Shown: positions 1-64,000 of the stretch, in pieces
How positions within the stretch are numbered: the first letter of the stretch is position 1
Layout of the letters: the number at the start of each line of letters is the position of its first letter
NCBI GenBank assembly: GCA_007745835.1
Contig: CP036424.1
Location: forward strand, 372,001-436,000
Direction: 5' to 3'
Source of the DNA: Planctomycetes bacterium MalM25
GTDB lineage: Bacteria; Planctomycetota; Planctomycetia; Pirellulales; Lacipirellulaceae
DNA length: 64,000 nt
Notes under the pieces: model-generated
What the model was told of the DNA's origin: nothing
What the model saw: only the letters and a program-made list of their open reading frames with translations
Databases searched by the model: none
Translations under genes and position numbers: made by a program

Positions 1-324
1 CTGCGCAACGGCGAGGGGGCTAGGCCGGCAAAATAATTGACAAATATTTCGACGGCGCTTTTTTGCACGCGCGCGCGTAGCGAAGTGAGACAGGGGGCGC
101 CTCAATTCGCCCCAGGCCGGGTTCGGCCCAGCCGCCCGCTGTTTCATTCTGCGACGCGCCGCTTATTGCACGCGTAACGTCCTTTTCTGTAAGCGTTTAC
201 GTCGCTTGTAGGCGAGGTTTTCTCTGCCTACGATTCCGCGCAGAGGGTTGAGGTCGGCGGTCGTTCCGCTGACTGCTCCCGGCTCTTCTCTATTCAGCGG
301 AAGTCAGAGGAAAGGAGGCGTGCG
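1..324. other. Upstream region with no gene seen
   Basis: No convincing coding sequence in this 324-base stretch. It holds an AT-richer patch at about 30-65 with a TTGACA hexamer at 37-42, but no good -10 box at 16-18 bases, so a promoter is only possible. A strong Shine-Dalgarno AAAGGAGG lies at 311-318, six bases before the ATG at 325, and serves the next gene. Confidence 0.5.
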
Positions 325-873
325 ATGAGCGTTGCCGACGATTTTGTGATGGGCTCACACTTCAGTCCTGGGATGGGACAGTCCCTCAACGGTGGCGAGG
401 CGTCCAAAGCAGCTCCCCAGCCTAAGCACCGCCTCGCGGAGGTCCGCCAGCAGCAGGGGGTCTCGGTCCGCAGCGCGGCCCGGCGGATGGGCGTGCCGAT
501 GGATCAGGTCCGACGCGAGGAACGCCCCGATAGCGACCTAACGCTGAGCCAGCTCGCCCGCTGGGAGGCGGCGCTCGAAGTCCCGCTGGTCGATTTGCTG
601 ATCGACAACGAAGCGCCCCTCTCCGAGCCGATCCTCAAGCGGGCCAAGTGGCTCCGCCTGATGAAGACCGTCAAGGCGCTGCTGGAGACCGAAGCCTCGC
701 CCTCGGTCCGCCGGATGGCCGGCATGCTCGAGCAGCAGGTCATCGAGGTCATGCCCGAGCTGAGCGACGTCGGCGCCTGGCACTCCGTGGGCCAACGCCG
801 CACGCAGGACGAGCTGGGCCGCATCGCTGAGGAGACCGTCCCGACCAGCTTTGCCCGCGACGGGTTGTCTTGA
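325..873 (+). CDS. XRE-type helix-turn-helix regulator
   Basis: Predicted DNA-binding regulator of 182 residues. Residues about 35-95 look like a Cro/C1 helix-turn-helix (RLAEVRQQQGVSVRSAARRM followed by a recognition-helix-like stretch and LTLSQLARWEAALEVPLVDLL, the usual end of an XRE domain). The C-terminal half is alpha-helical with no recognised domain. The first about 30 residues are Gly/Ser/Ala-rich and probably disordered. The ATG is supported by AAAGGAGG six bases upstream. It converges with the phosphatase gene, leaving 22 bases between the stops. Target genes cannot be deduced. The HTH call is fairly safe; the role is inference. Confidence 0.85.
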   Translation: MSVADDFVMGSHFSPGMGQSLNGGEASKAAPQPKHRLAEVRQQQGVSVRSAARRMGVPMDQVRREERPDSDLTLSQLARWEAALEVPLVDLLIDNEAPLSEPILKRAKWLRLMKTVKALLETEASPSVRRMAGMLEQQVIEVMPELSDVGAWHSVGQRRTQDELGRIAEETVPTSFARDGLS

Positions 874-895
874 GAAAGTGGGCTGTCTCGAGAGA

Positions 896-1714
896 TCAGT
901 CCCGACGCTTCATCTGGCTGAGCACCGCGTTGTGCAACTCCGCGGTCGAGGCGATCAGGTAGTCCGCTTTCCAGACGTCGAAAGGCTCGCCCCTCGAGTC
1001 GGTGACGCAGGCGCCCGCCTCCTGGGCGATCAGCACGCCGGCCGCGGCGTCCCAGGGCTGGATCACGTGGGCCCAGTGGGCGTCGAGCCGCCCGGCGGCC
1101 ACGTACGACAGATTGAGCGCCGCCGAGCCGGTCCGCCTGACCGCACGGCAGGCTTGAACGACCGAGACAAAGCCCGCCAAGTCGGGCGAATTGGCGTCGA
1201 CGCGCGGCGGCAGGCTGACCGCGACCAGCGCCTCGCCAAGCTGGGTGGCGTCGGTCGTTTCGATCCGTTGCTCGCCCAGCCAAGCCCCCCCGCCCCGCGA
1301 GGCGGAGAACATCTCGTCGCGCAGCGGGTCGTACACGGCGCCGGCGATGAGCTCGCCGTCGAGCACCGCGCCGATGCTGGTGGCGAACATGGGGAAGCCG
1401 TGGACATAGTTCGAGGTGCCATCGAGCGGATCGACGACCCAGCAGAGCCGCCCCTCGCGTTCGGCAGGCGTCGCGTCCTCGGCAGCGCTCTCTTCGCCGA
1501 CGAAGCAATCGTCCGGCCGCTCGGTGAGTAACAGTTCCCGCACGGCCCGTTGCGAAGCGAGGTCGGCGTCGGTGACCAGGTCGGCAGGGCCCTTCTCTCG
1601 GGTTGTGAACTTCTCACGCCAAGCTAGCAGCGTTTCCCCCCCAACACGCGCGGCTCGTTTGGCCAGATCACCGAGGGCAACCGGGTCGATTGAAGGTTTT
1701 TCAGGAGTGGCCAT
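896..1714 (-). CDS. Inositol monophosphatase family protein
   Basis: Mg-dependent sugar/inositol phosphate phosphatase of 272 residues, the normal length of the family. The metal site is visible: GEES (E74, E75), the signature DPLDGT (95-100) followed by SNYVHGFP, and the C-terminal PWDAAAGVLIAQEAG motif. The reading frame continues upstream to 1894, but those residues are Pro/Ser/Gln-rich and unlike the family, so I start at the ATG at 1714 (MATPEK). IMPases, 3'(2'),5'-bisphosphate nucleotidases and fructose-bisphosphatases share these motifs; the length and absence of inserts favour a plain IMPase (SuhB-like). It is transcribed away from the candidate RNA at 1936. Substrate is not determined. 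Confidence 0.92.
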   Translation of the reverse strand: MATPEKPSIDPVALGDLAKRAARVGGETLLAWREKFTTREKGPADLVTDADLASQRAVRELLLTERPDDCFVGEESAAEDATPAEREGRLCWVVDPLDGTSNYVHGFPMFATSIGAVLDGELIAGAVYDPLRDEMFSASRGGGAWLGEQRIETTDATQLGEALVAVSLPPRVDANSPDLAGFVSVVQACRAVRRTGSAALNLSYVAAGRLDAHWAHVIQPWDAAAGVLIAQEAGACVTDSRGEPFDVWKADYLIASTAELHNAVLSQMKRRD

Positions 1715-1901
1715 CGGGTCGCTCGGCTTGGGGTAGGGGATCGGCTGAGGGGCTTGGGCCGGCCCTCCGGTGGGAAAGCTGTACGGGTTGAGCTGTCGGG
1801 TCAACCCGGTGTGGGTTTGGAATGCAAGTGGATGGCTCGATGATTGGCCCGATTCGTGGCGTTGATCTGACGGAAAATCGCCCACAGGCGTCACAAAAGT
1901 C

Positions 1902-1929
1902 TGGACATGGCTAGCGGTTCTGGTAGGAT
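1902..1929 (+). promoter_or_regulatory. Candidate sigma-70 promoter for the structured RNA
   Basis: TGGACA at 1902-1907 (five of six to the -35 consensus) and TAGGAT at 1924-1929 (four of six to the -10) are 16 bases apart. A start near 1936 would begin the RNA described next. Planctomycete housekeeping promoters are poorly defined, so confidence is modest. Confidence 0.4.
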
Positions 1930-1935
1930 CACTTG

Positions 1936-2082
1936 TGGTTCGAGAGAGCCGTGGCTTGGATTGTCCCGCCCATCAGCGGGAGGCGATTGCCTAATCCAAT
2001 ATCATCCCCGGTTCCGAAGCGACGGCCTCTTCTCTGTTCCGGCCCCGTCGTTGCACCCTCGGGTGTGCGGCGGGGTTTTTTT
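1936..2082 (+). ncRNA. Candidate structured RNA ending in an intrinsic terminator
   Basis: About 147 bases with no good coding frame but nested complementarity. TTGGATT (1956-1962) pairs exactly with AATCCAA (1993-1999). Inside lie two abutting hairpins, CCCGC/GCGGG (1965-1969/1976-1980) and AGGC/GCCT (1981-1984/1989-1992), making a compact three-way junction with almost no unpaired bases. An outer stem is possible between GAGAGAGCCG (1942-1951) and CGGCCTCTTCTC (2023-2034) with two bulges. The transcript would end at a hairpin plus seven T. The match to a promoter upstream suggests an independent small RNA; because the next start codon is only 44 bases beyond the T-run, a cis-acting leader is also possible. 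I do not recognise a known RNA family. Confidence 0.45.
2043..2082 (+). terminator. Rho-independent terminator
   Basis: CCCCG (2043-2047) pairs with CGGGG (2071-2075); the stem continues imperfectly through TCG/CGG and ACC/GGT, and a run of seven T (2076-2082) follows on the plus strand. No protein gene on this strand ends nearby, so it most likely terminates the RNA beginning near 1936. Confidence 0.6.
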
Positions 2083-2126
2083 ATTGGCCGCCGCCTTTCT
2101 TGTGTCTCTCGACGATTTGCGTCGCC

Positions 2127-2747
2127 ATGAACTCAGTGGTCACGGAAGATTCACTCGCCTGCGATGCGTTTCGCGGCCTCTTTGTCGATAACTGCCTCAG
2201 CGGATTAACGTGGCACGACGCCCCGGTTGAGGGGACGCTCCTGTCGGTGGATACCCTGCGGGGGCCTCTCCCCGGAGCGAGCGACGCTTACACACGGGGC
2301 GGCGATCGCGTTACGACCCACGCCCCGTCCGAGGCGTTCCCGTTTCAGACCCAGCTCCTTTGGTCGGCCGCCAAAGTCGCCGGCGGAGTCGCGGTCACAC
2401 TCACGGTCTCGTTGCAGACCGACCTGCTCGACTCGCAGCCGAACCTCGCGCTGGTCACGCAGCTGCCCGGCGTGTCGCCCAGGCGGCGTGGGCCCGACGC
2501 GTTGCGGTTCGATCTGCCGAAGTGCGCGACACTCCTGCTGACGCCGCACCCGTCGGACACCCCGGAGTGCGCCGCGGTGCTCGAGGGGGAGCGGGGCGTG
2601 CTGAAACTGTCGCCCCCGTTCCTCGAGAAGGGCGTCATCCGGCGGTGCCGCGTTGCGGCGATCTGGCTGCCCGCCGACTCCGACGACGCGGCGATCGAAG
2701 CGGCCCTTGCCGACTTCGCCGATCAGCCCCTGCCGCTGACGACGTGA
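2127..2747 (+). CDS. Hypothetical protein
   Basis: Predicted protein of 206 residues, unrecognised. Charge is balanced and there is no signal peptide or membrane segment, so it is probably cytoplasmic. Visible features are alternating hydrophobic stretches suggesting a beta-rich fold (VAGGVAVTLTVSLQTDLL, ATLLLTPHP) and a short acidic helical end (DDAAIEAALADFADQ). The frame could start at a TTG at 2100, but ATG 2127 (MNSVVTED) is preferred. It lies 44 bases after the terminator of the candidate RNA and converges with the BBP7 gene eight bases on. Coding character is good (strong GC3 pattern); function unknown. Confidence 0.7.
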   Translation: MNSVVTEDSLACDAFRGLFVDNCLSGLTWHDAPVEGTLLSVDTLRGPLPGASDAYTRGGDRVTTHAPSEAFPFQTQLLWSAAKVAGGVAVTLTVSLQTDLLDSQPNLALVTQLPGVSPRRRGPDALRFDLPKCATLLLTPHPSDTPECAAVLEGERGVLKLSPPFLEKGVIRRCRVAAIWLPADSDDAAIEAALADFADQPLPLTT

Positions 2748-2754
2748 TCAGCGA

Positions 2755-4770
2755 TCAGTAGTTGAGTTCGGCGCCCAGGTTCAGGCCGTGCGCCCAGAAG
2801 CTCGTCTCATCCCAATCGAAACGCGGGTGGGTGTAGGCGGTTGTGTTGTACAGCGGGTTGGACGCGAGGCCGCCGTTCACTGAGAAGTCGATGTGGTCGC
2901 CCGGCCGCACGACGTTCGCCCAGTAGACGAGCGTGTACCCCGCGCTGAGGCTGAACCGTTCGGTCACCCGGTACGAGAGCCGCGCGGAGAGTTCGGGCAG
3001 GATGCTGAACTGGTCCCGCTCGTACACACCGAGGTTGCTGGTTTGCGCGAGTAGGCCGCCCGGCGTGGTGACGCCCTGCACGCCGTTGGCGCCGATCGTG
3101 TTCGTGCCGTAGATCGAGACCCGTTGCCGTGTGTTGCCTAACGCCACCTTGCTGAGCAACTCGAGTCCCCACCGTCGCGAGAGCCACTCGTAGCTGACGC
3201 CCAAGTCGATTCCGTGGAAGTCGTTGTCGACCTCGAAGCCCTCGTTCACGCTGACCGTACCGCCGGCGCTGGGCGTGCTCGTTCCGATCAGGGTGACGTT
3301 CTCGTTGAAGATCAGTTCCTCTTCGAGGTCCGCGTGGCGGTAGCCAACCAAGAAATCGACGCGCGAGATCGCTCGGGGACGGGCTCCCTTACGCAGCCCG
3401 AGCAAACCGCCGCCGCCCTGGCAGCTCGGGCAGTTACACGGGTCGCATCCGCCGCCGATCTCGCGGCAGCAAAGCCCTGTCCTGAGCAGGAGGCCCGCCA
3501 TGCGGAAGCGGCTGCGGGCGGCGATGCTCAGCGAGCCCCCGACCGCGTTCGGGAAGGAGATGAGCTGCACGTCGTCGGCCGGCGGCAGTTCGTTGTCGTT
3601 CGGGTCGATTGGCGAAGTGTTGTAGAACGGCCGGCCCAGCACGCTGGTTCCGGCGAGATCGGAGAAGCCGTAGACGTCGCTCTCGGTCTCGAAGTTGGTC
3701 CAGCTCGCCTCGAGGCCGATGTCGCGGTTGTTGTCGAGCCAGCCACCGATCGTGAAGCGGAGACCGTCACGTGAGCCGTCGAGCAGGTCTCCGCCGAAGA
3801 CGACCTGCGTGCCGGCCACGCCGAGGATCGGCGCGCCGCCCTGGGTGTTGGTCGTCACGAGGGGGGGGGTGTTCATGCCGTCGAACGTCCACAGCAGGTA
3901 CTCGACCCGTCCGTAGATTCCCCGCCGCGACGCCGGGTTGCAGCTCGGCCCGCAGAACCCCTTGGGGGCGTTGCAGGTGGGGCAGGGCGCCGCGTTGCAA
4001 TGCGGGCAGTCGTTGTCGTAACGCGAGTACGGCTTGTTGGCTTGGCTCTGGCAGTGGGGGCAATCGGCCGCGTGGTGAGAACCGGTCGCCTCGTTGAGCG
4101 TGTACTCGGGCAGCACCTCGGTGGCGGGGATCGGCTCAAGCCGGTCGTCGCCCGTGGGCGAAGGCAGCTCGTCCGCGTAGGCGTCGTCGCTCAGGTCGGG
4201 GTCGCCCGCTTCGCCGTCGAGGATCTCGTCTAGGTCGATCGGTTCGGTCGGGTCGGATTCGCTCGCTTCGCCGTAGCGATCGGCGCCCTCCACGAGGCGG
4301 TCCACCAGTTGCACGGGCACGACCACGTACTGCTGACCCGGCTCGTCGGTCGCCAGGGCGGTCTCGATCCGTGATACCTTCCGGGGCGGGATGAACTGAG
4401 CCGGCGAGACGGCCCGCAGCTCCGACGAGGGCTCCGCCACGGGCGTCCGCGACGAAACGGGCGAGGGGAAAACCAATTGAGAAGCGAGCAGGATGTCGCC
4501 CGTGTCGTGCCGGATGCGGACCTTCTGGCCGACGTGCGGCGCCAGCTTCATCCCGGGCGACGGTTCAACGAACCGTTGCACGCGGCCGAACTGGTCCGCC
4601 AGCGCGTAAGGGGGTTCGCCGTTACGCGTGTTGGGGTTGCGGATGAGGATCGCCATCGTGCCGGCGGCCTTCGGCGAGGCGCCGTTGGTCGGAGTCTGCG
4701 CGGCGGCCGGCGCGGCGGCGAGCAGCACCGCGGCGAGCAGGGCGAGGCTTTGGGTAGGCCAGCGATCCAT
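2755..4770 (-). CDS. BBP7-family outer membrane beta-barrel protein
   Basis: Exported protein of 671 residues. Residues 1-24 form a signal peptide (LALLAAVLLAAAPAAAQ). An acidic linker (about 180-225) precedes a cysteine cluster near 235-275 with CPHC, CPHC, CPTC and CGPSC. Then comes the BBP7-like opening GRVEYLLWTFDGMNTPP, aromatic-rich alternating strands, and the C-terminal end HGLNLGAELNY. A second Cys cluster (CDPCNCPSC) sits mid-barrel. BBP7 proteins are a planctomycete family predicted to be outer-membrane barrels; role unknown. The N-terminal third (about 40-160) is unlike the barrel and may be periplasmic. It is monocistronic, divergent from the sigma factor gene at 5023. Confidence 0.88.
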   Translation of the reverse strand: MDRWPTQSLALLAAVLLAAAPAAAQTPTNGASPKAAGTMAILIRNPNTRNGEPPYALADQFGRVQRFVEPSPGMKLAPHVGQKVRIRHDTGDILLASQLVFPSPVSSRTPVAEPSSELRAVSPAQFIPPRKVSRIETALATDEPGQQYVVVPVQLVDRLVEGADRYGEASESDPTEPIDLDEILDGEAGDPDLSDDAYADELPSPTGDDRLEPIPATEVLPEYTLNEATGSHHAADCPHCQSQANKPYSRYDNDCPHCNAAPCPTCNAPKGFCGPSCNPASRRGIYGRVEYLLWTFDGMNTPPLVTTNTQGGAPILGVAGTQVVFGGDLLDGSRDGLRFTIGGWLDNNRDIGLEASWTNFETESDVYGFSDLAGTSVLGRPFYNTSPIDPNDNELPPADDVQLISFPNAVGGSLSIAARSRFRMAGLLLRTGLCCREIGGGCDPCNCPSCQGGGGLLGLRKGARPRAISRVDFLVGYRHADLEEELIFNENVTLIGTSTPSAGGTVSVNEGFEVDNDFHGIDLGVSYEWLSRRWGLELLSKVALGNTRQRVSIYGTNTIGANGVQGVTTPGGLLAQTSNLGVYERDQFSILPELSARLSYRVTERFSLSAGYTLVYWANVVRPGDHIDFSVNGGLASNPLYNTTAYTHPRFDWDETSFWAHGLNLGAELNY

Positions 4771-5022
4771 GTCGTCATCATCTCAGGAGGGTTCGACCCC
4801 CTGGCGAGCGGGAAGCCGCACGCACGGGGCGCCGAAAAATTGGCAGCGCGGCGGCTTGTAGCAGCGGAAACTTGAGCCAAACAAGGCCAGACCGCAAAAA
4901 ACCCTTGTCGGCGCCAGCAGCGGCGGCATTCCGCCGCGGCGAGTTGCCACTGGAGCGGGGGCCGCCGATAGTGCCCTGCAGAGCCGCCCCCTCCCGGGCC
5001 CCCTTTAACCGCCCCGACCGCT

Positions 5023-5664
5023 ATGTGGCCCGAATCCGACGACACCCAAGAGCTGCTAGCGGGCGTCGAGCGGGGCGACCAGGACGCCCGCGATCGGCTG
5101 TTCGATCGCCACCGGGCGGCGGTCCGGCGGATGATCGACCTGCGGATGGACCGCGTGCTGCAACGCCGGGTCGATGCGAGCGACATCGTCCAGGACGTGC
5201 TGATCGAGGCCAACCGCCGGCTGACGGACTACCTGAAGAACCCGGTGATGCCGTTCCACCTCTGGCTGCGGCAGATGGCGAAGGACCGGCTGATCGACGC
5301 CCACCGCCGCCACCGCGTCGCCGCCCGCCGGAGTATGGACCGCGAGCAGCCGCTCGCCGTGGCGACGCGCGACGAGGATTCCGTCCTCGACCTGGCGGCC
5401 CAGATCACCGACGACCAGATGACGCCCGCCGCCGCGGCGACCTGGCGCGAGCTGCAACGCCGTTTCGCGGAGGCGTGCACCAAGCTCGAGCCGCAGGATC
5501 AGGAGATCATCGTGATGCGGCACTTCGAGCGGCTGAATAACTCGGAGGTCGCGACCGCCCTGGAACTCTCCCCCCAAGCGGCCAGCATGCGACACCTCCG
5601 GGCGATGCGGAGGCTCCGCGAGCACCTGGCCGATGAGCAGGAGGGCTCCGAGGGTGAAGGGTAA
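5023..5664 (+). CDS. ECF-type RNA polymerase sigma factor
   Basis: Sigma-70 family factor of 213 residues. Region 2 spans about 10-100: ELLAGVERGDQDARDRLF, then VDASDIVQDVLIEANRRL (region 2.2) and PFHLWLRQMAKDRLIDAHRRH (2.3-2.4). Region 4 spans about 145-200 (LEPQDQEIIVMRHFERLNNS, then an HTH LSPQAASMRHLRAMRRLREH). It resembles the planctomycete-specific ECF group in which the sigma gene is coupled to a Ser/Thr kinase, and indeed a membrane kinase follows 130 bases downstream on the same strand. Regulation by that kinase is inferred from gene order and known family behaviour, not shown. No anti-sigma factor gene is visible. Confidence 0.9.
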   Translation: MWPESDDTQELLAGVERGDQDARDRLFDRHRAAVRRMIDLRMDRVLQRRVDASDIVQDVLIEANRRLTDYLKNPVMPFHLWLRQMAKDRLIDAHRRHRVAARRSMDREQPLAVATRDEDSVLDLAAQITDDQMTPAAAATWRELQRRFAEACTKLEPQDQEIIVMRHFERLNNSEVATALELSPQAASMRHLRAMRRLREHLADEQEGSEGEG

Positions 5665-5731
5665 GGCCGCTTTGCGGTAGTTCGGGGGGAACGATCGGGG
5701 AGCAGCGGTAGAACTCTTGGTTGGGTGGTAA

Positions 5732-5753
5732 CCCCGACCAAGCTTGGTCGGGG
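5732..5753. repeat. Perfect 22-base palindrome
   Basis: CCCCGACCAAG joined to its own reverse complement CTTGGTCGGGG, between the sigma factor and the kinase. There is no T-run, so it is not a classical terminator. It could be a REP-like dispersed palindrome, an RNA hairpin damping readthrough, or an operator. Confidence 0.6.
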
Positions 5754-5794
5754 CTATCGATTTCGGCTCATCTACATCTCACCTTTAAACCATC

Positions 5795-7483
5795 ATGGCC
5801 CACACGCTCGAAGCCGAAAGCGAAGCGAAGCTCGCCGGTTTACTCGATGAGTTGACCGTGGCCGCGGCTACCGGACAAACCGATTGGCTTGAGCGAACCG
5901 TAACGGCCAATCCAGAGCTTGAAACGGACCTCCGCGAGCTCTGGGGCGCCGTGATGGTGACCAACGCGGTCGCCTCGATCTCAACGACCGAGCTGTACGA
6001 ACCCGGCTCCGGTTCGGCCCCCCCCGGGCCGGCGCAGGAGCTGGAACTGCCCTACGAGCTGGGGGACTACCTGCTGACCGAGGAGGTCGGTCGGGGCGGC
6101 ATGGGCATCGTCTACCTGGCCCAGCAACGGAGCCTGGGCCGTGAAGTGGCCGTGAAGCTGATCCTGCGGGGAGCGCTCGCCTCGCCCGAGGATCAGAAGC
6201 GGTTCCGCAGCGAGGCCGAGTCGGTCGCCCGGCTCGAGCACCCCGGGGTGACGCCGATCTTTGAAGTGGGCGAGCACCACGGGCAGCTCTACTTCAGCAT
6301 GCCGTTCATCGAGGGGGAGACCCTCTCCCAACGGTTGGAGCGCGGGCCGCTCGCCGACCGCGAAGCCGCACGGATCGTGCGTGATGTCGCGCAGGCGATC
6401 GAGTACGCTCACAGCCGGGGCGTGGTGCACCGCGACTTGAAGCCGGCGAACATCCTGCTCGACCCGCAGGGGCGGGTCCACGTGACCGACTTCGGCCTCG
6501 CCAAGCGGTTCGCCGATAACGCGGAGACCGCCTCGCTCACGCAGACCGGCGCCATCCTCGGCACGCCCGCCTATATGGCGCCCGAGCAGGCCGCCGGCGG
6601 GCGTGGCGACATCGGCCCGGCGACCGATGTCTACAGCCTCGGTGCGATCCTCTACGCCATGCTCACGGGGCGTCCTCCGTTCCAAGGCCCCACGCCGGTT
6701 GACACGGTGCTCATGCTGCTGGAGCAAGAGCCGGCGCCGCCCCGCTTGCTCCGCCGCCGAGTCGATCGCGATTTGGAGATGATCGCGTTGCGTTGTTTGC
6801 AGAAGCCGGTCGAGCTGCGCTACGCCACCGCCGGCGCGTTGGCGGCCGACTTGCAGGCGTTCTTGCGGAGCGAGCCGATCGCCGCCCGCAGCGGGCGTTT
6901 CACGCAGGTCGTAGCGCGCGTCTTCCGCGAGACGCACCACGCCACGGTGCTGGAGAACTGGGGCCTGCTCTGGATGTGGCACGCTCTGGTGTTGCTGGTC
7001 ATCTGCTGCGTCACCAACTGGTTCCACCTGCAGCGCGAGGTGTGGCCCGACATGCAGAAGACCACCCCTTACGTGCTGTTGTGGGGGGGAGCCTTGGCCG
7101 TGTGGGCGCCCATCTTCTGGCGGCTGCGGCATCGGTCGGGGCCGGTGACCGCGGTCGAACGCCAGATCGCCCACCTGTGGGGCGGCAGCGTGGCGGCGGT
7201 GATGCTGCTGTTCTGGGTCGAGCACCTGCTCCGGCTGCCGGTGCTGACGCTCTCGCCCGTGCTGGGGCTGATCAACGGGATGGTCTTCGTGGCGAAGGCG
7301 GGCATCCTCTCCGGGGCTTTCTACGTCCACGCCGTGGTGCTGCTGCTGACCGCGGTGCTAATGGCTTGGATGCAGTCGGCCGGGTGTGGCTACGGACTGA
7401 CCTTCTACGGGCTGGTGTCCGCGCTCACCTTCTTCCTGCCGGGGCTCAAGTACTACCGCCAGAGCCGCAAACGGGCCGCTTAA
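5795..7483 (+). CDS. Membrane Ser/Thr protein kinase
   Basis: Hanks-type kinase of 562 residues. An N-terminal helical region (1-85) is followed by the kinase domain (about 88-360): glycine loop GRGGMG (99-104), VAVK lysine (K121), HRDLKPAN (212-219), DFG (232-234) and APE (262-264). All catalytic residues are present, so it should be active. Residues about 390-555 hold roughly five hydrophobic segments (for example MWHALVLLVICCVTNWF), anchoring the cytoplasmic kinase. There is no PASTA, TPR or WD40 extension. It probably forms one unit with the upstream sigma factor, which it may phosphorylate or otherwise control (inference). The first residues resemble planctomycete kinases that follow ECF sigma genes. 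Confidence 0.93.
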   Translation: MAHTLEAESEAKLAGLLDELTVAAATGQTDWLERTVTANPELETDLRELWGAVMVTNAVASISTTELYEPGSGSAPPGPAQELELPYELGDYLLTEEVGRGGMGIVYLAQQRSLGREVAVKLILRGALASPEDQKRFRSEAESVARLEHPGVTPIFEVGEHHGQLYFSMPFIEGETLSQRLERGPLADREAARIVRDVAQAIEYAHSRGVVHRDLKPANILLDPQGRVHVTDFGLAKRFADNAETASLTQTGAILGTPAYMAPEQAAGGRGDIGPATDVYSLGAILYAMLTGRPPFQGPTPVDTVLMLLEQEPAPPRLLRRRVDRDLEMIALRCLQKPVELRYATAGALAADLQAFLRSEPIAARSGRFTQVVARVFRETHHATVLENWGLLWMWHALVLLVICCVTNWFHLQREVWPDMQKTTPYVLLWGGALAVWAPIFWRLRHRSGPVTAVERQIAHLWGGSVAAVMLLFWVEHLLRLPVLTLSPVLGLINGMVFVAKAGILSGAFYVHAVVLLLTAVLMAWMQSAGCGYGLTFYGLVSALTFFLPGLKYYRQSRKRAA

Positions 7484-7630
7484 GCGGTGTTTCTGGTCCC
7501 TCCGACGATTCTCTTCCGCTCGCGGGCGGTCTAAGATCGTTGTCGAAACCGAACGGAATGACGGCCCCGCCCGCACGGCCGCGGCGACCCCACCTCGACC
7601 GACCCCCCTGATATTCACGGAGCAGCTGGC

Positions 7631-8854
7631 ATGCGTTTCGTTCTCGGCTTAGCTTGCGCGCTTGCGCTGCTGACGGCCTTCTCGACCCCTACTCCCAGCG
7701 TGGCGTACGAGGTGTTCGCGACCAGCATCTTCTCGCCCGTCGACCCCGATCCCGATCCGGGCCTGACCGGCCTCCTGAAGATCGATACGGACACGGGCGT
7801 CGCCACGACGTTGGTTGCGGAAAGTGTCGGCGGGCTGACTTCGCCGACCGACGTGGTTTTCGCCTCGGATACGAACACGGTCTACGTGTCGACGCAGAAC
7901 GGCTACATCTGGCACTACGACGCGACGACGGGCGCCCCGCACGATTCGTTGGTCGTTGGCCAGCCGACGGGGGTCTTCGCCTTGCTGCCCACAGCGGGCT
8001 TTATGGACGGCGTCAACTCGCTGTTGCTCGACGACGACGAGCTTCTCGCCGCCACCGCCTTCGGTGCGATCACTCCTTTCGACCTCGCCACCGGCGCTCA
8101 ACAAGCGGACCTCGCCACCGGCTTGGTCTTCCCGTCGGGGCTTTCCAAGACACCCGGTGGCGCCATCCTCGCCTCGACGGGCAATCCGCTGGGCGAAATC
8201 CCTACCCCGGGAACGATCGTTCAAGTCGCTAACGGCATGGTGACCACGCTGGTCGATGAGATGGCGTCGCCCGGGGTCTTCCCGGCCAGCAACCCAACGG
8301 TGGTGACGCCCGCCGCGGACTACGACGGCGACGGCGTCGTCACGACCGCGGACTACGACACTTGGGAAGCTCTCTACGCGAGCGGCAACCCGCTGGCCGA
8401 CGGAAACCGAGATGGCGCGGTCGACGCCGCCGACTACACGCTGTGGCGTGACTCGCTCGGCGAGGAGGCGCGGATCTTGGTCACCGATCTCTTCACCAAC
8501 CAAGTCGTGGGCTTCGACCTGGACGGTTCGGCCGGCGCCCACTTCGCGCTGATTCCGCCGTTCCCGCTCCCCCCGGAAGTGGACCCGACCAATTCGCCCT
8601 CGGAGCTGCTCGTTTCGCCCGAAGGGACCCTCTTGGTCAGCACCTTGGGCCCGACCCGCCGTCCGGACAACCGCGGCGCTTTGCACGAGTTCGATCGCAA
8701 CGGGAATCATCTCCGCACGATCGTTGACGGCTTGCCCGCCCTGAGCGGCATCGCCCTCGCGCCCGCGGCAGCGCCGGCGGTGATCCCCGAACCGAGCACG
8801 CTGCTGCTCGCTTCGGCGGCGGCTCTCTTCCTCGGAGGTCGCTTTCGCCGATGA
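7631..8854 (+). CDS. Secreted PEP-CTERM protein with dockerin-like repeat
   Basis: Exported protein of 407 residues. Residues 1-25 are a signal peptide ([15 protein letters not shown]). Residues about 26-330 contain repeated blades of the type found in SMP-30/NHL or YVTN beta-propellers ([41 protein letters not shown]). A dockerin-like pair of acidic loops interrupts it ([16 protein letters not shown] and [20 protein letters not shown], about 233-276). The end is a PEP-CTERM anchor: [19 protein letters not shown] then RFRR. PEP-CTERM tails are substrates of exosortase. A Shine-Dalgarno-like GGAG precedes the ATG. The stop overlaps the next start (ATGA), so the two genes are translationally coupled. 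Confidence 0.88.
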
Positions 8855-9894
8855 GCCTCGGACCCGCCAAGAAAGGAAGCCGGCGCGGGTTCACGCTCGT
8901 TGAGCTGTTGGTCGTGGTGGCGATCGTCGGCGCGCTCGTGGCGTTGCTCCTGCCGGCGGTCCAATCCGCCCGAGAGACCGCCCGCCGCACGTCGTGCGTG
9001 AATCGCCTCAAGCAGTTGGGCTTGGCGATGCACAGCCACTTGGCGGCGTACCAAACGTTGCCGGCGGGGGCCGTCTACCGCGAGAACCCGACCAGCCCCA
9101 ACCTGCCGCACATGCTCTATCGCTGGAGCGCGCTGGCGGCGGTGACTCCCTATTTGGACAACGCCACGGCTTACGAAGCCCTCGACCTCGACACGCCGCT
9201 CTATCAAGGCCTGAGCGGCAACGTGACGCCCGAGAACACCGAGGCGGTGAAGCGTGTGCTGGTCGAGTTCCTTTGCCCCAGCGATCAAGCGGCGGCGGTG
9301 AGCCCCGACTTCGGGCCGACCAACTACGCCGTCAGCGTGGGCGTCGGTCTAGGGGACACCGACCTGATCTACGACGACGGTTCCCCGTTCGCCTCCGACG
9401 GCTTATTCGCGGTGAACTCGGCCGTTCGGCCGGGGCAAGTCACCGACGGGCTGAGCAAGACGATCCTCGCCAGCGAGAGCACGCTTGGCGTTCCGAGTGA
9501 GAGCGAGCCGCACGACCCTCGGTTCGAGTACAAGATGGTCCTCTTCCCAATGTCCGAAGCGCGGTGCGACGCGCCCGCGCAGTGGAACGTGAACGACCCG
9601 CGTGGGTTCGCTTGGGTGAACGGTGAGTTCCGCTGCGGCATGTACAACCACTACCGCACGCCCAACTCGGCCCTGCCCGATTGCCTGAGCGCCCCGCTCG
9701 GCGGATCGCCCGCGACGATCTACAGCCCCTACGGCTGGCGGGCCGCCCGCAGCCTGCACCCGGGGGGGGTCAACGCCCTCTCGGCGGATGGGGCGGTCCG
9801 GTTCGTGGCCGACGCGATCGATCCTGCGGCCTGGCGGGCCGCGGCGACCATCGCCGGGGGAGAGGGGGCGGGGGGTGACGGCGCCACCCTGTGA
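8851..9894 (+). CDS. DUF1559 prepilin-like protein
   Basis: Protein of 347 residues with a type IV prepilin leader: [23 protein letters not shown], where cleavage would follow the G at residue 14 and the E at +5 is kept. Next comes the family block [24 protein letters not shown], and at the C terminus the H-X9-DG motif ([16 protein letters not shown], about 310-325). DUF1559 proteins are hugely expanded in planctomycetes; they are thought to be pseudopilin-like surface or secretion components, with function unknown. The ATG overlaps the stop of the upstream PEP-CTERM gene by four bases, an operon sign. Confidence 0.95.
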
Positions 9895-9947
9895 GCTATC
9901 TTTGAGGGCGGTAACCCAAACAGTCTCCCCAGATTGCCTTGCTTCCG

Positions 9948-10196
9948 ATGATCCGCTCCCTGATGCTGGCGGCCCTGCTGGCCGCGTCGTTCACCCTCTC
10001 CGCCGACGCCCAGACCCGGCTCGCCACGGTCCGCCAGGGCGAGGCGGCCGTCCGCGAGCTGCCGATCCACGAACGCCCCAACCGGTTCGGCCACTTCTAC
10101 GGCAACACGGTCCGCCGGCGTCACCACGGCACGCTGTTCGTGAACCGGATGCACAGCGATCGCCCCCTGGCTCGGTTCTTCTACGCGCCCCGCTGA
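9948..10196 (+). CDS. Small exported hypothetical protein
   Basis: Predicted protein of 82 residues. Residues 1-22 are a convincing signal peptide (MIRSLMLAALLAASFTLSADA), and the mature part is about 60 residues, rich in Arg and His (RRRHHGTLF, RMHSDRPLARFFYAPR). No domain recognised. I prefer ATG 9948 to an in-frame TTG three codons upstream. It lies 53 bases after the DUF1559 gene and could belong to the same transcript. Its very basic mature part suggests an interaction with an anionic partner, but that is speculation. Confidence 0.65.
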   Translation: MIRSLMLAALLAASFTLSADAQTRLATVRQGEAAVRELPIHERPNRFGHFYGNTVRRRHHGTLFVNRMHSDRPLARFFYAPR

Positions 10197-10283
10197 GCCG
10201 AAGGCGCCGGACTCGAGCAGGCGGATCCAGGTTTCCTGTGAGTCGGCCCGAGGCTAGCGTCTGCGATCCGAGGCCCAGCCGAG

Positions 10284-11681
10284 TCAGATGCCGGCGAAGT
10301 AGTTCCGCACCGCGGCGCCCAGGCTGCGCGCGTCGGCGACCGGTTGGAGCCCGTGCACCAGGCAGAAGTTGTTCGCCTGACGCAGCAGGTCGCGCGGGTG
10401 ACAGAAGCGGAGCGCCCGGCCGGTTGGCTCGTAATGCGCCTTTAGCAAAGCGTCGACCACCCCGGGCGCAAGCTCAATTCCGAGGCGGCTGGCGTAGAAG
10501 GCGAAGACCTCGTGGAACTGATCGACCGACGGGTCGGCGACCTCCACCTTGTAAGGGATGCGGCGGAGGAAGGCCTCGTCGACGAGCTCGCGCGGCTCGA
10601 GGTTGGTCGAGAGGACGCAGAGCATCTCGAACGGGATCTTCGCCTGCCGGCCCGACGCGAGCGACAGGTAGTCGAATTGCTTCTCCAGCGGCACGATCAG
10701 GCGGTTGAGCAGTTCGGTCGGGCCAACGCGTTGCCGACCGAAGTCGTCGATGACCAGCACGCCCCCGTTGGCCTTCATCTGCACGGGCGCTTCGCTGACG
10801 CCGCTGGCCGGATTGAAGTTCGGGTCGAGCTGTTCGAGGGTCAGTTCGCCGCCGACCACGACCGTGGGCCGTTCGATCAGCACCCAGCGGCGGTCGTAAC
10901 GGGCGCCCTTCAGCTCCGGGGCCTCGACCGGGTGGTGGCAGGTCTCGTCGTAGACACGCACCAGGTCGCTGCCGATGGCGACGGCGCGGGGGATCCAGAG
11001 GTACTTGCCGAAAGCGCCGCAGAGGTGCTCGGCGATGGTCGTCTTGCCGTTGCCGGGTGAGCCGTAGAGGAACAGGCCGCGCCCGTCCGACACGGCTTGC
11101 GCGAGCAGGCTGAGCATCTCGTCACCGAGCGTGAGATCGCCGAACGCCTCGCGGAGCCGATCGACCGTCATCCGCGTCTGGCCGATCGCCTGCGCACAGA
11201 TGGCCCGCTCGTACGCGGCGAGCGGCACGGGGGCGGCGTCGGCGTAGTTCGCGTGGTCGGCGTGCTGTCGGGCGCGGGTGTGCCCGTTCTCGGTGAGCTC
11301 GTAGGTGTAGTCGCCGCCGCTCGCTTGGCCCTTGATCGTCAGCAGCAGGTCGTCGCGCAGCCGGTTGAGCGCCTCGCCGACGATCGACCGCGACAAGCGT
11401 GTCTGGTCCGCGAGTTGGGCGCCGGTCGCCGTGACCCGCTGGAGCAACGCCTTGAGCAGAAGGGACTCGACCAGACCCTCGCCCAGCCCCGCCTCGGCGA
11501 GGGTGGTCGGTTCGGGTGGGGGCGCGGGGTAGGGGGATTCGCCCCCCGGCGCCGTGGGCGCCGCGGTCGGGTGATCGGGCTCTGTCTCGGCCCGCCGCTT
11601 CTGGATTGCCGCTGCCAGCTCGGGGGGGAGGATCGACTCGAGGGGCGAATCGCTCGGAACCGTGCCGGCCGTGGTGGACAT
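10284..11681 (-). CDS. AAA-type ATPase with N-terminal winged-helix region
   Basis: Protein of 465 residues. After a Pro-rich low-complexity segment (35-60), residues about 68-140 look like a winged helix (LLLKALLQRVTATGAQLADQ and RSIVGEALNRLRDDLLL, then a beta-wing and YELTENGHTRARQH). Residues about 175-420 form the ATPase: Walker A GSPGNGKT (207-214) and Walker B GGVLVIDDFGRQR. Later LSTNLEPRELVDEAFLRRI resembles sensor-1 and the arginine-finger region. Planctomycete genomes carry conserved ATPases of this layout near secretion or pilus genes; no partner is adjacent here. The in-frame extension to 11732 lacks family-like sequence, so I start at ATG 11681. Substrate unknown. Confidence 0.85.
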   Translation of the reverse strand: MSTTAGTVPSDSPLESILPPELAAAIQKRRAETEPDHPTAAPTAPGGESPYPAPPPEPTTLAEAGLGEGLVESLLLKALLQRVTATGAQLADQTRLSRSIVGEALNRLRDDLLLTIKGQASGGDYTYELTENGHTRARQHADHANYADAAPVPLAAYERAICAQAIGQTRMTVDRLREAFGDLTLGDEMLSLLAQAVSDGRGLFLYGSPGNGKTTIAEHLCGAFGKYLWIPRAVAIGSDLVRVYDETCHHPVEAPELKGARYDRRWVLIERPTVVVGGELTLEQLDPNFNPASGVSEAPVQMKANGGVLVIDDFGRQRVGPTELLNRLIVPLEKQFDYLSLASGRQAKIPFEMLCVLSTNLEPRELVDEAFLRRIPYKVEVADPSVDQFHEVFAFYASRLGIELAPGVVDALLKAHYEPTGRALRFCHPRDLLRQANNFCLVHGLQPVADARSLGAAVRNYFAGI

Positions 11682-11848
11682 GAGCTGTTCGCCGCGTGTT
11701 GGGGTGGGCGCGTGATCGAATCGGGCGCGCACCGCGCCCGATCAAACATGCCGCGCCGACCCGCAACGTCCAGCAGCCGTGAGCGGGTGCGTAGATTCCA
11801 CATCGGACGCCCTCGGCGCATCCGCTACGACCACTCCCAGCGGCTCGA

Positions 11849-12721
11849 TCAGGCCGCGGCGAGGGTGAACACCGTCACCTCGGGGCGCACACCGAACCGG
11901 ATGCGCCGCTTGTATCCGAGCCCTCGGTTCACGTAGAGGTCGCGTCCCCCGCTCAAGCGGAAGTGCCCGGATGCGTAGCGCTGGTTGTGGATCGGCAAGA
12001 TCGGCGCCCCGATGAACGGGAAACGGCACTGACCGCCGTGCGTGTGGCCGGCCAGGATCCAGCCGGAGAACGTGCTCCACATCGAGTCGTCCGCGCAGTC
12101 CGGGTTGTGCACCAAGCAGACGGTCGGGCGTTGGTGATCGACCCGGTGGAGGGTCCGCACCAGATCGAAACGGCGCGACCACAGCTCATCGCCCCCGGCG
12201 AACTGCAGCCCGTCGATCTCGGTCGACTCGTTCCGCAGCATCGTGACGCCCAGATCGCTCAGCCCGTCGGTCAGTCGATCGGCGACTTCCGGATGTTGCG
12301 AGTGGAATCCGTAGTCGTGGTTGCCGAGGATGCCGACCGTGGGCACGTCGGCGATCGGGCTTTCGCGGAGCGTATCGAGCGTCGGGTTGATCTGCTCTGC
12401 CCGCTCGGTAGTCATAAAGTCGCCCGTGATGACCAGGTAGTCGGGCTCCAGCTCGGGGAGCCGGCGCAGCACACCCCGGAGGTAGCGGTTGTCGACGATC
12501 GGGCCGACGTGCAGGTCGCTGATCTGAACCAGCCGCTTCCCAACCAGCGCGTTGGGCAACGCTTTGAAGGGCATCCGCACATGGCGGACCGTCACCCAAT
12601 GTGGCTCGACCCGCCAGGCGTAGACCCCCATCCCCAGGCCGAGGGCCGCCCCGCCGGCGGCGGCGCGCTGGAACCACTCTCTGCGGCTCAGCTTTCGGGG
12701 CGGTTGGTTCTCGGGGCTCAT
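11849..12721 (-). CDS. Tat-exported metallophosphoesterase
   Basis: Calcineurin-like phosphoesterase of 290 residues. It begins with a twin-arginine signal (SRREWFQRAAAGGAALGLG, about 13-32). The dinuclear metal motifs follow: ISDLHVG (D-x-H), TGDFM (GD), LGNHDYG (GNHD), VHNPD and AGHTHGGQ (GHTH). This matches the YkuE/YaeI group. Related chlamydial LpxG hydrolyses UDP-2,3-diacylglucosamine, but this protein's Tat signal would put the active site outside the cytoplasm, so a role in lipid A is uncertain. I chose ATG 12721 over the upstream ATG at 12754 because the Tat motif then lies normally close to the N terminus. Confidence 0.9.
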   Translation of the reverse strand: MSPENQPPRKLSRREWFQRAAAGGAALGLGMGVYAWRVEPHWVTVRHVRMPFKALPNALVGKRLVQISDLHVGPIVDNRYLRGVLRRLPELEPDYLVITGDFMTTERAEQINPTLDTLRESPIADVPTVGILGNHDYGFHSQHPEVADRLTDGLSDLGVTMLRNESTEIDGLQFAGGDELWSRRFDLVRTLHRVDHQRPTVCLVHNPDCADDSMWSTFSGWILAGHTHGGQCRFPFIGAPILPIHNQRYASGHFRLSGGRDLYVNRGLGYKRRIRFGVRPEVTVFTLAAA

Positions 12722-12901
12722 GGGCGGGGCGTGGGGGCGGTGGCCGTGCGTCATCGGGCGGCGGCCGGTAGACTGATCGAACAGAACCCGCGGTGGTAGG
12801 CGGGTTCGAGGGGGGTCTATCCCGCATCGGGCGGCCCTCGTCCAGGTGAATCCCCTACGTCGGCGATGGCGATGCCTCTTCGGTTGCTCAACTCGAACGC
12901 G

Positions 12902-14443
12902 ATGACCGGCCCTCGACGCCTCGGACCGTTGGTTCTTGTGCTAGCGGTCCTGCCGTTGGTCGCCGGTTGCCCGACCGAAGTTCCCTACCAAACGGGCGAA
13001 GAGGGGGCCGAGGCGCCAGCGATCCCGTCGGACGGGCCGGAGACGCCCGGCGACGCGGTCGAGGTTCCCCCGCCGGGAGTGGAGGGAGAAGACTCGTCGC
13101 CTGCTGAGTCCCCCGAAGCGAACGACACGCAGGCCTCGGCCGGCGGTGACCGCTACGCCACGCCGCCGGGCCAGGCCCCTGCGCGGATGCCCTGGGAGAC
13201 CGACCAGCCCGCCGAGGAGACGCCGCCCGAAGCCGAACGCCTTTTTGCTGGGGCCGAGACCCCTGCCGAGCCCGTCGCGAAAGCTGAAGAGCCCGTTGAA
13301 GAGGAAGCGGAAGAGGTAGCGTCCGATGACAGCTTCGGCGACTTCCTCGGCGACGCCTACGCGGGGCTGATCGAAGAGGAGCCGGCCAAAGAGCCTGAGC
13401 CGGCCGAGCCCGAGCCAACCTCCGTGGCCGCCACCCCGACCCCCGATCTCGGATCGCGGTACGAGGTGAACGATCTCTTTCCTGCCGAACCCGACCCGGC
13501 CGACGCCCCGAGTGCGCCACCCGTGACGGCGGAGCCGGCAACGACGATCGAGCTGGAAGACCCGGTCGAGATCAACGACCTGTGGCCCGCCGATCCTCCG
13601 CCCGCCGACCCCACGCCCGAAGCCGATCCTGACGCCGGTCCCGAACCGGAGCTCCCCGAGGAGCCGACGATCGTCCAGGAAGAGACCGAGCCGTTCGAAC
13701 CGGCCGAGACGCCACCGGAGCCGATGCCCGAGCCGGTGGTGACCGAAGAGCCGCCACCGCTGTTTGCCGACGCCCCTGAGCCCGAACAGGCCGAGCCGAT
13801 CGAGACGTTGCCAGAACCCCCCGCGACCCGCTCCGAGGAGGCGGAGGAGCCCGAGCTAGCCTTCGATCCGGAGCCGGCTCTCGATACGCCATCGCCACGC
13901 GAGCCGCCCTTGGCCGGTTCGGCGATCGACCCCTTGCCCGCGGTGCCGGTGCTCCCGTTCAACACCCGCCATCTGGCGTGGCTGTTGGGCGCGAAGTACG
14001 GGTTGGCCGAGCTGGCCGATCTCGACGGCGCCACGCCCGACGAGGTCGCCGAGTGGTCGTCCGAAGTCGATCGGCTCGCCCGCGAGCTGCGGATCGGCAC
14101 GCCCCCCTCGGCCCGCCAATCGACCGAGCCGGCGGAGCGCGTCGGTCGGATGATGCGCGCCGCCGCCCGAACGGGTGAGGCGCTCGCTTCGGAGCACGGC
14201 GTCGATCACGCGGCGTTGATGGAGATCTCGCTCAAGACAAACGCCCTGCTTGTCGTCGCCGAGAAGCGTCCCGACCTCGCCGGACCGGTCGCCCGGGCGG
14301 TGCGTGACGCGGCCGATCGGGCTCTGCTGCCGCGTTTCCTCTGGGACCAAGCCGTCCGGGTGCTCGAGAACGATCCGACGCCCGAAGAGGCGCTCGACGC
14401 GGTCAACGGGCTGCACGAGCGCGTGGAGTCGTTCCTGCGTTGA
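12902..14443 (+). CDS. Pro/Glu-rich predicted lipoprotein
   Basis: Protein of 513 residues from ATG 12902 (an in-frame ATG at 12866 would add 12). The signal peptide ends in a lipobox, PLVAGC, so it is probably lipidated. Residues about 30-350 are very rich in Pro, Glu and Ala with no globular pattern. Within them a short motif recurs, once as YEVNDLFPAEPDPAD and once as VEINDLWPADPPPAD. The C-terminal about 170 residues (HLAWLLGAKYGLAELADLDG onward) are helical and likely folded. No family recognised. The layout suggests a periplasmic spacer with a folded head. Its stop overlaps the TTG start of the Lnt gene, so this lipoprotein and its own maturation enzyme may be cotranslated. Confidence 0.8.
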   Translation: MTGPRRLGPLVLVLAVLPLVAGCPTEVPYQTGEEGAEAPAIPSDGPETPGDAVEVPPPGVEGEDSSPAESPEANDTQASAGGDRYATPPGQAPARMPWETDQPAEETPPEAERLFAGAETPAEPVAKAEEPVEEEAEEVASDDSFGDFLGDAYAGLIEEEPAKEPEPAEPEPTSVAATPTPDLGSRYEVNDLFPAEPDPADAPSAPPVTAEPATTIELEDPVEINDLWPADPPPADPTPEADPDAGPEPELPEEPTIVQEETEPFEPAETPPEPMPEPVVTEEPPPLFADAPEPEQAEPIETLPEPPATRSEEAEEPELAFDPEPALDTPSPREPPLAGSAIDPLPAVPVLPFNTRHLAWLLGAKYGLAELADLDGATPDEVAEWSSEVDRLARELRIGTPPSARQSTEPAERVGRMMRAAARTGEALASEHGVDHAALMEISLKTNALLVVAEKRPDLAGPVARAVRDAADRALLPRFLWDQAVRVLENDPTPEEALDAVNGLHERVESFLR

Positions 14444-16119
14444 CCGAACCTGCCCCCGCGGAAGCCAAGGACGGGACCGCACCGCCACCCGTGTTACGGA
14501 TCGGCGTGTTGGGAGCGATCGCTTTGTGGTTTGCGCAGCCCCCGCTCGCCTGCCACTACCTTGCTTGGCTCGCGCCGGCGGCGTGGCTCTGGCTGGCGGA
14601 CCACCCGGCTCGCTACGGCCGCGGGCACTATTTCCGCTTCTGGCTCGCGGGGGCGTTGTACTGGCTGCTGGCCGTGCACTGGGTCCGGCTGCCGCACCCG
14701 CTCACTCCGATCGGCTGGCCGATCCTGGCGGCGTACCTCGGCGCGTACACGCTGGCGATGTTTGCCCTGGTGCGGCTCGCTCGCCGGCGATGGAGCGTCC
14801 CCCTGTGGTTCGCCGGCCCGATCGCCTGGACCGGCATGGAAATGCTACAGGCCCGGCTCTTCACCGGCTTCCTGATGGGCGCCGTGAGCCACTCCCAAGC
14901 GGGCCAGCCTTGGGTCCGCTCGCTGGCGGCGTGGGTTGGCGCGTACGGGGTGACTTTCGCAGTCGTGCTAGTCGCGTCCTGCCTTGCGATGGCGCTGCGT
15001 GACGGGGCAAGACGCTACGGCGGCTGGGTCCGTGTGACCGCGGCGTTGGCGGCGGTGCTCGCTCTCGGCTGGCTGGCGCGTTCCACGACCGAGATCGAAA
15101 CCGACGCCGGCCAACACCCGCTCGTGGCCCTCGTTCAGGGCGACACCCGCGCCACGTGGGACCCCGATCCGAAGCGCAGCCAGAACATCATGGACCGCCA
15201 GGTCGCGTTGTCGGCCGAGGCGCACCGGCGCGCCGAGGCGGCGGGCGAAGCGATCGACCTGGTGATCTGGCCCGAGTCGATGTTCCGCTCATGGCTCCTC
15301 ACGTTCGACGGCTCGGGCGTTCCGCCCCCGGACGCGAACGAATCGACCGCCAAGATGGTCGAGGCGACGAACAACTGGCTCCGTTCCGTGACGACCTGGG
15401 TCGGCGGCGCGCCGATCCTCGTCGGGATCGACCGCTTCGACCGCCGCCCGCTTGCCGGCGACGAGTTCGCCACCGACGCCTACAACAGCGTGGCGCTGGC
15501 CGACGGCGACGGGGAACTGGTCTCGTACTACGACAAGACGCACCTCGTGCCGTTCGGCGAGTACATCCCGCTCGCGAAGGGCGTGCCCGCGCTCTACTAC
15601 CTGACGCCGATGGCGGGCGGCTTGGACGCCGGGACGGGTCCGGTGCTGATGCGGGTTCCGTTGCGTGACGGGGGCGAGCTGCTCGTCGCGCCATCGATCT
15701 GCTACGAGACGGTCGTCCCCCGCGTCATCCGCCGCCAGGTCGCCGAGCCGACGGTGCGCGGCGAGCGGCCCGACGTGCTGGTCAACGTGACAAACGACGC
15801 CTGGTTCTGGGGTTCCAGCGAACTCGACATGCACTTGGCATGCAACGTCTTCCGATCGATCGAGACCGGAACGCCGATGCTGGTCGCGGCCAACGGGGGG
15901 CTGTCGGCCGTGATCGACGCCCGCGGCGAGGTGCTCGCCCTCTCGCCGCGGATGCAGGAGCACGTGATCCTGGAGCGGACGCCCCCCAAGACGGCCCGCC
16001 CGACCCCCTACGTTCTGTGGGGCGACTGGCTCGCCGGCGGGTGCTTGCTGGCCTGTGGCGTGCTGGTGCTCGACGCGGCACGGGCCCGGTGGCGATCGTC
16101 CGGGTCGCGCGACTCGTAG
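14440..16119 (+). CDS. lnt: Apolipoprotein N-acyltransferase
   Basis: Inner-membrane enzyme that adds the third acyl chain to lipoproteins. At 559 residues it has the family layout: six or seven hydrophobic segments (about 20-215) and then a periplasmic nitrilase domain (about 225-520). The Glu-Lys-Cys triad is present: E279 in VIWPESM, K366 in YYDKTHLVPFGEYIP and C421 in SICYETVVP. A last membrane segment (WGDWLAGGCLLACGVLVLDA) lies near the end. The start is TTG 14440, overlapping the preceding stop as TTGA; no better start fits the first membrane helix. All catalytic residues are intact. Confidence 0.96.
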   Translation: MTEPAPAEAKDGTAPPPVLRIGVLGAIALWFAQPPLACHYLAWLAPAAWLWLADHPARYGRGHYFRFWLAGALYWLLAVHWVRLPHPLTPIGWPILAAYLGAYTLAMFALVRLARRRWSVPLWFAGPIAWTGMEMLQARLFTGFLMGAVSHSQAGQPWVRSLAAWVGAYGVTFAVVLVASCLAMALRDGARRYGGWVRVTAALAAVLALGWLARSTTEIETDAGQHPLVALVQGDTRATWDPDPKRSQNIMDRQVALSAEAHRRAEAAGEAIDLVIWPESMFRSWLLTFDGSGVPPPDANESTAKMVEATNNWLRSVTTWVGGAPILVGIDRFDRRPLAGDEFATDAYNSVALADGDGELVSYYDKTHLVPFGEYIPLAKGVPALYYLTPMAGGLDAGTGPVLMRVPLRDGGELLVAPSICYETVVPRVIRRQVAEPTVRGERPDVLVNVTNDAWFWGSSELDMHLACNVFRSIETGTPMLVAANGGLSAVIDARGEVLALSPRMQEHVILERTPPKTARPTPYVLWGDWLAGGCLLACGVLVLDAARARWRSSGSRDS

Positions 16120-16193
16120 GGCCCCGCCGCGGATCGTGGCGGGCGGCTGCGTGAGGTAAGCTGGAGGGTCTCTTCGACCCCGCCCTTGGCGTC

Positions 16194-16217
16194 CTTGCTT
16201 CCCTTGCTTCCCTTGCT
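16194..16217. repeat. Short tandem repeat, 9-base unit
   Basis: CTTGCTTCC is repeated about 2.7 times just upstream of the glycosyltransferase start at 16230. It may be slippage-prone. No Shine-Dalgarno is visible between it and the ATG. Confidence 0.6.
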
Positions 16218-16229
16218 GCGTGCTGCGTC

Positions 16230-17537
16230 ATGAAAGTCGTCCAAGTCATCCCCAACTTTCAGCTCGGGGGCATCCAGAAGGCGGGCGTCGTGATGGCGGG
16301 CGAGCTGGCGAAGCTCGGCCACGAGGCGATGGTCATCGGTCGCGACGGCGGGCCACGCTTCCTCGACGAAACACCCGACGGCCTGACGCACCGCGTCTCG
16401 GAGAGCCAAGACGAAGCGGGCTACGCCCGCGAGATCCTCGCGTTCGAGCCCGACGCGATCCACATCCACGGCCCGGCGTACGATGAACCGTTGGTCGAAG
16501 CGCTTGCGGCCGCTGGCGCCCGGGTGGATGGCGCGCCGCTGCTGATCTCGACGCCGGTCTTCGGCCGCCCGCCCGAGTCCCGGGCGATCCTCAAGAAGAC
16601 CCGCACCGCCGTGGTCGGCACGTACATCCTCTACCGGTTGCGGCACTGGCTCGGGATGTCGCTCGACAAGGCTTTCGAGAGCGGCGTGGTCCACCAGCCG
16701 GTCGTGTCGTTCCAAGCGACCGACCCGCCGCACAGCACGCTCGACTCCGACGAGGTGCGCGCCGCGCGGCGGGCCGAATTCGGTTTGCCGGCGGACGCCT
16801 TCGTGATTGGCCGCATCGGTCGCGCGACGCCCGAGAAATGGCACCCCGCGAACATCTCGCTCATCGACCGGTTCCTTACCGCGCACCCGAACGGGGCGTG
16901 GCTTTCGGTCGGCTGCCCGCTCGAAGAGGAGATCGGCGAGCTCAAGCGGAAGTGGGGCGACCGGGTGGTGAGCCTGCCACAGTCGTCCGACTACGACCTG
17001 CTGGCCCGGGCGTTCGCCTCGATGGATGTGCAGGTCTTCATGAGCTGCGCGGGCGAGTGCTTTGCGGCGACCATCTGTGAGCCCGCGGGCGTCGGCTTGC
17101 CGACGATCGCCACCGCCAACCCGGTGAAGGACAACGGCCAGAGCGAGCAGGTCGTCGAAGGGGTGACCGGTCACTTGGTCGGTTCGCTCGACGGCGCCCT
17201 GCAGCGCGTCGACGCGTTGGTCGCCGACCGCGAGGCGTTGGCCCGACTGAAGCAATCGACGCACGACTACGCCCACTCGCGCTGGACCCCTGAGCAGATC
17301 ACTGCCGAGCTGGTCGAGACGATCGAGGCGTGGCTCGGCGAAGATCCGCTGGCGACCCCGCGGATGCGCCGGCTCCACGACGAGGCGGCCGCCTTCGACG
17401 CGGGGTACCTGCCCCGCTTGCTTGGCTTGTACGGCAAGAACGCCCGCTCACGCGCCTGGTGGAATCTGAAGCTCGCCGCGGTGCGGAACTGGCGAACGTT
17501 CCAACTCGCCGCGAGCATCAAGCGGAAGCTCGGCTAG
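16230..17537 (+). CDS. GT4-type glycosyltransferase
   Basis: Glycosyltransferase of 435 residues with a GT-B fold. The N-terminal domain opens KVVQVIPNFQLGGIQKAGVV, a typical acceptor-domain start with the glycine-rich GGIQ loop. The second domain starts near 195 (FVIGRIGRATPEKWH), and the donor-binding region includes the family Glu-x7-Glu-like segment (SCAGECFAATICEPAGVGLPTIAT, about 270-293). Such enzymes transfer sugars from nucleotide donors onto polysaccharide or lipid acceptors. It converges with a GT2 gene nine bases downstream, so the pair probably serves the same surface glycan, though they are not one operon. Donor and acceptor cannot be read from the sequence. Confidence 0.92.
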   Translation: MKVVQVIPNFQLGGIQKAGVVMAGELAKLGHEAMVIGRDGGPRFLDETPDGLTHRVSESQDEAGYAREILAFEPDAIHIHGPAYDEPLVEALAAAGARVDGAPLLISTPVFGRPPESRAILKKTRTAVVGTYILYRLRHWLGMSLDKAFESGVVHQPVVSFQATDPPHSTLDSDEVRAARRAEFGLPADAFVIGRIGRATPEKWHPANISLIDRFLTAHPNGAWLSVGCPLEEEIGELKRKWGDRVVSLPQSSDYDLLARAFASMDVQVFMSCAGECFAATICEPAGVGLPTIATANPVKDNGQSEQVVEGVTGHLVGSLDGALQRVDALVADREALARLKQSTHDYAHSRWTPEQITAELVETIEAWLGEDPLATPRMRRLHDEAAAFDAGYLPRLLGLYGKNARSRAWWNLKLAAVRNWRTFQLAASIKRKLG

Positions 17538-17546
17538 GCGCTGAGC

Positions 17547-18494
17547 CTACGACTTCTTTGGAGCGTACCCCTCGAAGGGGACGCCCAGCCAGGCACGCAG
17601 CGGCAGGAGCGGGAACGCCGTGAGGTAGCGGAGCCGTCCCATGCGGAGGTTCCACCAGAAGGCGGAGCGGTAGAGGCTCCACGCCAAGTCGCTGCGGCCC
17701 GCGTTCACGCACCGCACGCTCACCGCGCGGACGCGGATCAGGATCTGCTCGATCCGTTGCCACTTGCGCTCGGGCCCACCGGGGTAGGCGCCCTCGCGTT
17801 CGTTCTGCATGAGCATCTGCATGCCGCCGTGCCCCTTCACGGGGTTCACGGTGACCGAGCCGTCGTGCTTGCGGTAGGCGAGCAGCGGGGGCTCGTGGAC
17901 GCGGACGAAGCCGGGCTCGACGCCCATCCGCAGCAGGACGTCGCTGTCGGTGCCGTTGACGTTGATCTCGGGGCACCCGCCCACCTTGAGGTACGCCTCG
18001 CGGCGGCAGACCGTGTGGGCGACGCCCAGGGCGAACCCCATCCGCATCGCGTCGCGGAGGAAGTCGTCGCCCGCCTCGGCGTGGACCGGCGACTCTTGGA
18101 CGAGAGCGACCTCCGACTCGTCGGAGAAGTTGTGGAGCGTGATGGCGACCATCGCGGGGCGGTCATTCTGCTCGATCTGGTCGGCGAGGACCCGCAGGGT
18201 CCAGGGGAACCAGAGGTCGTCGCTGTCGAGGAACGCGAGGTACTCGCCGTTCGCCTCGCGTGCGCCGTAGTTGCGTGCGGCGGCGCAGCCCCGGTGATCC
18301 TGCTGGAGCACGCGGACCCGCTCGGGCCGCTGCGCGGCGAACTCCTGGAGAAGCGAGAGCGTGCCGTCGGTCGATCCGTCGTCGACGAGGATCAGCTCCC
18401 AGTCGCCGCACTCTTGCGCGAGCAGGCTGTCGAGGGTCGCCCCGACGTAGTCCTCGCGGTTGTACGTCGGGATGACAACCGAGAAGAGGGGCAT
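17547..18494 (-). CDS. GT2-type glycosyltransferase
   Basis: Glycosyltransferase of 315 residues with a GT-A fold. FSVVIPTYNREDYVGATLDS (3-22) is the classical GT2 opening; LILVDDGSTDGT carries the first Asp motif, and FLDSDDLWFPWTL (about 90-102) is the DXD-like metal and nucleotide site. HTVCRREAYLKVGGCPEINV fits the acceptor loop. There is no membrane segment, so it is cytoplasmic or peripheral. ATG 18494 gives the motif its usual position at residue 3. It is convergent with the GT4 gene and lies 36 bases upstream of a small exported protein gene on its own strand. Confidence 0.93.
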   Translation of the reverse strand: MPLFSVVIPTYNREDYVGATLDSLLAQECGDWELILVDDGSTDGTLSLLQEFAAQRPERVRVLQQDHRGCAAARNYGAREANGEYLAFLDSDDLWFPWTLRVLADQIEQNDRPAMVAITLHNFSDESEVALVQESPVHAEAGDDFLRDAMRMGFALGVAHTVCRREAYLKVGGCPEINVNGTDSDVLLRMGVEPGFVRVHEPPLLAYRKHDGSVTVNPVKGHGGMQMLMQNEREGAYPGGPERKWQRIEQILIRVRAVSVRCVNAGRSDLAWSLYRSAFWWNLRMGRLRYLTAFPLLPLRAWLGVPFEGYAPKKS

Positions 18495-18529
18495 CGGCGT
18501 AGTGGCTTCGCGTGAGCGGGGCGGAGGGA

Positions 18530-19147
18530 TCAGCGACGACGGCGGCCGGCGGTCGGGTAGAACCGCGAGTAGTAGCCGAACACCGTCGCGTGGCCTGTCG
18601 CCATCATCCGGTCCGAGCCCTGCGCTTGGAAGGCGGGTTGCGCCGCGATCTGCTGGACCCGGGTGTTGAGCTGCTGGGTCTGGCGCTGCAGCTGCCGGTT
18701 GAGCGATTGTTGCTGCAGCTGGGGACGCACGATCGTGTTGTAGTTGTCGATGCTGGCCTGGCCGCCGCCGATACCGGTGTTGAACAGGTTCAGGTACGGG
18801 CTGACGGTCGGGTCACGCCGCAGGCTCGTGAACGGCTTGCTCCCGCCCGCCCCGCCGGGGACGGTTGGAATGCTGGCGCTGGCGGGGGTGCGCCCGAAAC
18901 CGCTCGAGATCGACGAGTTGGTGACTTGGAAGTTGCTCGTGCCGGTGCTCGCCGCTTGGGCCCGCGAGTTGACGATCGTGTTGTTGATGATGCTGTTGAC
19001 GGAGTACCCCGTGCCGATCGCCTGGTTCTGAATCCCTTTCAGGTAGGAATTGGCGGCGGACCCCTGGCCGATGTTCTGAGCCATGCCGAGGGAAGCCGAC
19101 ATCCCTATTAATGCCAGTACGGTAAGAAGCGTGGCGGGCATACGCAT
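18530..19147 (-). CDS. Exported Gln/Asn/Ser-rich hypothetical protein
   Basis: Predicted secreted or periplasmic protein of 205 residues with a signal peptide (PATLLTVLALIGMSASLGMAQ, ending near 24). The mature part is rich in Asn, Gln, Ser and Gly. A Gln-rich helix near 140-170 (LQQQSLNRQLQRQTQQLNTR) could form a coiled coil, and the end is very basic (AGRRRR). There are short repeats of polar character such as SIINNTIVNSRAQ. No domain recognised. It reads toward the GT2 gene with 35 bases between, so they may be cotranscribed. Possibly an extracellular structural or adhesive protein, which is inference from composition only. Confidence 0.7.
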   Translation of the reverse strand: MRMPATLLTVLALIGMSASLGMAQNIGQGSAANSYLKGIQNQAIGTGYSVNSIINNTIVNSRAQAASTGTSNFQVTNSSISSGFGRTPASASIPTVPGGAGGSKPFTSLRRDPTVSPYLNLFNTGIGGGQASIDNYNTIVRPQLQQQSLNRQLQRQTQQLNTRVQQIAAQPAFQAQGSDRMMATGHATVFGYYSRFYPTAGRRRR

Positions 19148-19324
19148 GGTTCAGCACTCGCGGTCAGGAAGGGCTTCGACGGGACGCGGCGTCCCCAGCA
19201 CTTAGAATCGGTGAACCCGATTGCGGTTCCCTAGTCTACACGCCGGACCGGCGCGCGGTCGGCCACCGGGTCGCTCCACCACGACGGCACGGCCCGATCG
19301 AGGGGGAGAACCGGCAGAAGCCCC

Positions 19325-20356
19325 CTATCCGGCTCCCTTGGCAGGACGCACCAGCACCCGACCGGCGATCTGGCCCGCCAGGATCTGCTCAATCCGGCCC
19401 GGCAGATCGCTCAGGGTCACGGTTTGGACCAACTCTTCGGGCAGATCGACACGCCAATCGGCGGCCAGCCGCTCCCAGATTTGCAGCCGGGGCCCGCGTG
19501 GACATTTCGCCGAGTCGATGCCCGCGAGCGTGACCCCGCGCAGGAGGAACGGGTAGACGCTCAGCGGCAGGTCTGCCCCGGCGACGAGCCCGCAAGCCGC
19601 GACCACGCCGCGGTAGCCGGTCGCTTTAAGGACGTTGGTCAGGGGGCGCCCGCCCACGGTATCAACCGCGGCCGCCCAACGCTCGGAGAGCATCGGCCGG
19701 CCCGATTCGTCTTCCAGGGCGTCACGCCCCAGCACCTCGGTGGCGCCCAGCTTGTGGAGCCCTTCGGCCCGGTCGGGCTTGCCGGTGATCGCGATCACCC
19801 GGTAGCCGAGCTTCGCCAGGATCGCGACGGCGAATCCGCCCACGCCCCCGGTGGAGCCGGTGACGAGCACCGGGCCGGCGTCCGGGGCGACGCGCTCGAC
19901 GATCGCGTCCACGCACTGCGCAGCGGTGAAGCCGGCGGTGCCGTAGATCATCGCTTCACGGGCGGTCAGCCGCTCGTCCCGCGGCACGACCCAGGAGGCC
20001 GGCGCCCGCACGACGCCCGAGTAACCGCCCCAGCGCGTCGAGCCGAGGTCGTACCCGGTGATCAAGACCGGGTCGCCCGTTTGGAAGTCGTCCGATTCGC
20101 TCTTCAGGACGCGCCCCGCGCAGTCGATACCCGGAACGTGCGGCAGCGAGCCGGCAACGCCCCGGTGGCCTTGCGAGGCGAGTGCGTCCTTGTAGTTCAG
20201 GGAGGAGTACTCGGTTTCGATCAGAACGGTCGGTGTGTCGTACTTCGGCAGGTCGCTTTCACCGAGGTGCACCAACCCACCGCGCGGAGCCCCCTCGTCG
20301 GGCTGGGTCACCAGCCAGGCGGGGAAAGATTCGAGGTCGAGGTGGGAAGCGGTCAT
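19325..20356 (-). CDS. acuI: AcuI/YhdH-type quinone oxidoreductase (acrylyl-CoA reductase family)
   Basis: Zinc-independent medium-chain reductase of 343 residues. The N-terminal GroES-like domain shows EYSSLNYKDALASQGHRGV and HVPGIDCAGRVLKS. The Rossmann part has the NADPH loop VTGSTGGVGGFAVAILAKLGY (about 150-170) and AVDTVGGRPL. The pattern YKDAL, PGID and TGGVGG is that of YhdH/AcuI, which reduces acryloyl-CoA with NADPH; related quinone reductases are an alternative. I start at ATG 20356 (MTASHL) because the upstream in-frame extension to 20428 is Arg/Pro-rich and unlike the family. Confidence 0.9.
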   Translation of the reverse strand: MTASHLDLESFPAWLVTQPDEGAPRGGLVHLGESDLPKYDTPTVLIETEYSSLNYKDALASQGHRGVAGSLPHVPGIDCAGRVLKSESDDFQTGDPVLITGYDLGSTRWGGYSGVVRAPASWVVPRDERLTAREAMIYGTAGFTAAQCVDAIVERVAPDAGPVLVTGSTGGVGGFAVAILAKLGYRVIAITGKPDRAEGLHKLGATEVLGRDALEDESGRPMLSERWAAAVDTVGGRPLTNVLKATGYRGVVAACGLVAGADLPLSVYPFLLRGVTLAGIDSAKCPRGPRLQIWERLAADWRVDLPEELVQTVTLSDLPGRIEQILAGQIAGRVLVRPAKGAG

Positions 20357-20546
20357 CGCGGGGCGTCCTGGCGATCTGCGGGGTGTTGTCAGGCGAGCTA
20401 AACGGGGCAACGGCTTCGCCGCTAGCACCGCTACCCTTGCGCGGTTTTCTCTAGGAATCGCTCTTTACGGCGCGAAGCCGGATCGTGCATCGTGGCCGAT
20501 TGACGGGGGCATGCGTCCGGTCGCTCTTCTCTATCGGGAACAGGCA

Positions 20547-20819
20547 ATGGTTACTAGTCGCGTCGTTCACCAAGCCGAGGATTGCCTCGGGGCGAGTTCG
20601 CACCTCTTCTTGCGCCACGTGGAGTGTCACGAGGAGGAGGGGGCGCTCTGCCTGGAGGGGAAGGTCCCGAGCTTCTATCTCAAGCAGACCGCGCAGAGCC
20701 TGCTTCAGTCCTTGGACGGCGTCGATCGGATCGTGAACCGGCTCGTGGTCGTCAATGCGTACGGCGTGAGCAGTGAGCCAAGCGGTGAGCTGCCGCTTTC
20801 CACAAAGGCGATGCGTTAA
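20547..20819 (+). CDS. Small BON-like domain protein
   Basis: Predicted protein of 90 residues. LEGKVPSFYLKQTAQSLLQS followed by GVDRIVNRLVV matches the core of BON domains (a strand, then a helix, then 'V..I.N.L.V'), which bind phospholipids or act as small modules in envelope proteins. No signal peptide is visible, so it is probably cytoplasmic or the module is freestanding. An upstream in-frame ATG at 20511 is possible. It converges with the pterin dehydratase gene, with four bases shared between the two coding ends. Confidence 0.7.
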   Translation: MVTSRVVHQAEDCLGASSHLFLRHVECHEEEGALCLEGKVPSFYLKQTAQSLLQSLDGVDRIVNRLVVVNAYGVSSEPSGELPLSTKAMR

Positions 20820-21181
20820 TCGCCCTGCAGTTCGATCGGCAGCTGATCGATCTTCGCCGCCAGGATGAAATCGTTCTCTGAAAGCCCACCGATTGCGTGG
20901 GTCCAGAGTTCGACCGACACGTTGCGGTAGCCTTCGAGGTGCAGGTCGGGATGGTGCCCGTCCGCTTCGGCGACCCGCGTGCACGCCTCGAAGAAGGCCA
21001 TGCCCGCGAGGAAGTTCTTGACTTTCCAGTCTTTGCGGATGCGCTGGCCGTTGTGGGTTAGCCGCCAGCCTTCGAGCTTGGCGAGCTGCTGGTTGGCCTC
21101 GTCGAGCGGGCAGGGGGCGACCCCACCCTCGCACGGCAGGCACTTCTTGTTGACAAGCTCGCCCGGTTCGTGAACGGCCAT
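20816..21181 (-). CDS. phhB: 4a-hydroxytetrahydrobiopterin dehydratase
   Basis: Pterin-4a-carbinolamine dehydratase of 121 residues, the normal size plus a short N-terminal extension with two cysteines (LVNKKCLPCEGGVAPCP). The catalytic signature is complete: ADGHHPDLHLEGYRNVSVEL with the downstream WTHAIGGLSENDF. It recycles the carbinolamine made by aromatic amino acid hydroxylases or acts in other pterin cofactor metabolism. No hydroxylase gene is in this window. The extension with Cys-x2-Cys is commonly seen in environmental homologues of this enzyme. It shares four bases with the end of the BON-like gene. Confidence 0.95.
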   Translation of the reverse strand: MAVHEPGELVNKKCLPCEGGVAPCPLDEANQQLAKLEGWRLTHNGQRIRKDWKVKNFLAGMAFFEACTRVAEADGHHPDLHLEGYRNVSVELWTHAIGGLSENDFILAAKIDQLPIELQGD

Positions 21182-21380
21182 TGGTTGGTTCTGCCAGGGG
21201 TCGGTGGTTGGGGAAGCGGTCGTCTGAGAGCAGGCCGCGGGTCTCGCACGCCCCCGCGGGGGCGACCGTAGGGTGAAGAACCAGTGAGTCGCGTTGCCAC
21301 CCCGGTGACAGAGGTGTGACGCCGCGACCCGATCGCCTGTCAGCCTAACTCAATACGAGAACAAACCTTAGGAGGATTGT
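21182..21380. other. Intergenic region with GC palindrome
   Basis: Divergent region between the dehydratase and the LuxR-type regulator. It holds a perfect 16-base palindrome, CGCCCCCGCGGGGGCG, at 21249-21264, and a strong Shine-Dalgarno AGGAGG at 21370-21375 that does not match the start I choose for the regulator. Confidence 0.5.
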
Positions 21381-21428
21381 GTGCGAATGCGAAAGACATT
21401 TCGGCGTTCCCCGTCGCCATTGCATTGA
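21381..21428 (+). CDS. Possible 15-residue leader peptide
   Basis: GTG at 21381, five bases after AGGAGG (21370-21375), opens a 15-codon frame encoding (V/M)RMRKTFRRSPSPLH and stopping at TGA 21426-21428. The peptide is strongly basic. The Shine-Dalgarno is among the best in the window and otherwise has no well-placed start in the regulator's frame (TTG 21377 is only one base away). Translation might regulate the downstream LuxR-type gene, but chance is quite possible. Confidence 0.25.
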   Translation: MRMRKTFRRSPSPLH

Positions 21429-21499
21429 GATTCTTGGCTGGCATGTTCGGGGCCACGCGTCCTGGGGTGGACGCATCCCCACACCGAGTGTGCCGCAGC

Positions 21500-22054
21500 A
21501 TGTCCAAGAATCCACCGAAACGGCGTCGGATGATTGTCCTGCTCCAAATGCAAGACCCGCTCGACACCGAGGCCTACGCCCATCGTTTGAAGGCGGAATC
21601 CCGCTTGGTTGTCCGCACGGACAACCGTTCACCGAGGCGTCCCGACCTGGTCATCTCGGATGGTTGCCCGCATCGGACCGATGGAGCGCCAACGCTGATC
21701 CTCAACCGCGGCGGCCACGCCTACGTCCCCGAGTGCGACTGCTGCCAGCGCACCACCGCAAGGACCCGGTGGCCCGCCTTCATGAAGCAGGTCTACGAGG
21801 TTCTAGGCTGCTCTCCCGAGCCGGCAACCCTCGACACGACCGACGAGGGGATCGCGCGCTTGACACCCCGCGAGCGGGACGTGCTCAGCCTCGTGGGCCA
21901 GGGGAAGACCGTGGAGCAGTGCGCCGAAGCGATGGGCATCGCTCCTAGCACGGTCGGCAACCACAAGCACCGGCTTATGCGGAAGCTGGCGGCGAAGAGC
22001 TCGCTCCAGCTGCTGCGGATCGCGGTGCGGAGCGGCCTGGCCGATTTCAAGTAA
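21500..22054 (+). CDS. LuxR-type HTH regulator with degenerate N-terminal domain
   Basis: DNA-binding regulator of 184 residues from ATG 21500; the frame is open back to 21377 and an ATG at 21443 is also possible. The C-terminal part (about 120-180) is a clear LuxR/GerE helix-turn-helix: LTPRERDVLSLVGQGKTVEQ, AEAMGIAPSTVGNHKHRLMR. The N-terminal part begins like a receiver domain (RRRMIVLLQMQDPLDTEAYAHR) but is too short and lacks recognisable acidic-pocket and phosphoacceptor sites. Two cysteines in ECDCC near 80 could bind metal. It is likely an orphan regulator not controlled by phosphorylation. Confidence 0.85.
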   Translation: MSKNPPKRRRMIVLLQMQDPLDTEAYAHRLKAESRLVVRTDNRSPRRPDLVISDGCPHRTDGAPTLILNRGGHAYVPECDCCQRTTARTRWPAFMKQVYEVLGCSPEPATLDTTDEGIARLTPRERDVLSLVGQGKTVEQCAEAMGIAPSTVGNHKHRLMRKLAAKSSLQLLRIAVRSGLADFK

Positions 22055-22172
22055 GCCGGGCGACGGGGGAGCGGGGGTGTCTGCGAGGCGTTGAGCGGGA
22101 TACGCTCATGAGGGTCAATCGAAGGGTTCTGTCCGCCGACTCGTCCCCTCTCCCCCCGTTCGCGTCTCGCCG

Positions 22173-23285
22173 ATGCCCAAGTACGTCGTCCGCTACGGCT
22201 CGATGCGCCACCTGGGCGTCTTCTCCTGTCGAGCACGCGACCGCTACGCGCGAGGCCAGCGGGTGATCACCCGAACGGGCCGTGGGCAGGAGTCGGGCGA
22301 GGTCCTCTGCGAGGCGACCGAGCACGTGGTCTCGCAGATGGGGAAGGACCCGCGGACGGGACAGATCTTGCGCCTCGAATCGCACGACGACGCCGTCGAG
22401 CTGCGCCGACTGGACGACCAGCAAGAGAACGAGTTCGAGGTCTGCGAGAACCGCATCGCCGAGCTCGGCCTCGACATGAAGCTCATCAAGGTCGAGCGGC
22501 TGTACGGCGGCGAGCGGGTGATCGTCTATTACCTCTCGGAGGACCGCGTCGACTTCCGCGAGTTGGTGAAGGTCCTCGCCCGCGACCTGCAGACCCGCAT
22601 CGAGATGCGGCAGATCGGAGTCCGCGACGAGGCGAAGCTCCTCGCCGACTACGGCGACTGCGGCAAGCCGGTCTGCTGCAACACGCACCTGTCGGAGATG
22701 CCGCCCGTCTCGATGAAGATGGCGAAGCTCCAGAAGGCGACCCTCGACCCGACCAAGATCTCAGGCCGGTGCGGCCGCCTGAAGTGCTGTCTGCGGTACG
22801 AGTACGACACCTATCAGGAGCTGCAACGCGAGCTGCCCAAGACCGGCTACGAGGTGCTCACCCGCGACGGCAAAGCGAGGATCCTGTCGCAGGAAATCCT
22901 CACGGGCGAGTTGCTGGTCGAGACCGAGGACTCACGCCGCGTGGTGATCCAAGCCTCGGAAGTGCTGTCGGTGGTCGGCAAGGCGAGCCGGGGCAAGAAG
23001 CCCTCGGGCGACAAGCCGCCTCGCGACAAGCCCGCTCGCGACAACTCGTCGGGCGGGAAAGAGAGCGCGACGCCGGACGGCGCGGAATCGGGCGATTCCG
23101 CGGAGGCCAAAGAGGGAGGCGGCAAGCCGAAGAACCGCCGCCGTCGACGCGACCGGTCGAAGCGTGGCAAACCGAACGAGAACGCGAGCGAGGCAGGCTC
23201 CAAAGAGCGGCCCGACCCCGGCGCCACCAAGAATCCGCCCTCTGGAGAGAGCGAGGCGGGCCCCCCGGCAGGTGGCGAAGGTTGA
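22173..23285 (+). CDS. ricT: PSP1/RicT (YaaT)-like protein
   Basis: Protein of 370 residues. The PSP1 domain (1-265) starts MPKYVVRYGSMRHLGVFSC and carries the cysteine-rich core CGKPVCCNTHL and GRCGRLKCCLRYEYDTYQEL. In Bacillus RicT (YaaT) the cysteines of this core bind Fe-S clusters in a complex with RicA and RicF that influences RNA maturation. Here no partner genes are adjacent. The C-terminal about 105 residues are a Lys/Arg/Gly/Glu-rich disordered tail (KNRRRRRDRSKRGKPNEN), probably RNA-binding. The tail is longer than in Firmicutes homologues. Confidence 0.9.
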   Translation: MPKYVVRYGSMRHLGVFSCRARDRYARGQRVITRTGRGQESGEVLCEATEHVVSQMGKDPRTGQILRLESHDDAVELRRLDDQQENEFEVCENRIAELGLDMKLIKVERLYGGERVIVYYLSEDRVDFRELVKVLARDLQTRIEMRQIGVRDEAKLLADYGDCGKPVCCNTHLSEMPPVSMKMAKLQKATLDPTKISGRCGRLKCCLRYEYDTYQELQRELPKTGYEVLTRDGKARILSQEILTGELLVETEDSRRVVIQASEVLSVVGKASRGKKPSGDKPPRDKPARDNSSGGKESATPDGAESGDSAEAKEGGGKPKNRRRRRDRSKRGKPNENASEAGSKERPDPGATKNPPSGESEAGPPAGGEG

Positions 23286-23405
23286 GTTTCTGATCTGGCT
23301 GTCCCCGTTTTGACTGGTGGCGGATACACTCTGGTGTAGGGTTGGGTAGCCCCGCAGCCCTTGAACCATCCGCATCCTCCAGCCCACGAGCGTCACGTGC
23401 CCGTC

Positions 23406-23870
23406 ATGCTCGATCCGAAGCACCCCCTAGCCGAGCTGCTGCGTCGAGATCAGCGCTACGAGTTCGACGCCTACGTGTTTGTTTTTGACGCGTTGCGGTA
23501 CGGGCAGGAGCACCTCGGGCTGGGCCAGCCCGAGGGCGAGACCGACGCGCAGTCGCTGCTCGCTGAGGGTGACGAAGAGGCCGAGGACGACGAAGAACGT
23601 CACGTCACCGGCGCCGAGCTTTGCCGCGCCATCCAGAAATACGCGATCGACCAGTACGGCTACCTCGCCCGCAACGTGCTCGAGCACTGGGGAGTCCGCT
23701 CGACGGGCGACTTCGGCGAGATCGTCTTCAACCTGATCGACATCGGTCAGATGCGTAAGACCGACAGCGACCGCCGCGAGGACTTCGACGGCGTCTACGA
23801 CTTCGAGGAGGCCTTCTGTGAGAGCATGGTCTTCACCGCCGACTGCGCGGGCGACGACGAGATCGACTGA
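23406..23870 (+). CDS. Minf_1886-like conserved protein
   Basis: Protein of 154 residues of a conserved family named after a verrucomicrobial gene (Minf_1886). Typical stretches are RDQRYEFDAYVFVFDALRYG, VTGAELCRAIQKYAIDQYGY and VLEHWGVRSTGDFGEIVFNL, and the end FDGVYDFEEAFCESM. The family is widespread in PVC bacteria and of unknown function; all parts look cytoplasmic. A TTG at 23361 would lengthen it by 15 residues, but ATG 23406 puts the MLDPKHPLAEL start at its usual place. Its stop codon overlaps the start of a 40-residue membrane peptide gene. Confidence 0.85.
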   Translation: MLDPKHPLAELLRRDQRYEFDAYVFVFDALRYGQEHLGLGQPEGETDAQSLLAEGDEEAEDDEERHVTGAELCRAIQKYAIDQYGYLARNVLEHWGVRSTGDFGEIVFNLIDIGQMRKTDSDRREDFDGVYDFEEAFCESMVFTADCAGDDEID

Positions 23871-23992
23871 TGTCTGATGTGGCGAACCAGAACCAGGCCA
23901 GCCCATCGCACGCCACCGGCTTGAGCGTGGTCGTCCCGGCGGTTCTGTTGGCGGGCTGGATGGCTTTCCTCGCCTGGCTCGCCTTGGCTTAG
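23870..23992 (+). CDS. 40-residue single-pass membrane peptide
   Basis: ATG 23870 overlaps the preceding TGA and opens a 40-codon frame. Residues 1-17 are polar (MSDVANQNQASPSHATG) and residues 18-40 form one hydrophobic helix with three Trp (VVVPAVLLAGWMAFLAWLAL). It stops immediately after the helix. The overlap indicates translational coupling to the Minf_1886-like gene. Small membrane peptides of this kind often join larger membrane complexes, but nothing here says which. It has not been checked for conservation, so treat the gene as probable rather than certain. Confidence 0.6.
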   Translation: MSDVANQNQASPSHATGLSVVVPAVLLAGWMAFLAWLALA

Positions 23993-24030
23993 CGAACCCT
24001 CCCTCCATCGGAACCGAGAGAGAATCCCTC

Positions 24031-25140
24031 ATGCGTCATTTCCGTTTCGCGGTCCTCGCCCTGCTATCGCTCGCCGTGCCGGCGGCTTCGTTCGGTCAAA
24101 CGGCCGTGGCCGACGGCGTGAAGACCGGCCCGCTGGTCGCCAAGGCGGTCGCCTATCTCAAGACCTCACGTGACGAGAACGGCGCGTACAGCGCCCACCT
24201 CGGCCCCGCCATCACCGGCCTGGTCGCCACGGGACTGATCCGCAACGGCCGTTCAATCGACGACCCGATGGTCGCCGACGCGGTGGCGCACGTCGCCCGC
24301 TTCGTGCAGCCGGACGGCGGCATTTACTCCCCGGGTTCGACCTACCGCAACTACGAGACGTGCGTCGCGATCATGTGCCTCCAGGAGGCCGCCGCCGCGC
24401 CGGGCGCCACCGAGGACTACGCGGAGCTGCTCGCCAGCGCCGAGCGTTTCGTGAAGGGCATCCAGTGGGACGAGGAGGAGGGGCACGACGTCTCCAGCAC
24501 CAGCTACGGCGGCGCCGGTTACGGGCGGCACAAGCGGCCCGACCTGTCGAACACCTCGTTCCTGGTCGAGGCGCTCCACTCGCTCGGCCGCGGCGCCGAG
24601 GACCCGGCGATCGAGCGGGCGCTCGCGTTCGTGAGCCGCACACAGAACCTGGAGTCGGAGCACAACACGACCGAGTTCGCCGCCAAGGTGAACGACGGCG
24701 GCTTCTACTACACTCCGGCGGCGGGCGGGTCGAGCCAGGCGGGCGAGACCGACGCCGGCGGCCTGCGCAGCTACGCCTCGATGACCTACGCCGGCCTGAA
24801 GAGCATGCTTTACGCGGGCGTCGGCCCCGAGGACAAGCGGGTGAAGGCGGCCCACACCTGGATCACGCGGAACTACTCGCTCAGCGAGAACCCGGGCATG
24901 GGGACCTCCGGCCTCTACTACTACTACCACACCTTCGCGAAGGCGCTCGACGCGACCGGCGAGTCGGTGCTGATCGACTCGGAGGGGGTCTCCCACGACT
25001 GGCGGGCCGAGCTGGTCGCCAAGCTGGCCGAGGAGCAGCAGGATTCGGGCGCCTGGGTGAACAGCAACGAGCGCTGGCTCGAATCGGACCCGAACCTCGC
25101 GACTGCCTACGCGCTGCTAGCACTCTCGTGCTGCGAGTGA
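24031..25140 (+). CDS. Exported prenyltransferase/squalene-oxidase repeat protein
   Basis: Exported protein of 369 residues with a signal peptide (FAVLALLSLAVPAASFGQ). The rest is an (alpha/alpha) barrel built of prenyltransferase/squalene-cyclase repeats: AVAYLKTSRDENGAYSAHLG, HVARFVQPDGGIYSPGSTYR, FYYTPAAGG, MTYAGLKSMLYAG and LAEEQQDSGAWVNSNERWLE. The QDG-type motif (QPDGG, NDGG, QDSGAW) is clear. No DXDD catalytic motif of true cyclases was seen, so it is probably a binding or non-cyclase member. The GAGAGA stretch upstream acts as a weak ribosome site. The gene follows the 40-residue peptide gene after 38 bases. Confidence 0.85.
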   Translation: MRHFRFAVLALLSLAVPAASFGQTAVADGVKTGPLVAKAVAYLKTSRDENGAYSAHLGPAITGLVATGLIRNGRSIDDPMVADAVAHVARFVQPDGGIYSPGSTYRNYETCVAIMCLQEAAAAPGATEDYAELLASAERFVKGIQWDEEEGHDVSSTSYGGAGYGRHKRPDLSNTSFLVEALHSLGRGAEDPAIERALAFVSRTQNLESEHNTTEFAAKVNDGGFYYTPAAGGSSQAGETDAGGLRSYASMTYAGLKSMLYAGVGPEDKRVKAAHTWITRNYSLSENPGMGTSGLYYYYHTFAKALDATGESVLIDSEGVSHDWRAELVAKLAEEQQDSGAWVNSNERWLESDPNLATAYALLALSCCE

Positions 25141-25264
25141 AGCCGTTCGGGGCAGTTCGCTCTTTGTGAAGCCGGGGGCATCTGCTAGTTACCGCCGTGG
25201 AACCGCTGCGCCGACGTGGCCCAGCGAGGTTCGGTTGCCCGGTAACCCCGCGTGAGCGTCCCCG

Positions 25265-27370
25265 ATGCTTCGCTACAGTTCGATCGTCGCTGTCTGTTTC
25301 GCTGTGCTTGCGCCCGTCTCGATCGGTGCGGAGAAGGTCGCCCCGTGGTCTGCGGGCTCGGCTTCGCCGGGAGACGACCCCGCCGCCGTGGCGGAGTGGG
25401 CCGAGAATGCCTTCGCGCAGCCTCGGCAGCAGGCGGCTCAGCCGACGGCGCCGACCCAATTGAAGGTCACGCCGCTGGCGACGCCGACGCCCAGCACGTT
25501 CGCCCCGGTCGCCCCGCCTGCCGGCGGGCGCTACGGAGAGGCGGCCCCAACACCGGCGCCCTTCCCGGCGCCACCCGTGAACACGAGCCGTCTGACGCGT
25601 CCCAACGCCGCGCCATTGCCGCATGGCAACCCGCTGCGAGGAGGCGCCCGGCCCGTGACGCGGCTTGAGTCGGGGTCGGTCTCCAGCAAGCCGGCCGCCG
25701 TCGCCGCCTTTGAGCCAGCCCGTTCCGCCCCGACCGCCGAGCCGCCGCAGCGATTGGAAGTCGGCGCCACGCCGGCGCGTCGCCAAGACGACGAAGCGGT
25801 CGCCATCCCGCCGCAGGCCTTCGCGCCGGCGCCGGTCGAGCCGTCGCCGAGGCCCGCCCCACGCCAAGAGCCGCTGGCTCCGCCGCGCGTGGCGCTGAAC
25901 ACCATGGCTGAGCCGGCCGCCTTCGAGACGACCTTCGAAGCGTCATCGGTCGTTACGCAGCAAGCCGTCCGCGAGGGGATGGGGCGTCCCGGGCCGCAGG
26001 AACTCGAGGGGCCCCAGGAGGCTTCGCTCGTCCTTGAGAAGCGGGGCCCACGCGAGGCCCGCATCGGGCAGCCCTGCCGCTTCGCCGTCCGCGTCCGCAA
26101 CACCGGAACGGGCGACGCCGAGAACGTGATGCTCACCGACCAAGTCCCCGCCGGCGCGCGGCTTATCAGCACGAACCCCAACGCCCAGCAAGAGGGCGAC
26201 CGGCTCGTTTGGCGGCTCGGAAAGATCCCGTCGGGCGAGACCCGCACCGTCGAGATGCGTATCGAGCCGACTCAAGAGGGCCCGCTCGGCAGCGTCGCCC
26301 GGGCGACCCTGGACACCGTGGCGAGCGCCTCGACCGTCTGCACGCGTCCGCAGCTCGCGGTGCGGATGTCGGCGCCGCAACACGTGCTGGTTGGCGAGGA
26401 ACAGATCATCACGATCGAACTGCACAACCCGGGCACCGGCGCGGCCACGAACGTGATGCTCAGCGAAGACGTCCCCGCCGCCCTCCGCCACGCCGCGGGC
26501 GCCGAGCTCGAGTTCGAGGTCGGCACGCTCGAGCCGGGCGAGACGCGAAGGATTGATCTGAGGATGACCGCCGCCGCCGCGGGGCGGGTGCGGAACCTCG
26601 TGAACGTGGTCGCCGACGGCGACCTGCGGGCCGAAGAGAGCGTCGAGTTCGAGGTCGTCGCGCCGTCGCTCGCGGTGACGATCGATGGGCCGAAGCGGCG
26701 TTACCTGGAGAGCCAGGCGAGCTACACGATCGGCGTCGACAACCCGGGCACCGCCCCGGCCCGCGACGTGCGCCTCGTCTCGCAGCTGCCGCGCGGCATG
26801 GAGTTCGTCCGCGCGAACAACCTCGGCGAGTACGACGCCACCACGCACAGCGTGTACTGGAGCCTTGCCGAGCTGCCCGAGGGCGAGCGGGGCGAGGTGA
26901 AGCTGGTCGCCACGCCGGTGGCGGCGGGCGAGCACACGCTCAAGGTCGAGAGCGAGGCCGCCGGCCTGAAGGCCGCGCACTCGCACCGCGTGCAGGTCGA
27001 GGGCGTCGCGTCGCTGGCGTTCGAGGTCCGCGACCTGAAGGACCCGATCGAGGTCGGCGAGGAGGCGCTTTACGAGATCCGCGTGCTGAACGAGGGGACC
27101 AAGGCGGCCACCGGGGTCACCGTGAGGGTCGAATCGCCCAGCGGCATGCGGATGGTTGCCGCCCAGGGCCAGACGACCGCCCAGACGAGCGCCGGCCGCG
27201 CCGAGTTCGCGCCGCTCGCCAAGCTCGAGCCGGGCGAGAAGGTCGCCTACCGGGTGCGCGTCGCCGGCGTCGAGTCGGGCGACCAACGCGTCACCGTGCT
27301 GGTCGACTCCGACGACCTCACCCGCCCCATCCGGCGTGAAGAGAGCACCCGGGTGTACGGCGACGAGTAG
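25265..27370 (+). CDS. DUF11/CARDB-type repeat surface protein
   Basis: Exported protein of 701 residues. Residues 1-23 are a signal peptide (LRYSSIVAVCFAVLAPVSIG). Residues about 40-260 are a Pro/Ala/Thr-rich unordered region. From about 265 there are four immunoglobulin-like DUF11/CARDB repeats of about 100 residues, each opening like RFAVRVRNTGTGDAENVMLTD, ITIELHNPGTGAATNVMLSE, YTIGVDNPGTAPARDVRLVS and YEIRVLNEGTKAATGVTVRV. Within each repeat 'PGTGxAxNVxLxDxLPxG' recurs. Such arrays are found in bacterial cell-wall-like proteins (for example the OmpB group). No membrane anchor is visible at the C terminus, so how it is retained is unknown. Confidence 0.87.
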   Translation: MLRYSSIVAVCFAVLAPVSIGAEKVAPWSAGSASPGDDPAAVAEWAENAFAQPRQQAAQPTAPTQLKVTPLATPTPSTFAPVAPPAGGRYGEAAPTPAPFPAPPVNTSRLTRPNAAPLPHGNPLRGGARPVTRLESGSVSSKPAAVAAFEPARSAPTAEPPQRLEVGATPARRQDDEAVAIPPQAFAPAPVEPSPRPAPRQEPLAPPRVALNTMAEPAAFETTFEASSVVTQQAVREGMGRPGPQELEGPQEASLVLEKRGPREARIGQPCRFAVRVRNTGTGDAENVMLTDQVPAGARLISTNPNAQQEGDRLVWRLGKIPSGETRTVEMRIEPTQEGPLGSVARATLDTVASASTVCTRPQLAVRMSAPQHVLVGEEQIITIELHNPGTGAATNVMLSEDVPAALRHAAGAELEFEVGTLEPGETRRIDLRMTAAAAGRVRNLVNVVADGDLRAEESVEFEVVAPSLAVTIDGPKRRYLESQASYTIGVDNPGTAPARDVRLVSQLPRGMEFVRANNLGEYDATTHSVYWSLAELPEGERGEVKLVATPVAAGEHTLKVESEAAGLKAAHSHRVQVEGVASLAFEVRDLKDPIEVGEEALYEIRVLNEGTKAATGVTVRVESPSGMRMVAAQGQTTAQTSAGRAEFAPLAKLEPGEKVAYRVRVAGVESGDQRVTVLVDSDDLTRPIRREESTRVYGDE

Positions 27371-27396
27371 CGGCCTTCCGGCGCTGCGTCATGGTT

Positions 27397-27470
27397 CGAA
27401 TTGTTGGAAGCGAACCCCCCGTTTTTGGCCTCAAGTCCGGGGTTTGCGCTGGGCTCCTCCAAACAATTCG
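27397..27470. repeat. Long imperfect hairpin
   Basis: CGAATTGTTGGA (27397-27408) is nearly complementary to TCCAAACAATTCG (27458-27470), and inside it GCGAACCCC (27410-27418) faces GGGGTTTGCGC (27439-27449). There is no T-run directly after. It could be a transcript end for the DUF11-repeat gene or a dispersed repeat. Confidence 0.5.
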
Positions 27471-27604
27471 GGTTCGCGCAGGTGGCCAAACCGATGGCCA
27501 AAGAAATCGCTTGACTTGGGCTCTCTTCGTCTCGGCCAGTCGATTGAGTCGAATGCACTAGCGTAGGAAGCTCACGCCGACACATTCGTGACCCAGGTCG
27601 ACGC

Positions 27605-27707
27605 CTCATTTGTACTTAGCGATGGACTAGACTGACCGGAAGTCGCCCTCGTACGGGCCGGCCGAGCCACCCAGAAGTCGCCGAGGTTGAGCTGACCGAC
27701 GCGAGTT
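27605..27707 (+). repeat. Left inverted repeat bounding the cassette
   Basis: CTCATTTGTACTTAG (27605-27619) is the exact reverse complement of 30268-30282, and ACCGACGCGAGTT (27695-27707) is the exact reverse complement of 30177-30189. The two blocks are 90 bases apart here and 93 apart in the other copy. Between them the similarity is broken, though GCCGAGGTTGA resembles GCTGAGGTGA. This looks like an old terminal inverted repeat. Confidence 0.55.
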
Positions 27708-27790
27708 AGCGGCGAGCCGAACTGTGGACGGGTGGTCCAACCTCAGGCTATACGCTCTCGCTGTTGGCACCGGCCTCAACAGTACGACCG

Positions 27791-29647
27791 TCAGCGGCGA
27801 CGTCGCGCGGGTGCCAGCGCGGCTAGGCAGAGCACTAGGCCGCCCGGCTCGGGGACCGCATTCGACAGGGCCGGCAGCGTATCGCCGTAGTTGTTTCTCC
27901 AGGTGTCGTACTGGGCGGTGCCGATCACGCCGCCGTCGGCGTCGTTGGGCAGCGTGCCTGCCGGGGCGCCCTCGTTGTCGCGCCAAACGGTGTAGTCGGC
28001 GGCGTCGACCAGGCCGTCGTTGTTGTAGTCGCCCGCGATCGAAGAGAGCACCCGCAGGACGCCGTCGGTGTGCAGCTGACTCTGGTCCCAGCTCATGCCG
28101 CCCGTGAGGGCGGGCAGGTTCACGGCGTCGAACGCGCCGGTGAGCGAGCCGAAATCGAGGAGGTCGAAGCTGTCGCCCGCCGAAGGCGCGTAGGCGTTGA
28201 CCAGCGAAACCTCTAATGTGCCGTCAACCGCCAGCGTCCCCGCGACGTCCAAGGCGTCGTGCTCGGCGCCGGGCATGACCCCGCCGAGTTCCATGAAGAG
28301 CGTGTTGGCGCCGCCGAAGGCAGCGCCGTTCTCGACGGTGACGAGGGCCGGGCTGTCGCCGGGGCTGTAGCCACCATTGAATGTGACCGTGCCACTGCCA
28401 AAAATGTTGCCAGCGCCGCTCACTAGGCCACTAAATGTTACGTCGCCGATCACATCGATCGTCGAACCAGCGGGGCTGACCAACGGTTGGTCAAGGACTG
28501 TCGAAATCAGGGCCAGGTGGCCATTGTTAGCGATGTTGCTGGAACTTAAGGAACCGTCGACGATCAGTTCGGCATTGGCATCGACGGTGACTGCCTGCGA
28601 GACGCCAATCGAAGAATTAGAAGGGATATTTACCGACTCACCGAGCAGCCCAGAGCTTCCCACCACAAGGCCTGAGTCGGTCAGGTTCAGTGCCCCATGG
28701 ACAAAGTCAACCGTCCCCCCCATGTTGAAAATCTCACGGGTGCTGAGCGTCCCTCCCGAGATGCTTATTAACGATTGTGAGCCCAAGTTTAGCCCACCCA
28801 CACCACCAGTGGTGGTGACCTCCACTTGGCCGCCGTCGGCAACCAAGAGCTTACTGCCCGGTTCAAAACTGACAAAGTCATCGATGGCCCATGTTGAGCC
28901 GGTACCGGTGACGGTCACCAAGGAAGCGTCCCTAACATGGGTAAAAGGGGAAACAACACGCCCGCCTGCCTCAATAGCCAAGCTATTCGGGAATTCCCCA
29001 CTAGCTCCAGACCCGCCGTTGCCAATCGAAAAATCGAGGCCGGTAATTTCCAACAGTGAGTCCGTGCCGCTGACCTTCACGATTGAACCATTACTCATCG
29101 ACATATCTGTACTGGAAACGCGGCCCCCGGCTTCAATGATCAGCTCCCCCTTGTTTCCACCAGGGAAGCTTCCCATTCGCAAAGCGTTATTATTAATCCA
29201 CGTTGAATCGGTCCCGGTGACGATCACTGTGCCACGGTATTGGCGTGCCGCAATGTAGCCGTCCGTATTGCTAACACTCGCTCCCCCCTCAATTAGCATG
29301 CTACCTACGCCTTCATATCCAACGGTCAAGTCTCCCGTAATCGTCCAAGCGGTGCCGCTATCAAAAAAGTTGGCGAATCCAATGCCCGCATTTCCAATTC
29401 TAGCACTAGTGCTGAGAAAAGTGGTCCCTTGAGTAAGCTGGAAAAAATCGACGAATCCCGCTCGGCCCAAATTCTGCGTACCTCCAGGTACACAATCCCC
29501 AGTACAAACACCATAGGCAGACTTGTTCGAGGAACTGAGCAGCAGTAGTACCAAGAGGCATGGAATGAACAGGCAGCCGTTTAGCAGAGAGCGAGCAGAG
29601 GGAAGTCTTGTTGTGACAGAGGAATCGCAAGCGAAAGACTTATTCAT
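27791..29647 (-). CDS. Exported PEP-CTERM protein with autotransporter-like repeats
   Basis: Protein of 618 residues. The signal peptide is LLNGCLFIPCLLVLLLLSSS (about 22-45). Residues about 60-330 hold repeats such as TVGYEGVGSMLIEGGASVSN, MRMGSFPGGNKGELIIEAGG and SLLEITGLDFSIGNGG, matching the T5SS/PEP-CTERM-associated repeat that builds a beta-helix. Residues about 340-520 continue as passenger-like beta-helix (VTVDANAELIVDGSLSSSNI, TFNGGYSPGDSPALVTVENG). A dockerin-like pair (DYNNDGLVDAADYTVWRDN, and a degenerate second) precedes a PEP-CTERM tail (VPEPGGLVLCLAALA then PARRRR). The middle of the gene is clearly less GC-rich than its neighbours. Probably a surface protein. Confidence 0.85.
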   Translation of the reverse strand: MNKSFACDSSVTTRLPSARSLLNGCLFIPCLLVLLLLSSSNKSAYGVCTGDCVPGGTQNLGRAGFVDFFQLTQGTTFLSTSARIGNAGIGFANFFDSGTAWTITGDLTVGYEGVGSMLIEGGASVSNTDGYIAARQYRGTVIVTGTDSTWINNNALRMGSFPGGNKGELIIEAGGRVSSTDMSMSNGSIVKVSGTDSLLEITGLDFSIGNGGSGASGEFPNSLAIEAGGRVVSPFTHVRDASLVTVTGTGSTWAIDDFVSFEPGSKLLVADGGQVEVTTTGGVGGLNLGSQSLISISGGTLSTREIFNMGGTVDFVHGALNLTDSGLVVGSSGLLGESVNIPSNSSIGVSQAVTVDANAELIVDGSLSSSNIANNGHLALISTVLDQPLVSPAGSTIDVIGDVTFSGLVSGAGNIFGSGTVTFNGGYSPGDSPALVTVENGAAFGGANTLFMELGGVMPGAEHDALDVAGTLAVDGTLEVSLVNAYAPSAGDSFDLLDFGSLTGAFDAVNLPALTGGMSWDQSQLHTDGVLRVLSSIAGDYNNDGLVDAADYTVWRDNEGAPAGTLPNDADGGVIGTAQYDTWRNNYGDTLPALSNAVPEPGGLVLCLAALAPARRRR

Positions 29648-29658
29648 AGGTGAATCTT

Positions 29659-29862
29659 TCAGAAAAGTGGAGCTCGAATGTATGAAATCGCCTGGTCGGT
29701 TTGAGTCTTGATCAAGTGAGCGCCACTACCTGGAGCAGCATGAATGGACTGGGGGAGAATCTGTTGGATCGCGGCGTGCGAATCCGGCGGCTTCGCAAGC
29801 AGGACGGCCACCGCCGCCAAGAGCAACCAAGAAGCCGGCCGCACGATTGATCTGTTAAGCAT
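29659..29862 (-). CDS. Doubtful 67-residue exported peptide or gene remnant
   Basis: An ATG at 29862 opens 67 codons on the same strand as, and 11 bases upstream of, the autotransporter-like gene. Residues 1-31 look like a signal peptide (MLNRSIVRPASWLLLAAVAV...PDSHA), followed by about 36 residues without pattern (AIQQILPQSIHAAPGSGAHL). It might be a decayed start of a neighbouring exported gene or chance. No ribosome site of note. Confidence 0.25.
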   Translation of the reverse strand: MLNRSIVRPASWLLLAAVAVLLAKPPDSHAAIQQILPQSIHAAPGSGAHLIKTQTDQAISYIRAPLF

Positions 29863-30176
29863 CGGGCCACTCGGATAGAGCCGGCTTGAACCTGGAACCG
29901 TCGCCTCTTAGCTTAACACCGCGCTCCCCCCGTATGTCATATCGCCTGCTAACTTCTTGTGCTATTTATGCGAGGATAGCTTTCTTAGATCAGCTAGGCA
30001 TCGGCTGTTCAGCCGGAGCGACGGGGCCGCGCCGTCTGCGCGTCGCCCCTCGTCGTCGGTTACCTCGGTGGCGCCCTTGTTTGAGTAAGTGTTGGATTTA
30101 CTTCCGGCAATGCCTCTCTTACCATCAGTCCAAACGACCGAGGTTGCCTCACCTGCGGCGGATTCCAGCCTTGCCG

Positions 30177-30282
30177 AACTCGCGTCGGTGCCCGTCACCT
30201 CAGCAGGTTAGCCCGTGCGCGAATACGCCTTCGGGCTATCGCTACTACGCAGCCGATCCGCTCGCCTCTAAGTACAAATGAG
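30177..30282 (-). repeat. Right inverted repeat bounding the cassette
   Basis: Reverse-complement partner of 27605-27707. CTAAGTACAAATGAG at 30268-30282 and AACTCGCGTCGGT at 30177-30189 match the two left blocks exactly. No clear target duplication flanks the two outer ends. Confidence 0.55.
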
Positions 30283-30335
30283 TGACCCTCCGGAGCAGCA
30301 AAGTGCTGCATCCCGAATGCCACCCTCGCTGTCGC

Positions 30336-32105
30336 CTACCAAGCCCCGGTCGCTTCGCTCAGCTCCAGCCATTCCGCCTCGAGCGTCTCAACTTCCGCGG
30401 CGATCGTGGCGAGGCGTTCGTAGAGCTGTTTGGCTTCGTCGGCTTCGGTCACTTCGAGCTGCTTGGCGGCGAGCTGCTTCTTCTCGTCGTCGAGCTTGGC
30501 GATCTTGCGCTCGACGCTCTTGAGCCGCTTCTGCGCGTCGCGGTCGGCGCGGCCGCCCGGCTTGCCGCCTGTGGGGGTGTCGTCCTTCGGTTTCGAGCTC
30601 GGGGGGGTGCGCAGGCCGGCGTCGATCTCTTGGCCGACCCGGTAGACGTAGTCGTCGTAGCTCGCGGGGTAGCTCGTGACACGGCCGCCGCCGACCTCGA
30701 CGACCGCCGTGGCGACCTCGTGCATGAAGTGCCGGTCGTGGCTGGTGAAGATGACGGTCCCCTCGTAACGCTTCAGCGCGTCGGCGAGGGCCCCGACCGT
30801 TTCGACGTCGAGGTGGTTGCCCGGCTCGTCGAGCACCAGCACGTTGTGCTTCTCCAGCAAGAGGCCGGCCAGGACGAGCCGAGCGCGTTCACCACCGCTG
30901 AGCACCTTGATCTTCTTCTCGGCCGTCTCGCCGGAGAAGAGGAAGCTGCCGGCGATGGTCTTGATCTGCTGGGTCGTCGTGCCGGGGACCGCTTGGTACT
31001 CGAGGTACTCCAGCACAGTCTGGTCGGGGCGGAGCGTCGTGTAGACGTGCTGCGCGTAGACGCCGAGCTGACAGCCGAAGCCCCACTTCATGTGGCCGGC
31101 CTTCGCCGGCAGCGACTCGCAGATGGTGCGGAGGAAGGTCGTCTTGCCCTGGCCGTTATCGCCCACGACGCCGACGCGTTGGCCGTGCTCGATCTCGACC
31201 TGGATGTCGTCGGCGACGGTCCGGTCCTCGTAGCCGATCGCGAGGTTCTCCGTCCGCACGGCGGGGCCCTTGCGGGGCTCGATCCGCGGGAACGAGAAGT
31301 GGACGCGCGCCTCGTCGCCGGCGACCTCGACCAGTTCCAGCCGCTCGAGTTGCTTCGCCTTGTTGCGGGCCTGGCTCGCCGTGTTGGCGTTCGCGCGGTT
31401 GCTGGCGATGAACTGCTCCAACTGCTTCCGCTTGGACATCGTCGCCGAGTTGAGCCGCTTGTCGTGCTCGCGGCGCTCGTCGAGGTTCTCCAGGTAGGCG
31501 TCGACGTCGCCGGGGAACATCGTCAGCTTGCCGCGTGAGATCTCGAGCGTGTGCGTGCAGGTCTTCTTGAGGAACGACCGGTCGTGCGACACGACCAGCA
31601 CGCCCGCCTTGAAGTCCTTGAGGAAGTGCTCCAGGAGGATCTGGGTCCGCAGGTCGAGGAAGTTGGTCGGCTCGTCGAGGATCAGCAGGTTCGGGTCGTG
31701 CAGCAGCAGCGCGGCGAGCTTCACGCGGGTCTGCCAACCGCCGGAGAGCTCGCGGACGGGGCGGAGCAGCATGTCGTCGCCGAGGGCGAAGCGCCACGCG
31801 ACCTGGCCGCAACGCCAATCGGGCTGGTCGGAGTCCCGCATGAGGAACTCCATGCCGGTCTCGCCGTCGCGGAACGGGTCGTGCTGCCGCAGGTACCCCA
31901 GGCGGAGTTTCTTGGTGCGGACGACCTCGCCCGCGTCGAGGTCCTCATCGCCCAGCAGGACGCGGCAGAGCGTGCTTTTTCCGGCCCCGTTGCGGCCGAT
32001 CAGGCCGACCTTCTGGTCGTCGGCGAGGGCGCAGCTCGCCCCATCGAGAAGCACCTGCGCAGCGTAGCGCTTGTGGGCGTCCTGGAGGCTGAGTACGACA
32101 GGCAT
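30336..32105 (-). CDS. ABC-F family ATPase
   Basis: Soluble protein of 589 residues with two ABC domains and no membrane segments. Domain one: Walker A GRNGAGKST (about 37-45) and signature LSGGWQTR. Domain two: GDNGQGKTT Walker A and LSGGERARLVLAGLLLEKHN, with Walker B LVLDEPGNHLD. A linker helix rich in Lys/Arg (about 230-260) joins them, and a charged C-terminal coiled coil (AQKRLKSVERKIAKLDDEKK, about 520-585) follows as in Uup or YdiF-type proteins. ABC-F proteins act on the ribosome as translation factors or antibiotic protection factors. No resistance cue is visible. Confidence 0.93.
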   Translation of the reverse strand: MPVVLSLQDAHKRYAAQVLLDGASCALADDQKVGLIGRNGAGKSTLCRVLLGDEDLDAGEVVRTKKLRLGYLRQHDPFRDGETGMEFLMRDSDQPDWRCGQVAWRFALGDDMLLRPVRELSGGWQTRVKLAALLLHDPNLLILDEPTNFLDLRTQILLEHFLKDFKAGVLVVSHDRSFLKKTCTHTLEISRGKLTMFPGDVDAYLENLDERREHDKRLNSATMSKRKQLEQFIASNRANANTASQARNKAKQLERLELVEVAGDEARVHFSFPRIEPRKGPAVRTENLAIGYEDRTVADDIQVEIEHGQRVGVVGDNGQGKTTFLRTICESLPAKAGHMKWGFGCQLGVYAQHVYTTLRPDQTVLEYLEYQAVPGTTTQQIKTIAGSFLFSGETAEKKIKVLSGGERARLVLAGLLLEKHNVLVLDEPGNHLDVETVGALADALKRYEGTVIFTSHDRHFMHEVATAVVEVGGGRVTSYPASYDDYVYRVGQEIDAGLRTPPSSKPKDDTPTGGKPGGRADRDAQKRLKSVERKIAKLDDEKKQLAAKQLEVTEADEAKQLYERLATIAAEVETLEAEWLELSEATGAW

Positions 32106-32107
32106 TA

Positions 32108-32140
32108 CGAAGGGGGAAGGCGGGGGGGCGAAGGGGGAAG
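32108..32140. repeat. Short G-rich direct repeat
   Basis: CGAAGGGGGAAG occurs at 32108-32119 and again at 32129-32140, directly upstream of the ABC-F start codon (on its strand these are C-rich leader bases). It may be part of a dispersed repeat; the role is unknown. Confidence 0.5.
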
Positions 32141-32194
32141 CCTGCTAGTTTCGGTTTCAAGCGGATGACAATCAACCACTCGGTGGGATTCGGT

Positions 32195-33412
32195 ATGAAG
32201 TTCGTAGGGCGTTTGGCGGCGGTTCTTCTGCTCTTGGCATGCGTGCCGCCGGCGGCGCAGGGGCAGGTCCTGGCGGGGGTCGACGTGCTGGCGCGAGACG
32301 GTTTCGCTCCGCTGGCGGGCAAGCGGGTTGGGCTCATCACCAACCACACCGGCCTGGCGACGGATGGGCTGACGACCACGATCGACCTGCTGCACGCCGC
32401 GCCCGAGGTCGAGCTCGTGCGGCTCTTCGGTCCCGAGCACGGCCTGCGGGGCGAGCTCGACCAGTCGCAGATCGACGACGGCGTCGACGGGCCGACCGGC
32501 CTGCCGATCGTCAGCCTCTACGGCCCCCGCCGCGCGCCCGAGCCGCAGCACCTCACCGACCTGGACGTGCTCGTTTTCGACATCCAGGACATCGGTTGCC
32601 GGTTCTACACGTACATCTCAACAATGAAGCTCGCGATGCGCGCCGCGGCGACGGCGGGCGTTGAGTTCGTCGTCCTTGACCGGCCCAACCCGATCGGCGG
32701 CGTCGCGGTCGAGGGGCCGATGCTCGACCCGGGCGACGAGTCCTTCGTCGGCTGTCACCCGTTGCCGGTGCGGCACGGCATGACGATCGGCGAGCTGGCG
32801 GAGCTGTTCCGCCGCGAGGGGGATGACGCCGGTCCGATCGACGTGCGGCTGACCCTCGTGCCGTGCGAGGGGTGGCGTCGCGACCAGCTGCACGATGCGA
32901 CCGGCGCCGTGTGGACCGACCCGTCGCCCAACATGCGGCGGCTGGAGCAAGCGATCCTCTACCCGGGCGTGGGCCTGCTGGAGACGACGAACGTCTCGGT
33001 CGGACGCGGCACGGACACGCCCTTCGAGCTGTTCGGCGCCCCGTGGATCGAGCCGCGTGAGCTGGCGGCGGCGTTGAACGCGGCCGAGACCCCCGGCGTG
33101 CGGTTCGTGCCCCGCTGGTTCACGCCCGACGCGAGCAAGTTCGCCGGCGAGCGGTGCGGCGGGATCGATATCGTACTGACCGATCCGGAGGGCGTGAATG
33201 CCGTCGACGTCGGCCTGACGATCGCCGCCGAACTGCGACGGCTCTACCCGGAAGACTGGCAGACCAAGGGCTACTCACGCCTATTGATCCATCGCGGGGT
33301 CCACCAGGCGGTGATCGACGACGCCTCCGCCGAGGTGCTGCACCGTCTGGCGAGGCGGGGCCTCGAGGAGTTCCGTGAGCGACGCCAGAGCGTGCTGCGC
33401 TATCAGCGCTGA
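32195..33412 (+). CDS. namZ: NamZ-like exo-N-acetylmuramidase (DUF1343)
   Basis: Exported protein of 405 residues from ATG 32195 (signal peptide MKFVGRLAAVLLLLACVPPAAQ); ATG 32165 is an alternative. The DUF1343 family pattern is strong: GKRVGLITNHTGLATDG, LVRLFGPEHGLRGELDQSQ, DGPTGLPIVSLYGPRRAP, DVLVFDIQDIGCRFYTYIST, DRPNPIGGVAVEGPML and FVGCHPLPVRHGMTIGELAE. NamZ from Bacteroidetes removes N-acetylmuramic acid from peptidoglycan fragments. The whole core is present, so an active enzyme is likely. Its last bases overlap the convergent nuclease-like gene by ten. Confidence 0.93.
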   Translation: MKFVGRLAAVLLLLACVPPAAQGQVLAGVDVLARDGFAPLAGKRVGLITNHTGLATDGLTTTIDLLHAAPEVELVRLFGPEHGLRGELDQSQIDDGVDGPTGLPIVSLYGPRRAPEPQHLTDLDVLVFDIQDIGCRFYTYISTMKLAMRAAATAGVEFVVLDRPNPIGGVAVEGPMLDPGDESFVGCHPLPVRHGMTIGELAELFRREGDDAGPIDVRLTLVPCEGWRRDQLHDATGAVWTDPSPNMRRLEQAILYPGVGLLETTNVSVGRGTDTPFELFGAPWIEPRELAAALNAAETPGVRFVPRWFTPDASKFAGERCGGIDIVLTDPEGVNAVDVGLTIAAELRRLYPEDWQTKGYSRLLIHRGVHQAVIDDASAEVLHRLARRGLEEFRERRQSVLRYQR

Positions 33413-35166
33413 CGGCGGCTGGCGGGGCCGACCAGCAGGGTGACGACGAGCAGCAAGCCGCCCGGCTCGGGGACCGCCGTGGCGAATGCCGCCGACGTGG
33501 CGCCGTAGTTGTCCGACCAAACGGTGAGGTCGCCGGCGTCGATCTCGCCGCTGTTGTCGCCGTCAGCGGCCAGATCGACGGTCGATCCGAAGCTGTCGCG
33601 GTAGACCGTGTAGTCCGCCGAATCGACGATGCCGTCGAGGTTGTAGTCACCGGCGAGCGTCGCAACGACCTCACCCAGCAGGGTGATCTCGACCATCTGC
33701 TGCTGTTCACCCGGCAGGTCCTCGCCGGACAGGTTGAGGGTGTAGGTCGTCTCGAACTCGCCGGCCAGGCTGGTGTCGAAGACCGCGTCGAACATCAGGC
33801 TATCGCCTTGTGCGAGCCCCGAGCTGGTCATCAAGTCGAGCGACAGCGCGCCCGAGTCGCCCACGGGGACGAGGCTGTCCAGGTCGAGGTCCGACGCGAA
33901 AGCGGGCGCGCCGGCGCCGTCGTAGTTGAAGAGCTCCAAGGCTTGTTCAACGAGGCCGCTGCCTAGGTTGATGGAGCCGAAGTCGATGGTCGTTGTGCTG
34001 AGGATCGAGTCGGCCGCGAACGAAGCGACCGGGTGGTCGAGCACGGTGAAGGAGAGGCCGATCACGTCGTCGGTATCGTTGGCTCCGCTGCCCGCGCCGC
34101 CGCCGGTGGTGACGTCGAGGTTGTCGACCAGGACGGCTCCGCCGGTCACGCCGGACACGGCGGTGGAGACATCTAGCCCCACGTCGAACGAATCGCTCAC
34201 CCCGGCGCCCATGGCGAGGGGCCGGGCGTACTCGCCCGCGTCGGACGTCGCGGCCCCGAGCGTGGTGACGCCGTAGTAGGTGCCGTCGACGCCCCCCTTG
34301 TTGATCGTGAGCGTCTGGTCGCTCGGCGCGGCGCCGCCGACGTAGACACGTCCCAGGTCGATCGAGGTGGATCCCGCGACCGAGACCGTCGTGTCGTTCG
34401 CCTGATCGACAAAGACACTCCACACGAACTCGGGGTGATCGATGAACGCGTTGCGGTTGTTTGTGTAGTAACTCGGATTCTCAGCTTGGCTGTAAATCGT
34501 ATGGTTACGCCGCCGTTCGAACTCATCCGGAGCGTCGGAGTAGTGCCAATTGAGCAACGCCGCTAGGTCGCCCATCTGGTTGCTGCCGGGCGAACCGTTG
34601 ACCAGTGACAGGCCGTTGTAGCGCGTCGCCGAATAGAAAAGCTGCCGCGCGGTATCGCCCTTGTCGGCGTCACCTGGGAAATACAACGAACCGACCGACC
34701 CGTTCGACCCCGAGCTTGAAGCCGTGCCGAAGGGATCGTTCCCCCGGTTCGAGTTGACCCCTGGGTCCGAGGGACGCAACGCGTGAGGGTCGCCCAGGTT
34801 GCCGGTCGTTCCGTTCGACGCCGACCCCGGCTGACGAGATTGCGGCCAAGTGTGCTCACGGTTCCAAGTATTACCCTGATCCCAGGTCGCCGGCACCGAT
34901 GAGCGATCGTAAACCAGCAGGATGTTGTTCGGGTTGTTCGGATCACGGTCGGTGATCGCCGCGGAATTACGGAAGTCGCCGTACGTCCGTTGGATATGGC
35001 CCGTCGACATGATCGAAGCAAGTTGCGACTCAAGCGTCGCACCCGTTCCGGTCGCCGTGCTGTAGTAGCCGGCGGGGGCGTCGTAGGGACCGGCCATCGC
35101 GGCGAGCGGAGCCGAGAGGACGATCGCGTGCGCAAATGCGCGGAGGCGGGTTGCTAGAGTGATCAT
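33403..35166 (-). CDS. Secreted endonuclease I-like protein with PEP-CTERM tail
   Basis: Exported protein of 587 residues. The signal peptide is AFAHAIVLSAPLAAMAG. Residues about 25-250 match endonuclease I (EndA/Vvn, a beta-beta-alpha metal nuclease): WNREHTWPQSRQPGSASNGT with the catalytic His, GDPHALRPSDPGVNSNRGND, and YNGLSLVNGSPGSNQMGDLA. The middle region (about 270-500) is beta-sandwich-like. A dockerin-like pair follows (DYNLDGIVDSADYTVYRDSF and DGDNSGEIDAGDLTVWSDNY), then a PEP-CTERM tail (VPEPGGLLLVVTLLVGPA, then SRRQR). Probably an anchored or released nuclease digesting external DNA for nutrients. Confidence 0.9.
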   Translation of the reverse strand: MITLATRLRAFAHAIVLSAPLAAMAGPYDAPAGYYSTATGTGATLESQLASIMSTGHIQRTYGDFRNSAAITDRDPNNPNNILLVYDRSSVPATWDQGNTWNREHTWPQSRQPGSASNGTTGNLGDPHALRPSDPGVNSNRGNDPFGTASSSGSNGSVGSLYFPGDADKGDTARQLFYSATRYNGLSLVNGSPGSNQMGDLAALLNWHYSDAPDEFERRRNHTIYSQAENPSYYTNNRNAFIDHPEFVWSVFVDQANDTTVSVAGSTSIDLGRVYVGGAAPSDQTLTINKGGVDGTYYGVTTLGAATSDAGEYARPLAMGAGVSDSFDVGLDVSTAVSGVTGGAVLVDNLDVTTGGGAGSGANDTDDVIGLSFTVLDHPVASFAADSILSTTTIDFGSINLGSGLVEQALELFNYDGAGAPAFASDLDLDSLVPVGDSGALSLDLMTSSGLAQGDSLMFDAVFDTSLAGEFETTYTLNLSGEDLPGEQQQMVEITLLGEVVATLAGDYNLDGIVDSADYTVYRDSFGSTVDLAADGDNSGEIDAGDLTVWSDNYGATSAAFATAVPEPGGLLLVVTLLVGPASRRQR

Positions 35167-35264
35167 CCGTTTGGCATCGCCTGCGAATTAAGTCGAAACA
35201 CCCCATTCTCGCTAGCTGACCCGCCGTTGCAAAGGATTTGGCGGCCGTCCGCCCGGAGAAACTG

Positions 35265-36308
35265 ATGATTCACGAACCCTTTGGCCTCCGCCCGCTGCGG
35301 TCTTTGCTCGGCCTCCTCCTGATGGCGGGCCTCGCCCCCGCCGCTGAGGTCGGCGACGCGGTCCCCCGCACGGGCGACGAAATCGTCGTCTGCGGCCAGC
35401 TCTTCCACACCACCACCCCCGTGGTCACCTGGATGGACCCGGGCGGGTACGACGGCTACCGCATCAACCGCCGTTTCGGGCCGTTCGAGGAATCCGACTG
35501 GGATCAGATCAAGGACCAGCTCTCGGAGCCCGCCCGCTACAACCTGCGGATGAAGGGCCTCGAGCCGCCGCTCACCGCCGAGCAGATCGAGCAGGTCCGC
35601 GGCGGGGGGTGGTCGATGGAACAGCTGCAAGAGGTCGTCGACCAGTTCGTCATGCACTACGACGTCTGCGGCACGAGCAAGGTCTGCTTCAAGGTGTTGC
35701 ACGACCAACGCGGGCTGAGCGTCCACTTCATGCTCGACATCGACGGCACGATCTACCAGACGCTCGACCTCAAGGAGCGCGCCTGGCACGCCACCAGCAG
35801 CAACAGCCGTTCGATCGGCATCGAGATCGCCCAGATCGGCGCCCGCAGCGCCCGCAGCCGGCACCAACTCGACGAGTGGTACGAGAAGGACGACCGGGGC
35901 ATGCGGCTCACCATCCCGTCCCGCTTCGGCGACGACCTGGGCATCCGCACGCCCGACTTCGTCGGCTACGCGGCGAAGCCGGAGATCGTGGTCGGCGAGA
36001 TCCAGAAGACCGAGCTCTACCAATACGACTTCACGCCTCAGCAGTACGAGGCGCTCACGAAGCTGACCGCCACGCTCTGCCGGGTCTTCCCGAAGCTCAC
36101 GTGCCAGTACCCGGCGGATGAAACGGGTCGCATCATCGCCGACAAGCTGCCCGACGCCCAGCTGCGTGATTATCACGGCCTGCTCGGCCACTACCACATC
36201 CAAACGAATAAGACCGATCCCGGGCCCGCGTTCGATTGGCAACGTGTTGTTGGCGGCGCGAAACGGCTGCTCTACACCGCCGGGCAGCTCGACACCGCCG
36301 GGCAGTAA
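35265..36308 (+). CDS. N-acetylmuramoyl-L-alanine amidase (Amidase_2)
   Basis: Exported protein of 347 residues with a signal peptide (RSLLGLLLMAGLAPAAEVG). The Amidase_2 core is at about 115-240. It contains VMHYDVCGTSKVCFKVLHDQ (first His ligand), the GLSVHFMLDIDGTIYQTLDL fold motif and ERAWHATSSNSRSIGIEIAQ (second His; catalytic region). PGRP-like amidases cleave the bond between MurNAc and the stem peptide. The N-terminal 100 residues (TMDPGGYDGYRINRRFGPFE) are an additional region not in short amidases. Zinc ligands appear present. It lies close to NamZ and thus peptidoglycan turnover genes cluster here. Confidence 0.9.
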   Translation: MIHEPFGLRPLRSLLGLLLMAGLAPAAEVGDAVPRTGDEIVVCGQLFHTTTPVVTWMDPGGYDGYRINRRFGPFEESDWDQIKDQLSEPARYNLRMKGLEPPLTAEQIEQVRGGGWSMEQLQEVVDQFVMHYDVCGTSKVCFKVLHDQRGLSVHFMLDIDGTIYQTLDLKERAWHATSSNSRSIGIEIAQIGARSARSRHQLDEWYEKDDRGMRLTIPSRFGDDLGIRTPDFVGYAAKPEIVVGEIQKTELYQYDFTPQQYEALTKLTATLCRVFPKLTCQYPADETGRIIADKLPDAQLRDYHGLLGHYHIQTNKTDPGPAFDWQRVVGGAKRLLYTAGQLDTAGQ

Positions 36309-36319
36309 GAGGGATAGGG

Positions 36320-36353
36320 AAAAACCGCTCGCACGATTCCATCGTGCGAGCGG
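36320..36353 (-). terminator. Rho-independent terminator on the minus strand
   Basis: CCGCTCGCACGA (36325-36336) and TCGTGCGAGCGG (36342-36353) form a perfect 12-base stem with a five-base loop. The bases just before it on the plus strand are AAAAA (36320-36324), which read on the minus strand as a run of T after the hairpin. This terminates the large membrane protein gene ending at 36400. Confidence 0.85.
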
Positions 36354-36399
36354 CTCACGCCTGCGGTCCCGACGACCCGGCGGCGTAGGGTTCTCTCGA

Positions 36400-38877
36400 T
36401 CAACGCCAGTTCAGCACCGCGAAGACCCCTTCGCCTTCGCGGATGCGATCGGGCAGCGTCAGCAGCCGATCGCGATAGACGCTCAGCAACACAGCCCCGG
36501 CGAACAGGGCGCCGCCGCCCGCCATCAAGTAGACGGCGACATTCTGCAGCTGGTCCGGCACGTTGATCAGCGTGATCAGGCTTAGCAGATAGACCGTCAG
36601 CGTGACGATTCCGGTCAAGGTGGTCGCCTTCAGCCGGCACAGAAAGCCGCTGCCGATGAGGGCCAGGCCCAGCGCGAGCACGCCGACTTCGTGGAGCATG
36701 GTCCACCAAGGTTCGCCGCCGCCTGCGCGGATGACGAGCAGACCGATCGCGGCCGGCGCGGTCGCCATCAGGCTGCCCACCCAAAGGTTGGCGTCGACAA
36801 AGCTCTCTCGGCCCCGCTGGCCCTCGGCGTGGTTTGCTTCCCGGCGCCAACCGAGATGGCCCACCACCAGCATCCCCACACCGATCGCGGTGCCGAGCAG
36901 CTCGACCCGTTGCACCAAGCTGAGCACGCTCAACTCGTTGACGCCGAGACCGACGAGGATCAGCTGTCCGACCGTCAGGGCGATCATGCCCCGACGCCCT
37001 TCGTGGGGTCTTGTCAGCCAAGCCGCCACGCCGCCAAGCACCGTTTGGACGACCAGCAGACCGAGCAGAGGAGCTTCCATCTCGTGGGCCAGCAGGCGAT
37101 TGCTAACGAGCAAGCCGCCGGCCGTGGCGCCCAGGATGACCGCGATCCTTCCCGGGAAGGCGGCCTGCTCGAGCCGCGAGGGCAGCAAGCGGCTCGCCAC
37201 GACGGCCGTCGTGCCCAGCGTGCTGAGAGTCAACAGCGACAGGTGCAAGCCGACCTGATAGACCACCATGGCTTGCGCGCCGGACGCGACCAGCAACAGG
37301 GCGGCGATGATGGCCGCGTACGGCCGATTCGCTTGCATCGACACCACGCCGAAAGCGAAGGCCAGCAGGCCGGTCGCCGCGATCGTGCCGAGGGCCGGCT
37401 GGAAGAACGCGTAGGGCGCCAGCCCCGCGAGAACGACCAAGGCGGTCGTTTCAGCCGCCCTGGCGAAAGCGCCCGTGCGGGAAGGGAACGTCAAGAACGC
37501 CCAGGCCACCGGCGTGCAGGCGAGCAACGCGAACCGCCAAGCCAGCGCGAAGCTCTCGGGTGGCGCCGTGATATAACTCAGCCCGGCCGAGGCGGCGAGC
37601 GTGGTCAGGCCGAGGCCGACCAAGTGATTGGGCTTCGTGCGATCGCTTTGCTTGATCGCGAGTCCTTGTGCCGTCGCGGCGAGCGAGGTCGCGACGAGGT
37701 AACCGAAATCGAGGCTGAAGCCGACGATCTCAACGCCGGGCATCCAGAGCCCGCGCAGCAACTGCACGGTCGTGAGCACCACCGCGGCGCCCCCGGTGAA
37801 GCGAGCCAGGCCTTGCGTGAGGCCCAGCAGCTCGTGCGCCTCGTCGCCTTCGCCACGCAGCGTGGGTTCGAAGAGGCGGCACGCGATGGCCACCACGGCA
37901 AGCAGCCCAACGCCGATCGTTTCCGTGAACTCGATGCCCATGAGATCGAAGCCGATGAGGGCGCTCCACGCCAGCGACAACGCCGCGAAGAGCGAGTAGC
38001 GTTTCCCCCCCACGGTCAGACGCGAGTAGGCGTAGGCGTACACGCCCGCCAAGGCGAGGCCGAGGGCGGCGAGCTTCACTCGGGTGACGGTCGCCACATC
38101 GGGGGCGGTGAACCAACCCAGGTCGGCGAACACGGCCCCGTACAGGCGGCCCGCGACCCGTCCCCCGAGCAGGACCACCAAGCCGGTCGCGAGCAGCGCG
38201 TGGCCGGCCCGGAAGAACGCTCGCCCGAAGTCGCCGCGGGTGAACGCGGCGTACGCCTCGTCACGCGCTTGCGCCGGGAAGAGACGCTCCGCGTGCAAGC
38301 AGGCAACGCCGAGGGCGACCAGTAGCGTGCTCGGCGCGAGCACTTCCCAGAGGCGTTCGACCTGCCCCCCCGCGAGGAAGAGCAAGCCCGAGAGGGCCAC
38401 GCCTCCGACGAACGCGTAGACGAACAGAGAGTCCTTCAAGAGCCTGGCGATGCCGGCGTAGATCACGCAGCAAACCAGCGCGGGGAGCCAAAGGTGCCCA
38501 CCCCCATCGAGTGTGATGAGCCCCTGCGCGTCGTAGAACCAGAGGTTGAGCGGCAGCAGCAGGCACGCGAGCATCGCCGTCGCCCGCCCGGCAAGTTGGT
38601 GACGCGTTCGGGTTGCGATCGCGACCCCCGCGGCGAGCAGCCCCAGGTTCGCCAGTCCCAGGCCCGAGGCGGCGATGACCGGGTCCTTGAACACCCCGAC
38701 CACCGCCAGCCAGATAACCAGCCCGAGCGACAAGAGTCCTCCGCCCGTGGCCATGAGGGTTTGAATGCCACGTGGATCGAGCAGCAACTGGACCCAGCTG
38801 AGGGCTGTCGAATCGGTTGGGATCTGCTCGTCAGGCGGTGGCGGCGAGCTTGTTGGGTGCGAATCGTTGGGGGCCAT
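36400..38877 (-). CDS. Large polytopic membrane protein
   Basis: Protein of 825 residues with a cytoplasmic Pro/Asp-rich start (residues 1-30) and then roughly two dozen hydrophobic segments over the rest, such as GLLSLGLVIWLAVVGVF, LVVLLGGRVAGRLYGAVFAD and ATTALVVLAGLAPYAFFQPA. Long charged loops are few. No transporter or enzyme motif recognised; repeats of paired helices resemble the DUF2157/DUF2339 type of multi-helix proteins. The chosen ATG 38877 follows TAGGAGA (Shine-Dalgarno GGAG, seven bases). The in-frame extension to 39072 would run through a -24/-12 promoter match on this strand and is rejected. It is divergent from a sigma-54 activator. Confidence 0.82.
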   Translation of the reverse strand: MAPNDSHPTSSPPPPDEQIPTDSTALSWVQLLLDPRGIQTLMATGGGLLSLGLVIWLAVVGVFKDPVIAASGLGLANLGLLAAGVAIATRTRHQLAGRATAMLACLLLPLNLWFYDAQGLITLDGGGHLWLPALVCCVIYAGIARLLKDSLFVYAFVGGVALSGLLFLAGGQVERLWEVLAPSTLLVALGVACLHAERLFPAQARDEAYAAFTRGDFGRAFFRAGHALLATGLVVLLGGRVAGRLYGAVFADLGWFTAPDVATVTRVKLAALGLALAGVYAYAYSRLTVGGKRYSLFAALSLAWSALIGFDLMGIEFTETIGVGLLAVVAIACRLFEPTLRGEGDEAHELLGLTQGLARFTGGAAVVLTTVQLLRGLWMPGVEIVGFSLDFGYLVATSLAATAQGLAIKQSDRTKPNHLVGLGLTTLAASAGLSYITAPPESFALAWRFALLACTPVAWAFLTFPSRTGAFARAAETTALVVLAGLAPYAFFQPALGTIAATGLLAFAFGVVSMQANRPYAAIIAALLLVASGAQAMVVYQVGLHLSLLTLSTLGTTAVVASRLLPSRLEQAAFPGRIAVILGATAGGLLVSNRLLAHEMEAPLLGLLVVQTVLGGVAAWLTRPHEGRRGMIALTVGQLILVGLGVNELSVLSLVQRVELLGTAIGVGMLVVGHLGWRREANHAEGQRGRESFVDANLWVGSLMATAPAAIGLLVIRAGGGEPWWTMLHEVGVLALGLALIGSGFLCRLKATTLTGIVTLTVYLLSLITLINVPDQLQNVAVYLMAGGGALFAGAVLLSVYRDRLLTLPDRIREGEGVFAVLNWR

Positions 38878-38941
38878 GGCGTGTCTCCTACGGGTGGGGC
38901 GAGGCGATTGCGGTCGTCGGGACCGGACGCCTTTCGCGTTA

Positions 38942-38956
38942 GCAAGGAGTGCGCCA
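38942..38956 (-). promoter_or_regulatory. Sigma-54 (-24/-12) promoter
   Basis: On the minus strand the sequence reads TGGCGC, five bases, TTGC, against the consensus TGGCAC-N5-TTGC: one mismatch, with the invariant GG and GC at the correct spacing. Predicted start about 38930, giving a leader of about 53 bases before the ATG at 38877. The adjacent divergent gene encodes a sigma-54 activator, which makes the match meaningful. Not tested. Confidence 0.7.
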
Positions 38957-39095
38957 GAGTTGGTTGGTCGTCGTAAGCCCTTGCTGTTTATCGGGTTGTG
39001 GGATTCGCGAGCCGGCAGGCTAAGACGGCGAGCGTCGCCCGCCAAGTAATGCGTACACTGTGGGTACACCACCCGTGCATTGAGTGTCGTTGGCG

Positions 39096-40661
39096 ATGGC
39101 GAAACTAACCCCCGAAGAACGCCCCCTGCTTGAGGCGTTCAGCGAGCTCACCTACTGCAACCCTTTCGAGCCCGTGCGGATCGAGCTCGAGCAGGCGGTG
39201 CTGGGGGATCGCTTTGTCCCGGAAGGGCTCGATTCCTGGAGCCGCACCGAGAAGTTGGATCGCCGCGAGCGGCAGAACGTTGTGCGACTAACTGAGCTTG
39301 CCGGTCAGCTCGTCAACCAGCTCGCGGAGCGCCAGCAGAAGGGGGATGCGCTGACCGGCCAGGACGCCGCCCACTACGACGACCTGGTCACCTACACGCT
39401 TTACTACCGCCACCTTGCTGGCCTGGACGAGTCGTTGCTCGACCCCGGGAACGCCAACCATCGGCTGAAGCGGTTGGCTGGGGTTTGGCGCGCCTTCAGC
39501 GAGGATCGCGAACGGCTCCTCGCGCCCCTCGGGGCGGCCGAACGCCGCGACTTGCCGGAGAGCGATCACCTGTTCGCCTGCCTCCACCAGGTGCGCCGCG
39601 CGTTCAACGCGATCTTCGATTACCTCATCGGCGAGTCGCGCCCGGCGACGCGCCTGCGCGCCCAGGTGTGGCAATCGATCTTCACCCACGACCTGCGCCG
39701 TTACCGCCGCACGCTGTACCGTTGTATGGGCGACCTCGCGACGCTGGTTACGGGGCCGTCGGGGAGCGGCAAGGAACTCGTGGCGAGGGCGATCGGGAGT
39801 TCGCAGTACCGCGCGTTCGACGGCGAATCGGGCGCCTTTGTTGTCGCGGCGGAGTCGGGCGAGGCGTTCATCGCCCTCAACCTGTCGGCCCTCTCGCCGA
39901 CGCTCATCGAGTCCGAACTCTTCGGCCACCACAAGGGCGCTTTCACCGGAGCGACGGGCGACCACGTCGGTTGGCTCGAGCGTTGCCCGGCGCACGGCGC
40001 CGTGTTCCTCGATGAGATCGGCGAGCTCGACCCGGCGATCCAGGTGAAGCTGTTGCGGGTCGCCCAGACCCGTGACTACAGCCGACTGGGGGAGAGCAAG
40101 CCGCGACACTTTTTCGGCAAGCTCCTGGCGGCGACCAACCGCGACCTGGCGACCGAGATGCGCGAAGGGCGTTTTCGCGAGGACCTTTATTACCGGCTCT
40201 GCTCGGACCGGGTGATGGTCCCCTCGCTCCAAGAGCAGATCGTTGATCGCCCCGAAGTGCTCAGTGGGCTCACCCGCTTCCTGTCGCACCGGGTGCTCGG
40301 AGGGGGCGACATCGAGCGGGAGGTCGAAACCCTCTCCCTGGAAGTGCTGGCGTGGATCGATCAGCGTCTGCCCAGCGGTTACGGCTGGCCCGGCAACATC
40401 CGTGAGCTCGAGCAATGCGTGCGCAGCGTGCTGGTGCGTCGGGAGTACCACCCCCCTTCCAGCGAAAGCGGTCCCGCCCACTCGCGGTGGCTGCGTCACG
40501 CTCAGGGGGGCAAGCTGACCGCCGAGGAGCTGCTCAACGCCTACTGCCGTCTCGTGTACGAGCGGCAGGGGGGGTACGAGCAAGCGGCTCGCGTGCTGGG
40601 GCTCGATCGTCGCACGGTTAAGAGCCGCGTCATGGCGGCGTCGGATGGCGGCGGCGACTAG
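39096..40661 (+). CDS. Sigma-54-dependent transcriptional activator
   Basis: Activator of 521 residues. The N-terminal about 205 residues ([20 protein letters not shown] ... [20 protein letters not shown]) have no receiver, PAS or GAF signature and may be an unusual sensor. The AAA+ domain (about 215-440) has Walker A GPSGSGKE, the sigma-54-contact loop GAFTGA (in [16 protein letters not shown]), Walker [11 protein letters not shown] and the R-finger block [19 protein letters not shown]. The C terminus is a Fis-type HTH ([20 protein letters not shown]). It sits divergent from the membrane protein gene and within 220 bases of its -24/-12 promoter, so direct activation is likely. Confidence 0.93.
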
Positions 40662-40687
40662 GCCGGCCCCCCCCCAAACGCCGCCAG

Positions 40688-40736
40688 CCCGCCGAGCCGC
40701 CTCCGGTGAAGGAGACCGCTCGTCGGGCTCGGCGGG
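40688..40736. repeat. GC-rich hairpin between convergent genes
   Basis: CCCGCCGAGCC (40688-40698) and GGCTCGGCGGG (40726-40736) form an 11-base stem around a 27-base loop, in the gap between the sigma-54 activator and a convergent small exported gene. No T-run, so it may be a barrier or RNA 3' structure rather than a classical terminator. Confidence 0.5.
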
Positions 40737-40847
40737 ATCGTCGGGGAGGCTGAGGTTTGTTTGGGACCGACTCCACGAATTCGAGTGGCGTGGCGGTCGA
40801 GTTTCTCAGCGTGATGTCCCCGAGGTTCTCAGGCGTGGCGACGCGGC

Positions 40848-41249
40848 TCAGTAGCATCCCCAGTAGCTGGTGATGACCGGAGCGCAGTGGTGGTAGCAGC
40901 GGGTGATGGGGCGGTAGCAGTACAGCGGTCGGCAGTAGCTGTAGCAGTGGCCGTAGCTGCGGTAGCAACTGCGGTAGCCACGGTAGCCGCCCCAGTGGCC
41001 GCCCCAGCCGCCGCGTCGGAAGCCGCCGAAGCGACGGAAGCAGGCCTCGATGGCGTCGGTCTCTTGGCCGGCGTTCTCGGCGAGTCCGTCCAGGTCGATC
41101 GCGTCGAGGTCGAGCTCTTCGACGTCGGCCGACGTGTCGTTGATGGTGTTGAGGTCCATGTTCGCCAGATCATCCATCAGGTCGCCGGCGAAGGCGGAGC
41201 CGGACAGCACGAACATCGAAGCGAAGGCGAGCGTGAAGTTCTTGAGCAT
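40848..41249 (-). CDS. Small exported Tyr/Cys/Gly-rich protein
   Basis: Exported protein of 133 residues. The signal peptide is FTLAFASMFVLSGSAFAG. The middle (25-70) is acidic with Asp/Leu repeats (DLDAIDLDGLAENAGQETDA), and the C-terminal 60 residues are rich in Tyr, Cys, Gly, Arg and His (FRRGGWGGHWGGYRGYRSCY, YGHCYSYCRPLYCYR). Eight Cys and many His suggest metal binding, disulfides or tyrosine crosslinks, but no family is recognised. I use the Met at 41249 (MLKNFT). An extra ATG at 41264 is possible. Confidence 0.75.
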   Translation of the reverse strand: MLKNFTLAFASMFVLSGSAFAGDLMDDLANMDLNTINDTSADVEELDLDAIDLDGLAENAGQETDAIEACFRRFGGFRRGGWGGHWGGYRGYRSCYRSYGHCYSYCRPLYCYRPITRCYHHCAPVITSYWGCY

Positions 41250-41729
41250 CGGAAGGTTCTCCAAAATCGGCAGGCGTTGGATTGAATGGCGAGGCGAGCG
41301 AGTCTGCCGTGTCTCGTCGTCGCCGGTGAGAGCGTTGTGTCTCTGCCAACGCCAAGCGGCGGGATCGCCCGGGTGTTACGGGGCGGTTCGGTTTTTCTTT
41401 GAACCACGAAGAAACGACGGAACAACGGCCGCCTGCTCGGGGCGACGCAGGAAGGCTGAAGGTGACGCTGGAGGGATTGAGTCAGCGCGTATCCCCCTCC
41501 CTTTCAGGGAGGGGCTAGGGGAGGGTCAGCCCGTTCGGCACAGGGCAGTCGTCTTGTGCTGAACGCCTTCACCCTCCCCAACCCCTCCCTGCAAGGGAGG
41601 GGCTTATTTCGTCGTGCCCTTCGTGTCTTCGTCGTTCCCCCCTGTAACACCCGCCGGCGGGCTCCGCTTGGCTGGTTAGAACCCAACCCCCATCCCAGCC
41701 ATCTGGACCCCTGTTCCAGGAGCCAAGCC
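41250..41729. other. 480-base divergent gap with repeats
   Basis: No gene seen. Contains the palindromic element 41493-41603 (separate entry) and flanking half-matches: CCACGAAGAAACGACGG at about 41403 against the reverse complement of CCTTCGTGTCTTCGTCG at about 41620. These A/C-rich 'ACGAAGACACGAAGG' phrases recur across planctomycete genomes from general knowledge. Confidence 0.5.
41493..41603. repeat. About 110-base near-perfect inverted-repeat element
   Basis: Two small hairpins, CCCCTCCCTTTCAGGGAGGGG (41493-41514) and CCCCTCCCTGCAAGGGAGGGG (41582-41602), lie in opposite orientation. Inner partners also pair: AGGGGAGGGT with ACCCTCCCC, and GTTCGGCAC (41533-41541) with GTGCTGAAC (41556-41564, one mismatch). 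The whole unit is one large imperfect palindrome, like a REP or BIME-type or MITE-like element. Confidence 0.7.
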
Positions 41730-42629
41730 ATGCGTCGCCTCGCCCCCTTCGCCCTCGTGGCCCTTGCCCTCTCACTGACGCCTGCGGCCAGCCGGGCCGA
41801 TGACCTGTTCTCCGAGTTCGCCGTGGAGTCGGTGTTCGCCGCCTCGGTGAGCTCGAACTCCTCTGCCAGCAGCGACAAGACCGTCGCTTCCTCCCGCGTG
41901 ACGGGGGCAGGCCAGCTCGGTTCGATGCTCCGCACGGCCGGCTACGAGCCGGAACGGATCGACGGCAAGGCGGTGAAGGTCACCGTCACCCACGGCGAAT
42001 GGACCATCCCAACGGTCTTGCGGGCCGATGTCGGAAGGAGCGAGATCGCCCTGACGATGGGCCTGGCCACGCCGAAGAAGGCGGCCGAACTGGGGGGCGA
42101 GAAGCTCCTGCGGCTGCTTGCTGGGGCCCCGGATGCGGGGGGAGCCTACTTTGCGTACGACACCGAACTCAGCCAGATCCAGCTCCGCAAGTCCGTCTCC
42201 GCCCGTGAGCTCAACAGCTTGCGATTGGGTCGTTTGCTGACCGAGATGGCCGAATTAGCGGTTTCCCGTGAGTCCACCTGGTACGAGGCGCGCCAGAAGG
42301 AGCAGGCCTCCGCGACGACCCGGCCCCAGAGCTCCAGCCCGCAGAAAGTGGTGACGGCTTCGCTCGCGGGCTCGTGGGTAGCCCCTCTGGCTGGGGGCGA
42401 GGCGTTCGCCATCCGTCTGACCGAGGCGGGGCGATTCTCGCTGGCCCACGTGAAATCGGGCCGCACCACGACCTCCACCGGTGCCGTGCAGCGTGAGGGG
42501 CAGCGGCTGAGCCTGGTCGGCTCAACCGGGGTCACGATCCGGGGCGTGCTGTCGAGCCAGACGAGCCAGGGGTTCGACCTGACTCTGGGTGGTGGCCGCA
42601 AGCTGACCTTCAAGCGAGCCGGGAAGTGA
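41730..42629 (+). CDS. Exported hypothetical protein
   Basis: Exported protein of 299 residues with a signal peptide (RRLAPFALVALALSLTPAASR). Residues 45-180 look like a type III secretion chaperone/bacterial YbjN-like or pili-assembly alpha/beta fold (GSMLRTAGYEPERIDGKAVKV, SEIALTMGLATPKKAAELGG), and the C-terminal 90 residues are a small beta domain (GSWVAPLAGGEAFAIRLTEA, then GVTIRGVLSSQTSQGFDLTL). No firm family. The frame opens at 41556, but the upstream part overlaps the repeat element, so ATG 41730 with the signal peptide is correct. It stands alone upstream of the giant protease gene by 213 bases. Confidence 0.75.
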   Translation: MRRLAPFALVALALSLTPAASRADDLFSEFAVESVFAASVSSNSSASSDKTVASSRVTGAGQLGSMLRTAGYEPERIDGKAVKVTVTHGEWTIPTVLRADVGRSEIALTMGLATPKKAAELGGEKLLRLLAGAPDAGGAYFAYDTELSQIQLRKSVSARELNSLRLGRLLTEMAELAVSRESTWYEARQKEQASATTRPQSSSPQKVVTASLAGSWVAPLAGGEAFAIRLTEAGRFSLAHVKSGRTTTSTGAVQREGQRLSLVGSTGVTIRGVLSSQTSQGFDLTLGGGRKLTFKRAGK

Positions 42630-42842
42630 GGCCCTTGTGAGAGGGTGATCCCCGTCGGGGGGGCAGTCAGCGTCGGCGCCCTTTTCAAGCCCTTGGCACG
42701 CAGATTCTAGGAATTCCGCAAAGGGTTCGTTGTCCAACGTAGCAGCCACAAAATACTCGCAAGGGGCTGTGGCGCATGGCTATGCTGTATGGCCTGGAGT
42801 AGGCGTAGTGCGCCATGACGTGGTGAGACTCGGAGCAGGAAC

Positions 42843-45800
42843 ATGCGGATGCGTTTTCGGAACAGCAGTTTGGCGAAGGCTCCCCGACGGCGTCGGATGG
42901 GGGGCAAGGGCTGCGAGACACTCGAGATGCGGGCCATGCTGTCCGCCGACGGGTTCGCGACGTTCGATGCGACCGATGTGCGCATTTCCCCGGCGCTCCC
43001 GTACGTGTACGCCGGCGAGTTGGGCGAGGAAGCCCCGTTCGGCTCCGACATGACCACGCCGGTCTTTGATCTCGATTCGACCTTTGAGTTGCACAGCAAC
43101 CCCGAAGCGAATCACACGATCTACCTCGACTTCAACGGCCACCGGACCGAGGACACGCCTTGGAACGACTTGCTGCTGCAGGACACCGATTTCGAGGGTT
43201 CCCCGTTCGACACGCCTCCCTACGACATCGACGGCAACACCCTCAACTTCAGTGAGCAGGAGTTGCTGAACATCCAGGAAGCCTTCCTGAGAGTGTCGGA
43301 GGACTTCGCGCCGTTCCATGTCAATGTGACGACGCAGGAGCCCGAGGACCTGGACGACCTCCGGCGCACCGGAGGCCTGGACGAGCGTTGGGGTATCCGT
43401 GTCGTGATCGGTGGTCTCTCGACCGACTGGTACATCAACGTGGACGAGGGCGAGAACCCCATCGGCGGCGTCGCGTTTCTAAACTCGTTCAACAGCCAGA
43501 TCGACACGCCGACCTACGCCTTCGCCGAGTCGGGTTACGCGTCGGCGAAGAACATGGCGGAAGTGATTTCTCACGAGGTCGGCCACACCGTCGGCTTGTC
43601 GCACGATGGCCTGCTACCCCAGAACGGTTGGGACCCCGACGACCCGACCGATCCCCGCGCGCCGGTCGAGTATTACGGGGGGCAGGGCCTCTGGGCGCCC
43701 ATCATGGGCAACTCCTACGTCAACCCGATCTCGCAATGGAGCCAGGGCGAGTACTTCAACGCGGACAACCAACAAGACGACCTGGCGATCATCGCCGGTC
43801 CCGCCAACGGATTCGGCTTCCGCGAAGACGATCAACCGGGCACGCTTGTCAACAACGAGGTCGTCGATCCCGACCGGCTGCAGCGTGAGCCTCCGACAAC
43901 CGAGTCGATCTTCGCGAACGAGATCGTCTACTCGCAAGAGGGGCTCATCGAGCAGAACACCGACTACGACTTCTTCGAGTTCTTCGCGAACCAAGGGACC
44001 ATCACGATCGAGGCGCTGCCGGTCGCCTTCGGCCCGAACCTCGACATCAAGCTGGAGCTCCGCGACCCGAACGGCAATCTCATAGCCGAAGGCGCTCCCG
44101 ACGATCAGCTCGACGCGATCCTGGTCGGCACCGCTTTTGTGCCCGGATACTACACCGTCGCCGTGACCGGCGACGCGAGCCAAGCGGTCCCGCAGCCGAT
44201 CAGCCCCGACGCCACCGACTACACCGACTACGGCAGCCTCGGCGAGTACCAGCTGTCGATCACCGCTCCGCTCGGCCCCGAGCCCGACCCCTACGAGAAG
44301 AACGACTTCCTAGGCGAGGCCTACGACGCCCCCTACGCGGATTACACGATCTACGGTTCGATCCAGCAGGGCGGCGACGAGGATTTCTACAAGTGGACCG
44401 CCGGTGAGAACGGGACCCTCAAGGCCGACCTGCGGTTCTTTCATTCCGATGGCGACCTCGATCTCAGGATCTACGACCAGGCGGGCGTCCCGATCGTGGG
44501 GGCGATCAGCGCCTCGATCACGGACAACGAGTTCATCGAGATCCCGGTCACCGCGAACCAGTTCTACTACGTTCACGTGTGGGCCCCCAGCGCTTCGTAC
44601 GTCGATGAGTACACCCTGTGGCTCGACGGGCCGGGCGTGCCCCTCGATGGATTCACGAGCCTCGACGGCACGATCGACCTGGCGACCCAGTTCGATGAGT
44701 TCGAGTTCCCGGACATCGAAGTCCGATCGGAGCTCGGAGCGGTGGAGAGCAACGACACTCCGGCGAGCGCTCTGCGGCTGGAGCCGGGGCCGTCGATCGG
44801 TGGCGGAAGCCTGCCCGATTACGACCTCGATCTGTCGATCCACCGTCCCAACGACCGGGACTACATGCTGTGGACCTCCCCGGGCGACGGCAAGCTGATC
44901 CTCGACGCCGAGTTCGCCCACAGCGAAGCCAACATCGACCTCCAGGTGATGAAGGCGAACCTCGACTCGAACGGCGACCTCGTCTCGGTCGTCGAGATCG
45001 CGGGGGGGCTATCGGAGTCGATCACCGATAACGAGCAGGTCATTGTCGATGTGGAGGCCGGGCAGGCCTACATGATCCACGTCTTCACGACGATCACCCC
45101 GGGCACCAATCCGCCCGGCGACGCGCTCTACACGCTGCGGATCGACGGCCCGGACATCTCGTTCGACAGCTACGAGCTCAACAATTCGTGGCGCGACGCC
45201 AGCGACGCGCTGGACGGCGCCACCGGGTTGTTCCCCAACCTCTCGGTCCACAACGAGCTCGATTCGGACTGGTATCGCTGGACCGCCCCGGCGACCGGGG
45301 ACCTGCGGGCGCGGGCCTACTTCTTCCATCAGAACGGCGACCTCGATCTCGGCATCTACCGCCTCATCGTCGATCCCTCGGAGCCCGAGAACGAGGACCT
45401 CTGGACGATCGACCAGGTGGCGGTCTCGACCTCTTTGACCGACAACGAGTCGGCCACCGAGAGAGTGATCGGGGGCGAGGTCTACCTCATCAATGTTTAC
45501 GGGTTCGAGGGAGCGACCCAGTCGAACTACGCCCTTGAGCTGGCCTTCGCCGCCGCCCCGGAGATCCCCGGCGACTACGACGGCAACGGCTACGTCGATG
45601 GCCTCGACGAGAAGGTCTGGTTGGAAACCTACGGCGCCAACGATCTCAACCTGCCGCCGGGGGAGACCACGCTGAGGGCCGACGGAAACGGCGACGGTTT
45701 CGTCAACGCGGCGGACTACTCGATCTGGCGCGACAACCAAGGCTCCGGGTACGAACCGGAAACGGGGGCGGTGGGCCTCAGTGGCCGTAAGACCGCGCAG

Positions 45801-48800
45801 GCCTCGTCGGGCCTCGTCCAGTCGGTCACCGCCTCGGCTTCCGCCGCCGCGACGAGCCACCTCATCGTCGCGAGCCCCGTGGCGCCTCCCAATTCCGGGG
45901 CCGGTCAGGACCCGATTGGTCTGGCGAACTTTGTTCCGTTCGACGAGACGTTCACGCTCCACAGCAACCCGGACGCCGATCACACCATCTACCTCGATTT
46001 CGATGGGCACATCACGACGGACGCCAAGTGGATCGACGGGCTCAATAGCAACGAGCCGGGCGTCGGGTCGCCGAATCGTTTCGGGCTGCCCTTCGGGACC
46101 GAGCCCTACGACATCGATGGCGACACGGATAACTTCAGCCTCCAAGAGCTGGCCAACATCCAAGAGGCCTTCTTCCGTGTCGCGGAGGACTTCGCTCCCT
46201 TTAACGTCAACGTGACCACCGAAGAGCCCCCTCTGGCGGACCTCGAGAACGCCGGGGAGGGGGACACCCGTTGGGGCGTCCGCATGGTGTCCGGCGGCAG
46301 CACGTTCGACTGGCTCTCTTGGCCGGGTGGTGGCGGCGCCGGTGGCGTCGCGTTGATCGGCAGTTTCGCCAGCGATACCGACACCCCCGCCTACGCCTTC
46401 ATGGAGTCGGGCTACGGTTCGCCGAAGAACCTGGCCGAGGTCATCTCGCACGAAGTCGGCCACACCCTCGGCCTGTTCCACGACGGTTTCTACGTCCTGC
46501 CGGACCCGGATGAGATCGATCCGGACATGCCGCCCGAAGGCCCCGATTTCGAGCAGTATTACCCCGGGCACGAGAACGGCTTGTGGGGCCCGATCATGGG
46601 CGCCGCGTACGAGCCCACGATCACTCAGTGGAGCCAAGGCGAGTACTTCTTTGCCGGCAATCCGCCCGCCGAGGGGGTCGATCCCGATCAGAAGCAGGAC
46701 GACCTCGCCGTGATCGCCGATGTCAATACGAACGGTTTCGGCTACCGAGAGGATGACTACGGCGACACGATCGCGTTCGCGGAGTTTCTGTTGGGCGACT
46801 TCGACAACGACTCGTATTACATCGAAGGCCTGATCGAAACCAACGACGATTTCGACGTCTTCAGCTTCTACAGCGAGGCCGGCACCGTCACGATCGAGGC
46901 CCTGCCGAACACGTTCGGCCCGAACCTCGACATCCGGCTCGACGTTTACAACGAAGCGGGCGAACTCGTCGAGACGGCGAACCCCGAGTACGATCTCACC
47001 GCTTCGCTCGAACTCACGCTGTCCGAGCCGGGGCAGTACTACGTGTCGGTCACGGGCGACGCGTACCGGGATCTGCCCGAAGGTTCCAACATCGAGACCG
47101 ACTTCGATCTGCAGACCAAGGGCTACACGGACTACGGAAGCCTCGGGGTCTACTCGCTCGCGATCAGCGCGCCGCTTGGGATCCAACCCGACCTCTACGA
47201 GGTGAACGACACGTTCGGCCAGGCGTACAACCTCATCGGCGGCGACCGCAACCTCGACGGACTGTCGCGTCACCGGCCGAACGACGACGACTTCTTCCGT
47301 TGGACCGCCGGCCAGAATGGCGCGCTCCGAGTCGATCTGCTCTTCTTGCACGAGTCGGCCGACCTCGACCTCGAAATCTACGAGAACGTCGAGGGCGCCG
47401 ACCCGGTGCTTGTGGCGAACAGCCTCAGCTCGACCAACAACGAGTCGGCCTCCACGCCCGTCACCGCCGGCACGGAGTACTACATCCGGGTCCTGGTGTT
47501 CGGCGACCCCGAGACCGAGCCCTTCGAGCAGCTCACGATCGAGGAATACTCGCTGGTGGTCGATGGCCCCGGCGGCCCGCCCGACCTGTTCGAACAGAAC
47601 AACACGGCCGAGACCGCCACCACGATCATCGGTTCGAATCTCGATGTCGATCTCTCGCTGCACTTCACCGGCGACGAGGACTACTTCGAGTGGATCGCGC
47701 CGGCCGACGATGAGGTCCGTTTCGAGTTCGTGTACGACACCAGCAACTTCAACCTGGGCGTTGAGGTCTTCGAGGTCATCGACGACGTATCGACCCCGGT
47801 GACCACAACGGACAACTCGACCTCGGTCGGGCGGGTCGTTGAGTTCGACGCGAACCAGGGCTCGCTCTACCGCATGCGGGTCTTCGCCGACCCCGGCCCC
47901 GGCGCGGACGACAGCACGGGCGACTACCGCCTGATCTTCAACGGTTTCCCGATCGCGGGCGACGAGTTGGAGCCGAACGGCCCGGACAACCCGACCCTGA
48001 TCACGAAGAACAAGTTCGACAAGGACAACCTGTCGCTCCACGAGACGACCGACATCGACGCGTTCGAGTTTACGGCTCCGGTCACGGGCACGCTGAAGAT
48101 CGACGCGACCTTCTTGCGGCGGTTCGGCGATCTGGACATGCGTCTGCACAGCCCGGCCGGGTTGATCGCCGAGGCGATCACTCCGACCGACAACGAGAGC
48201 ATCGTCGCCCGGGTCGTTGAGGGGACCACCTACACGCTCGAGGTCTACGGCTACCAGGGTGTGCTTGTCCCGGACTACTCGCTCAACATCACCTTCTCCC
48301 CGATCCCCTTGATCGTCGGTGATTTCAACGAGGACGGCTTCGTCGGTGAGTTGGATCGTTTGATGTGGGTCGACCAGTACGGCATGACCGGACCCGACCT
48401 GGCCGCCGACGCCAACGAGGACGGGGTGGTCGACGCGGCCGACTACAGCCTGTACCGCGACAACCTCGGCACGACTTCGGGACCCGTCGCCGGGAGCCAA
48501 GGCGCCGCGAGCTCCTTCGTTGTTCAGACGACCAGCGCCCCGGTGGCGACTCCGTCCGAGCCGATCGTTGAGCAAAGCGATTCCGTGGCCGATTCGTTCG
48601 CGTTGGCGCTCGCCCTCGTTGCTGAGGAGGAGCGTGACGAGCCGTCCGTCGAAGCGGCGGCCGGGTTCGCTCCCACGGCCGGCGACGACCTGCTGCTGTT
48701 CGTTGAGCAGCGTCTCGCCGACGAAGAGGAATCGCCCGAGGGGGCCCCAGCCGACACCGACGAGCAGCCGGTCGACGACGCCTTCGCCGCGTTCGGACTG

Positions 48801-48815
48801 AACCTCTCGCTGTGA
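42843..48815 (+). CDS. Giant secreted protein with two metzincin-like units, PPC and dockerin repeats
   Basis: Protein of 1990 residues. The N terminus (MRMRFRNSSLAKAPRRRRMG, then ETLEMRAMLSADG) resembles the planctomycete LEPR-XLL export start. Two similar halves follow. Each has the metzincin zinc motif HExxHxxGLxHD (H244, E245, H248, H254; and H1203, E1204, H1207, H1213), the flanking SHEVGHTVGL/SHEVGHTLGL, and PPC-type beta domains with Asp-rich calcium-like loops. Each ends in a dockerin-like pair (DYDGNGYVDGLDE and NGDGFVNAADYSIWRDNQG; DFNEDGFVGELDR and NEDGVVDAADYSLYRDNLG). GGAG lies eight bases before the ATG. Probably a cell-surface or secreted protease; both zinc motifs are intact. 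Confidence 0.9.
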   Translation: MRMRFRNSSLAKAPRRRRMGGKGCETLEMRAMLSADGFATFDATDVRISPALPYVYAGELGEEAPFGSDMTTPVFDLDSTFELHSNPEANHTIYLDFNGHRTEDTPWNDLLLQDTDFEGSPFDTPPYDIDGNTLNFSEQELLNIQEAFLRVSEDFAPFHVNVTTQEPEDLDDLRRTGGLDERWGIRVVIGGLSTDWYINVDEGENPIGGVAFLNSFNSQIDTPTYAFAESGYASAKNMAEVISHEVGHTVGLSHDGLLPQNGWDPDDPTDPRAPVEYYGGQGLWAPIMGNSYVNPISQWSQGEYFNADNQQDDLAIIAGPANGFGFREDDQPGTLVNNEVVDPDRLQREPPTTESIFANEIVYSQEGLIEQNTDYDFFEFFANQGTITIEALPVAFGPNLDIKLELRDPNGNLIAEGAPDDQLDAILVGTAFVPGYYTVAVTGDASQAVPQPISPDATDYTDYGSLGEYQLSITAPLGPEPDPYEKNDFLGEAYDAPYADYTIYGSIQQGGDEDFYKWTAGENGTLKADLRFFHSDGDLDLRIYDQAGVPIVGAISASITDNEFIEIPVTANQFYYVHVWAPSASYVDEYTLWLDGPGVPLDGFTSLDGTIDLATQFDEFEFPDIEVRSELGAVESNDTPASALRLEPGPSIGGGSLPDYDLDLSIHRPNDRDYMLWTSPGDGKLILDAEFAHSEANIDLQVMKANLDSNGDLVSVVEIAGGLSESITDNEQVIVDVEAGQAYMIHVFTTITPGTNPPGDALYTLRIDGPDISFDSYELNNSWRDASDALDGATGLFPNLSVHNELDSDWYRWTAPATGDLRARAYFFHQNGDLDLGIYRLIVDPSEPENEDLWTIDQVAVSTSLTDNESATERVIGGEVYLINVYGFEGATQSNYALELAFAAAPEIPGDYDGNGYVDGLDEKVWLETYGANDLNLPPGETTLRADGNGDGFVNAADYSIWRDNQGSGYEPETGAVGLSGRKTAQASSGLVQSVTASASAAATSHLIVASPVAPPNSGAGQDPIGLANFVPFDETFTLHSNPDADHTIYLDFDGHITTDAKWIDGLNSNEPGVGSPNRFGLPFGTEPYDIDGDTDNFSLQELANIQEAFFRVAEDFAPFNVNVTTEEPPLADLENAGEGDTRWGVRMVSGGSTFDWLSWPGGGGAGGVALIGSFASDTDTPAYAFMESGYGSPKNLAEVISHEVGHTLGLFHDGFYVLPDPDEIDPDMPPEGPDFEQYYPGHENGLWGPIMGAAYEPTITQWSQGEYFFAGNPPAEGVDPDQKQDDLAVIADVNTNGFGYREDDYGDTIAFAEFLLGDFDNDSYYIEGLIETNDDFDVFSFYSEAGTVTIEALPNTFGPNLDIRLDVYNEAGELVETANPEYDLTASLELTLSEPGQYYVSVTGDAYRDLPEGSNIETDFDLQTKGYTDYGSLGVYSLAISAPLGIQPDLYEVNDTFGQAYNLIGGDRNLDGLSRHRPNDDDFFRWTAGQNGALRVDLLFLHESADLDLEIYENVEGADPVLVANSLSSTNNESASTPVTAGTEYYIRVLVFGDPETEPFEQLTIEEYSLVVDGPGGPPDLFEQNNTAETATTIIGSNLDVDLSLHFTGDEDYFEWIAPADDEVRFEFVYDTSNFNLGVEVFEVIDDVSTPVTTTDNSTSVGRVVEFDANQGSLYRMRVFADPGPGADDSTGDYRLIFNGFPIAGDELEPNGPDNPTLITKNKFDKDNLSLHETTDIDAFEFTAPVTGTLKIDATFLRRFGDLDMRLHSPAGLIAEAITPTDNESIVARVVEGTTYTLEVYGYQGVLVPDYSLNITFSPIPLIVGDFNEDGFVGELDRLMWVDQYGMTGPDLAADANEDGVVDAADYSLYRDNLGTTSGPVAGSQGAASSFVVQTTSAPVATPSEPIVEQSDSVADSFALALALVAEEERDEPSVEAAAGFAPTAGDDLLLFVEQRLADEEESPEGAPADTDEQPVDDAFAAFGLNLSL

Positions 48816-48861
48816 ACCGGGCGGCTCGCCTTGGGTCGCCAGTTGCGTCATAACGGCGGCG

Positions 48862-49755
48862 ATGCCTGAACTGCCCGACATCGCCGCTTACCTCGGCGCG
48901 CTCGATCAGACGCTCGCGGGGCGTGAGGTCCGCGCCGTGCGGGTCCGCAGCCCGTTCGTCGTGCGGACCTTCGAACCGAGGATCGACGAGCTCGCCGGCC
49001 GCCGGATCCTCGGCTTCTCACGGCGTGGCAAGCGGGTGGTCATCGAGTTCGACGGTGGCCTGTGGGCGGTCGTCCACCTGATGATCGCGGGGCGCTTCCA
49101 CTGGAAGAAGCCGGGCTACGCCGCGAAGGGGAAGAACGACCTGCTCGCGCTCGATTTCGAGCACGGGGTGCTCGTCCTCACCGAGGCGTCCAAGCAGAAG
49201 CGCGCCGGGGTGTGGCTCTTCGATTCTCTGGAAGCGGTCGATGCGACCGACCCGGGGGGGCTCGATACGCTGGCCTGCACGAGCGAAGCGTTCGCCGAGC
49301 GGCTCCGCGAGAAGAACAGCACGCTGAAGCGTGCGTTGACGGCCCCGCAACGCTTCGATGGGATTGGCAACGCGTACAGCGATGAGATCCTGCACGCTGC
49401 CCGGTTGTCTCCCCTGAAGCGGACCGGGCAGCTCTCGGACGAAGAGGCCGAGCGGTTGCTCGAGGCGACGCGCCAGACGCTCCGGGAGTGGATCGATCGG
49501 CTGACCACTGAGTCGGCCGAGAAGTTTCCGTCGAAGGTGACCGCCTTCCGCCCCGAGATGGCCGTCCACGGCAAGTACAACGAGCCCTGCCCTGTTTGCC
49601 AGACGGCCGTGCAGCGGATCCGCTACGCCACGAACGAGTGCAACTACTGCCCCCGCTGCCAGACCGGCGGGAAGATGCTGAGCGATCGTTCGCTGGCCCG
49701 GCTGCTGAAGGACGATTGGCCGCAGACGATCGAAGAGCTTGAGGGCGAGGGCTAG
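48862..49755 (+). CDS. mutM: Formamidopyrimidine-DNA glycosylase (Fpg/Nei family)
   Basis: Base-excision repair enzyme of 297 residues that removes oxidised bases. It starts MPELPD, giving the catalytic Pro2 and Glu3 used for the Schiff base. Then LAGRRILGFSRRGKRVVIEF with the conserved beta-hairpin Lys. The helix-two-turn-helix is present (AFAERLREKNSTLKRALTAPQR, GIGNAYSDEILHAARLSP). The C-terminal zinc finger has four Cys (CPVCQTAVQRIRYATNEC, CPRCQTGGKM). Fpg rather than Nei is likely from the N-terminal and GIGNAYSDE motifs, but no experimental distinction is possible. Its stop overlaps the convergent SDR gene by four bases. Confidence 0.95.
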   Translation: MPELPDIAAYLGALDQTLAGREVRAVRVRSPFVVRTFEPRIDELAGRRILGFSRRGKRVVIEFDGGLWAVVHLMIAGRFHWKKPGYAAKGKNDLLALDFEHGVLVLTEASKQKRAGVWLFDSLEAVDATDPGGLDTLACTSEAFAERLREKNSTLKRALTAPQRFDGIGNAYSDEILHAARLSPLKRTGQLSDEEAERLLEATRQTLREWIDRLTTESAEKFPSKVTAFRPEMAVHGKYNEPCPVCQTAVQRIRYATNECNYCPRCQTGGKMLSDRSLARLLKDDWPQTIEELEGEG

Positions 49756-50540
49756 CGTCCTCCGCCCACGTCGAGCAGCGCTCCGGTGACGTAGCTCGCT
49801 TGATCGCTAAGCAACCAGAGGATCGCTTCGGCGACCTCGCGGGGCTCGCCCGGTCGTTTCATGGGGACGCCCCCGCTCAGATCGTGAGCCCGGTTCGGGG
49901 CGCCGGAGTGCGTGTGCATGTTGGTGTCGATCAGGCCGGGTCGGACGGCGTTGACGCGGACGCCCTCTTCGGCGACCTCCTTGGCGAGGCCGATCGTGAA
50001 GGTGTCGATCGCCCCCTTCGTGGCGGCGTAGTCGACGAACTCGCCGGGCGAACCGAACGACGCCGCCCGCGACGAGACGTTCACGATCACCCCGCCCGCG
50101 CCGCCGTGACGCGACGACATCTGCTTGAGCGCTTCGCGGGCGCAGAAGAACGAGCCGTACACGTTGACCCGGAAGAGGCGTTCGAGGCGCTCGCCCGCGA
50201 TGGCGTCGACGCGCGCAATCGGCCCCAGCACCCCGGCGTTGTTCACCAGGGCGGTGACCGGGCCTAAACGCTCACGGACCGTTTGGAAGAGCGCCTCGAC
50301 GTCGGACTCATCGCCGAGGTCGGCTCGCACGGCGACCGCCCTGCCGCCGCCGGCCTCGATCGCTTGGACCACCTCGGCGGCGCTCGCTTCGTCCTGATGG
50401 TAGTGGGCGGCGACGGCGTAACCCTCGGCGGCGGCGAGCTCGGCCACCGCCCGGCCGATGCCGCCCGAGGCGCCAGTGACGAGCAGCACCGGGGAACTTT
50501 TGACCACGAGATTCCTTCCTAGACTGACACCGCGGGGCAC
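49752..50540 (-). CDS. SDR-family oxidoreductase
   Basis: NAD(P)-dependent short-chain dehydrogenase of 262 residues. The cofactor loop VTGASGGIGRAVAELAAAEG is at about 21-40; VRADLGDESDVEAL and NNAGVLGPIARVD follow. The catalytic site is VSSRAAS with YAATKGAIDTF (Tyr-x3-Lys). NAG is preserved and the C-terminal end SYVTGALLDVGGG is typical. The Arg-binding pattern suggests NADPH but specificity is unclear. The gene ends in a four-base overlap with mutM and its start region is 71 bases from the galE start, divergent. Confidence 0.93.
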   Translation of the reverse strand: MPRGVSLGRNLVVKSSPVLLVTGASGGIGRAVAELAAAEGYAVAAHYHQDEASAAEVVQAIEAGGGRAVAVRADLGDESDVEALFQTVRERLGPVTALVNNAGVLGPIARVDAIAGERLERLFRVNVYGSFFCAREALKQMSSRHGGAGGVIVNVSSRAASFGSPGEFVDYAATKGAIDTFTIGLAKEVAEEGVRVNAVRPGLIDTNMHTHSGAPNRAHDLSGGVPMKRPGEPREVAEAILWLLSDQASYVTGALLDVGGGR

Positions 50541-50610
50541 GTTGTTCCAGCCGCCGGCGGCGACTACGCTTTGTCCAGTTTACCGATTCTCACCCCAGCC
50601 TCTCCCCCTC

Positions 50611-51621
50611 ATGAAGATTCTGGTCACCGGCGGCGCCGGCTACGTCGGTTCGCACGCCGTGAAGCGGCTGGTCGCCGGCGGGCACGACGTCTGGGTCATC
50701 GACAACCTCGTGTACGGCCACCGGGCGTGCGTCGAGGCCCTCGGGCTCCCCGCCGAGCGGTTCATCGAGGGCGATCTGACCGAGCGTCCGCTCGTCGAGA
50801 AGCTGCTCAAGGAGAACGGCATCGAAGCGGTCATGCACTTCGCCGCGTACGCGTTCGTAAACGAGTCGGTCACCGACCCGGCGAAGTACTACCAGAACAA
50901 CGTGGTCGGCACGCTCTCGCTGCTCGAGGCGATGCGCGCCGTCGGCGTGAAGAACGTCGTCTTCTCTAGCACGTGCGCCACCTACGGCGTGCCCGAGCGG
51001 GTGCCGATCCCCGAGGACCACCCGCAGGCGCCGATCAACCCGTACGGCTTCACGAAGCTGGTGATCGAGCACGCGCTGCAGGATTACCACCACGCCTACG
51101 GCTTCAGCTACGCGGCGCTCCGCTACTTCAACGCGTCCGGCGCGGCGGAGGACGGCACGATCGGCGAGGACCACACGCCGGAGACCCACCTGATTCCGCT
51201 CATCCTGCAGGTGGCGCTCGGCCAACGCGAGCACATCACGATCTTCGGCACGGACTACCCGACGCCCGACGGCAGCTGCATCCGCGACTACATCCACGTC
51301 GACGACTTGGCCGACGCGCACCTCGCCGCGATCGAGAAGCTCGCGACCGCGGGCGACGAGGGCCTCGCGATCCGTTGCAACCTCGGCACCGGCGTCGGAT
51401 CGAGCGTCCGCGAGGTGATCGCCGCTTGCGAGAAAGTGACCGGCGGGCCGATCAAGACCCTCGAGGGCCAGCGCCGCGAGGGCGATCCGCCCGAGCTGGT
51501 CGGCGACCCAAGCGGCGCGGAGCGGATGCTCGGTTGGCGCGCCCAACGGACCGACATCGCCGAGACGGTCGGCTCCGCGTGGAAGTGGCACTCGGCCCAC
51601 CCCGACGGCTACGGAGACTGA
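50611..51621 (+). CDS. galE: UDP-glucose 4-epimerase
   Basis: Epimerase of 336 residues interconverting UDP-glucose and UDP-galactose. The Rossmann opening KILVTGGAGYVGSHAVKRLV (2-21) has the GxxGxxG loop, VIDNLVYGHRACVEAL matches the family, and the catalytic residues are S-S-T-C-A-T-Y-G, then YGFTKLVIEH (Tyr-x3-Lys). Downstream LRYFNASGAAEDGTIGEDHT and SCIRDYIHVDDLADAHLAAI are GalE signatures. ATG 50611 gives the normal start; the frame upstream (from 50458) runs through the SDR gene region and is rejected. Supplies UDP-galactose to glycan synthesis, consistent with nearby glycosyltransferases. Confidence 0.96.
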   Translation: MKILVTGGAGYVGSHAVKRLVAGGHDVWVIDNLVYGHRACVEALGLPAERFIEGDLTERPLVEKLLKENGIEAVMHFAAYAFVNESVTDPAKYYQNNVVGTLSLLEAMRAVGVKNVVFSSTCATYGVPERVPIPEDHPQAPINPYGFTKLVIEHALQDYHHAYGFSYAALRYFNASGAAEDGTIGEDHTPETHLIPLILQVALGQREHITIFGTDYPTPDGSCIRDYIHVDDLADAHLAAIEKLATAGDEGLAIRCNLGTGVGSSVREVIAACEKVTGGPIKTLEGQRREGDPPELVGDPSGAERMLGWRAQRTDIAETVGSAWKWHSAHPDGYGD

Positions 51622-51628
51622 CCCCCCG

Positions 51629-52108
51629 GTGCTCTGCCAGACGCTGCGAACCGCCGTGCTGCTCGCCTCGCTCGTGCTGGCGGTGCAGACGTTCGTCGCG
51701 CTCGGCTGGTTGCGGCCGGTGGAGGTGGCGGGCGATTCGATGGCCCCGAGCCACGCCGACGGCGGCCGGCTGCTCGTCCGGCGGTGGGGCCTCCCCCGGC
51801 GGTGGGACGTGGTCGTCCTCCGCTCGCCGAACGACGCCCAGCAGTTGCTCGTGAAGCGAGTTATCGGCCTCCCCGGCGAGGAGATCACGCTCCGCGAGGG
51901 GCGTGTCCAGATCGACGGCCAGCCCCTCGGGAACCCGCCGGAGGTCGCCGGCGTCTACTATGGCGCGATGGGCCACCCCGTCTGGCGGCTGGGGACGGAC
52001 GAGTGGTTCGTCGTTGGCGACAACCAGCCCGTCTCGATCGACAGCCGCAATTGGGAGCACGCCCCGGGCGTCCCGACGCGACTGATCGTGGGGACGGTCG
52101 CCCGCTAG
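51629..52108 (+). CDS. lepB: Small signal peptidase I
   Basis: Membrane serine peptidase of 159 residues that cleaves signal peptides. One membrane helix (AVLLASLVLAVQTFVALGWL, 9-28) precedes the catalytic Ser in VAGDSMAPSHADG (Ser near 40) and the catalytic Lys in LLVKRVIGLPGEEI (about 75). GDNQPVSIDSRNWEHA is box E. It is shorter than Escherichia LepB and is the minimal type. The start codon is GTG 51629. The gene follows galE after seven bases and precedes a second, much larger signal peptidase gene; the two probably form one unit. Confidence 0.93.
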   Translation: MLCQTLRTAVLLASLVLAVQTFVALGWLRPVEVAGDSMAPSHADGGRLLVRRWGLPRRWDVVVLRSPNDAQQLLVKRVIGLPGEEITLREGRVQIDGQPLGNPPEVAGVYYGAMGHPVWRLGTDEWFVVGDNQPVSIDSRNWEHAPGVPTRLIVGTVAR

Positions 52109-52195
52109 CAGGGGCCGAGCGACCTACGTCGCCACGCCCACAGCCGATAGAATGCGTGGCCCCGAACGCTTCCCAACGAACCCCACACCTCCCCG

Positions 52196-54244
52196 ATGGC
52201 GAAGAAGAACAAACGCCGCGGCCCCGCCCCCCTGAAGGACGCGGGCCGCGTGAAGACCCCCGCGGAGATCTTGGGCGTCCCCGAGCCGACCGCCGCGCAG
52301 CTCAGCCGGCGTGGCGGGCGCGAGACGATGGACGCGCTGGTCGTCGCCTTCGTGCTGGCGTTCCTGATCCGCACCTACGTCGCGGAGGCGTTCGTCATCC
52401 CGACCGGGTCGATGGCCCCCACGCTCATGGGTCAGCACAAAGACGTCTTCTGCGACCAGTGCGGCGTCCGGTTCAAGGTGAATTCGTCGGACGATTCAGA
52501 ACGCTACCTAGCGCAGATACGCAAGCAGCGAGAGCAACTGGACGCCGAGATCCAGCAGATCCGGCTCGCGGTAAACGCGGGCCGTCTCAGCAGCGAAGAG
52601 GCCCAACGGCGCATCAACAACGGTGAGCAGTACTATGCAAGGCAGATCGAGAGCGTGCAGGGCTTGGTTTGCGTCGGGGGAGAGTGCCCCCAGTGCCGAC
52701 GGCTGATGCCCCTCTCGAACGGTCTCCCCGCGGAGCTTCGCCCCGCGGGCAGCGACTCGATTGAGCAGACCGCCGACTACAGCGGCGACCGTCTTGTGGT
52801 GAGCAAGTACGCCTACTCGTTCGCCAACCCGGAGCGGTGGGACGTCGCCGTGTTCAAGTACCCGGGGGACTCGGAGGTCAACTACATCAAGCGCGTCACC
52901 GGCCTGCCGGGCGAGGAGTTGCGGATCTTCCAGGGGGATCTCTACACGCGTCCTCTAGGGACGGACGAACCGTTCGCGATCGCCAGCAAGCCGGCGGAGC
53001 AGGCGATGTCGATGCGGCAGTTCGTACACGACACGCACCATGAATCCGCCAAGCTGATCAACGCGGGTTGGCCGCTCGCCTGGTCCGCCTCGCAGGGGTG
53101 GAAGCCGGTCATCGACAAGGCGCTCCGAAAGTCGGCGCGCGGGGCGGAAGTACTCCGCCTGACCTACGAGGGCGAATCCCCCGCGGGCGAGACGCGTTGG
53201 CTCCGCTACCGCCACACGCCGCCGAACGAGAACGTCTGGAATCGGGTTCTGGAGGGTGGGGGCGAGAAGATGAACTACACCCCGCAGCCGGAGTTGATCA
53301 CCGATTTCACCCCCTACAACACGCGTCTCACACTCACCCAGGTGAGGGCGCAGAAGCGCTTCACCCTCGAGCCACGTGATCGAGAAGACGCCGATCTGGG
53401 GAGCATCGGCGCCCACTGGGTGAGCGACCTGATGGTGGAGGCCGAGGTCACGGCCGAGGGGGAGGCGTGCGAGCTTTCGCTCGACCTCGTCGACTCGGGC
53501 GAGCACTTCGGCGTGACGATCCAGGCAGCCGACGGCTCCGCCCGTTTCTGGCGCCGCGCGTTCGAGGGTAACGAGACGGTTGAGATCGCCTCGGCGTCGA
53601 CCCCCGTTCGCGCCGGTTCGGCGCATCGGCTCCGCCTGGCCAACTTCGATAATCGGCTCCTGCTGTGGGTCGATGAGACCCTGATCGACGCCGACGCCGC
53701 CTACGAAACGCCCCAGAGCCAGGGCGAGGGGGACGCCACGGCCCCTCGGTCGAGCGACACGGACAAAGGCGACTTGGCCCCGGTCGGCGTGGGCGTCAGC
53801 GGTGGGGACGCGACCGTCGCCCGGTTGCGCGTTTGGCGAGACGGGTACTACCTCGCCGCCAGCCACCGGGAGCCGCGATCGAACTTCACCACGGACCTGT
53901 CGCTCGGGGCGTTTGAGCCCGAAGATCAACGCAACTGGAGCCGTTCGGTTAAGGAGATGACTCGCGATCCCGACCTCTGGTACGCCTTTGCGAACCGCCG
54001 ACGGGTCGATTTCGAAATCGACGAGGGCCAGCTCTTCGTGATGGGAGACAACAGCGGCCACAGCCTCGACGCCCGCCTTTGGAAGGGCGGCAACGGCGGC
54101 GACCTCGGCCGCCCCGGGGGCGCCTACCTCGAGGACTCGCAGCTCGTCGGCAAGGCGATCTGTGTCTACTGGCCCCATTCGTGGTATAGCGTGGGGCCGT
54201 TGCCCGTCTGGCCCAACTTCGGCGACATGCGGCTGGTCCGCTGA
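52196..54244 (+). CDS. lepB: Signal peptidase I with a large internal insert
   Basis: Protein of 682 residues, several times the normal length. The membrane helix (DALVVAFVLAFLIRTYV, about 46-62) leads to catalytic Ser72 (IPTGSMAPTLMG); catalytic Lys232 is in YIKRVTGLPGEEL, and GDNSGHSLDARLW (about 613-625) is box E. Two inserts lie between. The first has CDQC (C86, C89) and CPQC (C164, C167) around a charged coiled coil, a likely zinc ribbon. The second (about 400-560) resembles a LamG-like beta-sandwich (LMVEAEVTAEGEACELSLDL, then HRLRLANFDNRLLLWVDETL). Such inserts are seen in planctomycete LepB. Active residues are all kept. Confidence 0.9.
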   Translation: MAKKNKRRGPAPLKDAGRVKTPAEILGVPEPTAAQLSRRGGRETMDALVVAFVLAFLIRTYVAEAFVIPTGSMAPTLMGQHKDVFCDQCGVRFKVNSSDDSERYLAQIRKQREQLDAEIQQIRLAVNAGRLSSEEAQRRINNGEQYYARQIESVQGLVCVGGECPQCRRLMPLSNGLPAELRPAGSDSIEQTADYSGDRLVVSKYAYSFANPERWDVAVFKYPGDSEVNYIKRVTGLPGEELRIFQGDLYTRPLGTDEPFAIASKPAEQAMSMRQFVHDTHHESAKLINAGWPLAWSASQGWKPVIDKALRKSARGAEVLRLTYEGESPAGETRWLRYRHTPPNENVWNRVLEGGGEKMNYTPQPELITDFTPYNTRLTLTQVRAQKRFTLEPRDREDADLGSIGAHWVSDLMVEAEVTAEGEACELSLDLVDSGEHFGVTIQAADGSARFWRRAFEGNETVEIASASTPVRAGSAHRLRLANFDNRLLLWVDETLIDADAAYETPQSQGEGDATAPRSSDTDKGDLAPVGVGVSGGDATVARLRVWRDGYYLAASHREPRSNFTTDLSLGAFEPEDQRNWSRSVKEMTRDPDLWYAFANRRRVDFEIDEGQLFVMGDNSGHSLDARLWKGGNGGDLGRPGGAYLEDSQLVGKAICVYWPHSWYSVGPLPVWPNFGDMRLVR

Positions 54245-54287
54245 CCGACGGCGCCTCAACAGCAGTGCTAGCGAAGGACCGCAAGCG

Positions 54288-55031
54288 ATGTCCCTTTTAG
54301 AAGCCCGCGGGCTCGTGAAATCGTACGGCCGCCGCCGCGTGGTGGACGGTGTCGAGTTCGAGGTCCACCCGGGTGAGATCGTCGGCCTGCTCGGCCCCAA
54401 CGGCGCCGGCAAGACGACCTCGTTCCGCATGACGTGCGGCCTCGTCGAGCCCGATGGCGGCACGGTCCGCCTCGCCGGCCAGGACGTCACCAAGTGGCCC
54501 CTCTACCGCCGCAGCCGCGAAGGGGGGATGGGCTATCTGGCGCAGGAGTCGAGCGTCTTCCGCAAGCTCTCCGTACAGGACAACCTGCTGGGCGTGATGG
54601 AGATGCTCGGCTTCGACCGCCGCACCCGCCGCAAGCGGTGCGACGAGCTCATGGAGCAGTTCGGCATCACGAAGCTGAAACGGAGCCGGGCGATGAGCCT
54701 CTCCGGCGGCGAACGCCGGCGGCTGGAGATCGCGCGGTGCCTGGTCTCCGACCCGAAGATCATCCTGCTGGACGAGCCGTTCACCGGCATCGACCCGGTC
54801 ACGATCGACAGCATCCAGGAGATCGTCCGCGACCTGCGGACCGCGGGGATCTCGATCCTGATCACCGACCACCAAGTCCGCGAGACCCTGGAAATCACGG
54901 ACCGCAGCTACGTGGTCAAAGCGGGCCGCGTCCTCTGCCACGGGCGGCCCAAGGAGGTCCTCGCGCACCCCGAGGCCCGCAAGCACTACTTCGGCGAGGG
55001 GATGGACGTCTCGCTCGGCGGGGCGGCGTGA
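54288..55031 (+). CDS. lptB: LPS export ABC transporter ATPase
   Basis: Cytoplasmic ATPase of 247 residues driving lipopolysaccharide export (LptB2FG). Walker A GPNGAGKTTSF (about 36-46), Q-loop ESSVFRKLSVQDNLLGVMEM, signature LSGGERRRLEIARCL, Walker B IILLDEPFTGIDPVTIDSIQ, and H-loop LITDHQVRETLEIT. GREGGMGYLAQESSVFRKLS and the DHxVRETL ending are LptB-specific. ATG 54288 puts the start at the family position; the frame upstream belongs to the 3' end of lepB. LptF/LptG are not in the window. It fits with LpxD and LpxI just downstream. Confidence 0.95.
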   Translation: MSLLEARGLVKSYGRRRVVDGVEFEVHPGEIVGLLGPNGAGKTTSFRMTCGLVEPDGGTVRLAGQDVTKWPLYRRSREGGMGYLAQESSVFRKLSVQDNLLGVMEMLGFDRRTRRKRCDELMEQFGITKLKRSRAMSLSGGERRRLEIARCLVSDPKIILLDEPFTGIDPVTIDSIQEIVRDLRTAGISILITDHQVRETLEITDRSYVVKAGRVLCHGRPKEVLAHPEARKHYFGEGMDVSLGGAA

Positions 55032-55050
55032 GGCGTTTGCTTGCTGAGGC

Positions 55051-55491
55051 GTGGGGCGCGGGCGTAGACTGCTAGCGGTTTCCCACAGCCTCCAACGCAC
55101 GAGTCCGGCCGTGCTAGCGACCTTCGACGCCATCGACGCGGTTGGGGTGACCTGGTTCGTGGCGGTCTTCTTCGGCCTCCCCTTGCTGGGATGGCTCGCG
55201 ATGGTTGTCGATTACCGCGCGTACCTGCGTGGCTTGCGACGGGCCTTGGTGCTTGTCCGCACTTACCGGATCGAGACGCCGCTCTGGGCGTTGCTCGATC
55301 GCCCCCAGTGCTTGCAGGACCTCGAACTCAACCGGGGCTGTACGCGCGAGGAGGTGATGGGGGCGTACCGGCGACTCGTTAAAACGGCGCACCCCGACCT
55401 GGGGGGCGATCGCCGACGGTTCGATCGTCTGCAGAGGTCGCTTCAAGAAGCGATCCGGTTGGTCGAAGCGGACGAGGCGTCGCGCTGCTAG
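55051..55491 (+). CDS. Membrane-anchored J-domain protein
   Basis: Protein of 146 residues. One membrane helix (VGVTWFVAVFFGLPLLGWLAMVV, about 30-52) precedes a C-terminal J domain (about 90-146): LELNRGCTREEVMGAYRRLV, then the HPD motif in KTAHPDLGGDRRRFDRLQ. The HPD is intact, so it can stimulate a DnaK-type Hsp70. A type III J protein tethered to the membrane. The start codon is a GTG at 55051; GTG 55111 would remove about 20 residues ahead of the helix. It lies 19 bases after lptB and so probably belongs to the same transcript. Confidence 0.8.
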   Translation: MGRGRRLLAVSHSLQRTSPAVLATFDAIDAVGVTWFVAVFFGLPLLGWLAMVVDYRAYLRGLRRALVLVRTYRIETPLWALLDRPQCLQDLELNRGCTREEVMGAYRRLVKTAHPDLGGDRRRFDRLQRSLQEAIRLVEADEASRC

Positions 55492-55650
55492 CACCGCGAC
55501 GCTTATCAATCGGTAGGGTTCGATCTTGCCGCACCCTCACCTCGCCGGCTACAAATCGCAGAACCCCCTCGCCGCGCAGGCGTGGCGCCGGCCGCACATG
55601 ACCCAGGGAAGGGTCTCCAACGGAGCCGGCGAAGGCCTGGAAGGAACCGC

Positions 55651-56727
55651 ATGGCTGCTCCGACGACACTCAAAGACCTGGCCGCCCTCGTGGGCGGAGA
55701 GGTGATCGGCGATCCGGCAACCCGGATCGACAACGCTTGGCCTCCGCAAGACTGCGACGCCCGTTCGATCACGCTCATCGATTCGGCCGAGAGCCTGCCC
55801 AAGCTCGCCGATTGCTTGGCGGCGGCGGCGGTGACACCGGCCGACGTTGAAGAAGACAAACTCGACCGGCCCGCGATCCGCGTGGCGGATGTGCACGCCG
55901 CCTTCACGGCGATCGTTATGCACTACCGACCCCGCCGCGAACGCGCCACCACCGGCGTCCACCCGACGGCGATCATCGCCAAGTCGGCCCGCCTCGGGGA
56001 AGCGGTCTCCATCGGGCCGGGCGCTGTCGTTGGTGAAGACGCCGTCTTGGGAGATGGCGTGGTGATCGGCGCCAACTCGGTTGTGAGTGACGACTGTCGA
56101 ATCGGTCGGGCGAGCCACCTCGGGAGTCGGGTGACGCTCAACGAAGCGACCACCCTCGGCGAGCGCTGCCGACTGCACAGCGGCGTGGTGCTGGGCGCCG
56201 ACGGCTTCGGCTACCGCCAGGTCGATGGCCGCCACGTGCCCGTGCCGCAGCTTGGCACGGTCGAGATTGGTGACGACGTCGAGATCGGTGCGAACACGAC
56301 AATCGACCGCGGCGTCTATGGACCGACGAAGATCGGCGACGGCACGAAGATCGATAACCTCGTGCAGATCGGGCACAACTGCCGCATCGGTCGCCACAAC
56401 CTGCTCTGCTCGCAGGTCGGGATCGCCGGCAGCACCACGACGGGTGACTACGTGGTGATGGCCGGTCAGGTCGGCGTCCGCGATCACATCAGCATCGGAA
56501 AGGGCGCCATCATCTCCGCGCAGGCCGGCGTGACCAACCACGTGCGCCCGGGCGAGGTGATGCTCGGCGCCCCGGCGACACCGCTCCGCGAACAGAAGCT
56601 CAAGCTCGCCGCGATCGCCAAGCTGCCGCAGCTCCGCAAGGAGTTCCGCGAGCTGCGCAAGGAGATCGCCGAGCTGCAACGCCGCCTCGACGAGGGCGGC
56701 TCGCACCGCCTGCCGCACGCCGCCTGA
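55651..56727 (+). CDS. lpxD: UDP-3-O-acyl-glucosamine N-acyltransferase (LpxD)
   Basis: Trimeric left-handed beta-helix acyltransferase of 358 residues, third step of lipid A synthesis: it adds the second 3-OH-acyl chain to UDP-3-O-acyl-GlcN. Residues 1-100 are the uridine-binding domain ([20 protein letters not shown]). Residues 110-320 show hexapeptide repeats ([40 protein letters not shown]) with the [20 protein letters not shown] block that holds the catalytic His. The C-terminal helix ([20 protein letters not shown]) is a coiled coil. ATG 55651 gives the family start. Followed directly by lpxI, five bases on. Confidence 0.95.
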
Positions 56728-56731
56728 GCCG

Positions 56732-57619
56732 ATGACCCACGAAGCCAAGTCACAGCTCCCCCCGGTTGGCGTGCTCGCGGCGTGGGGGCGTTTGCCCGTC
56801 GTCGTCGCCGAGGCGATGCGCAACAGCGGCCGCCGCGTCGTCTGCTTGGGCGTGCGCGACCACGCCGATAAAGCCGACTACCGCGACCTGGTCGACGCCT
56901 TCCACTGGATTGGACCGAGCCAACTCGGCACCGCGATCCGGTTGTTCCGCCGCTACGGCGTCGAGCGGGCGACGATGGCCGGCAAGTTCCACAAGGTCCG
57001 GCTGTACGAACCGGGCGCCTGGTTCCGCTTCGCGCCCGACTGGACCGGGTTCAAGGCGTTCTACCACCACTTCATCGGGCACTCGGGCGATCGCAAGGAC
57101 GACACGTTGCTCGGCACGATTGTCGATGTTTTCGCCAACGGAGGGATCACCATGGAACCGGCCACCGATTTCGCCCCGGGGTTGTTGGTCCCCGAGGGCC
57201 TGGTCGCGGGCAAACCCCTGTCCGCGGCGCAAGAGGCGGACGTCGCCTTTGGCTGGGAGCTGGCCCGAGAGATGGGCCGGCTCGATGTCGGTCAGAGCGT
57301 CTGTGTGCACGGCCGGGCGGCCCTGGCGATCGAGGCGATCGAGGGGACCGACCTCTGCATTAAGCGTGCGGGAGAACTTTGCCGGCAAGGTGGCTTCACC
57401 GTGGTGAAGGTCGCCAAGCCAGAGCAGGACATGCGGTTCGATGTGCCCACGGTCGGCGTGAAGACGCTCGAATCGATGCGTGCCGCCGGCGGGCGAGTGC
57501 TGGCGATCGAGGCCGATCGGACCATCCTTCTCGACGCAGAAGCCTTCCGCCGGTTTGCGCATAAGCACGGTCTCTCAGTGATCGCCCGTCGTGAATCACC
57601 GGCCCAGGCGGCGGCTTAG
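56732..57619 (+). CDS. lpxI: UDP-2,3-diacylglucosamine pyrophosphatase (LpxI)
   Basis: Lipid A pathway enzyme of 295 residues that hydrolyses UDP-2,3-diacyl-GlcN to lipid X plus UMP. It is the LpxI (DUF1009) type used by alphaproteobacteria and others instead of LpxH. The family pattern is plain: VGVLAAWGRLPVVVAEAMRN, GKFHKVRLYEPGAWFRFAPD, RKDDTLLGTIVDVFANGGIT and VKVAKPEQDMRFDVPTVGVKTLESM with a final LAIEADRTILLD. It starts four bases after lpxD's stop, clearly an operon. The full catalytic core is present. Confidence 0.94.
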   Translation: MTHEAKSQLPPVGVLAAWGRLPVVVAEAMRNSGRRVVCLGVRDHADKADYRDLVDAFHWIGPSQLGTAIRLFRRYGVERATMAGKFHKVRLYEPGAWFRFAPDWTGFKAFYHHFIGHSGDRKDDTLLGTIVDVFANGGITMEPATDFAPGLLVPEGLVAGKPLSAAQEADVAFGWELAREMGRLDVGQSVCVHGRAALAIEAIEGTDLCIKRAGELCRQGGFTVVKVAKPEQDMRFDVPTVGVKTLESMRAAGGRVLAIEADRTILLDAEAFRRFAHKHGLSVIARRESPAQAAA

Positions 57620-58139
57620 TTGCTGATTGACGACAATTGTTGATTGACCCGCTCGGCGGCAAGCGTCTCAGGGGTTTCGTCATTCGAATCGTCGCAAGTT
57701 GTTTTTACGTAAAGGTTTGCGGCGAAATGCGGTGGCCCGCTATGCTAGCATAATCGGAACGGTTTCGTCCGCCGGATCTCTTTTCCTAGTCCGTTTTGTT
57801 GAGGTAACTCGCCATCCTGCCTACCATGGAGGCTGGAACGGAGAGCTTTTGTTCGTGGGCGGTCCACGACGAGCCGACTGGGCTCAGGCGTATAGGCTGC
57901 GGCTGGGCGTAACGAAACGCAGATTGGGGTGCTCGTGACCTTTTAGACCGTCTGTTATCCACGCGGACGTGTGTAGCAGACGCCTTGGAGTGAATCGGTT
58001 TCATCAGAACGGTGACGCGCTTCGCTCTCACGACGACACTCCCCGAGGCGGAATTATCCGCCTGGATCGGCGGCCACGACATTCACTAGGTAAGAAGGCC
58101 TAGTGCTTGGAGCGGTTGCGACGGGGCAGAGAAAACGGC
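57620..58139. other. 520-base gap with palindromes
   Basis: No convincing gene (short frames lack coding bias). Two structures: TATGCTAGCATA, a perfect 12-base palindrome at 57741-57752, and CACTAGG/CCTAGTG at 58084-58090/58099-58105 just before the sigma-54 activator start. They may be operator sites or leader structures for that gene. No -24/-12 match was seen here. Confidence 0.5.
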
Positions 58140-59120
58140 ATGTCGACCACAGCGTCGATCTCTTCGAAGCGCACAATCGACGACCTGACGTCGCGTCCGG
58201 CCACGGATAGCGATGCGTGGGTCCTCGGAGCGAGCCCCCGTGCCCGGCAGATCGCCCGGCACGCCGAGAAGGCCGCCGAGGTTCAGTGCACCGTCTTGGT
58301 GACCGGCGAGACCGGCACGGGCAAAGAAGTCTGGGCTCGGGTCCTGCACGAGCTCAGCCCCCGCGCCAACCAAGCGTTTGTGCCGGTCAACTGCGCAGCC
58401 CTCACCGCCACCCTGGCCGAGAGTCAGCTTTTCGGCCACGAGAAAGGGGCCTTCACCGGCGCCGCCGGCCGGAGTTTGGGTGTCTTCCGCGCTGCCGAGG
58501 GGGGCGTTGTCTTCCTCGACGAGGTCGGCGAGATGCCCCTCGAACTGCAGCCCAAGCTCCTCAGGGTGCTCCAGGAGGGGGAAGTCACGCCCGTGGGCTC
58601 CTCGAAGCCCGAGCGGATCAACGTCCAGGTGGTCGCCGCCACGAACCGTGACCTGGCGACCGAGGTCGCCGAGGGGCGTTTCCGCGAGGACCTGTACTAC
58701 CGGCTCAACATGGTTGAGCTGAAGGTCCCCACTCTGAGGGAACGGGCCGAAGACCTCCCCATTCTGGTGGAGTTCTTCTCAGAGCGGTTCGCGAACAAGT
58801 ACGGTCGCAATCTCTGGCGGCCCACTCCCGAGCGGCTTCAGGAGTTCTGCGAGTACCGCTGGCCCGGTAATCTGCGGCAGCTATCGCACGTGATCGAGCA
58901 GGGCTACGTCCTCGATTGTGAGCCCTGTTTGCCTGTCGATCGCCCTGCGGAGACAGTCGATAGCCGCCTCCCCTCAATGAACCTCGACGAACTCCGCACG
59001 ATCGCCGTCCGACAGGCGTTGCGGACCACGGGGGGGCACAAAGGCCGAGCCGCCAAGCTGCTGGGCGTTCATGCCAACACGCTCACGCGTCTCTTGGCGC
59101 AGATCGAGACCGAAGACTGA
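58140..59120 (+). CDS. Sigma-54-dependent transcriptional activator
   Basis: Activator of 326 residues, short because it lacks an N-terminal sensor domain: the AAA+ module starts almost at once ([20 protein letters not shown]). Walker [12 protein letters not shown] (about 63-73), the sigma-54 loop GAFTGA (in [16 protein letters not shown]), Walker [12 protein letters not shown] and the [11 protein letters not shown]-finger block are intact. The Fis HTH ([20 protein letters not shown]) is at the end. Without a sensor domain it would be constitutive, or be regulated by amount or by a separate protein. ATG 58140 is chosen; a frame-upstream Leu at 58107 has no family residues. A terminator follows at 59149. 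Confidence 0.93.
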
Positions 59121-59148
59121 GCCTCTCCAAGACGCGATACATCCTCAA

Positions 59149-59181
59149 GCCACGCCCCGCTCGCCGGGGCGTGGCTTTTTT
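59149..59181 (+). terminator. Rho-independent terminator
   Basis: GCCACGCCCCG (59149-59159) and CGGGGCGTGGC (59165-59175) form an 11-base stem with a five-base loop, followed by TTTTTT (59176-59181). It ends the sigma-54 activator transcript 28 bases after the stop codon. Confidence 0.92.
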
Positions 59182-59419
59182 CGTTTGGGGGGCGAGCCAG
59201 GCCTCTGCTTCGCTTCACCATTCTGGTGGCGGTTCTTCGGTCTGGTGAAACGAGAGGTTGAGCCCAGTTTCTTCGGTTGTTTTCTACCAATAGCCATAGC
59301 GTTCTCACTGGGTTGGTGAAGCGGCATGTTGCCCCCGCGTTGGGTCTTGCGGCAGTCGCCTTACGCTAAGCCTTATCGCCTTAGGTAGTTACGGCGTTAT
59401 GGCTGTGTTGCGGACGTTT
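59182..59419. other. Gap after the terminator
   Basis: No gene seen. A nine-base inverted repeat, GCTTCACCA (59212-59220) with TGGTGAAGC (59315-59323), could pair over a 94-base span. The stretch is AT-richer than its neighbours and ends in the promoter at 59420. Confidence 0.4.
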
Positions 59420-59434
59420 TGGCACGCGGCTCGC
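59420..59434 (+). promoter_or_regulatory. Near-consensus sigma-54 (-24/-12) promoter
   Basis: TGGCAC (59420-59425), five bases, TCGC (59431-59434): one mismatch (TCGC for TTGC) to TGGCAC-N5-TTGC, with invariant GG and GC correctly spaced. A start near 59446 gives a leader of about 82 bases before the small basic protein at 59528. It lies 300 bases downstream of a sigma-54 activator gene. Confidence 0.55.
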
Positions 59435-59527
59435 TTTAGATGGATGGCGTGCGACGGACTCCGTCGCCTCTCGCCGGGAGCCCGCTGGGCCTCGGCACAG
59501 GAACCATCTCTTTTAAGGAGCAGGTCA

Positions 59528-59707
59528 ATGAGCACCGACCACAGCTACGAGCACGACGACCAGAACTACAGCAGCCAGTCGTTCCGCAGCAAGCGGGAAG
59601 GCAAGACCTCCGGGGCGAACAGCCCGATCCAAGGTCGCCGACGTGGCAAGAGCCCGCAGTCGGTCAACGGCATCCACAAGCGGCGTCGCCGCAAGATGTC
59701 CTGGTGA
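59528..59707 (+). CDS. Small basic protein, Arg/Lys-rich C terminus
   Basis: Protein of 59 residues. The first 15 residues are acidic and polar (MSTDHSYEHDDQNYSSQ); the rest is very basic, ending in GRRRGKSPQSVNGIHKRRRR then KMSW. A good Shine-Dalgarno AAGGAG (59515-59520) precedes the ATG by seven bases. The 'GIHKRRRRK' end recalls the second small protein at 60604, which ends 'GIHRRGQKQRPS'. Small basic proteins with such ends are common conserved hypotheticals in Pirellulales (general recollection, not checked). The -24/-12 match upstream suggests sigma-54 control. A nucleic-acid-binding role is inference from charge. Confidence 0.75.
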   Translation: MSTDHSYEHDDQNYSSQSFRSKREGKTSGANSPIQGRRRGKSPQSVNGIHKRRRRKMSW

Positions 59708-60028
59708 GTCCGTCGGCTTGACTGGAGCCGAACCTCACCTCGCTGAGAGTTACGTCGAGCACGAGCCCAGGCGCCGCGCCCGCCACATGGCGGCCGCTGA
59801 GCGCGTGTGTCGTTGCGACTCGATCCACCCCTTCCAGCCGGGGCGACCGGCGGGCCGTGTGTCCGCTGTCGCCCGGGCCGGTGTGGGGGGGCGATCGCGA
59901 GGAAACCGTGCGACTGGCGTGAAGGCGTATCGGAGCGCTCGCTCCGAATGAGAAACGAACGACACCGAATTGATTGTACGAGTTACTGCGGCGTGTTTGG
60001 GGAGGTGCGCCGCGTCCCGGAGTTATTT
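59708..60028. other. 321-base gap
   Basis: No gene, clear terminator or promoter recognised. Frames that cross it lack the coding bias seen around it. A short AT-rich patch (59950-60000) lies before the next start. Confidence 0.4.
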
Positions 60029-60556
60029 ATGGCTGTTACCGCATCGGCCGGCGCTGCCCCGACGTCGCCTGCCGCTACGACACACACGGAATTGAACAAT
60101 CCGCTGCCCGCCCCGTCGCGCCCCGCGCCGCGGTCGGTGCGTGCGGCCGTCGCCTCTTGGGCTTGCCTGCTCCTCTCGGAGGAGGAGAGCCGACGCGACG
60201 CCCTGTGCCACGCCGCCGAATCGGCGGGGTGGGACCCGATCCCTTGCGGATCGGTCGGCCAAGCCGTCCGCGAGATGGATCGCTGGCAGACCCAGTTGAC
60301 GATCATCGACCTTGGTTCGATGTCGTCGCTGCACAAGTCGGCTTACATGCAGTTCGCGTCGCGCACGACCGGGCCCGATCGGCTGCTCTTAATCTGCGAC
60401 GAACCGACCGACGCCGAGGGGGAGCTGCTCGCCCGCCAAGCGGGGGCGTGGATCTACGCACCCTCGCCCGAGTTCGGCGCCGCGATGACCGAGTTGCTCA
60501 ACGAGGCGCGAGGCGTTGCGCAGAAACTCGCCGAGCAAGAGCTGGCGACACGCTGA
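60029..60556 (+). CDS. Degenerate response-regulator receiver protein
   Basis: Protein of 175 residues from ATG 60029. After an Ala/Pro-rich start (1-45), residues about 50-165 have the receiver fold: ACLLLSEEESRRDALCHAAE (strand 1 with acidic residues), LTIIDLGSM (strand 3, with the phosphoacceptor Asp), LLLICDEPTDAEGELLARQA, then GAWIYAPSPEFGAAM where the conserved Lys of strand 5 is replaced by Ala. So it is likely non-canonical or non-phosphorylated. No output domain. It sits between two small basic protein genes on the same strand. Confidence 0.75.
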   Translation: MAVTASAGAAPTSPAATTHTELNNPLPAPSRPAPRSVRAAVASWACLLLSEEESRRDALCHAAESAGWDPIPCGSVGQAVREMDRWQTQLTIIDLGSMSSLHKSAYMQFASRTTGPDRLLLICDEPTDAEGELLARQAGAWIYAPSPEFGAAMTELLNEARGVAQKLAEQELATR

Positions 60557-60603
60557 CGTATCTGGCCGCTAGGCCATGGCCCCCCAAGAACGGTGAGCCC
60601 CCG

Positions 60604-60789
60604 ATGATCAACGACGAAGAAACCGACGACCTGGGCGTCGATGAATCGAAGCGTACGCGCCCCTTCCGCAAGTCGAGCGGACCCGGCCGCGAACGCAAGC
60701 AGAAGGCACGTCGCGCTTCCCGTCGCAAATCCGGTGGCGCCTCGCCGGGCGGCATCCATCGCCGCGGGCAGAAGCAACGCCCGAGCTGA
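60604..60789 (+). CDS. Second small basic protein
   Basis: Protein of 61 residues. Acidic N terminus (MINDEETDDLGVDESKR), then a very basic part (GPGRERKQKARRASRRKSGG), ending in SPGGIHRRGQKQRPS. Composition and the 'S-x-x-G-I-H-[KR]-R' ending match the 59-residue protein at 59528, so they may be diverged members of one family. Stop TGA at 60787-60789. It lies 47 bases after the receiver-like gene and converges with the peptidase gene ten bases later. No strong ribosome site visible. Confidence 0.7.
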   Translation: MINDEETDDLGVDESKRTRPFRKSSGPGRERKQKARRASRRKSGGASPGGIHRRGQKQRPS

Positions 60790-60798
60790 GTAGCGGAT

Positions 60799-62220
60799 TC
60801 ACTTCACGACGACCGGACGCTCGGCCACCGCGAGCGGCTTCTCGATCCGCACCGTCGCGGCCCCCACGGCGAGCCCTTTGTCGGATCGTAATCCGACCCG
60901 CACGGTCGCCCCCCCCGGCCGCCATTCGACGGGCGCCTTCACGGTGACCCGGTACTCTCCCGGGGCGTCGATCATCCAGATCGACGACGCGGACCTCCTC
61001 TCGCCGCCATCGAGGATGAACCGATCGCGGTTCAGCTCCACGCGCAGCTCCCCGGGCGAATCGGCCCAGCCTTCGACAATCAGCTCGCTACCGGGTGACG
61101 TCGTGTCACTCAGGGTAAACGAGTGGGGCGTTGTCCGCCGAACATCGAGCAGCGGATCGCCGAGCAGCACGTACATCGCCGCGTGCTCTTGCCGTTCCAC
61201 TGCGAGCATGCCGGGGTCGGCGCCGAGCAGCCGCGCGATCGGGTCGAGTGAGGCGAGCAGCGGCGAGTCGCTCTCGGCCAAGGAACGCCGGCGCGCCACC
61301 GACAGGACTTCACCGACCGGCAAGGCGCTCGGAGCCCCCAGGCCTCGCAGCAGCTCGCCCGCCAAGCGGGCGTTGCCGTACGGCATCGACACACGCGTCG
61401 AGGCGATCACCGCGAGCGGACCCTCGGGCGAGTCGAGCATCTGTTCGGCGACGCATCGACCCGGCGCAGCGAAGTCGCCGGCATAGCACGCGACCAGCAC
61501 CGCCACGTCGGCGCCCCGTGAGATTTCGGTCACCCTGGCCGAAGGCACGCTGGGCAAACGGTTGCGCAGCCCGTGCCCAAGCCAAACCCAGACACCGCCG
61601 GGTGTGGTGTACGGCTCATCGCTCCCTAAGGCTTCGCCGCGCCGCAGCGAGACCTCCGCGTCGAGCGGCGCGAGTCCCTCCAGGAGTCGCCTCGCCGAGC
61701 CCTCGATGGCGGCGTCGATCATCGGCGAGAACCCACCGATCCCCGCCGCAATCTGCACGCGTGTGTCACTCCAGTTAATGGGGCGTTCCTCACGGCGGAT
61801 CACGCGCGCAAGGTAACGCGACAGCGAACCGGGATCATTGAATGGCAGTCGCGCTACGCAATCGGCGCCGTACTGGGAACGCACGGTTTGATCCGTAGCG
61901 ATCGTCGACTCGGGGCCGTAGCGTCGGATAATCCGTGCCGGCATCTTGCCGGTCGCTTCGCCTGCTAGCGCCCCGTCACCGACCAGTAAAAGCACCAGGC
62001 GTTCGCCTTTTCGCCGTGGGACGCGGTCGGGCGGGGACCCGGGGTCCACAAAGGTGACACGGCGTCCCGCCTGCTCGCGGAGCCGTCGCCAATCCGACAT
62101 CGCCGGGCGTAGCTCGGGGGGGCAGACGACCAAGACCGTCTCGGTCCAACCCGATTCGGCATAAATCAGAAGGCCCGCCAAGGCGGCAAGCAGGCGAAGT
62201 GAGGGGGGCGTACGCGGCAT
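60799..62220 (-). CDS. Clan-CD (C25/gingipain-like) cysteine peptidase
   Basis: Exported protein of 473 residues. The signal peptide is PSLRLLAALAGLLIYAESGW, from ATG 62220; the longer frame from 62274 is rejected. Residues about 25-310 resemble the C25 peptidase domain: the catalytic His is in VWLGHG and the Cys in VLVACYAGDF, fitting the clan CD His-Gly and Cys-x-x-Gly pair. Flanking IAAGIGGFSPMIDAAIEG and LLVGDGALAG also match. The end holds a beta-sandwich (SFTLSDTTSPGSELIVEGWA, then DAPGEYRVTVKAPVEW), the kind seen in gingipains. The substrate is unknown. Confidence 0.75.
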   Translation of the reverse strand: MPRTPPSLRLLAALAGLLIYAESGWTETVLVVCPPELRPAMSDWRRLREQAGRRVTFVDPGSPPDRVPRRKGERLVLLLVGDGALAGEATGKMPARIIRRYGPESTIATDQTVRSQYGADCVARLPFNDPGSLSRYLARVIRREERPINWSDTRVQIAAGIGGFSPMIDAAIEGSARRLLEGLAPLDAEVSLRRGEALGSDEPYTTPGGVWVWLGHGLRNRLPSVPSARVTEISRGADVAVLVACYAGDFAAPGRCVAEQMLDSPEGPLAVIASTRVSMPYGNARLAGELLRGLGAPSALPVGEVLSVARRRSLAESDSPLLASLDPIARLLGADPGMLAVERQEHAAMYVLLGDPLLDVRRTTPHSFTLSDTTSPGSELIVEGWADSPGELRVELNRDRFILDGGERRSASSIWMIDAPGEYRVTVKAPVEWRPGGATVRVGLRSDKGLAVGAATVRIEKPLAVAERPVVVK

Positions 62221-62320
62221 CCGCGGATCGTAGGGAGAGCCGCCCGGCCTGTCGCGGTCGATCGGCGCCAGCATTCGCTTGCCATGCCCCCACTCCAGGG
62301 GCTAACCTGGAGGCCCGCAA

Positions 62321-62392
62321 GCGGGCGTAGCTCAGTGGTAGAGCGCTAGCTTCCCAAGCTGGATGTCGTCGGTTCGATCCCGATCGCCCGCT
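62321..62392 (+). tRNA. tRNA-Gly(CCC)
   Basis: Full cloverleaf of 72 bases. Acceptor stem GCGGGCG (62321-62327) pairs with CGCCCGC (62385-62391). The D arm is GCTC-AGTGGTA-GAGC. The anticodon stem CTAGC/GCTGG holds the loop TTCCCAA, so the anticodon is CCC. The T arm has GGTTCGATCC. CCA is not encoded. An integrase gene begins 120 bases downstream, so the 3' half probably serves as the attachment site. Confidence 0.95.
62375..62392 (+). other. Possible attachment site in the tRNA 3' end
   Basis: Integrases next to a tRNA commonly use its 3' end as the core site. If so, the direct repeat of this end lies outside the window. Placed by analogy; no second copy is visible here. Confidence 0.25.
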
Positions 62393-62511
62393 CTTGATGT
62401 AAACCGAATCGGCGTAGGAACTTAGGCCTAACCTCCCCGTGGTGGGGAGCGCTGCCGGCAAGCCAAAGCGCAGTTACACCGTAACTGCGCGGCCTCAGCC
62501 CGCAGCCACCT

Positions 62512-63699
62512 ATGCGCACCCGATTGCCTACCTACGCCCACTTCAAGCCGCGAAACCAGGCCTGCGTCTGGATCAAGCGTCGGCGGATCTACCTTGGCCC
62601 TTACGGCTCGCCCGAGAGCCACGAGCGCTACGCCGCGATCATCAAGCGGCTCCTAGCGGGCCAAGCCGTGGAGGGCTACGAGGAAGATCTCGGAGGGTCT
62701 TCGGAGACTCGTACTGCGCTCACCATCGCCGATCTTGCGGTTCGCTACGGCGAGGTCGCCCGAAAGCGCTATCGCTCGGACGGCAAGCCCAATGCCGAAG
62801 CCGAGATGCTCGTCTCCGCCCTGGAAGAGCTGGCGGCTCAATACGGAGCTATTCCAGCGACCAGCTTCGGGCCGCTGGCGCTCAAGGCGTATCGCGATCA
62901 GATCGGCCAGCGGCTCGCCCGCAGCACGGTCAACGCGCAGATCAACCGCGTACGACGCGTGTTCCGCTGGGCGGCAGCCGACGAGCTGATCCCCACCTCG
63001 GTCGTCACCGCGCTCGAAGCGGTGCAGGGGCTTCGAGCAGGCCAGGGGGGCCGCGAAACGGCCCCCGTGCTGCCGGTCGAGGAGCGGAGCGTGGCCGCCA
63101 CTCTAAAGCATCTCCCTCAGGTGCTCGCCGACATGGTCCGGCTTCAGCAACTGACGGGGATGCGTCCGGGCGAAGTCTGCGCCCTCCGGCCGGTCGATCT
63201 CGATCGCTCGAGCGAGATCTGGCGATATCACCCGGCCAGCCACAAGACCCAGCACCTGGGAAAGTCGCGAGTCGTTCTCATTGGCCCACAGGGGCAAGCT
63301 CTGCTGCTGAAGTACCTGACGCGATCCCCCGACGACTACTGTTTCTCACCTGCCGAATCGGAATCGAAGCGCCGTTCGGTGATCCAAGCGATGCGTACGA
63401 CGCCGCTGAGTTGCGGGAACACCCCGGGCTCGAACACGGCGAATCATCCCAAACGCGCGCCGGGACGACGTTACAGCACCACGGCTTACCGGCGAGCAAT
63501 CCAGCGAGCCTGCGATCGCGCGGGCGTCCCCACCTGGAGTCCGAATCAGTTACGCCACGCGACCGCCACCGCCGTGCGTGCCGAGTTCGGTCTCGACGGG
63601 GCTCAGATCGTCCTGGGTCACAGCCACGCCAAGACGACCGAGATCTACGCCGAACGCGATCTAACGGTCGGAGAACAGATCGCCCGCAAGATCGGCTAG
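62512..63699 (+). CDS. Tyrosine-type site-specific integrase
   Basis: Recombinase of 395 residues. The N-terminal arm (1-60) is basic; a core-binding SAM-like domain spans about 70-170 (ADLAVRYGEVARKRYRSDGK, then STVNAQINRVRRVFRWAAAD). In the catalytic domain (about 190-390) the residues are R218 (GMRPGEVCAL), K245 (SHKTQHL), R348 and H349 (NQLRHATAT, with the first His of the classical HxxR replaced by Asn), H370 (VLGHS) and nucleophile Y379 (TEIYAE). The N-for-H change is frequent in this subgroup. It lies just downstream of tRNA-Gly, so it likely marks an integrated element. Confidence 0.95.
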   Translation: MRTRLPTYAHFKPRNQACVWIKRRRIYLGPYGSPESHERYAAIIKRLLAGQAVEGYEEDLGGSSETRTALTIADLAVRYGEVARKRYRSDGKPNAEAEMLVSALEELAAQYGAIPATSFGPLALKAYRDQIGQRLARSTVNAQINRVRRVFRWAAADELIPTSVVTALEAVQGLRAGQGGRETAPVLPVEERSVAATLKHLPQVLADMVRLQQLTGMRPGEVCALRPVDLDRSSEIWRYHPASHKTQHLGKSRVVLIGPQGQALLLKYLTRSPDDYCFSPAESESKRRSVIQAMRTTPLSCGNTPGSNTANHPKRAPGRRYSTTAYRRAIQRACDRAGVPTWSPNQLRHATATAVRAEFGLDGAQIVLGHSHAKTTEIYAERDLTVGEQIARKIG

Positions 63700-63805
63700 G
63701 TCCCACCAGACAGGCTCTGAGGGCCTCTGAGGGGGGGCGGCGCCTCCCAGGTTGAGGTCACGCTTTCCGCATCGAGAACGAATACAAACCCACGAGAATC
63801 AAAGC

Positions 63806-64000
63806 ATGAACACGATCGATAAGGGCAAGGCGCTTGAGAAGGCGGTCCACGAAAGCTGCCTGAGGGTGTTCGACGTCGTGGGGCAACTACGGCAGCCCGA
63901 CCCAGCCCTGATGGGGCGCCTGGAGGCGGGTAAGACCGAACTGCCGGCAAGGGACTTGGCAGGGCTCGGGAAGCGGCTGAAGGAAGGCCTGCAGGCTGCC
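63806..64000 (+). CDS. Partial hypothetical gene cut by the window end
   Basis: ATG 63806 opens a frame with no stop in the remaining 195 bases (65 codons). The product starts MNTIDKGKALEKAVHESCLR and continues as charged, Leu-rich helix (LMGRLEAGKTELPARDLAGL). No domain can be recognised from the fragment. It is the first gene after the integrase on the same strand and would belong to the integrated element. Confidence 0.5.
   Translation, partial: MNTIDKGKALEKAVHESCLRVFDVVGQLRQPDPALMGRLEAGKTELPARDLAGLGKRLKEGLQAA

Follow-up and report, generated by a model that had tools for sequence, protein, structure and literature searches.

A very probable uncatalogued small RNA of Planctomycetia with a nearly invariant C/U-rich motif

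Introduction

The window, a 64,000-nt stretch of the genome of Planctomycetes bacterium MalM25 (contig CP036424.1, positions 372,001-436,000), contains an intergenic region with a promoter, a compact group of hairpins and an intrinsic terminator. It lies between a divergent gene for an inositol monophosphatase (IMP) family protein and a gene that starts at position 2127. What does this region encode? A first, sequence-only reading centred on a three-way junction and proposed either an independent regulatory RNA or a leader controlling the gene at 2127. Comparison with related genomes points to the locus being, very probably, a widely spread and uncatalogued small RNA, and it moves the interest from the junction to a short unpaired motif next to the terminator. 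Coordinates below are those of the window unless another contig or locus is named.

Results and discussion

Layout of the locus

The promoter, the 7-bp stem around two abutting hairpins and the terminator that had been read from the sequence are each in place. Open reading frames called across the RNA were taken for chance frames. The elements are as follows.

899-1714, minus strand: upstream divergent neighbour, IMP family protein (PF00459, E 3e-61).
1902-1929, plus strand: promoter, with -35 box TGGACA (1902-1907), a 16-base spacer and -10 box TAGGAT (1924-1929), read from the sequence.
1936-2082, plus strand: predicted RNA, long form, about 147 nt, its ends placed from the promoter and the terminator.
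1936-2024, plus strand: 5' extension, variable outside the genus; it begins purine-rich, contains hairpins and has, at the level of the family, a TTGCCTAAT...ATCCC stretch.
1956-1999, plus strand: three-way junction of stems P1, P2 and P3 (sequence, shuffles, covariation).
1956-1962 with 1993-1999, plus strand: junction stem P1, TTGGATT with AATCCAA (sequence).
1965-1969 with 1976-1980, plus strand: junction stem P2, CCCGC with GCGGG (sequence).
1981-1984 with 1989-1992, plus strand: junction stem P3, AGGC with GCCT (sequence).
2025-2046, plus strand: conserved 22-mer GCCTCTTCTCTGTTCCGGCCCC, whose final CCCC forms the base of the terminator stem.
2043-2082, plus strand: intrinsic terminator, with stem 2043-2050/2068-2075 and T-run 2076-2082 (shuffles, covariation).
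2127-2747, plus strand: downstream neighbour, a fast-evolving protein without a Pfam match, outside the RNA.

Conservation is concentrated in a 22-nt motif

BLAST searches with window positions 1885-2130 recovered the region in 53 of 59 related Pirellulales genomes, representing 32 of 37 genera. In most distant relatives the match was reduced to about 2023-2086. The 53 positive genomes gave 54 loci for inspection (one genome, G047, has two), and GCCTCTTCTCTGTTCCGGCCCC is exact in all 54 copies. Mean identity to the window's copy in global alignments of these loci is 0.57 in the 5' extension, 0.65 in the terminator loop and 0.50 in the downstream DNA. The IMP protein, where found, is 40-57% identical at loci outside the genus of MalM25.

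Exact-match scans are biased toward conservation, and the invariance of the motif is argued instead from BLAST and from mismatch-tolerant searches. A 24-mer pattern with up to 3 mismatches matched 144 of 296 Pirellulales genomes, a count that includes some genomes with only the second RNA described below (for example G010). The reversed control pattern matched 2 genomes in this search and 2 in the corresponding search of the class. The 22-mer was exact in 29 of the 30 copies taken from the class sample. When 60 copies representing the short and the long form were aligned (A2; taken from the 145 in which promoter and terminator are both good), 21 of the 22 columns proved invariant and the remaining one has a single exception.

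Diverged copies of the short RNA exist but are rare. Among the matches listed, the single mismatch of five copies falls at position 1, 23 or 24, outside the 21 inner bases. A further 29 of the listed loci have 2-3 mismatches: 25 of these are the second RNA (judged by eye), three are neither or unclear (L242, L368, L375) and one is a true copy (L370, 1501-1555, genome G212) whose terminator is intact but whose motif has three changes in its first part. L370 is the sole clearly diverged copy seen and would be useful for testing which motif bases matter. A lack of conservation in relatives, which would have spoken against the RNA, was thus not what was found: conservation is far above expectation, but it lies in another part of the RNA than the junction, in the stretch 2025-2046, which the sequence-only reading had not singled out.

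The three-way junction is confined to the genus

Taken alone, the 47-nt junction, a stretch picked after being seen, scores z -3.01 against 200 shuffles, of which 198 fold less well. The 110-nt body without the terminator reaches z -1.73, with 10 of 200 shuffles as good, and in the minimum-energy fold of the full-length 155-nt sequence the 7-bp P1 is not formed and an outer stem takes over. Within the genus (four sequences) every pair of P2 and P3 is kept, and P1 is complete but for its first position in two sequences; one compensatory exchange was found in P1 (T-A to A-T) and one in P2. P1 was not seen by eye in the other family rows of alignment A1, from which L019, L032 and L041 were left out as more diverged in the extension. 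Across 31 family members, two of the four P2 pairs have double changes and P3 has none. RNAalifold reported no pair with double changes over the same 31 members and predicted none of P1, P2 and P3.

Could the junction nevertheless be a functional domain, riboswitch-like or part of a structured regulatory RNA? The shuffles, the two exchanges within the genus and the covariation of P2 over the family would suit such a domain, but with P1 unseen outside the genus and missing from the full-length fold, none of the three stems predicted by RNAalifold and the whole extension lacking from short forms of the RNA, this is very unlikely. The junction is a genus-level local elaboration of a variable 5' extension, and the idea that it forms the functional core found no support in the comparison.

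A second nearly invariant stretch is seen in the family alignment A1 at window positions 1981-2017, where TTGCCTAAT is followed by ATCCC. It may be another single-stranded functional element.

Terminator, promoters and two forms of the RNA

The terminator is retained in relatives. It folds with z -3.80 against shuffles, and a G-run and T-run stand directly behind the motif in 180 of 187 unique copies; the other seven comprise two with an interrupted T-run, two cut by the locus end and three without a terminator. Compensatory changes in relatives, proposed earlier as a check on the structure, were found in its upper stem (25 double-change cells of 480, with 0 of 500 shuffles as high). The CCCC/GGGG at the foot of the stem never varies.

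Promoters are likewise common: 158 of 182 regions upstream of RNA copies score 9 or more for a promoter, versus 20 of 182 shuffled ones. The distance from the -10 box to the motif is mostly either about 90-120 nt, as in most Pirellulales loci, or about 10-20 nt. The loci with short spacing include ones titled Gemmataceae or Gemmatales and also some Pirellulales. Eight short-form loci adjoin the Pirellulales neighbour IMP, so the form does not follow the order strictly. These spacings imply a predicted short form, an RNA of about 66 nt with a short leader, the unpaired motif, the terminator hairpin and a U-run, and for most Pirellulales copies a predicted long form of about 148 nt with a variable 5' extension. 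The 145 copies in which promoter and terminator are both good divide into 54 short and 84 long forms, apart from seven that fell in neither class and were left out.

In predicted folds of the 54 short forms the motif bases CCUCUUCUCU are 91% unpaired. The same bases are 40% unpaired in the 84 long forms, versus 49% when the extensions are shuffled, a weak indication that the 5' extension covers the motif somewhat in the long form. A switch in which the extension sequesters the motif was also considered. The mean duplex energy between an anti-motif in the extension and the motif is -13.9 kcal/mol versus -12.5 kcal/mol for shuffled extensions (mean empirical p 0.34, with 13% of the 84 long forms at p<=0.05). 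This is only slightly better than shuffled and too weak for such a switch to be claimed.

Range and losses of the short RNA

The 24-mer pattern (up to 3 mismatches) matches 125 of 248 genomes in a sample of the class Planctomycetia, Pirellulales included. Outside Pirellulales the matches are spread over several families (f21, f23, f25, f26), and some genomes have two or three copies; the f22 genomes listed have none. In an exact-match scan of genome contigs, 79 of the 80 records listed (of at least 120 stretches) are planctomycete-named and one is an unplaced "bacterium". Beyond the class, a covariance model of motif and terminator found nothing convincing in a sample of 294 genomes of the phylum. 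Its weak matches (E 1e-4 to 0.01) lie in 15 genomes of other classes and in two of f22; six of these were inspected and discarded, since they resemble terminators or unrelated sequence.

Pattern searches did not find the short RNA in the sampled lineages f22 and f7, so it is not generally essential. Some f15 and f17 genomes likewise gave no copy. Thirteen of 14 genomes without it have an IMP match, and within 1.5 kb upstream of those IMP genes the best 20-base stretch is at least 7 positions away from the motif. In 5 of 6 f7 genomes the pair of IMP and downstream gene is kept with no RNA found between. The losses look clean.

Neighbouring genes and the leader hypothesis

In most of the 54 Pirellulales loci an IMP gene is found upstream and a relative of the 2127 gene downstream. 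The protein encoded at 2127-2747 is syntenic and fast-evolving; where tblastn detected it in loci beyond the genus, it is about 24-39% identical. Five loci (L029, L034, L036, L038, L053) showed neither neighbour by tblastn with the window's proteins, although the downstream frame of L029 is a distant relative of the 2127 gene despite the tblastn miss. In other lineages the neighbours are different: genes for polyphosphate kinase (L057), an MMPL protein (L177) and MlaE were confirmed, at one locus each. Since the neighbours vary between lineages, the short RNA acts in trans, if it acts.

The competing proposal is a cis-acting leader or attenuator of the 2127 gene, in which binding to the motif blocks the terminator and allows read-through. 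In favour of such a leader, the CCCC of the motif is the 5' foot of the terminator, so that binding would compete with the hairpin, and a related downstream gene is present in most of the 54 Pirellulales loci. It is nonetheless quite unlikely: different genes lie downstream in other lineages, the five loci above show neither neighbour (with the reservation for L029), and the f7 genomes keep the gene pair without the RNA. Of the two options raised by the sequence-only reading, the leader is therefore unsupported, given a downstream gene that is not constant and the f7 genomes, and the independent regulatory RNA is supported by a promoter and terminator kept in relatives, by the lack of a fixed neighbour outside Pirellulales and by the loss of the RNA where the neighbour pair stays.

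Copies on viral contigs

Three IMG/VR viral contigs carry a copy of the short RNA, and the two distinct ones fold with the terminator hairpin. In L207 the copy (1872-1940) is located just before the frame of the terminase small subunit, on a contig that also encodes the large subunit and a head protein. In L205 (copy 2976-2995, minus strand) an integrase gene lies about 2 kb away, and L206 has the same sequence as L205 around the RNA. Collections of phage and plasmid records gave no match to the short RNA.

These copies raise the question of whether the 22-mer is constrained as DNA, as a phage attachment or protein-binding site, or as a short coding sequence. The integrase near the L205 copy would fit an attachment site and all three frames of the 24-mer are open, but a coding sequence would allow synonymous change, and 21 of 22 columns do not vary while the last varies in one of 60 aligned copies. 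A DNA site would have no need of the terminator that stands at a fixed distance in 180 of 187 copies, and attachment would leave the class-wide conservation unexplained. Constraint at the level of DNA or protein is thus most unlikely.

A second RNA with the same motif

A second intergenic element of Pirellulales contains a palindrome, a GGCGAG/CTCGCC hairpin and one or two copies of the bipartite motif CCTCTTC-N-CCGRCCC, with a third seen by eye in some loci. From its sequence it is a candidate uncatalogued structured RNA of this order, and it has no Rfam match. Its copy in the MalM25 genome is the following.

G000:C1:316887-316990 (locus L278, 314890-319490), minus strand: second RNA, with two motif copies at 316780-316798 and 316754-316772.

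The hairpin covaries, with 28 double-change cells among 180, a level that none of 500 shuffles reached. The alignment of the second RNA omits L242, which is not of that type, and A5 omits L239, which was in the wrong register. A model built from the 5' part only found the second RNA in 46 of 59 relatives. By pattern, 39 of these 46 loci have at least one bipartite motif copy at variable spacing, as do 29 of the 34 loci from genomes outside model building. Both RNAs occur in 44 of the 59 relatives, only the short one in 9, only the second in 2 and neither in 4, counts in which relatedness is uncontrolled. The second RNA often adjoins a divergent PSCyt2/DUF1549-type gene (PF07583 confirmed in L230 only, the others by eye) and its other side varies. 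Over 46 loci, the motif and the G-rich part of the second RNA pair scarcely better than expected by chance (mean p 0.33, with 9% of values below 0.05). In L246 and L258 the second RNA is accompanied by further motif-like stretches and by a GGGGAGGG hairpin loop upstream.

Relation to known RNAs

The sequence-only reading had assigned the RNA to no family, which the covariance models bear out: with E values up to 5 allowed, nothing in Rfam 15 matched window positions 1000-3500, and no match over the RNA reached the gathering score. In the loci of four relatives there was one match, away from the RNA. MicroRNA and tRNA-Sec hits were dismissed, being elsewhere in the loci or far below gathering scores. 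Nothing in the literature consulted on small and structured RNAs of planctomycetes was recognised as the short RNA.

C/U-rich sRNAs that target Shine-Dalgarno regions, such as RsaE/RoxS and LhrC, offer one likeness, a pyrimidine-rich unpaired stretch that would be suited to purine-rich ribosome-binding sites. The conserved stretch is much longer here.

The closest parallel in design is Yfr1 of cyanobacteria, described as 54-69 nt long with a perfectly conserved unpaired C/U-rich motif by a Rho-independent terminator and a phylum-wide spread with secondary losses (PMC2190773). The short RNA also has a conserved unpaired C/U-rich motif beside its terminator and a wide spread with losses. The Yfr1 motif is the 11-nt ACUCCUCACAC, versus the 22-nt GCCUCUUCUCUGUUCCGGCCCC here, with no sequence relation between them, and Yfr1 as described has a 5' stem-loop, whereas in the predicted short form only a few nt precede the motif. 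Membership in Yfr1, in which unpaired ACUCCUCACAC lies between two stem-loops, was rejected: this motif is absent from the window's RNA and the short forms have no room for the 5' stem-loop. Yfr10 is reported as an otherwise unrelated RNA carrying the Yfr1 motif (PMC6778093), and the second Pirellulales RNA is comparable as a second bearer of a motif. The Yfr10 motif is placed in a loop, while in the second RNA it often occurs as two copies, at variable spacing, behind a covarying hairpin. The Rhodopirellula-1 motif, listed for Proteobacteria and Planctomycetes as ambiguous as an RNA and probably cis-regulatory (PMC2864571), is likewise a planctomycete candidate RNA without an Rfam accession. 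It is possible that the short or the second RNA is identical to it.

Function, targets and partners

The preferred reading, which we consider probable, is that the locus encodes an independent small regulatory RNA that acts in trans and is shared by much of Planctomycetia, with the motif as its working part. It has a promoter and an intrinsic terminator of its own, lacks a conserved reading frame and is independent of the neighbouring gene, which are the marks of an sRNA. Promoter, terminator, near-invariance, independence of neighbours and accessibility in predicted folds are computed results; transcription and the mode of action are read from them. The working part would be the unpaired C/U-rich 22-nt motif GCCUCUUCUCUGUUCCGGCCCC at the base of the terminator hairpin. 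The short form of about 66 nt would expose it close to the 5' end, with only a few nt ahead of it; in the long form, that of the window and of most relatives, it is preceded by an extension of about 90 nt that may partly cover it. Once transcribed, the RNA would act by short base pairing of the motif with several messages, most naturally at purine-rich Shine-Dalgarno-type regions. This mode of action is favoured because the design is analogous to that of Yfr1, and we give it about even odds.

In 36 family genomes a search for targets near start codons (CAGAGAAGAGG-N2-14-ATG) returned 27 hits, of which 13 are the RNA gene's own complement. The remaining 14 are confined to 8 genomes, so there is no widely kept site of this kind, an 11-nt complement near an ATG. 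On either strand of the MalM25 genome no other stretch lies within 3 mismatches of the 24-mer. The RNA was not placed among Hfq-dependent sRNAs, as PF17209 had 0 matches in the MalM25 genome (5 of 14 control genomes match).

The main rival to base pairing is recognition by a protein. Under this alternative the motif is the site of an RNA-binding protein, and the short RNA with one site and the second RNA with often two serve as decoys or assembly sites of the CsrB type, with no base pairing. At 22 nt the conserved stretch exceeds the usual length of a base-pairing seed and so also fits protein binding, and it is conserved with no complement within 3 mismatches in the MalM25 genome. The recurrence of CCUCUUC-N-CCGRCCC at variable spacing in 39 of 46 second-RNA loci speaks for it too. 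A search of 20 genomes with the bipartite pattern is divided in its message: in four of the nine family genomes outside the genus all hits are the two RNAs and the other five have 1-3 more, but the genus itself has hits beyond the two RNAs, the MalM25 genome giving 12 versus 2 for the reversed control. Furthermore, the one protein tested, Hfq, is absent from that genome. Of 40 genomes selected from f7, f15 and other orders, many of them carriers of the short RNA, only one yielded the second RNA. Overall, a protein that recognises the motif is possible but on balance doubtful.

More speculatively, and with still less confidence, the motif could serve as the recognition signal in a post-transcriptional system of Planctomycetia that works without Hfq and in which one regulator, whether a protein or a set of messages, would be addressed by the short RNA, by the second RNA and by host-mimicking phage copies.

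One review counts eight annotated sRNAs in total for the PVC group (PMC9029176). A class-spanning RNA with a motif so constrained would be a core regulator. The short form would be a ready bait for targets or a protein partner in a group where RNA regulation is little explored, and the sharing of the motif with the second RNA and with phages would provide independent handles on the same question.
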